21,890 bases of DNA from Pseudomonadota bacterium (GTDB lineage: Bacteria; Desulfobacterota; Syntrophia; Syntrophales; JADFWA01), in contig JADFWA010000072.1 in the NCBI GenBank assembly GCA_015222855.1, forward strand, positions 1-21,890, read 5' to 3'. Of this stretch, positions 1-21,890 are shown piece by piece. A program made the position numbers and the translations under genes. The notes below the pieces were generated by a model, which worked only from the letters and a program-made list of their open reading frames with translations, made no database searches and was not told where the DNA came from. Within the stretch, counting starts at the first letter, position 1. Each line of letters begins with the position of its first letter.

Positions 1-26
1 GCATAGAGATATATGAAGGGGTTTAA
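1..26 (+). CDS. rplW: Large ribosomal subunit protein uL23, last codons only (5' truncated by the window)
   Basis: Only the last seven codons and the stop are present, read in frame from base 3 (I-E-I-Y-E-G-V-stop, TAA at 24-26). A terminus of the type '(I/F)E(F/I)(Y/F)EG' is common in bacterial L23, and rplW is the usual gene just upstream of rplB in the S10 operon. The assignment therefore rests on position plus a very short match. L23 sits at the peptide exit tunnel and docks trigger factor and SRP. The rest of the gene lies outside the window, so nothing can be said about its integrity. Confidence 0.6.
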
Positions 27-36
27 TCTTAAATGA

Positions 37-135
37 AAATATCAAAATAGAAAATTTAAAAATAAAATGAGAAGATCATAAGATGTGATGATAGCTCAGA
101 AAGGCTTTTAATTTTACTTTTTCATTTTGATATTT
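37..135. repeat. AT-rich inverted repeat in the rplW-rplB spacer
   Basis: The left arm at 37-54 (aaatatcaaaatagaaaa) and right arm at 119-135 (ttttcattttgatattt) are reverse complements over 17 bases with one bulged A, separated by 64 nt. The rplW-rplB spacer is 131 bp. The sequence could form a long RNA stem upstream of the rplB ribosome binding site, or be the remnant of an inserted palindromic element. AT-richness makes some self-complementarity likely by chance, so confidence is moderate. Confidence 0.45.
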
Positions 136-157
136 GATATTCGAGGGATTAGGACAG

Positions 158-982
158 ATGGCAATTAGAAAATATAACCCGACATCACCGGGTAGGAGAT
201 TTCAGACCTGTTCAACTTTTGAGGAAATTACCGAAACCCGGCCGGAGAAGAGCCTTTTGCGACCTCTGAGCCGAACGGGCGGGAGAAATAATAATGGAAG
301 AATAACCTCCAGGCATATCGGTGGAGGAAGCAAGAGAAGGTACCGGGTGATAGATTTTAAACGCGACAAAATGGAGGTCCCGGCCCGGGTAGCTTCCATT
401 GAATATGATCCCAATCGCTCTTCAAGGATAGCACTTCTCCACTATCTTGATGGAGAAAAAAGGTATATCCTTGCCCCAGTGGATATTAAAGTGGGGGACA
501 TGATTGTAAGCGGTGAGAATGTTGAAATAAAACCGGGTAACGTAACCACCCTGAAAAACATACCACTCGGTTCTTATATCCATAACCTGGAGATGAAGAT
601 TGGCAAAGGGGGGCAGCTGATCAGAAGCGCGGGTTCCTATGGCCAGATCATGGCGAAGGAAGGAAAATATGCCCAGGTTCGGCTCCCTTCCAGGGAAGTG
701 AGAAAGGTCTTGCTGGAGTGCAGGGCCACAATCGGACAGGTGGGGAATGTTGATCATGAGAATATAAGTCTTGGAAAGGCCGGCAGAAAAAGGTGGTTGG
801 GAAGACGTTCCAAGGTACGTGGTGTGGTGATGAATCCTGTTGATCATCCTCATGGTGGAGGAGAGGGCAAATCTTCAGGAGGAAGACATCCCGTAACCCC
901 CTGGGGAGTTCCTACCAAGGGGCATAAGACCAGGAAGAAAAACAAGAGTTCAGACAAATATATTGTCAGGAGAAGGGGTTAG
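158..982 (+). CDS. rplB: Large ribosomal subunit protein uL2
   Basis: The 274-aa product matches the usual L2 length and begins [15 protein letters not shown]2 is a core 50S protein needed for subunit association and peptidyl-transferase activity. The highly conserved C-terminal segment near residues 222-250 ([15 protein letters not shown], then [10 protein letters not shown]) is intact. H230 corresponds to E. coli His229, the residue closest to the peptidyl-transferase centre. The frame is open upstream to a TTG at 134, but the ATG at 158 gives the canonical N terminus and lies behind a GAGGG/AGGA-rich stretch at 143-154. rpsS follows after 3 nt. Confidence 0.97.
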
Positions 983-985
983 CCG

Positions 986-1267
986 ATGGCTCGTTCAATT
1001 AAGAAGGGTCCGTATATTGAAGAAAAACTTGTTAAAAAGGTAAGGAGAGCCGATGCTGCGGGAGACAGGAGTGTGATCAAGACCTGGTCTCGTCGTTCTA
1101 CAGTTACCCCTGAGTTAGTAGGGTATACCTTTGCCGTTCATAACGGAAAGAAATTTATTCCGGTGTTTATCACCGAGAACATGGTTGGACACAAGCTTGG
1201 TGAATTCGCGCCAACACGGACATTTTACAGTCATGCTGGTGACAGGAAATCGAAGTTACGCAGATAG
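986..1267 (+). CDS. rpsS: Small ribosomal subunit protein uS19
   Basis: The 93-aa protein begins [15 protein letters not shown] and carries the S19 signature around residues 53-75 ([23 protein letters not shown], shown here in part). S19 binds the 30S head near the A site with S13. The ATG lies 3 nt after the rplB stop, and its ribosome binding site (GGAGAAGGGG) is inside the rplB 3' end, implying translational coupling. The 170-bp gap after this gene is exceptional for this operon, where rplV normally follows almost directly. The gap is filled by the inverted-repeat element at 1276-1417. Confidence 0.97.
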
Positions 1268-1275
1268 TTGAGATT

Positions 1276-1417
1276 GATACCTTTACAAAACGTTCAATTT
1301 TGTTCAAGGTCAAGGAAGACGAAGATTTTAACCGCAGGAATACATTAAGTATTTTGAGGATTAAAAGCTGAGCCTGACGCAGAGATTGAGCAAAAGGGGA
1401 TGTTTTGCAAAGGTATC
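1276..1417. mobile_element. MITE-like 142-bp inverted-repeat element between rpsS and rplV
   Basis: Terminal arms at 1276-1291 (gatacctttacaaaac) and 1402-1417 (gttttgcaaaggtatc) are reverse complements at 15 of 16 positions. Three more pairs of arms keep the same centre (about 1346): 1298-1307 with 1386-1395 (9 of 10), 1323-1331 with 1361-1369 (8 of 9), and 1332-1343 with 1349-1359 (good but gapped). The whole element therefore folds as one long hairpin with a loop near 1344-1348. The 5-mer AGATT directly flanks both ends (1271-1275 and 1418-1422), like a target-site duplication. The element has no ORF of useful length. Deleting it with one AGATT leaves a 23-nt rpsS-rplV spacer that keeps the GGAG at 1423-1426. 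I infer a non-autonomous transposon-derived insertion. A structured regulatory leader is the alternative. Confidence 0.65.
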
Positions 1418-1437
1418 AGATTGGAGTTTAGAGAAAT

Positions 1438-1770
1438 ATGGAAACAAGGGCCATTGCCAAATATATCCGCATTTCACCACAAAAGGCAAGATTGGTGGTG
1501 GATATGATCAGAGGAAAAAAGGTTGAGGAAGCACAAAAGATACTGACCTTTACGAGGAAAAAGGCTGCCGGGATTGTTGAAAAAGCATTGAAATCGGCAA
1601 TTGCGAATGCCGCCCAGAATCCTAATATTGATGAAAATATACTTTATGTAAAAGAGGTATTTGTGGATCAGGGACCTTCCTTGAAAAGATGGAGAGCGAG
1701 AGCGCAGGGAAGAGCGGCCATGATAAAAAAGAGGATGAGCCACATAACCGTTATACTGGATGAAGAGTAG
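1438..1770 (+). CDS. rplV: Large ribosomal subunit protein uL22
   Basis: The 110-aa product fits the L22 family length, with the N-terminal [20 protein letters not shown] motif typical of the family. The long tunnel-lining beta hairpin and family signature lie near residues 74-105 ([22 protein letters not shown], in part). L22 lines the nascent-peptide tunnel and contacts all domains of 23S rRNA. The ATG at 1438 follows a GGAG at 1423-1426 with a rather long spacing of about 11 nt. Its immediate upstream DNA is the 142-bp palindromic element, so translation of rplV may depend on how that RNA folds. rpsC follows after 19 nt. Confidence 0.96.
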
Positions 1771-1789
1771 CGAATAAGGAGGTGAAGGC

Positions 1790-2434
1790 TTGGGCCAAAA
1801 AGTTAATCCAATTGGGTTCAGACTGGGTGTTAACAAGACATGGGGTTCTCAGTGGTTTGCGGAGAGAAACTATAGCGAGTTGCTTCATGAGGACATCAAG
1901 ATCAGGAAGTACCTTAAAAAGAAATTTTATCATGCAGGTATATCAAAGATAGAGATTGAGAGGGCCACTGACAAGGCCAAGATGAATATCCATGCTGCCC
2001 GTCCCGGAATTCTTATAGGCAGGAAAGGGACGGAGATTGAAAATCTCAAGAAGGATATCGAAAAGATTACCAAAAGTGAGGCGATTATAAATATCCTTGA
2101 GGTACGCAAGCCTGAAATAGATGCACAACTTGTTGCTGAAAATATTGCCCTTCAGCTTGAGAGAAGGGTTGCCTTCCGGAGGGCTATGAAAAGAAGTGTT
2201 ACAACCGCTCTCAAATTCGGCGCCAAGGGGATAAGGGTAACCTGTTCCGGAAGACTTGGGGGAGCCGAGATGTCGAGAAGGGAATGGTACAGGGAAGGAA
2301 AAGTTCCACTTCACACCTTGAGAGCAGATATTGATTACGGTGTTGCTGAGGCGCGTACAACTTACGGGATTATCGGGGTGAAGGTCATGATATTTCATGG
2401 TGAGGTGCTGCCGGATAAGAAGGCTGACAGTTGA
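1790..2434 (+). CDS. rpsC: Small ribosomal subunit protein uS3
   Basis: The 214-aa protein begins [12 protein letters not shown] after the initiator. The start codon is TTG at 1790, fixed by a strong AAGGAGGTG at 1777-1785 and by the family's invariant GQKVNP N terminus. The KH domain contains the GxxG loop as GRKG at residues 77-80. The C-terminal domain has the conserved [14 protein letters not shown] stretch near residues 151-164. S3 binds the 30S head and helps form the mRNA entry site and its helicase activity. It lacks the longer C-terminal tail of E. coli S3 (233 aa), as in many bacteria. rplP follows after 23 nt. Confidence 0.97.
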
Positions 2435-2457
2435 GAGTTGATGGGGGTTTTTGAGTT

Positions 2458-2880
2458 ATGTTAATGCCGAAGAGGGTGAAATACAGAAAATTGCAAAAGG
2501 GTCGCATGAAAGGGAAACCTGTCAGGGGATGTAGTGTGGCCTTCGGCGAATATGGCCTGCAAGCAACCGAATGTGGGTGGATGACTGCGAGGCAGATTGA
2601 GTCTGCGCGTATTGCAATAACTCGTCATGTAAGACGTGGGGGAAAAGTCTGGATAAGGATATTCCCTCATAAATCGCTCACTAAAAAGCCGGCGGAGACC
2701 CGTATGGGAAAAGGAAAAGGATCTCCCGAGGAATGGGTTGCGGTTGTGAAGCCCGGCACGGTTCTGTATGAGATGGAAGGGGTTCCGAAGGATGTGGCTC
2801 GCGAGGCCTTTAGACTGGCATCGCATAAACTTTCGGTATCGACAAGATTTCTTTCCAGGGAGATGCTTTATGAAGATTAA
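2458..2880 (+). CDS. rplP: Large ribosomal subunit protein uL16
   Basis: The 140-aa product starts [16 protein letters not shown], the canonical L16 start, so the first ATG (2458) is preferred over the in-frame ATG at 2464. Conserved L16 features include [19 protein letters not shown] near residues 30-48 and the [22 protein letters not shown] region near 68-89. The latter lies close to the A-site tRNA elbow. L16 organises the 50S A site and is required for late assembly. Its stop overlaps the rpmC start by 11 nt, which implies translational coupling. Confidence 0.97.
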
Positions 2881-3064
2881 AGAGATCAGAGATTTCAGCG
2901 TTGATGAACTGGAGCAAAAAGAAAGAGGGCTTATTGAAGAGCTCTTCAAGCTGCGCCTCCGGCATGCCACTGCTCAACTGGATTCTCCTTTTGTGATGAG
3001 AAATATCAGAAAGGATGTGGCTCGCATAAAGACTGTTTTAAGGGAAAGAGAGGCCGGGAGATAG
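2870..3064 (+). CDS. rpmC: Large ribosomal subunit protein uL29
   Basis: This is a 64-aa protein, [19 protein letters not shown] onward, with the two-helix antiparallel coiled-coil pattern of L29 (residues about 8-35 and 40-61). The frame is open upstream to 2768, but the ATG at 2870 gives the conserved N terminus. That start sits inside the last codons of rplP and is preceded by GGGAG near 2859. L29 sits next to L23 at the tunnel exit. rpsQ begins 2 nt after the stop. Confidence 0.95.
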
Positions 3065-3066
3065 AT

Positions 3067-3324
3067 ATGGATGATCGTGGTAATAGAAAAACCATGCAGG
3101 GTGTTGTAATCAGCAATAAGATGGACAAGACCATCGTTGTCTTAACGGAAAGGTTGGCTAAACATCCCAAGTTTCATAAGTATATAAGGAGACGGGCGAA
3201 ATATATGGCCCATGATGAGGAAAACAGATGTAATATTGGTGACAAGGTGCTAATTGTGGAATCACGTCCTCTGAGTAAGGGAAAGAGATGGAGGATGCGT
3301 GAAATATTGGAGAAGGCAAAGTAA
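3067..3324 (+). CDS. rpsQ: Small ribosomal subunit protein uS17
   Basis: The 85-aa OB-fold protein carries the S17 pattern [20 protein letters not shown] at residues 10-29. The conserved HPKFHKYI and [19 protein letters not shown] segments follow. S17 is a primary 16S rRNA binder in the 30S body. It starts with ATG 2 nt after rpmC and probably is coupled to it. A 107-bp spacer then separates it from rplN, wider than usual. The spacer contains a 7-bp inverted pair gctatca/tgatagc (3338-3344 and 3385-3391), which is too weak to call a feature of its own. Confidence 0.96.
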
Positions 3325-3431
3325 TCGAAAGGGGTCGGCTATCAGGGCTTCAATTAGTAATTAAACATTCAAAAGTAAGAATATTGATAGCTCTTCGGGG
3401 CGGTGAACGCAATTTTGTCGGGGTATTTTTT

Positions 3432-3800
3432 ATGATTCAGATGCAGACCATTTTAAATGTGGCGGATAATTCAGGTGCAAAGAAGGTCTGTTGCATTAAA
3501 GTACTTGGAGGCTCCAAGAGAAGGTATGCCAGTATCGGCGATGTAATAGTGGTGTCGGTAAAAGAGGCCATCCCCAATTCAAAGGTGAAAAAGGGGGATG
3601 TAATGAGGGCTGTTGTGGTGAGAACGGCAAAAGAAGTCAGAAGGCCGGATGGTACATACCTTAAATTTGATGATAATTCCGCTGTTCTGATAAATAATCA
3701 ACTGGAGCCTATAGGCACAAGGATATTCGGGCCGGTAGCCCGGGAGCTGAGGGCCAAGCAATTTATGAGAATAGTATCTCTGGCACCTGAAGTCTTGTAA
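3432..3800 (+). CDS. rplN: Large ribosomal subunit protein uL14
   Basis: The 122-aa protein has exactly the family length and begins [19 protein letters not shown]. The conserved core [24 protein letters not shown] and the C-terminal GPVARELR motif are present. L14 forms an intersubunit bridge with 16S rRNA and is the docking site for the silencing factor RsfS. The frame is open to 3384, but the ATG at 3432 gives the canonical start and has a GGGG at 3419-3422 as the only plausible ribosome binding site. It is the first gene of the spc-type block. A 99-bp spacer follows. Confidence 0.97.
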
Positions 3801-3899
3801 TAGTTGACATGGCTCAGTTTGCCGGGATCGGGGAGCCTGTTGGATTTCGTGATACGATGTTGATTGCAATATGAGAGTATGAATACTGAGGAATTGGAT

Positions 3900-4220
3900 A
3901 TGCTTGTAAAGCGTTTGAAAAAAGGTGATATGATTATGGTTGTTGCCGGCAAGGAAAAGGGGAAAACCGGCAAGATACTTAATATTATCGAAAAGAAAAA
4001 CCGTGTGGTTGCGGAGAAGTTGAATTTCATAAAAAGACATCAGAGACCGGATGCCCAGGGGAAGGGAGGCATCGTTGAGAGGGAAGGGTCTATGCATATA
4101 TCCAATGTTATGCTGATGTGTAACAAGTGTGATACCGGTGTCAGGGTGGGATACAGGGTGCTGGATGACGGCAAGAAGGTGCGTGTTTGTAAAAAATGTA
4201 ATGAGATATTGGATGATTAA
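3900..4220 (+). CDS. rplX: Large ribosomal subunit protein uL24, zinc-ribbon form
   Basis: The 106-aa protein has an N-terminal KOW motif (KKGDMIMVVAGKEKGKTGKI, residues 8-26) and the L24 core NFIKRHQRP at 42-50. The C terminus carries two Cys pairs, C74-x2-C77 and C97-x2-C100, consistent with a zinc ribbon. L24 starts 50S assembly by binding the 5' end of 23S rRNA. I chose the ATG at 3900 because TGAGGA at 3887-3892 sits 7 nt upstream and this start gives the usual short L24 N terminus. The frame extends upstream to a TTG at 3864, which would add 12 unusual residues. Confidence 0.95.
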   Translation: MLVKRLKKGDMIMVVAGKEKGKTGKILNIIEKKNRVVAEKLNFIKRHQRPDAQGKGGIVEREGSMHISNVMLMCNKCDTGVRVGYRVLDDGKKVRVCKKCNEILDD

Positions 4221-4235
4221 ACTGGGGTAGGATGG

Positions 4236-4775
4236 ATGGCAAGATTAAAAGAACATTACAAGAAAGAAGTAATTCCCGCATTAATCAAGGAATTTAAATA
4301 TAAAAGCAGGATGGAAGTCCCGAAGCTCGAGAAGATTGTCGTGAATATGGGCTTGGGTGAGGCGATTCAAAACATCAAGATACTTGATAATGCCGCTTCC
4401 GAGCTTTCCCTGATTGTGGGGCAGAAACCGGTTATCACAAAGGCAAAGAAGTCGATTGCTACGTATAAACTTCGCAAGGGTATGTCAATAGGGTGTATGG
4501 TTACTTTGAGAGGAAGCAGGATGTACGAGTTTTTTGACAGGTTTGTTAATGTTGCCATTCCGAGGATCAGGGATTTCAGGGGGATTCCGCCGAAGTCCTT
4601 TGACGGAAGGGGGAACTTTGCCGTGGGGATTAAGGAGCAGTTCATCTTTCCCGAAGTAGATTATGATAAGATTGATAAGGTCAGGGGAATGAATATCGCA
4701 ATTGTTACCTCAGCTAAAACGGATGATGAGGGAAGACAGTTCTTGAGACTTATGGGAATGCCTTTCAGGGACTGA
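4236..4775 (+). CDS. rplE: Large ribosomal subunit protein uL5
   Basis: The 179-aa product is the standard L5 length. Conserved segments include [15 protein letters not shown] (residues 31-45), [19 protein letters not shown], and the C-terminal [20 protein letters not shown] and [13 protein letters not shown]5 binds 5S rRNA and contacts the P-site tRNA. The ATG at 4236 lies 15 nt after rplX, behind GGGGTAGGATGG. The following 87-bp spacer contains a run of GGTTAAAGG-type repeats (see 4788-4837). Confidence 0.97.
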
Positions 4776-4787
4776 GGCTATAAATGA

Positions 4788-4837
4788 GGTCAAAGGTTAA
4801 GGGTAAAGGTAAAGGGTTAAAGTTACAGGTTGTTCTG
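4788..4837. repeat. GGTTAAAGG-type low-complexity repeat in the rplE-rpsN spacer
   Basis: The spacer holds imperfect reiterations of the unit (g)ggtaaag/ggttaaag, ending in gggttaaagttacaggttgttctg at 4814-4837. That last stretch matches 19 of 24 positions of the rplF-rplR spacer at 6117-6140. A looser relative (ctaaaggcaaagggttaaagg) lies in the rpsK-rpsD spacer near 11338. The unit has no coding potential. It is most likely a dispersed intergenic repeat or slippage-generated sequence. Confidence 0.45.
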
Positions 4838-4862
4838 ATCTAAATTCAGATAGGAGTTACGC

Positions 4863-5048
4863 GTGGCAAAGAAGTCTTTAATTGCGAAGGCAAAAAGGAA
4901 AAGTAAGTTTTCTGTCAGGGAATACAATCGGTGTCCTCTCTGCGGGAGGCCGAGGGCGTATTATAAAAAATTTGATATGTGCAGGATATGTTTGAGAAAA
5001 CTTGCCCTGGCAGGGGAAATTCCCGGCATGATAAAATCGAGTTGGTAA
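4863..5048 (+). CDS. rpsN: Small ribosomal subunit protein uS14, zinc-binding (type Z)
   Basis: The 61-aa product is the short zinc-binding form of S14. Cysteines C24-x2-C27 (RCPLCGRP) and C40-x2-C43 (MCRICLRK) form the zinc site, and the conserved C terminus [11 protein letters not shown] is complete. S14 is in the 30S head next to S3 and S10. The start codon is GTG at 4863, set by the family N terminus AKKS and by TAGGAG at 4852-4857. Gene order rplE-rpsN-rpsH is canonical. A 102-bp spacer follows without a strong structure. Confidence 0.95.
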
Positions 5049-5150
5049 CAACGGAATAAAGCTGAAAGTGGTTTATATCTGCGATTTCTGAAAAGTTGCC
5101 GGTAAATTTTTAACTTTTACATAGTTTGTTGAGTGTTAAGGAGAAGCAGT

Positions 5151-5552
5151 ATGGGGATGACTGATCCAATAGCGGATATGCTGACAAGAATCAGGAATGC
5201 CAACAGGATGAAGTTCAATAATGTAGATGTATTGTTGTCGAAGGTAAACTTGAATATTGCCAAGGTCTTGAATGAGTCGGGTTACATCAGCAGGTTCAAT
5301 GTTAAGAAAGACAGTGACGGGCGAGAGGTATTAAAGGTATATCTGAAATATTCGAAGTCGGGTGAGAAAGTGATAACGGATATACAGAGGGTAAGTAAAC
5401 CGGGCAGAAGGGTTTATGTCAAGAGTGAAAAGATACCAAAGGTTTTAAATGGTTATGGTGTTGCCATACTTTCAACATCGAAGGGGATCAAGGCCGATAA
5501 AGAGGCGAGGAAGTCGAATGTCGGTGGAGAGATCCTTTGTAATGTGTGGTAG
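5151..5552 (+). CDS. rpsH: Small ribosomal subunit protein uS8
   Basis: The 133-aa protein begins MGMTDPIADMLTRIRNANR, the classic S8 start. The conserved C-terminal signature GVAILSTSKGI and GGEILCNVW are present. S8 binds the central domain of 16S rRNA and, in E. coli, represses the spc operon by binding its mRNA near rplE. No such site was identified here. AAGGAGAAG at 5138-5146 selects the ATG at 5151. The frame is open upstream to a TTG at 5133. rplF follows after 25 nt. Confidence 0.97.
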   Translation: MGMTDPIADMLTRIRNANRMKFNNVDVLLSKVNLNIAKVLNESGYISRFNVKKDSDGREVLKVYLKYSKSGEKVITDIQRVSKPGRRVYVKSEKIPKVLNGYGVAILSTSKGIKADKEARKSNVGGEILCNVW

Positions 5553-5577
5553 TATTCTGAAGTCGGGGGATTTATAA

Positions 5578-6117
5578 ATGTCGAGAATCGGTAAGAAACC
5601 GATAGAAGTTCCTGATAATGTGAAGATTAGACAGGATAATTCTATAATGGAAGTTACAGGTCCCAAGGGAACTTTGTCGATGGATGTTCCCGGTGGAATT
5701 GAGGTTATCCTTGATAATGGGTCCATTATTGTGAAGAGACGCTCAGATGACAGGAAGGAAAGGTCCCTTCATGGGCTGGTAAGGACGCTGATCGCAAATA
5801 TGGTAACCGGAGTTACCTCTGGATTTGAGAAGACTCTGGAGATAACTGGTGTCGGTTATCGAGCGGAGGTGAAGGGTAATACTCTGAGTTTGTTGCTTGG
5901 TTTTTCCCATCCTGTAGAATACAAAATTCCTGATGGGATTTCTATCAAGGTTGACAAGCAGGTGATAGTGGCAATTTTCGGTATAGATAAGGATCTTGTA
6001 GGCAGGGTAGCGGCCGAGATCAGGAGTTTCAAGAAACCGGAACCTTATAAGGGAAAGGGTATAAAGTATTCAGGTGAATACATAAGAAGAAAAGTTGGAA
6101 AATCCGCGGGGGTATAG
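5578..6117 (+). CDS. rplF: Large ribosomal subunit protein uL6
   Basis: The 179-aa protein starts MSRIGKKPIEVPDNV and has the two L6 repeats. The second ends with PEPYKGKGIKYSGEYIRRK near residues 150-172, the family signature. L6 sits near the GTPase-associated centre, by the sarcin-ricin loop. The ATG at 5578 follows GGGGGA at about 5566-5571. The stop (6115-6117) runs directly into a short repeat, ggtttaaagttcaaagttgttctt at 6117-6140, related to the one in the rplE-rpsN spacer. Confidence 0.97.
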   Translation: MSRIGKKPIEVPDNVKIRQDNSIMEVTGPKGTLSMDVPGGIEVILDNGSIIVKRRSDDRKERSLHGLVRTLIANMVTGVTSGFEKTLEITGVGYRAEVKGNTLSLLLGFSHPVEYKIPDGISIKVDKQVIVAIFGIDKDLVGRVAAEIRSFKKPEPYKGKGIKYSGEYIRRKVGKSAGV

Positions 6118-6163
6118 GTTTAAAGTTCAAAGTTGTTCTTATACTTGGTATTGAGGTAGAGCA

Positions 6164-6529
6164 TTGGCGTCTAAAAAAGTTGAGAGAAAAAGAATTAAAC
6201 GTAAAAAGAGGGTGAGAGGGAAGATTTTCGGTACTCAGGAGAGGCCCCGTCTTTCTGCGTTCAGGAGTTCAAGACATATATATGTGCAGGCAATTGCCGA
6301 TGATTCGGGGAAGACCCTGGTGGAAGCCTCGACCCTTAGCAAGGAATTGAAGGAAAAACTTGCGGGGTTGAAGAAAGCGGAGGCTGCTCGTGAGGTGGGC
6401 AAACTGGTGGCAGAGAGATTATTGTCTGAGAATATCACAGAAGTTATCTTTGACAGGGGGATGTACCTTTATCATGGACGTGTGAAGGCCCTTGCCGAAG
6501 CTGCCAGAGAAGCTGGCCTGAAATTTTAA
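6164..6529 (+). CDS. rplR: Large ribosomal subunit protein uL18
   Basis: The 121-aa product has the L18 pattern: a basic N terminus (residues 4-20), then [18 protein letters not shown] and the C-terminal [25 protein letters not shown]18 binds 5S rRNA with L5 and L25. The start codon is TTG at 6164, with GAGG at 6153-6156 appropriately placed and no ATG nearby. A 124-bp spacer, longer than usual, separates it from rpsE. Confidence 0.96.
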
Positions 6530-6608
6530 TTGATTGGTTTTTCGCTCATCTGATGGATGGGCACCTGTTAAACTGGCTTGAACTAACGAAACCAATTGAA
6601 CCAATTAA
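6526..6608. repeat. Imperfect inverted repeat and ACCAATT duplication in the rplR-rpsE spacer
   Basis: The bases ttaattgattggttt at 6526-6540 can pair with aaaccaattgaaccaattaa at 6589-6608 in two blocks (7 and 8 bp) separated by a 5-nt bulge on the 3' side. The right arm itself is a tandem duplication of aaccaatt. The left arm starts inside the rplR stop region. No run of T follows closely enough to call a terminator, although a T-rich stretch (gtttttaac) lies at 6610-6618. Its function is unknown, and it may be a degenerate palindromic repeat. Confidence 0.35.
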
Positions 6609-6653
6609 ACGTTTTTAACTATCTTTTATTGTTTTTAGGAGTGTTGTAAGGAT

Positions 6654-7133
6654 ATGGAAGAACAGGAACTTCTTGACAGGGTTATTGCTATTAAGCGGAC
6701 GGCCAAGGTTGTCAAAGGTGGCAGAAGGTTTAGATTTAGCGCCGTTGTGGTTGTGGGCGACGGTAATGGTTCTATCGGCGCCGGGCTGGGGAAAGCCCAG
6801 GAAGTCCCGGAGGCGATAAGAAAAGGTATGGAAAAGGCCAAGAAGAATCTGACCAGGGTTTCTATTGCAGGCGGAACTATTCCTTACGAGATCATAGGGC
6901 ATTATGGGGCAGGGAAGGTCCTTCTTAAGCCGGCTTCCGAGGGAACAGGTCTTATAGCGGGAGGTGCTGTCAGGGCGGTTCTGGAAGTTGCCGGGGTTCA
7001 CAATATATTGACGAAGTGTCTTGGTTCACATAATCCGCATAATCTGGTCAAGGCAACGATCGATGGTCTTCGCAAGATGAGGACTTCCGCAGAGATTGCG
7101 GCTCTCAGGGGGAAAGATATTTCCGAAATTTAA
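6654..7133 (+). CDS. rpsE: Small ribosomal subunit protein uS5
   Basis: The 159-aa protein contains the S5 N-terminal dsRBD-like domain with the signature [21 protein letters not shown] near residues 22-42. The C-terminal domain includes [27 protein letters not shown] and the [12 protein letters not shown] motif. S5 lies at the mRNA entry and affects decoding fidelity. The ATG at 6654 follows TAAGGA at 6648-6653 with very short spacing, and an AGGAG lies further up at 6637-6641. rpmD is 35 nt downstream. Confidence 0.97.
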
Positions 7134-7168
7134 TGCTTCCGTTAGTGCATAGGACATAGGAGCAGGTC

Positions 7169-7360
7169 GTGAAAAAAAAGCTGAAGATAACATTGGTGAA
7201 AAGTTTTATAGGAAGGCCGGAAAAGCAGAGAAAGGTACTTCGCGGGATGGGACTCGGTAAGTTGAATAAAACCGTTTTGCTGGGTGATACCCCTGAGATT
7301 CGCGGGATGGCAAAAAAGGTTGCTCACCTGGTGGCCGTTGAAGAGATAGAGGTGAACTGA
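7169..7360 (+). CDS. rpmD: Large ribosomal subunit protein uL30
   Basis: The 63-aa protein carries the L30 pattern [20 protein letters not shown], then [14 protein letters not shown] residues (here [21 protein letters not shown]) and the C-terminal VAHLVAVEE. The start codon is GTG at 7169 with AGGAG at 7158-7162 behind it. L30 is a peripheral 50S protein. The gene sits 2 nt before rplO, the canonical rpsE-rpmD-rplO order. Confidence 0.95.
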
Positions 7361-7362
7361 AT

Positions 7363-7803
7363 ATGGATTTGAGTGAATTAAGACCACCTGAGGGTTCCAG
7401 AAAAAAGAGAAAGAGAGTAGGTCGTGGGACCGGATCAGGTAATGGGAAAACATCAGGCAGAGGATCAAAGGGTCAAAATTCCCGTTCGGGTGGGGGAGTA
7501 AAGCCGGGATTTGAGGGTGGTCAGATGCCTCTTTCAAGGCGATTGCCTAAAAGGGGCTTTTGTAATATCTTCCGGAAGGATATCATCGCCGTAAACATAG
7601 AACAGCTAAAGGGATTTCCTGAAGGTTCGGTTATTGATTCAGATACCCTTATAAGCAGCGGTATTATTAAAAAGAAGGGTGATGGGATCAAGATATTGGG
7701 TGAAGGGTCTATAGACTATCCTCTGTCACTGAAAGTGGACAGGATAAGTCGTGGCGCAAGAGAGAAAATCGAGGCTGCAGGTGGGTCGGTAGAGGTTATC
7801 TGA
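7363..7803 (+). CDS. rplO: Large ribosomal subunit protein uL15
   Basis: The 146-aa product has the glycine- and arginine-rich N-terminal extension typical of L15 ([20 protein letters not shown], residues about 19-38) that threads into 23S rRNA. It also has [18 protein letters not shown] near 47-64 and the C-terminal [17 protein letters not shown] signature. L15 is a late assembly protein. rplO starts 2 nt after rpmD, and secY begins 1 nt after its stop, so the block is tightly coupled. Confidence 0.97.
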
Positions 7804-7804
7804 A

Positions 7805-9115
7805 TTGTTGTTAGGCGGATTAAAAAATATTCAGAAAATTCCGGAGCTTCAGAAAAGGATACTTGCGACTTTCCTTTTGTTGGCTGTCTATAGAATAGGC
7901 GTACACATCCCGACTCCCGGAATTGATACGGCGGCTTTGGCTGCTTTCTTCGAGCAGGCAAAGGGATCACTTTTAGGGCTTTTTGATATGTTCTCCGGAG
8001 GGGCGCTGAGCAATTTGTCGGTCTTTGCCCTGGGGATTATGCCCTACATCAGTGCATCCATTATCCTGCAATTGCTCACGGTTGCCGTCCCTCATCTCGA
8101 GAAACTTTCCAAGGAAGGGGAAGCCGGAAGAAGGAAGATAACTCAGTATACAAGGTACGGAACGGTTCTTTTAAGTATAATCCAGGGGTTCGGTATTGCG
8201 GTAGGACTGGAAAATATGGCGGGCCCCACGGGTGTAGCAATTGTAATTGATCCCGGATGGAGCTTTCGGTTGATGAGCGTCATTACCCTTACAGCCGGTA
8301 CGTCATTCATCATGTGGCTGGGGGAACAGATTACTGACAGGGGTATCGGTAATGGAATATCTCTGATCATTTTTGCGGGTATAATATGTCGAGGCCCTGC
8401 CGCTGTTGCAAATACCTTTCGCTTGCTGTCCACAGGTGAGATGGGGATATTTTTTGTTGTAATTCTTGCCGTTTTTATGGTTGCTGTTGTTGCTGTCATC
8501 GTCTTTGTGGAAAGCGCACAGAGAAAGATACCGGTTCAATATGCCAAGAGAGTTGTCGGAAGGAAGATGTATGGCGGGCAGACGACCCATCTTCCCTTAA
8601 AGGTCAATACGGCAGGTGTGATTCCTCCCATATTTGCCTCGTCAATCATAATGTTTCCTGCTACGATTGCCAATTTTATTCCGCATCCCTGGATGAAGAT
8701 GGTGGCAAATGTCTTGATGCCGGGCAGGTTTATATATGAGTTGCTCTATGTGGCTTTTATAATATTTTTCTGCTACTTCTATACAGCGGTTACGTTTAAT
8801 CCGGCAGACGTGGCCGATAATATGAGAAAGCAAGGGGGTTATATTCCGGGTATAAGACCGGGTAAAAGAACGGCGGATTATATAGACAGTATCCTGACAA
8901 GGCTTACCTTTGGCGGTGCCATTTACGTTTCTGCGGTATGTGTATTGCCCAGTATTCTTATAAGTCAGATGAATGTGCCTTTTTACTTCGGCGGCACGGC
9001 GCTTCTTATTGTGGTTGGTGTTGCTCTTGATACCGCGTCTCAAATAGAAACCCATTTGCTGACGAGACAATATGAAGGATTTATGAAGAAGGGGCGGATG
9101 GGTAAGAGACGTTGA
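7805..9115 (+). CDS. secY: Protein translocase channel subunit SecY
   Basis: The 436-aa integral membrane protein has ten predicted transmembrane helices, the usual SecY length. Motifs: [12 protein letters not shown] (residues 30-41) after TM1, the plug-region FSGGAL (63-68), [17 protein letters not shown] (75-91, TM2), [10 protein letters not shown] in the middle, and the ribosome/SecA-binding cytosolic loop [16 protein letters not shown]. SecY with SecE and SecG forms the inner-membrane channel for secreted and membrane proteins. I chose TTG at 7805, 1 nt after rplO, with GAGG at 7793-7796. The next codon is also TTG (7808) and cannot be excluded as the start. map follows directly. adk, often between secY and map, is absent here. 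Confidence 0.97.
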
Positions 9116-9128
9116 GGTACAGAGAATA

Positions 9129-9878
9129 ATGGTAGTCTTGAAATCCCCTGAAGAGATTGAAAAGATAAGAAAAAGTAACATATTTGTGGCGGATATCTTA
9201 AATGAAATAAGGGGGATGATAAGACCCGGGATAACAACCGCGGAACTGGACAGACATTCTGAAAAACTTGCCCTGAAGGAGGGCGCCAAGCCCGCCTTTA
9301 AGGGGTATATGGGTTATCCTTTTTCTCTGTGTACATCTGTCAATAGTGAAGTGGTTCACGGGATGCCGTCAGATAGGGTGCTGCAGGCGGGAGATATAAT
9401 AAGCCTCGATTTTGGGATATACTATAAGGGATATTATGGAGATGCCGCAATAACGGTTCCTGTAGGTGAGGTTTCTGATACGGCGGTAAAATTGAGCAGT
9501 ACTACCGAAGAGGCTCTTTACAATGGCATAGAAGAGGCGAGGGCAGGAAATCGATTGGGTGATATATCGGCTGCTGTACAGGAACATGTTGAAGCTGCCG
9601 GGTTTTCTGTTGTGAGAGATTTTGTTGGTCACGGGATAGGAAAAAGTCTTCATGAAGATCCGCAGATCCCCAATTTCGGGGTACGTGGAAGGGGTATTGA
9701 GCTGAAGGTAGGTATGGTTTTGGCCATTGAACCAATGGTGAATGAAGGAACATACAAGGTAAAGGTACTTTCCGATGGCTGGACGGCGGTAACGACCGAT
9801 GGTAAGCTTTCGGCCCACTTTGAGCATTCTGTGGCAATTACGGAGGATGGTCCGGTAATATTGAGCAAGATTGATTGA
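9129..9878 (+). CDS. map: Methionine aminopeptidase, type I
   Basis: The 249-aa enzyme removes the initiator Met from nascent cytosolic proteins after deformylation. All five metal ligands of the pita-bread fold are present: D94 (SLDFG), D105 (GDAA), H168 (GHGIG), E201 (IEPM) and E232 (EHS). The substrate-binding histidines H77 (VVHGMP) and H175 (LHEDP) are also present. It lacks the N-terminal zinc-finger extension of some type I enzymes and the type II insert, so it is type Ia. It lies 13 nt after secY. A terminator-like hairpin begins 12 nt after its stop. Confidence 0.97.
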   Translation: MVVLKSPEEIEKIRKSNIFVADILNEIRGMIRPGITTAELDRHSEKLALKEGAKPAFKGYMGYPFSLCTSVNSEVVHGMPSDRVLQAGDIISLDFGIYYKGYYGDAAITVPVGEVSDTAVKLSSTTEEALYNGIEEARAGNRLGDISAAVQEHVEAAGFSVVRDFVGHGIGKSLHEDPQIPNFGVRGRGIELKVGMVLAIEPMVNEGTYKVKVLSDGWTAVTTDGKLSAHFEHSVAITEDGPVILSKID

Positions 9879-9889
9879 ATTGGATTATT

Positions 9890-9916
9890 CCCTGTAGCTT
9901 CTTGCTACAGGGTTTT
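9890..9916 (+). terminator. Intrinsic-terminator-like hairpin between map and infA
   Basis: A perfect 9-bp stem (ccctgtagc at 9890-9898, gctacaggg at 9904-9912) encloses the 5-nt loop ttctt and is followed by TTTT (9913-9916). The T-tract is short, so it probably acts as a partial terminator or attenuator rather than a full stop. The essential genes infA, rpmJ and the alpha block lie downstream, and no convincing promoter was seen between. Its exact role is inferred. Confidence 0.55.
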
Positions 9917-9925
9917 ACCTTAGTT

Positions 9926-9958
9926 CCCTCTCCTTGGGGAGAGGGTTAGGGTGAGGGG
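9926..9958. repeat. GA-rich palindromic repeat (REP-like) upstream of infA
   Basis: The bases ccctctcc (9926-9933) and ggagaggg (9938-9945) form a perfect 8-bp stem with the 4-nt loop ttgg. They are followed by ttagggtgagggg (9946-9958). A related sequence (aagggttagtgtgagaggg, with gtagggtgagggtga just before it) lies in the folC-lptD spacer at 16204-16241. The motif resembles a family of short intergenic repeats I recall from many proteobacterial genomes. That resemblance is from memory, and genome-wide copy number is unknown. Confidence 0.5.
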
Positions 9959-9998
9959 ATAGAATCAATTTACAGTCTGAACTGGGAATGGGGATTTC

Positions 9999-10217
9999 AT
10001 GGCAAAAGAAGAGGCGATACAGGTTGAGGGTAAGGTAATTGAACCGTTGCCGAACGCAATGTTTCGTGTTGAGCTGGAAAACGGGCATCGTATTCTTGCC
10101 CATATCTCAGGAAAGATGCGGATGCATTATATCAAGATATTGCCCGGTGATAAAGTAACCGTTGAGCTGTCTCCCTACGATTTGACGCGGGGACGAATTA
10201 CATACAGGGCGAAATAA
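9999..10217 (+). CDS. infA: Translation initiation factor IF-1
   Basis: The 72-aa protein has exactly the family length and a single S1/OB-fold domain. It runs [22 protein letters not shown], then [19 protein letters not shown] and ends [17 protein letters not shown]-1 occupies the 30S A site during initiation and promotes IF-2 and IF-3 action. The ATG at 9999 follows GGGGA near 9989-9993. It is 120 bp after map with two hairpins in between, so its expression may be set partly by attenuation. rpmJ follows after 14 nt, the canonical order. Confidence 0.97.
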
Positions 10218-10231
10218 TGAGGTGAAGTGTT

Positions 10232-10345
10232 GTGAAAGTAAGGGCTTCTGTTAAAAAGATGTGTGATAAATGCAAGATTGTTAAAAGGCGTGGAGTGCTT
10301 CGGGTTATCTGTGAGAACCCCAGGCATAAGCAGCGCCAGGGATGA
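10232..10345 (+). CDS. rpmJ: Large ribosomal subunit protein bL36, zinc-binding form
   Basis: This 37-aa gene reads from GTG at 10232 to TGA at 10343-10345, beginning [15 protein letters not shown] and ending NPRHKQRQG. The zinc ligands C11, C14, C27 and H32 are all present, so it is the C+ form. L36 is the smallest 50S protein and stabilises 23S rRNA near the L6/L16 region. GAGGTG at 10219-10224 lies 7 nt upstream and fixes the GTG start. Context infA-rpmJ-rpsM is canonical. A 192-bp spacer, unusually long, follows before rpsM. Confidence 0.95.
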
Positions 10346-10352
10346 AGGGAAG

Positions 10353-10495
10353 GTGAGCGTTTAGTTTTTAAGCATTTTGGATGCTGGATACTGGTTGCTG
10401 GATAACTATTTTATCTATCCAGTATCAAGTTTCAAGCATCCGGCAACAGCTTTGAGAGGTGTTTATATAGTTTCTTGTTGTTGCTGAACGCTTAC
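10353..10495. repeat. Nested inverted repeats in the rpmJ-rpsM spacer
   Basis: The inner hairpin pairs 10379-10404 with 10416-10441 (26-nt arms, 21 of 26 complementary, 11-nt loop). The arms are built from reiterated (g)gatgctggata/ctggttgctggata units. An outer pair, gtgagcgtttag (10353-10364) with ctgaacgcttac (10484-10495), matches at 10 of 12. In E. coli the alpha operon leader just before rpsM folds into a pseudoknot bound by S4. This spacer occupies the same position, but its repeat-like content also fits a dispersed intergenic repeat. I cannot decide between them. Confidence 0.5.
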
Positions 10496-10537
10496 TATGC
10501 AACAGATTTTGACTTTACTTCGTAAGGAGGATATTCG

Positions 10538-10912
10538 GTGGCACGAATCGCAGGTGTAGATTTACCCAAGAACAAGAGAATGGAGATTGCCCTGACCTAT
10601 ATATATGGTATAGGCAGGACTAAATCGAGGGAGATACTTAAAGATGCGGGAGTAGATTTTGATATAAAAACTGATGACCTTGCTGATTCGGAGGTGGCCT
10701 CTATAAGAAAAGTTATAGATGGCGAACATAAGGTTGAGGGAGATTTAAGAAGAGAGATTTCCATGTCGATAAAACGCCTGATGGATATAGGTTCCTACCG
10801 TGGGCTGAGGCATAGGAGGGGGCTTCCCGTCAGAGGTCAAAGAACGAGCACAAATGCCAGGACAAGGAAAGGGCCGAGAAGGGCCGTCACCAGCAAGGGG
10901 AAAAGAAGATAA
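10538..10912 (+). CDS. rpsM: Small ribosomal subunit protein uS13
   Basis: The 124-aa protein begins [25 protein letters not shown], the S13 helix-two-turn-helix region. It ends in the basic tail [21 protein letters not shown] that contacts P-site tRNA. S13 forms bridges between the 30S head and 50S. The start is GTG at 10538 with a strong TAAGGAGGA at 10523-10531. It is the first gene of the alpha block (rpsM-rpsK-rpsD-rpoA-rplQ). rpsK follows after 21 nt. Confidence 0.97.
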
Positions 10913-10933
10913 TTTTATTCATCTGGAGGAACA

Positions 10934-11326
10934 ATGGCGAAACCGAGGAGAAGAACCGGTAAGAAAAAGGAGCGAAAAAATATACCAGAGGGTATTGCTC
11001 ATATTCAATCGACTTTCAACAATACGATCATTACTATTACGGATATAAGTGGTAATGTTGTCGCCTGGTCATCCGCTGGAGTGCGGGGTTTCAAAGGTTC
11101 AAGGAAGAGCACACCATTTGCCGCTCAATTGGCCGCGGAGGATGTGGTAAATAAAGCGAAAGAGCATGGCATGAGAAGCGTTCAGGTGTATGTGAAAGGA
11201 CCCGGTTCCGGCAGAGAGGCGGCGCTGAGGTCTCTGCAGGCGGCAGGTCTTGGCATAAGTCTCATCAGAGATGTGACGCCGATTCCTCATAACGGTTGCC
11301 GCCCGCCGAAGAGAAGAAGAGTGTAA
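10934..11326 (+). CDS. rpsK: Small ribosomal subunit protein uS11
   Basis: The 130-aa product has the S11 core [18 protein letters not shown] (residues 20-37), the [21 protein letters not shown] region, and [15 protein letters not shown]. The C terminus [14 protein letters not shown] contains the Asn-Gly that is converted to isoaspartate in E. coli S11. S11 lines the mRNA path on the 30S platform. The ATG at 10934 follows TGGAGGA at 10923-10929. The 93-bp spacer before rpsD holds a perfect 8-bp hairpin. Confidence 0.97.
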
Positions 11327-11369
11327 TAAAAACAGGGCTAAAGGCAAAGGGTTAAAGGCTGAAGGATGC

Positions 11370-11390
11370 GGTCGGGTGTAAAACCCGACC
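11370..11390. repeat. Perfect hairpin upstream of rpsD (GTCGGGT palindrome)
   Basis: The bases ggtcgggt (11370-11377) and acccgacc (11383-11390) are perfect complements around the loop gtaaa, followed by ctacgtac. There is no T-tract, so it is not an intrinsic terminator. The sequence resembles the hairpin at 19040-19057 in the rplM-rpsI spacer (gcggggtt...aaccctgc) in type and in its intergenic setting. It ends 29 nt before the rpsD start and 17 nt before its GGAGGA. Confidence 0.5.
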
Positions 11391-11419
11391 CTACGTACAT
11401 AATAAAATGGAGGAATGTC

Positions 11420-12052
11420 TTGGCAAGATATAGAGGATCTTTATGCAGGTTATGCCGAAGAGAGGGTTTGAAACTCTTTCTTAAAGGAGATAGATGCTAT
11501 AGTGATAAATGTGCCTTTGAAAGGAGAGGGTATGTTCCCGGGGAACATGGACAGGCCAGGCTCAGGAGAAAGCATTCCGATTACGGCATTCAGTTAAGGG
11601 AAAAACAGAAGCTTAAGAGGATGTTTGGTCTTTTAGAAAAACAGTTCAAGAGTTACTATGAAAAGGCAGACAAGCAGAAGGGGGTAACGGGTACGAACCT
11701 CCTGGTCTTGTTGGAGAGAAGACTCGACAATATGGTATTCAGGATGGGTTTTGCCAGTTCCGGGGGTGAGGCGAGGCAGCTTGTAAGGCACAGTCATTTT
11801 CTGGTAAATGGCAGGAAGGTAAATATTCCATCTTACCTGGTAAAAGTCGGTGATGAGGTTCAGGTTAGAGAGGGAAGCAGAAAGATGGCACGCATACTCG
11901 ATTCAATGGAAACGGTTGCGAGACGGGGTGTGCCACAGTGGCTGGAATTGGATAAGGATAACTTTAAAGGTGTTGTAAAGATGTTTCCCACACGGGAAGA
12001 ATTGACCATGCCGATCCAGGAACAATTGGTAGTCGAACTTTACTCTAAATAG
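11420..12052 (+). CDS. rpsD: Small ribosomal subunit protein uS4, zinc-type
   Basis: The 210-aa protein starts at TTG 11420 ([16 protein letters not shown]), chosen from the family N terminus and from TGGAGGA at 11408-11414. The frame is open upstream to 11366, but that would translate the intergenic hairpin. Cysteines C9, C12, C26 and C31 form the zinc site of the C+ S4 class. The S4 RNA-binding domain spans roughly residues 99-162 ([30 protein letters not shown]). S4 nucleates 30S assembly and in E. coli is the autogenous repressor of the alpha operon. Placement between rpsK and rpoA is canonical. Confidence 0.97.
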
Positions 12053-12056
12053 CATG

Positions 12057-12078
12057 GTGACCATACATGATGGTTCAC
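12057..12078. repeat. Short hairpin in the rpsD-rpoA spacer
   Basis: The bases gtgaccat (12057-12064) pair with atggttcac (12070-12078) with one bulged base and the loop acatg, starting 5 nt after the rpsD stop. No T-tract follows. The 94-bp spacer otherwise shows no structure I can name. The hairpin may protect the upstream 3' end or modulate rpoA expression, or it may be incidental. Confidence 0.35.
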
Positions 12079-12146
12079 GGGGTTCAGGAAAAAATGTAAT
12101 CTGATTCCCGAATCGTTAAAGCAATTCTATATAGGAAATTAGAAAT

Positions 12147-13154
12147 ATGCAAAGAAATTGGCGTAGTCTGATACGGCCGAAGCGAATTGATGTAGATAAA
12201 AGAACATATACACAATTTTATGGAGAATTCAATTGCCAGCCTTTAGAAAGAGGCTTTGGTGTTACTTTGGGCAATTCTCTTAGAAGAGTGCTGCTCTCTT
12301 CCATACAGGGGGCGGCTATTGTTTCTGTAAAAATTGATGGTGCACTTCACGAATTTTCGGCGATTTCAGGGATAAAGGATGATGTGACCGATATCATTTT
12401 GAATCTGAAGGGAGTTCGCTTAAATCTTCATCAAGATGGGCCGAGGACTGTTCATTTTGATGTTTCAAAGGAAGGGGTTATAACTGCAGGGGATATCATT
12501 ACCGATGGAACAGTTGAGATACAGAACCCCGATCATTATATTACAACCCTTTCAGGTGATGCCGTGTTTAAGGCGGATATGGTCGTGAAGACGGGTCGGG
12601 GCTATGTTCCGGCCGGGAAGGAAAAGGATCCCGACCAACCTGAAGGTACGATAAACATTGACGCGCTGTTTTCACCAATTAAGAAGGTAAACTATACGGT
12701 AACCCATGCCAGGGTTGGTCAGATTACCGATTATGACAGGCTGGTATTGGAGGTATGGACGGATGGGAGTATTCTGCCGGAGGATGCCGTAGCCTATGCA
12801 GCAAAGACATTAAAAAATCAACTGGATGTTTTTATAAATTTTGAAGAGGAAGAAGAAGAGGAAGAAGAGCATAAAGAGGTCGAAGAAAAGGAAAAGATTA
12901 ACGAGAACCTGTTAAGAAGTGTTGAGGAATTGGAACTTTCCGTAAGATCTGCAAACTGTCTGCAAAATGCCGGCATTACTCTTATTGGAGAGCTTGTCCA
13001 GAAGACCGAAGCCGAGATGCTCAAGACCAAGAACTTCGGGAGGAAATCCCTGAACGAGATTAAAGAGATTCTCACGGAGATGGGACTTAATCTCGGTATG
13101 AAGGTGGATCTTCCGTTGCCAACGAAAGATGAGAAAGAAGCCGAAAAGGAATAA
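12147..13154 (+). CDS. rpoA: DNA-directed RNA polymerase alpha subunit
   Basis: The 335-aa protein has the N-terminal dimerisation domain (about 1-231), with [22 protein letters not shown] at 36-57 as its signature and the beta/beta' contact residues nearby. The C-terminal domain (about 254-320) carries [19 protein letters not shown] and [14 protein letters not shown]267 corresponds to E. coli R265, the key UP-element contact. The linker between the domains is unusually acidic: residues 233-241 are nine consecutive Glu, followed by HKEVEEKEK. Alpha nucleates RNA polymerase assembly and reads upstream promoter elements and activators. An AGGA at 12133-12136 precedes the ATG. rplQ follows after 19 nt. 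Confidence 0.97.
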
Positions 13155-13173
13155 TTGGAAAGGAAGAGATTGA

Positions 13174-13551
13174 ATGCGTCACAGAAAGGATAGAAGAAAG
13201 CTGGGTAGAACCACAAGTCATAGAAAAGCGATGCTGAGAAATATGGTGACTTCTTTTCTGGAACATGGAAAAATTGTTACGACCGATGCCAAGGCTAAGG
13301 AGTTGAGGCGAGTTGCCGAAAAGATGATTACCCTGGGGAAGAGAGGCAGCCTCCACGCGAGAAGACAGGCCGCGTCCTTTATAATGAGCCGGGCGGTTGT
13401 CAAGAAACTCTTTGAAGAACTGTCACCCAGGTATAGTGAAAGGGCCGGTGGCTATACGAGGATAGTGAAGATAGGTCACCGGGTGGGCGATAATGCTCCA
13501 ATGTCTGTTATTGAACTGGTTTCGGAAGGGGAAAAAGGAACCTCGAAGTAA
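13174..13551 (+). CDS. rplQ: Large ribosomal subunit protein bL17
   Basis: The 125-aa product starts [24 protein letters not shown], the L17 signature, and includes [19 protein letters not shown] and [25 protein letters not shown]17 sits near the tunnel exit of the 50S subunit. It is the last gene of the alpha block. AAAGGAAGAG (13158-13167) gives its ribosome binding site. A strong terminator follows 54 nt after the stop, closing the ribosomal super-operon. Confidence 0.97.
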
Positions 13552-13605
13552 TAGAAGTGTATCGCAGTACGTCTTTCCTGTGGGAAAACAGAAAATGTAT
13601 CGTTT

Positions 13606-13636
13606 AAAAGGCAAGGATAATTCCTTGCCTTTTTTT
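13606..13636 (+). terminator. Strong intrinsic terminator of the ribosomal super-operon
   Basis: A perfect 12-bp stem (aaaaggcaagga 13606-13617, tccttgcctttt 13622-13633) encloses the loop taat. It runs into an uninterrupted T-tract at 13630-13636, followed by GTTT. This is a textbook rho-independent terminator directed to the + strand. The A/T symmetry also allows weak action on the opposite strand, but no gene is coming from that side. Confidence 0.9.
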
Positions 13637-13650
13637 GTTTATATTTCCCC

Positions 13651-13678
13651 TTGAATTTTCTATCAAAAGAACTATAAT
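13651..13678 (+). promoter_or_regulatory. Sigma70-type promoter for the EF-Tu-like/PDE/folC/lptD unit
   Basis: TTGAAT at 13651-13656 (4 of 6 to the -35 consensus) and a perfect TATAAT at 13673-13678 are separated by 16 bp, starting just 14 bp after the upstream terminator's T-tract. The predicted start of transcription near 13685 gives a leader of about 90 nt before the ATG at 13776. The leader contains a very strong AAGGAGGG at 13763-13770. Confidence 0.75.
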
Positions 13679-13775
13679 GACCGGGAGTTAGTATGGGGGA
13701 CTCTATACCTTAGCCGATGGTGTGTTTTTTATTTTCAAAAGCGCATGCATATTATGAGAAAAAAGGAGGGTAATC

Positions 13776-14039
13776 ATGGCGGAAGAAAAAATTGGGGAGG
13801 TTGTTAAGTTTTTTGCAAAACCGAGTGTGGCGGCAGTCAAGATTACCGATGGAGAGTTGGAAGTAGGCGATGCGGTTAAATTTACAGGTCATACCACGGA
13901 TTTCGAAGATAAAATTGAGTCAATGGAAGTAAATAATGAAAAGGTTGCAAAGGCTGTGGTGGGTGATTATATCGGTATTAAGGTAACGGAACGAGTCCGT
14001 CCCGGTGATGAGATGTTTAAGGTCGTACCGGAAGAATGA
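13776..14039 (+). CDS. Free-standing EF-Tu domain-2-like small protein (translation elongation factor-like protein)
   Basis: The 87-aa protein has no GTPase domain. Its sequence (IGEVVKFFAKPSVAAVKI, then GELEVGDAVKF, GHTTDFEDKIESMEV and RVRPGDEMFKV) has the glycine/aspartate-spaced strands of the beta-barrel found as domain 2 in EF-Tu-type translation factors. From memory it also resembles the C-terminal barrel of U32-family peptidases, especially GHTTDF. Small proteins of this type are annotated as elongation-factor-like in Deltaproteobacteria and archaea. Function is not known to me: possibly an RNA- or tRNA-binding adapter. It begins with a strong ribosome binding site and its own promoter directly after the ribosomal operon, so it is probably well expressed. 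The metallo-hydrolase gene follows after 70 nt. Confidence 0.8.
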   Translation: MAEEKIGEVVKFFAKPSVAAVKITDGELEVGDAVKFTGHTTDFEDKIESMEVNNEKVAKAVVGDYIGIKVTERVRPGDEMFKVVPEE

Positions 14040-14109
14040 TAAGCTTGGAACAGACCCTTATAGTTTTTATCGAGTTTTCCGTTTTCGGAAGCACAAAAGG
14101 GAAGGTTAT

Positions 14110-14883
14110 ATGGATGTAAGGATATTAGGTTGTCATGGATCTCAGCTCCCCGGTTACAATCCCACAAGTTTTTTGCTGGATGGAGTGATCTTGCTTGATG
14201 CCGGCACAATAACCTCTGTGTTGTCAATAGAAGAACAGATTAATATAAGCTATATCCTTGTAACTCATGCTCATCTCGATCATGTCCGTGATATAATGTT
14301 TCTGGCGGACAATGTTTATTATAGCAAAAAAGAAAACCCGGCGGTTAAGGTCATAGGGACACAGGGGGTTATTGACGCACTGAGAGCACACCTTTTTAAT
14401 AATGTTATATGGCCCGATTTTTCGGTGATCCCGACTCAGGAAAACCATGTCCTTAGATTTGAGGTGATCAAGCCGGGTGTGAAGTTCCAGTTGAATAATC
14501 TTACGGTTACCGCCGTTATGGTTAATCATACCGTTGAGACGGTTGGGTATGTAATAGAATCTGAGTCTGGCTCTGTAATCTTTATAGGAGATACAGGTCC
14601 TACGGAAGAGATATGGGAGGTTGCACGGAAGCTCAAGAATCTGAAGGCTGTATTTATTGAGGCATCACTTCCCGATAGCATGGAAGAGGCCGCCAATATC
14701 ACCGGTCACCTTACGCCTGCTGGTCTTGATCGTGAATTAAAGAAGTTGGGCGCTTTGACGCCCGATATTTATCTTTTTCACATGAAGCCTCAGTACGAAA
14801 AGACCATCAGAGAAGAGATAGGCTTGATCAGGAACAACGCAATCCATATCCTGAGCGAGGGAGAAGAAATAAGGATTGAATAA
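14110..14883 (+). CDS. Metallo-beta-lactamase-fold hydrolase, class II 3',5'-cyclic-nucleotide phosphodiesterase-like
   Basis: The 257-aa protein has the metal-binding signature THAHLDH with H53, H55, D57 and H58. Further candidate ligands are H140 (VNHT), D161 (GDTG) and H224 (FHMKP), with H200 in TGHL. N-terminal GCHGSQLPGYNPTSFLLD and the THAHLDH/GDTGPTEEIW arrangement fit the class II cyclic-nucleotide phosphodiesterase family, which hydrolyses cAMP/cGMP in fungi and some bacteria. The substrate here is inferred and could be another phosphodiester. There is no signal peptide, so it is probably cytosolic. I chose ATG 14110 with GGGAAGG at 14099-14105. An upstream in-frame ATG at 14005 would overlap the preceding gene and add a non-conserved 35 residues. 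folC lies 21 nt downstream. Confidence 0.8.
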   Translation: MDVRILGCHGSQLPGYNPTSFLLDGVILLDAGTITSVLSIEEQINISYILVTHAHLDHVRDIMFLADNVYYSKKENPAVKVIGTQGVIDALRAHLFNNVIWPDFSVIPTQENHVLRFEVIKPGVKFQLNNLTVTAVMVNHTVETVGYVIESESGSVIFIGDTGPTEEIWEVARKLKNLKAVFIEASLPDSMEEAANITGHLTPAGLDRELKKLGALTPDIYLFHMKPQYEKTIREEIGLIRNNAIHILSEGEEIRIE

Positions 14884-14904
14884 GCGTTTGGCAAAAACAC
14901 AGTA

Positions 14905-16191
14905 ATGACCGTCCACGAGTCCCTTGAATACCTTTCAGGATTGAGTGGGAGAGGCATCCGTTTGAGCCTTGGTCCTGTCTCACAACTCCTTGACAGACTG
15001 AACAATCCCCAGGAAAAATACAAAGCGGTATTGGTCGGTGGAACCAATGGCAAGGGTTCCATTGCGGCGATGATTTCTTCTGTTCTTTCAGAGGGAGGAG
15101 CAAGAGTCGGCCTTTATACATCACCCCATCTCATCGACATCAGGGAGCGGATAAGGGTAAACGGCCGTATGATATCGGTAAAGGAGTTTTCTGAACTGAT
15201 CCGCGAGGTGCGTGGACAGGTTGAAGAAGATATAACCTACTTTGAATTTATTACCGCTTTAGCCTTCCTCCATTTTTGCCGTAGTAATGTGGATGTGGCT
15301 GTTCTGGAGGTTGGAATGGGTGGAAGACTGGACGCTACAAATCTTGTGATACCTGAAGTATCTGTGATATCCAATATTTTCCTTGAACACAGGGAATACC
15401 TTGGCAATAATTTAGGAGCCATAGCCCGGGAAAAGGGGGGAATTATCAAGGATGGAGGGATTTGTGTAACAGCGGCGAAACAACAGAGTGTTCTCAAGGT
15501 GCTGGAAAATATTTGCAGCACGCGAGGGGCGAGGCTTTACCGTGCAGGGGAAGATATAAAAACCAGGGCGGTGAAGGGGGGCACTTTTCACTATAGGGGA
15601 ATTGAAAAGAATTATGACCACCTTGTTTGTCCCTTGATAGGAAGGCATCAGATGGAAAATGCCGCCGTGGCACTCGGCACGATAGAGCTTCTGGGGGCCA
15701 AAGGGTTTGATGTTGATGACGGTGCCGTAACCCGCGGTTTGAGAAATGTAAGGTGGGAAGGGAGAATGGAAGTGCTTTGTGATTCTCCTATACTGGTTGT
15801 GGATGGCGCCCACAATCCGGCAGGGGCTTCTGTTCTTTGCCGCGCGTTGAAAGAGGATTTTTCCTATAAAAAGTTAATCATTCTCTTCGGCGTGCTCGGT
15901 GACAAGGACTACAGGGCTATGTTAAAAAAATTGGCGCCCCTTGCCGACAGGCTTATCCTTACGAAACCGGATGAGCAACGGGCATTGCATCCGGGGGACA
16001 TATTACCTGTTGCAAAAAGGTATATAAATGATGTAGAGGTTGTTGCGGATTCCGGTCAGGCTCTCTCGCGGGCTTTTGGCCTTGCCGGGGAAGATGATCT
16101 TATCTGTGTCACCGGTTCGCTTTATCTTGTCGGAGAGATAAAGAAATACTGGGAACAGGAGTCAGGGATCAGGGATCGGGAGTCAGAATAG
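14905..16191 (+). CDS. folC: Bifunctional folylpolyglutamate synthase/dihydrofolate synthase
   Basis: The 428-aa Mur-ligase-family enzyme adds L-Glu to dihydropteroate and to reduced folates with ATP. The P-loop GGTNGKGS is at 45-52, TSPHL at 72-76, LEVGMGGRLDATN at 134-146 (Mg-ligand E135), and FLEHREYLG at 159-167 with Mg-ligand H162 (the usual LDH is LEH). REKGGIIK near 175-182 keeps the Lys (K177) that is carbamylated in relatives. The C-terminal domain has WEGRME, VDGAHNP and FGVLGDKDY. The final eleven residues (QESGIRDRESE) are encoded by a repeated ggagtcagg/gggatcagg sequence and look like an acquired tail. The ATG at 14905 lies 21 nt after the upstream gene. Confidence 0.93.
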   Translation: MTVHESLEYLSGLSGRGIRLSLGPVSQLLDRLNNPQEKYKAVLVGGTNGKGSIAAMISSVLSEGGARVGLYTSPHLIDIRERIRVNGRMISVKEFSELIREVRGQVEEDITYFEFITALAFLHFCRSNVDVAVLEVGMGGRLDATNLVIPEVSVISNIFLEHREYLGNNLGAIAREKGGIIKDGGICVTAAKQQSVLKVLENICSTRGARLYRAGEDIKTRAVKGGTFHYRGIEKNYDHLVCPLIGRHQMENAAVALGTIELLGAKGFDVDDGAVTRGLRNVRWEGRMEVLCDSPILVVDGAHNPAGASVLCRALKEDFSYKKLIILFGVLGDKDYRAMLKKLAPLADRLILTKPDEQRALHPGDILPVAKRYINDVEVVADSGQALSRAFGLAGEDDLICVTGSLYLVGEIKKYWEQESGIRDRESE

Positions 16192-16241
16192 TCCCCTTCC
16201 CTTGTAGGGTGAGGGTGAAGGAAAGGGTTAGTGTGAGAGGG
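16156..16241. repeat. Repeat cluster spanning the folC 3' end and the folC-lptD spacer
   Basis: The bases 16159-16187 are reiterations of ggagtcag/ggatcagg, and they supply the last codons of folC. After the stop, cccttccctt (16194-16203) pairs with aaggaaaggg (16218-16227) at 9 of 10 positions. The sequence then runs on as ttagtgtgagaggg. This second part is related to the GA-rich repeat at 9926-9958. There is no T-tract. The folC-lptD spacer is 98 bp, and no convincing promoter for lptD is visible in it. Confidence 0.5.
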
Positions 16242-16289
16242 AAAGCGTCGTAGCCGATCGGTCGTGAAAGTTACCGGGAATGATATAAG

Positions 16290-18500
16290 ATGAGAAAAAT
16301 ATGTTTATTCTGTTTCATGGCGGTTATCTTCCTGTTGTTTTTCTTTCGGGCTGACTTTTCCCTTGCTGTTGAGAGGAAAATATCAACAAAGGGGCCGGTG
16401 AATATAGAGGCTGACAGTATTGCGTATGACAGGGATACTGATACCTACAGCGCTAAGGGAAGCGTTGTAATCACTTTCACCGGCGGGTATCTGAAGGCGG
16501 ACTATGTAACCTTGAATAAGGCAACGAATGAGGCCGAGGCCTCCGGAAATGTCTATATCAAAAGTGATGACGATATACTGGAAGGAGAGAGGGTTAAATT
16601 TAATATCGCCACAAAAACGGGCACTATTTACGAAGGGAAGCTTTTCTTTGCCAAGAATCATTTCTATATAAATGGGAAAAAGATTGAAAAGACCGGGGAG
16701 GCTACCTATCATCTCGAAGATGCCACGGCAACCACCTGTGATGGAGACCGGCCTGCCTGGAGATTCACCGGAAAGGAGCTTGATGTAACCATTGACGGTT
16801 ACGGCACGGTAAAACATGGCACCTTTCAGGTGAAGAACTTTCCCTTTCTGTATATGCCGTATATGGTATTCCCCGCAAAGACGACACGGCAATCAGGTTT
16901 CCTTCCCCCCCGGATTTCCTGTTCTCGGGATAAACATGGCTGGGACATAGAGCTTCCCCTCTACTGGGCGATTTCAAAAAATGCCGATGCCACCTTTTAT
17001 CAGCGTTATATGGACAAGAGGGGATTGAAAGAGGGGGTGGAATTCAGGTACTTTATCAGCAAGGACTCGTTCGGCACCTTTTATGCCGACTATCTCAAGG
17101 ATGAAAAGACCGGGACCATGGCCGAAGATGGTGGTTTAAGCCGCAACTGGCGGGAAAAACAGGAAAGATGGTCATATTATCTGAATCATGAGACCACCTT
17201 CAGTCCAGGTTTTTACTTCAGGACGGATATAAAAAAGGTTTCCGACAATTGGTACTTCAGAGATTTTTCCGATTACAACTATTACCTGTCACATTATTCA
17301 GAAAAAGAAACACGGAAGTTTAGCAACATGTCCTTTTTAGGCGACGAATCCCTTACGTCGCTGGACTCTACCGCCCGTCTTGTCAAGGATTGGAGTTTGT
17401 TTAATCTGACCGCCCTTGTTCAGTACACCGATGATTTTGCAAGCCCCGACAACAATTTAACCCTGCAAAAATCTCCTGAAATAACCCTGACCGGTGTCAA
17501 ACAGCCCGTCTTTGACACCCCGCTCAATTTTGAGCTGGATTCTTCATGCGACCATTATGATAGAACAAAAGGGGATCATGGATACCTTTACGATGCTCAT
17601 CCTACGTTTTCCTTGCCGCTCAACTTTGGTGATTATCTCGAGTTTACACCGTCGATAGGATTGAGGGAAACCTTCTGGGACGCCAGTGAGCTATCGGGAA
17701 GCAGTAACGAGGAGCATGGAGGCCGTGAAATATACAATGCGGGAGCGGAACTTTCCACGGAAGTTCACAGGATTTTTGATATAGGCGGCAAGACGGTTGA
17801 CAAGATACGGCACGGAATCAGGCCGGAGCTGACCTACACTTATATTCCTTATATATATCAGAGCGATCTGCCAAATTTTGTAGAGGCGGTAAGTGAGGAG
17901 AACAGTTTAACCTATTCACTAACCAATACTCTGATGGCCAGGCTGAAGGGGGAGGATGGGGGCATAAGTTACCGTGAATTTCTTCGTGTCAAGCTGAGTC
18001 AGACATATGATATCAGGGAGGGGAGAAAGCATCGCGCGGACAATTATGGAAACGAAAAAAGACCCTTCAGCAATGTGGACATGGAACTCGAATTTGATCC
18101 GTTCCGGTATCTTGCCTTCGACGCGGATGTCAGCTTTGATGTTAACTCGGGCGAATGGAAAAAGACAAACTATGATCTTAGCGTAAGTGACTGGCGGGGT
18201 GATTCCGCGACTCTGGAGTATAGATATACGCAGGGGACACTGGAAGAAATAAACGTTTCCCTGAAGGCCAAGGTTACCCATTCCCTTGATCTGACGTATC
18301 TTTACAGAAGAAATGAACTGGATAATATTTACCTGGAGACAACCTATGGTCTGGAATACCATAAGCAATGCTGGAGCGTGGCGGTCACCTATTCTGACGA
18401 TGACAACGACAGGGTATGGATGATGGTCTTTTCTCTATATGGGTTGGGGAAGGTCGGAAAGGCGACGGCAAGACCAGAAAGACTGCGTGGGGGTAATTAA
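16290..18500 (+). CDS. lptD: LPS-assembly outer membrane protein LptD
   Basis: The 736-aa protein opens with a signal peptide (hydrophobic core residues 4-19, likely cleavage after SLA26). An OstA/LptA-like periplasmic domain follows at about 30-150 (IEADSIAYDRDTDTYSAKGSV, ASGNVYI, EGERVKFNIATKTGTI). A large C-terminal beta-barrel has NFPFLYMPYMVFPAK at 183-197. The terminal CWSVAV..DRVWMMVFSLYGLG is the LptD end motif. With the lipoprotein LptE it inserts LPS in the outer leaflet. C150 and C694 match the conserved disulfide positions of E. coli C173 and C725, but the N-terminal Cys (E. coli C31) is missing. It is the last gene of the folC unit, 98 bp after it. Confidence 0.93.
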   Translation: MRKICLFCFMAVIFLLFFFRADFSLAVERKISTKGPVNIEADSIAYDRDTDTYSAKGSVVITFTGGYLKADYVTLNKATNEAEASGNVYIKSDDDILEGERVKFNIATKTGTIYEGKLFFAKNHFYINGKKIEKTGEATYHLEDATATTCDGDRPAWRFTGKELDVTIDGYGTVKHGTFQVKNFPFLYMPYMVFPAKTTRQSGFLPPRISCSRDKHGWDIELPLYWAISKNADATFYQRYMDKRGLKEGVEFRYFISKDSFGTFYADYLKDEKTGTMAEDGGLSRNWREKQERWSYYLNHETTFSPGFYFRTDIKKVSDNWYFRDFSDYNYYLSHYSEKETRKFSNMSFLGDESLTSLDSTARLVKDWSLFNLTALVQYTDDFASPDNNLTLQKSPEITLTGVKQPVFDTPLNFELDSSCDHYDRTKGDHGYLYDAHPTFSLPLNFGDYLEFTPSIGLRETFWDASELSGSSNEEHGGREIYNAGAELSTEVHRIFDIGGKTVDKIRHGIRPELTYTYIPYIYQSDLPNFVEAVSEENSLTYSLTNTLMARLKGEDGGISYREFLRVKLSQTYDIREGRKHRADNYGNEKRPFSNVDMELEFDPFRYLAFDADVSFDVNSGEWKKTNYDLSVSDWRGDSATLEYRYTQGTLEEINVSLKAKVTHSLDLTYLYRRNELDNIYLETTYGLEYHKQCWSVAVTYSDDDNDRVWMMVFSLYGLGKVGKATARPERLRGGN

Positions 18501-18531
18501 GCAGTAATTTTTTCATTTTCAGGTTTTTAAC

Positions 18532-18560
18532 TTGACAAACGTACTTAAATTGCATAAATT
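18532..18560 (+). promoter_or_regulatory. Sigma70-type promoter for rplM-rpsI
   Basis: A perfect -35 TTGACA (18532-18537) is spaced by 17 bp from TAAATT (18555-18560, 4 of 6 to TATAAT). The flanks are AT-rich, with possible UP-element character upstream (T-rich tracts at 18508-18529). The predicted transcript starts about 25-30 nt before the rplM ATG. No terminator was seen between lptD and this promoter. Confidence 0.7.
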
Positions 18561-18593
18561 ACTTTTTTAAATTTTTGAAGACTCGGTGGTTTT

Positions 18594-19022
18594 ATGAAAA
18601 CATTCAATGCTAAAAAAGAAGAAATTATAAGAGATTGGTATCTGGTTGATGCGGATGGTAAGGTTCTTGGAAGGCTTGCCAGTGAGATTGCAAGGCGTTT
18701 GAGGGGCAAGCATAAACCCATTTATACCCCTCATATCGACACAGGTGATTTCGTGGTTGTTGTAAATGCCGAGAAGGTTTCCCTTACAGGCAAAAAAATG
18801 ACCGATAAAATATACTACCATCACACCGGATACCCGGGTGGAATAAAGTCGATAACGGCCGAAAAGCTGCTGGAAGAAAAACCGGAGAGATTGTTGCGCA
18901 AGGCGGTGAAGGGCATGCTTCCAAAGAACTCTCTGGGGAGGCAGATGCTTAAAAAGCTTAAGATATATGCCGGAGCCGAGCATCCCCATGAAGCTCAAAC
19001 CCCCCGGTTGCTGGAACTATAG
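18594..19022 (+). CDS. rplM: Large ribosomal subunit protein uL13
   Basis: The 142-aa product equals the usual L13 length. Conserved features include [28 protein letters not shown] near residues 15-42, [10 protein letters not shown] and [26 protein letters not shown]13 is an early-assembly 50S protein. The ribosome binding site is weak (GGTGG at 18585-18589). It is followed by rpsI, the near-universal pair. The 94-bp spacer between them holds a hairpin. Confidence 0.97.
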
Positions 19023-19039
19023 ACTGTATTTCATGTAGC

Positions 19040-19057
19040 GCGGGGTTCTAACCCTGC
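19040..19057. repeat. Hairpin in the rplM-rpsI spacer
   Basis: The bases gcggggtt (19040-19047) and aaccctgc (19050-19057) are complementary at 7 of 8 positions plus one G-U pair, with a 2-nt centre, so the innermost pairs must open. No T-tract follows. It is preceded by atgtagc, and the rpsK-rpsD hairpin at 11370-11390 has the comparable bases gtacat (reverse complement) on its outer side. The two may belong to one family of GTAG..GGGTTT-type palindromes. Only two copies are visible here. Confidence 0.4.
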
Positions 19058-19116
19058 CTTAAAACTTACGAGTTAATCAATCTTCACAGTATGAAAATTA
19101 TATGCGGGAGACAAAT

Positions 19117-19509
19117 ATGGAAGAAAAGAGTTATTATGCCACAGGAAAGAGGAAGACCGCTATAGCGAGAGTGTGGATGAAAGAGGGAGACGGTACCCTC
19201 ACTGTAAACAAGAGGAATTTTGATGACTATTTTACCAGGGATAGCCTCAAGGTGTTGATTAAACAACCCCTTGAGCTTGCCGGACAGGCGGGTAAATTTA
19301 ATTTTTATATCAATGTTCGAGGGGGAGGTATTTCAGGTCAGGCGGATGCCGTTAAGCATGGCATATCCAAGGCCCTTTTAGAATACGATGCAGCTCTGAG
19401 ACCGGTCCTGAAAAAGGCGGGTTTCCTTACAAGGGATTCACGTATAAAAGAGAGAAAGAAATACGGTCAACCCGGAGCGAGGAAAAGGTTTCAGTTTTCC
19501 AAAAGATAA
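19117..19509 (+). CDS. rpsI: Small ribosomal subunit protein uS9
   Basis: The 130-aa protein includes [15 protein letters not shown] (residues 6-20), the [19 protein letters not shown] region and the basic C terminus [11 protein letters not shown] whose last residues touch P-site tRNA. GGGAG at 19106-19110 selects the ATG at 19117 rather than the in-frame ATG at 19102. Paired with rplM as is typical. A strong terminator hairpin starts 12 nt after its stop. Confidence 0.97.
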
Positions 19510-19520
19510 TATTGATAACG

Positions 19521-19546
19521 AAGGGAGGCTGCGGCCTCCCTTTTTT
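19521..19546 (+). terminator. Intrinsic terminator after rpsI
   Basis: A perfect 9-bp stem (aagggaggc 19521-19529, gcctccctt 19534-19542) with the loop tgcg is followed by a T-tract through 19546 (six T in all from 19541). The T-tract ends 17 nt before the argC ATG, so any argC transcript starting upstream must read through it. Confidence 0.85.
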
Positions 19547-19563
19547 GTGTCTGAAGGAATATT

Positions 19564-20601
19564 ATGTTAAAAGTCGGTATATATGGAGCCAGTGGCTACA
19601 CCGGGCAGGAACTTCTGAGACTTCTTATTAGGCATCCTGAAGTTGAGGTTGTTGCCCTGACGTCAAGGAAGTTTAATGGAGTTCCGGTCTCCGATGTGTT
19701 TCCTGTTTTTGAAGGGTTGATCGACGAGAAGTTTATGGACGCATCCCCCGAGGATGTTGCCGGTCTTTCCGACGTTGTTTTTTTAGCCCTCCCCCATGGT
19801 GTATCCATGGAGGCTGTTTCCGTCTTTCTGGAGGCGGGGAAAAATGTCATCGATCTGAGCGCCGATTTTCGCCTGCGGGATATAGATATATACGAACAGT
19901 GGTATAAAGAACATACAGTGCCGGATCTAATAAATGAAGCGGTTTACGGACTTTCCGAATTATACAGGGATGATATTAAGGCCGCGAAACTTGTGGCCAA
20001 TCCCGGATGCTATCCGACCGGTGTCATCCTTGGCCTGGCCCCTGTGCTGAAAGAGGGGTGGATTGACGTTACATCGATTATTGTTGATTCGAAATCGGGA
20101 GTTAGCGGTGCGGGACGTGAACCGCAGATCGGGACACTGTTCTGTGAGATTGATGAGGGTTTTAAGGCCTATAAGATTAACCAGCATCGTCACATCCCCG
20201 AGATGGAGCAGGAACTCGGACTCCTTGCCGGAAGTGACGTAAAGATTTTTTTTACTCCCCACCTGCTGCCCGTAAACAGGGGGATACTGAATACGATATA
20301 CGCGACACTTCGAAAGGGTGTGTCTGCATCCGACCTGATAGACCTTTATAGGGGATTTTACAAAGGTGAGAAGTTTGTCAGGATTTACAAAGTGGGGGCA
20401 TTTCCCAATATTTCTTCCGTTAAGGGTTCCAATTATTGTGATATCGGACTCACCGTTGACAACAGAACGGGAAGGATCGCAATAGTATCCGCGATTGATA
20501 ACCTCATAAAGGGCGCTGCCGGCCAGGCCATACAGAACATGAATCTCATGTGCGACTTCAGGGAAGATACCGGACTGGAACTGGTATCGTTGTTTCCGTA
20601 A
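19564..20601 (+). CDS. argC: N-acetyl-gamma-glutamyl-phosphate reductase
   Basis: The 345-aa enzyme reduces N-acetyl-glutamyl-5-phosphate to the semialdehyde with NADPH, the third step of arginine synthesis. The Rossmann motif GASGYTGQE is at 8-16, the catalytic Cys is C149 in ANPGCYPTG, and the conserved HRHIPEMEQEL follows with H210. A KSGVSGAGR segment lies at 177-185. AAGGA at 19554-19558 precedes the ATG. The rpsI-argC junction has an intrinsic terminator and no room for a promoter after it, which suggests read-through or a promoter within rpsI. cysS begins 14 nt after the stop. Confidence 0.95.
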   Translation: MLKVGIYGASGYTGQELLRLLIRHPEVEVVALTSRKFNGVPVSDVFPVFEGLIDEKFMDASPEDVAGLSDVVFLALPHGVSMEAVSVFLEAGKNVIDLSADFRLRDIDIYEQWYKEHTVPDLINEAVYGLSELYRDDIKAAKLVANPGCYPTGVILGLAPVLKEGWIDVTSIIVDSKSGVSGAGREPQIGTLFCEIDEGFKAYKINQHRHIPEMEQELGLLAGSDVKIFFTPHLLPVNRGILNTIYATLRKGVSASDLIDLYRGFYKGEKFVRIYKVGAFPNISSVKGSNYCDIGLTVDNRTGRIAIVSAIDNLIKGAAGQAIQNMNLMCDFREDTGLELVSLFP

Positions 20602-20615
20602 TTTTGGAGATTGAA

Positions 20616-21890
20616 ATGACCCTAAGACTTTACAATACGATGACAGGACAGAAAGAGGAATTCAAGCCGATTGAGGATAAAAAGGTCGGGATATACGTGT
20701 GCGGTATCACTGCCTATGACCTCTGCCATGTGGGGCACGCCCGCTCGGCGGTGGTTTTTGACGTTATTGCCAAATATCTGAAGTACAGAGGTTACAATGT
20801 AAACTTTGTAAAGAATTTCACTGACATAGATGATAAAATTATAGAAAAGGCAAATACCGAAGGGGTTGATATATCAGAGATATCGGAGAAATATATAAAA
20901 GAACATAATAAAGATATGGATGAGCTTGGTGTAGCCAGACCCACGGTGGTTCCCAAAGCGACGGAAAACATCAAGGGGATGATCAGGCTTATAACCACCC
21001 TTCTGGAGAATGGTTTGGCCTATGTGGGGGAGGGTGATGTCTATTTTTCTGTTGAAAAATTCAAGGAATACGGGAAGCTTTCCGGGAGGAATCTGGAGGA
21101 TATGGTAGCCGGATCGCGTGTAGACGTGGATGAGAATAAGAAAAATCCTCTTGATTTCGTTCTCTGGAAGGCCAGTAAAGAGGGGGAGCCTTGGTGGGAC
21201 AGTCCCTGGGGAAGGGGCAGGCCTGGATGGCATATAGAGTGTTCGGTGATGAGCCAGAGGTTTTTGGGAGATACATTTGATATACATGGCGGCGGAAAGG
21301 ATCTGATCTTTCCACATCATGAAAATGAGATCGCCCAGTCGGAGGGCGCTACCGGCAAAACCTTTGCGAATTACTGGATACACAATGGTTTCGTCAGGGT
21401 GGACAGTGAAAAGATGTCCAAATCCCTCGGCAATGTTTTTACAATAAAGGAGATACTCAAAAATTACCACCCGGAAGTATTGAGGCTTTTTATGCTCCAG
21501 AGCCACTACAGGAGCCCCGTGGACTTTTCCGGTGATTCCCTTGCCGAGGCGAGGGCGGGAATGGAGAGGTTCTATGCCACCTTGAAAAACATAAAAGATG
21601 CCATCGCGAATGGTGTGGATTTTTCAGGGATTTCAGAAAAAGACCTTTCCGGCAGGGATGGAGATATCTTCAAACAGATTGAAGCCCTCCACGGCAGGTT
21701 TACCGAGGCGATGGACGATGATTTCAATACCGCTATGGCAATTGGGTGCATATTCGATGCGGTCAGGCTGATTAACGGTTATCTGGCGGAAGATGGAATT
21801 GCCGCCGAGAAACTCTTTGTGCTGGATACCGCTCAGAAATCTGTAAGAGAAGTGGGTAAGGTATTGGGGTTATTCCTTGAAGATCCGGAC
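20616..21890 (+). CDS. cysS: Cysteinyl-tRNA synthetase, 3' truncated by the window
   Basis: 425 codons are present from the ATG at 20616 (MTLRLYNTMTGQKEEF) and the frame is open to the window end, so the last part of the gene is outside. It charges tRNA-Cys. The class I HIGH motif reads HVGH at 38-41 and KMSKS is at 266-270. The zinc ligands C29, C209, H234 and E238 match the E. coli set (C28, C209, H234, E238). The WHIECSVMS and HHENEIAQSEG motifs are intact. GGAG at 20605-20608 lies 7 nt upstream. It probably is translated from the same transcript as argC. Confidence 0.96.
   Translation, partial: MTLRLYNTMTGQKEEFKPIEDKKVGIYVCGITAYDLCHVGHARSAVVFDVIAKYLKYRGYNVNFVKNFTDIDDKIIEKANTEGVDISEISEKYIKEHNKDMDELGVARPTVVPKATENIKGMIRLITTLLENGLAYVGEGDVYFSVEKFKEYGKLSGRNLEDMVAGSRVDVDENKKNPLDFVLWKASKEGEPWWDSPWGRGRPGWHIECSVMSQRFLGDTFDIHGGGKDLIFPHHENEIAQSEGATGKTFANYWIHNGFVRVDSEKMSKSLGNVFTIKEILKNYHPEVLRLFMLQSHYRSPVDFSGDSLAEARAGMERFYATLKNIKDAIANGVDFSGISEKDLSGRDGDIFKQIEALHGRFTEAMDDDFNTAMAIGCIFDAVRLINGYLAEDGIAAEKLFVLDTAQKSVREVGKVLGLFLEDPD

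Follow-up and report, generated by a model that had tools for sequence, protein, structure and literature searches.

The usual view of MITEs is that of passive relics recognised by their ends, and in the Correia/NEMIS elements of Neisseria those ends are of one kind and the target duplication is TA. MITEs have been held to be small because their transposase and further core sequence decayed (PMC10969869). A bacterial MITE within an operon, as in the case described here, is Chunjie of Geobacter uraniireducens; a 2008 title cited in PMC10969869 presents it as inserted without disturbing operon structure, while the text of PMC10969869 itself has it disrupting one of two phosphate uptake operons. 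Chunjie differs in being 235 bp long, with 37 further copies in its genome (PMC10969869), and the likeness drawn here is one of description; the passages on Chunjie in that article do not mention different ends around a single interior. Correia elements are likewise short mobile inverted repeats built around a conserved core; they can influence the genes beside them, and they bind RNase III and are cut or protected by it (PMC2649163). In contrast, the present family has duplications of 4, 5 or 6 bp and seven classes of ends, and the copy that we analyse combines an AGATT duplication with GATACC ends. REP and REPIN sequences are likewise high-copy extragenic palindromes in bacteria, but REPs are given as 20–40 bp (PMC3733652), against 142 bp with target duplications here; length and duplications together do not agree with a REPIN, a palindrome of 20–40 bp moved by a RAYT. 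In the open-licence literature searched by title and abstract start, neither the present element nor any MITE interior shared by differing ends was found described.

The window, i.e., the whole stretch of 21,890 nucleotides that was analysed, contains part of the S10 operon. Read directly from the sequence, an imperfect palindrome of 142 bp is situated between rpsS and rplV; AGATT abuts it on both sides, and its two ends pair at 15 of 16 positions, all as the initial annotation had described. An unusual base is shared by both ends, GATACC standing in place of GAGACC. Downstream, the right AGATT is followed directly by GGAG and then by the rplV ATG. The features are collected in the table below. 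The window's list of open reading frames contains none of 80 or more residues overlapping the element, and a promoter and terminator scan of positions 1200–1500 gave no terminator-like site; its two promoter-like matches are weak and lie beyond the element.

Table. Coordinates of the element, its parts and the adjoining genes in the window.
Feature	Position	Strand	Basis
MITE of 142 bp with class A ends; its interior is in sense to the S10 operon	1276..1417	+	sequence, fold, BLAST, end classes
Target-site duplication AGATT, left copy	1271..1275	.	sequence
Target-site duplication AGATT, right copy	1418..1422	.	sequence
Left terminal inverted repeat GATACCTTTACAAAAC; class consensus GAGACCTTTGAAAAAT	1276..1291	+	end comparison
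Right terminal inverted repeat GATACCTTTGCAAAAC, minus-strand reading	1402..1417	-	end comparison
Conserved 98-nt interior, model R1, common to elements with seven end classes	1298..1395	+	
Helix 1, 5' side; partner 1382-1395	1298..1311	+	covariation structure
Conserved internal loop AAGGA, opposite 1376-1381 (GACGCA)	1312..1316	+	copy alignment
Helix 2, 5' side; partner 1358-1375	1317..1333	+	covariation structure
Conserved loop and helix 3, 5' side; partner 1349-1354	1334..1343	+	alignment, covariation structure
rpsS, upstream gene	986..1267	+	
rplV, downstream gene; GGAG 1423-1426 outside the element	1438..1770	+	

The RNA of positions 1266–1427 folds at −54.6 kcal/mol, compared with a mean of −28.9 kcal/mol for shuffled sequences (z −7.2; none of 200 shuffles folds as well), which bears out the long RNA hairpin proposed to lie before rplV. 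Such a strong hairpin just ahead of rplV, together with the compensatory changes among copies described below, is what a non-mobile cis-regulatory RNA native to the S10 operon would present; yet no family of Rfam 15 scores above its gathering threshold in the window (the best sub-threshold match has 20.3 bits against a cut-off of 100), and the same operon in the relatives read has no room for the element. Of 41 genomes, 39 yielded rplV, and loci were obtained for 29 relatives; in the 28 with both genes readable, the rpsS-rplV spacer measures 18–102 nt, too short to hold the element. Since the readable relatives lack this room and many copies, with target duplications, lie elsewhere, we reject a native S10 regulatory RNA, which is left exceedingly improbable. 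The absence of the element from relatives agrees with what had been expected of a mobile element. The empty spacer of 23 nt predicted by the initial annotation lies within the range of the relatives, but the congener (G001) has 86 nt, with a single CAGATTGG and TTTGGAG before rplV; the prediction is plausible, yet the 23 nt are not preserved exactly. The element probably arrived after the split from this sampled congener.

Copies elsewhere speak for mobility. The genome assembly to which the window belongs (1.9 Mb, 423 contigs, 80.6% complete) gives 38 BLAST matches to the element at E ≤ 0.001; among these, one palindromic copy is counted again on its second strand. Besides the window copy, five are full length, at 84–92% identity, and the others are partial; many lie at contig ends, as is usual for repeats in such assemblies. 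Copies are bordered by 5-bp duplications of differing sequence, GTTGC, GCGAT and TTGAA among them. Among elements with the same class of ends (class A, see below), exact 5-bp duplications are present in 57 of 88, compared with 0% for randomly paired flanks, so the AGATT direct repeat is not due to chance. Counting the window's own genome, 7 of 60 genomes have BLAST matches. In G018, three copies at different sites show no difference over their 142 bp, which points to recent movement in that genome. Terminal inverted repeats, a duplication of fixed length, dispersed copies below 500 bp without a transposase gene and relatives' sites lacking the element are thus all found, and the element is a genuine MITE whose insertion between rpsS and rplV duplicated 5 bp of the target. 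The expectation of several copies with the same termini and variable 5-bp flanks, and with it the reading as a small transposon-derived element, is thereby upheld.

Other repeats occur in the same operon. A second AT-rich palindromic repeat occupies window positions 32–140, upstream of rplB; its matches number 69 in the own genome and 27, 11 and 5 in G002, G003 and G001, respectively, many of them just the ends of about 35 nt, on both strands. One match in G001 (C153:3802-3908, 87%) lies at the distance before rplV expected for the same site, and because of this position the repeat looks shared with the congener, unlike the element at 1276–1417. Short AAGGGTTAAAG-type repeats stand at window positions 4788–4822 and 11336–11357, in ribosomal-operon spacers, and AAGGGTTAAAG-like sequence makes up the central part of some elements that have class-A ends (L028-L030, L245).

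The interior of the element recurs across the phylum. A covariance model of the interior (R1), with at most 13 candidates scored per genome, was run on a sample of 297 genomes of Desulfobacterota and gave matches in 68 of them, and in 54 of the 199 genera sampled; counts of 13 per genome are lower bounds, because no more candidates were scored. A deeper search of five genomes, with 150 candidates each, gave 60, 123, 30, 26 and 24 matches, the 123 being contained in a genome of 1.7 Mb. G275 has 78 copies in 794 kb, in stretches taken mostly where matches were listed, and a scan of named genomes for the central motif returned at least 112 stretches. The 80 loci listed from it carry the titles Deltaproteobacteria, Desulfobacterales, Desulfobacteraceae, Syntrophobacterales, Syntrophaceae or named candidates of such groups, apart from 11 titled 'Proteobacteria bacterium' and one Olavius-associated 'proteobacterium Delta 3'.

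A profile search of the collected loci yielded 320 non-redundant copies, of which 42 are cut by an edge and 59 fit no class. The remaining 219 of the 278 untruncated copies fall into seven terminal-repeat classes: A (88), F (76), A2 (17), B (13), E (13), C (9) and D (3), with all but 7 of the class F copies coming from a single genome, G275. Exact duplications of 4 bp accompany 10 of the 17 class A2 copies (control 0.5%) and 44 of the 76 class F copies (control 3.1%); those of class B (6 of 13, control 4.3%) and class D (2 of 3, control 0%) are of 6 bp. Class E also shows exact 6-bp duplications in 6 of 13 copies, a count inflated by TANNTA targets (control 15.4%), and the 4-bp duplication of class C is poorly supported, at 2 of 9 copies against 14.5% in the control. 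The ends of the seven classes comprise roughly 22 nt each. Total length is 141 or 142 bp in 187 of the 219 classified elements; the search for ends reached no further than 36 nt from the interior, a limit that narrows the visible range of lengths.

Between classes, mean identity is 0.73 for the interior, with 0.71–0.91 at the 30 loop positions, and 0.48 for the termini, compared with 0.27 when the termini are shuffled; the largest interior divergence, between classes C and F, is 39%. Within a class, termini and interior are about equally conserved (0.86 and 0.87 in class A, 0.86 and 0.84 in F), and in class C the termini exceed the interior (0.82 and 0.66); therefore the ends vary between classes and not freely. 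By this comparison the ends hold constant within a branch and differ between branches, and the 98-nt interior is a phylum-wide module found inside seven terminal-repeat classes. By its position the window copy is an ordinary MITE insertion; what is unusual is the family, in which an interior is common to branches with differing ends.

This interior forms a hairpin whose stems covary and whose internal loops hardly vary. In 32 diverse copies, 94.1% of the structure cells pair and 22 of the 34 pairs have changed on both sides, the structure having been drawn from a copy set that overlaps these 32 and hence not being independent of them. Double-changed cells number 92, compared with a mean of 22.9 after shuffling (none of 500 shuffles reaches 92) and at most 19 for slid structures. 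RNAalifold, from which the structure was withheld, recovers 32 of the same 34 pairs. The internal loops are near-invariant across copies, although in those copies that were found via the central motif part of this conservation is selected for. Covariation can also result from arm-to-arm copying in a palindrome, and the paired GATACC-for-GAGACC change of the window copy looks like such copying, because the unusual base stands at both ends; however, arm-to-arm copying should also have erased the conserved mismatched loops. The initial annotation had set conservation with compensatory changes against a mobile origin; here both hold, the element being mobile and its interior conserved with compensatory changes. 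Five copies in G275 have about 33 bp extra at the same place of the interior (L353:18528, L335:9532, L345:3023, L351:10311 and L323:11888) and seemingly constitute a sub-lineage; L352:1700 is similar.

The near-constant length favours replacement of the ends in place over independent capture, and we infer that the ends may have been swapped around a standing interior. In the own genome, some matches cover positions 21/23–120 of the element alone and are bordered by other terminal repeats, and class-A ends surround other central sequence in L028-L030, L245 and L246; ends and centres therefore seem to recombine in both directions. Further arrangements were noted. L243:1901-1937 is a 37-bp miniature with little besides two class-A-like ends, and L026:1356-1472 is a class-C-like copy in which the hairpin loop is replaced by GTAGGGGCGTATTGCAATACGCCCTTAC, itself palindromic. 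In G001, four exact GAGAGCTTTGAAAAAT 16-mers occur without a close partner repeat (L238:1802, L239:2483, L240:290 and L241:1387), the one in L241 about 37 bases before a gene start.

For two of the end classes, insertion sequences with matching ends were located. Class B ends resemble those of L220 and L222, which contain ISNCY_1 transposases (425 and 443 bits, cut-off 325) and carry exact 6-bp duplications, TAGATA in L222 and CAACTA in L220, of the class B length; this subgroup of ISNCY we take to be ISDol1-like. Class C ends resemble those of L226, with an IS1182 transposase (398 bits, cut-off 270) and CTAG at both edges, the left side being at the contig edge. These insertion sequences differ from the MITEs in having a transposase frame of 457–531 amino acids and no match to the 98-nt interior, and the window copy belongs to neither class, but to class A. 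Movement of different classes by different transposase families is thus supported for two of them by ends and duplications, with an ISNCY-type (6 bp) and an IS1182-type (CTAG) enzyme as the candidates.

For the window copy, transport would have been in trans, by a transposase recognising GAGACCTTTG-type ends. The autonomous transposase with class A ends that had been anticipated did not come to light near open reading frames, in 20 added stretches, or beside transposases of chosen genomes, the search covering terminal-repeat pairs around open reading frames and the neighbourhoods of DDE_Tnp_1, IS5_4 and DDE_Tnp_1_4 in those genomes. Nor did the loci and chosen genomes searched contain transposases with class A2, D, E or F ends. 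Because contigs of metagenome-assembled genomes often break at repeats, failure to find the class A partner is weak evidence of its absence. The search left two leads. In L217 an IS5-like frame runs off the contig, with an IS5_4 match of 119.6 bits, below the cut-off of 140, and one GAGAGCTTTGAAAAT nearby. In L231 an A2 end pair surrounds a transposase fragment, but each end is part of a separate MITE copy.

The differing ends might instead reflect a young MITE family, spread by horizontal transfer, the same interior having been captured recently by several transposases. Copies that are identical in G018, or equal-scoring, as are four in G133, would fit this, as would ends about as conserved as the interior within a class; furthermore, the IS5, IS1182 and ISNCY transposase models cross-match, so ends may convert easily. 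A recent origin is difficult to reconcile with interiors that diverge as far as those of classes C and F while their loops stay and their stems covary, with presence in more than a quarter of the sampled genera, or with the narrow range of lengths, and we regard it as rather unlikely.

The orientation of the copies bears on whether the interior acts as RNA or as DNA. Gene calls were made with a crude longest-ORF caller, by which 12 of the 320 copies lie inside a called ORF. Between genes of the same direction, sense outnumbers antisense by 38:18 in the G275 stretches without a limit on gene distance; with the limit of 400 nt, G275 gives 35:16 (p 0.011) and the copies outside it 56:37 (p 0.06, not significant by itself), and the pooled ratio under the same limit and gene caller is 91:53 (p 0.0019). 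The window copy is itself in sense with respect to the S10 operon. This modest bias hints at an RNA role for the interior, with which it fits, but it could stem from replication direction instead.

As a second strand-specific measure, G-T and A-C cells were compared, being 224:51 in the interior stems of 107 unique copies and 85:22 in those of 36 diverse copies; two pairs that are usually G-T inflate both ratios. Per class, the counts are 84:25 in A (termini 14:12) and 49:14 in F (termini 17:9). Without pairs 40-58 and 41-57 they become 50:25 in A, 33:11 in F and 23:9 in class A representatives (p 0.02); representatives of the classes other than F give 36:23 (p 0.12), with 33:18 in the termini. 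With the same pairs excluded, none of the counts taken as distinct column types is significant. The excess did not survive removal of redundancy, and the wobble-pair test was dropped as support for an RNA role.

This outcome of the wobble-pair test would suit an interior acting as DNA, its mismatched loops preventing a perfect palindrome, and with it cruciform cleavage, or binding a host protein that aids any transposase. The conserved internal mismatches and the paired change at the ends of the window copy point the same way. Selection against a palindrome alone, however, would presumably not fix the exact letters of the loops, and the sense bias runs counter to a DNA role, which we consider unlikely.

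We think it probable, then, that the element is a MITE copy from a phylum-wide lineage, with a covarying hairpin interior of 98 nt and seven classes of ends. More tentatively, we propose that transcription of the operon includes the interior in sense, and that in the mRNA it folds as a hairpin by which the insertion does the host transcript no harm or even serves it; the hairpin might, for instance, be processed by a double-strand-specific RNase or be a site for an RNA-binding protein. Such a hairpin would be the reason why the element is tolerated in operons, and would allow it to sit there and persist whichever transposase carries it.

It may also be, although we hold this with reservation, that the 98-nt interior is itself the selected module, probably as RNA in sense, and has persisted phylum-wide by exchanging its ends in place, riding transposases of 4-, 5- and 6-bp specificity. 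If true, this would invert, across the classes, what is usual in a MITE, where the ends are conserved and the inside decays. A constrained interior with branch-specific ends suggests that something inside benefits the element or the host. The family offers a natural series for how a non-autonomous element changes transposase, and a testable case for how insertions survive in essential operons such as S10.
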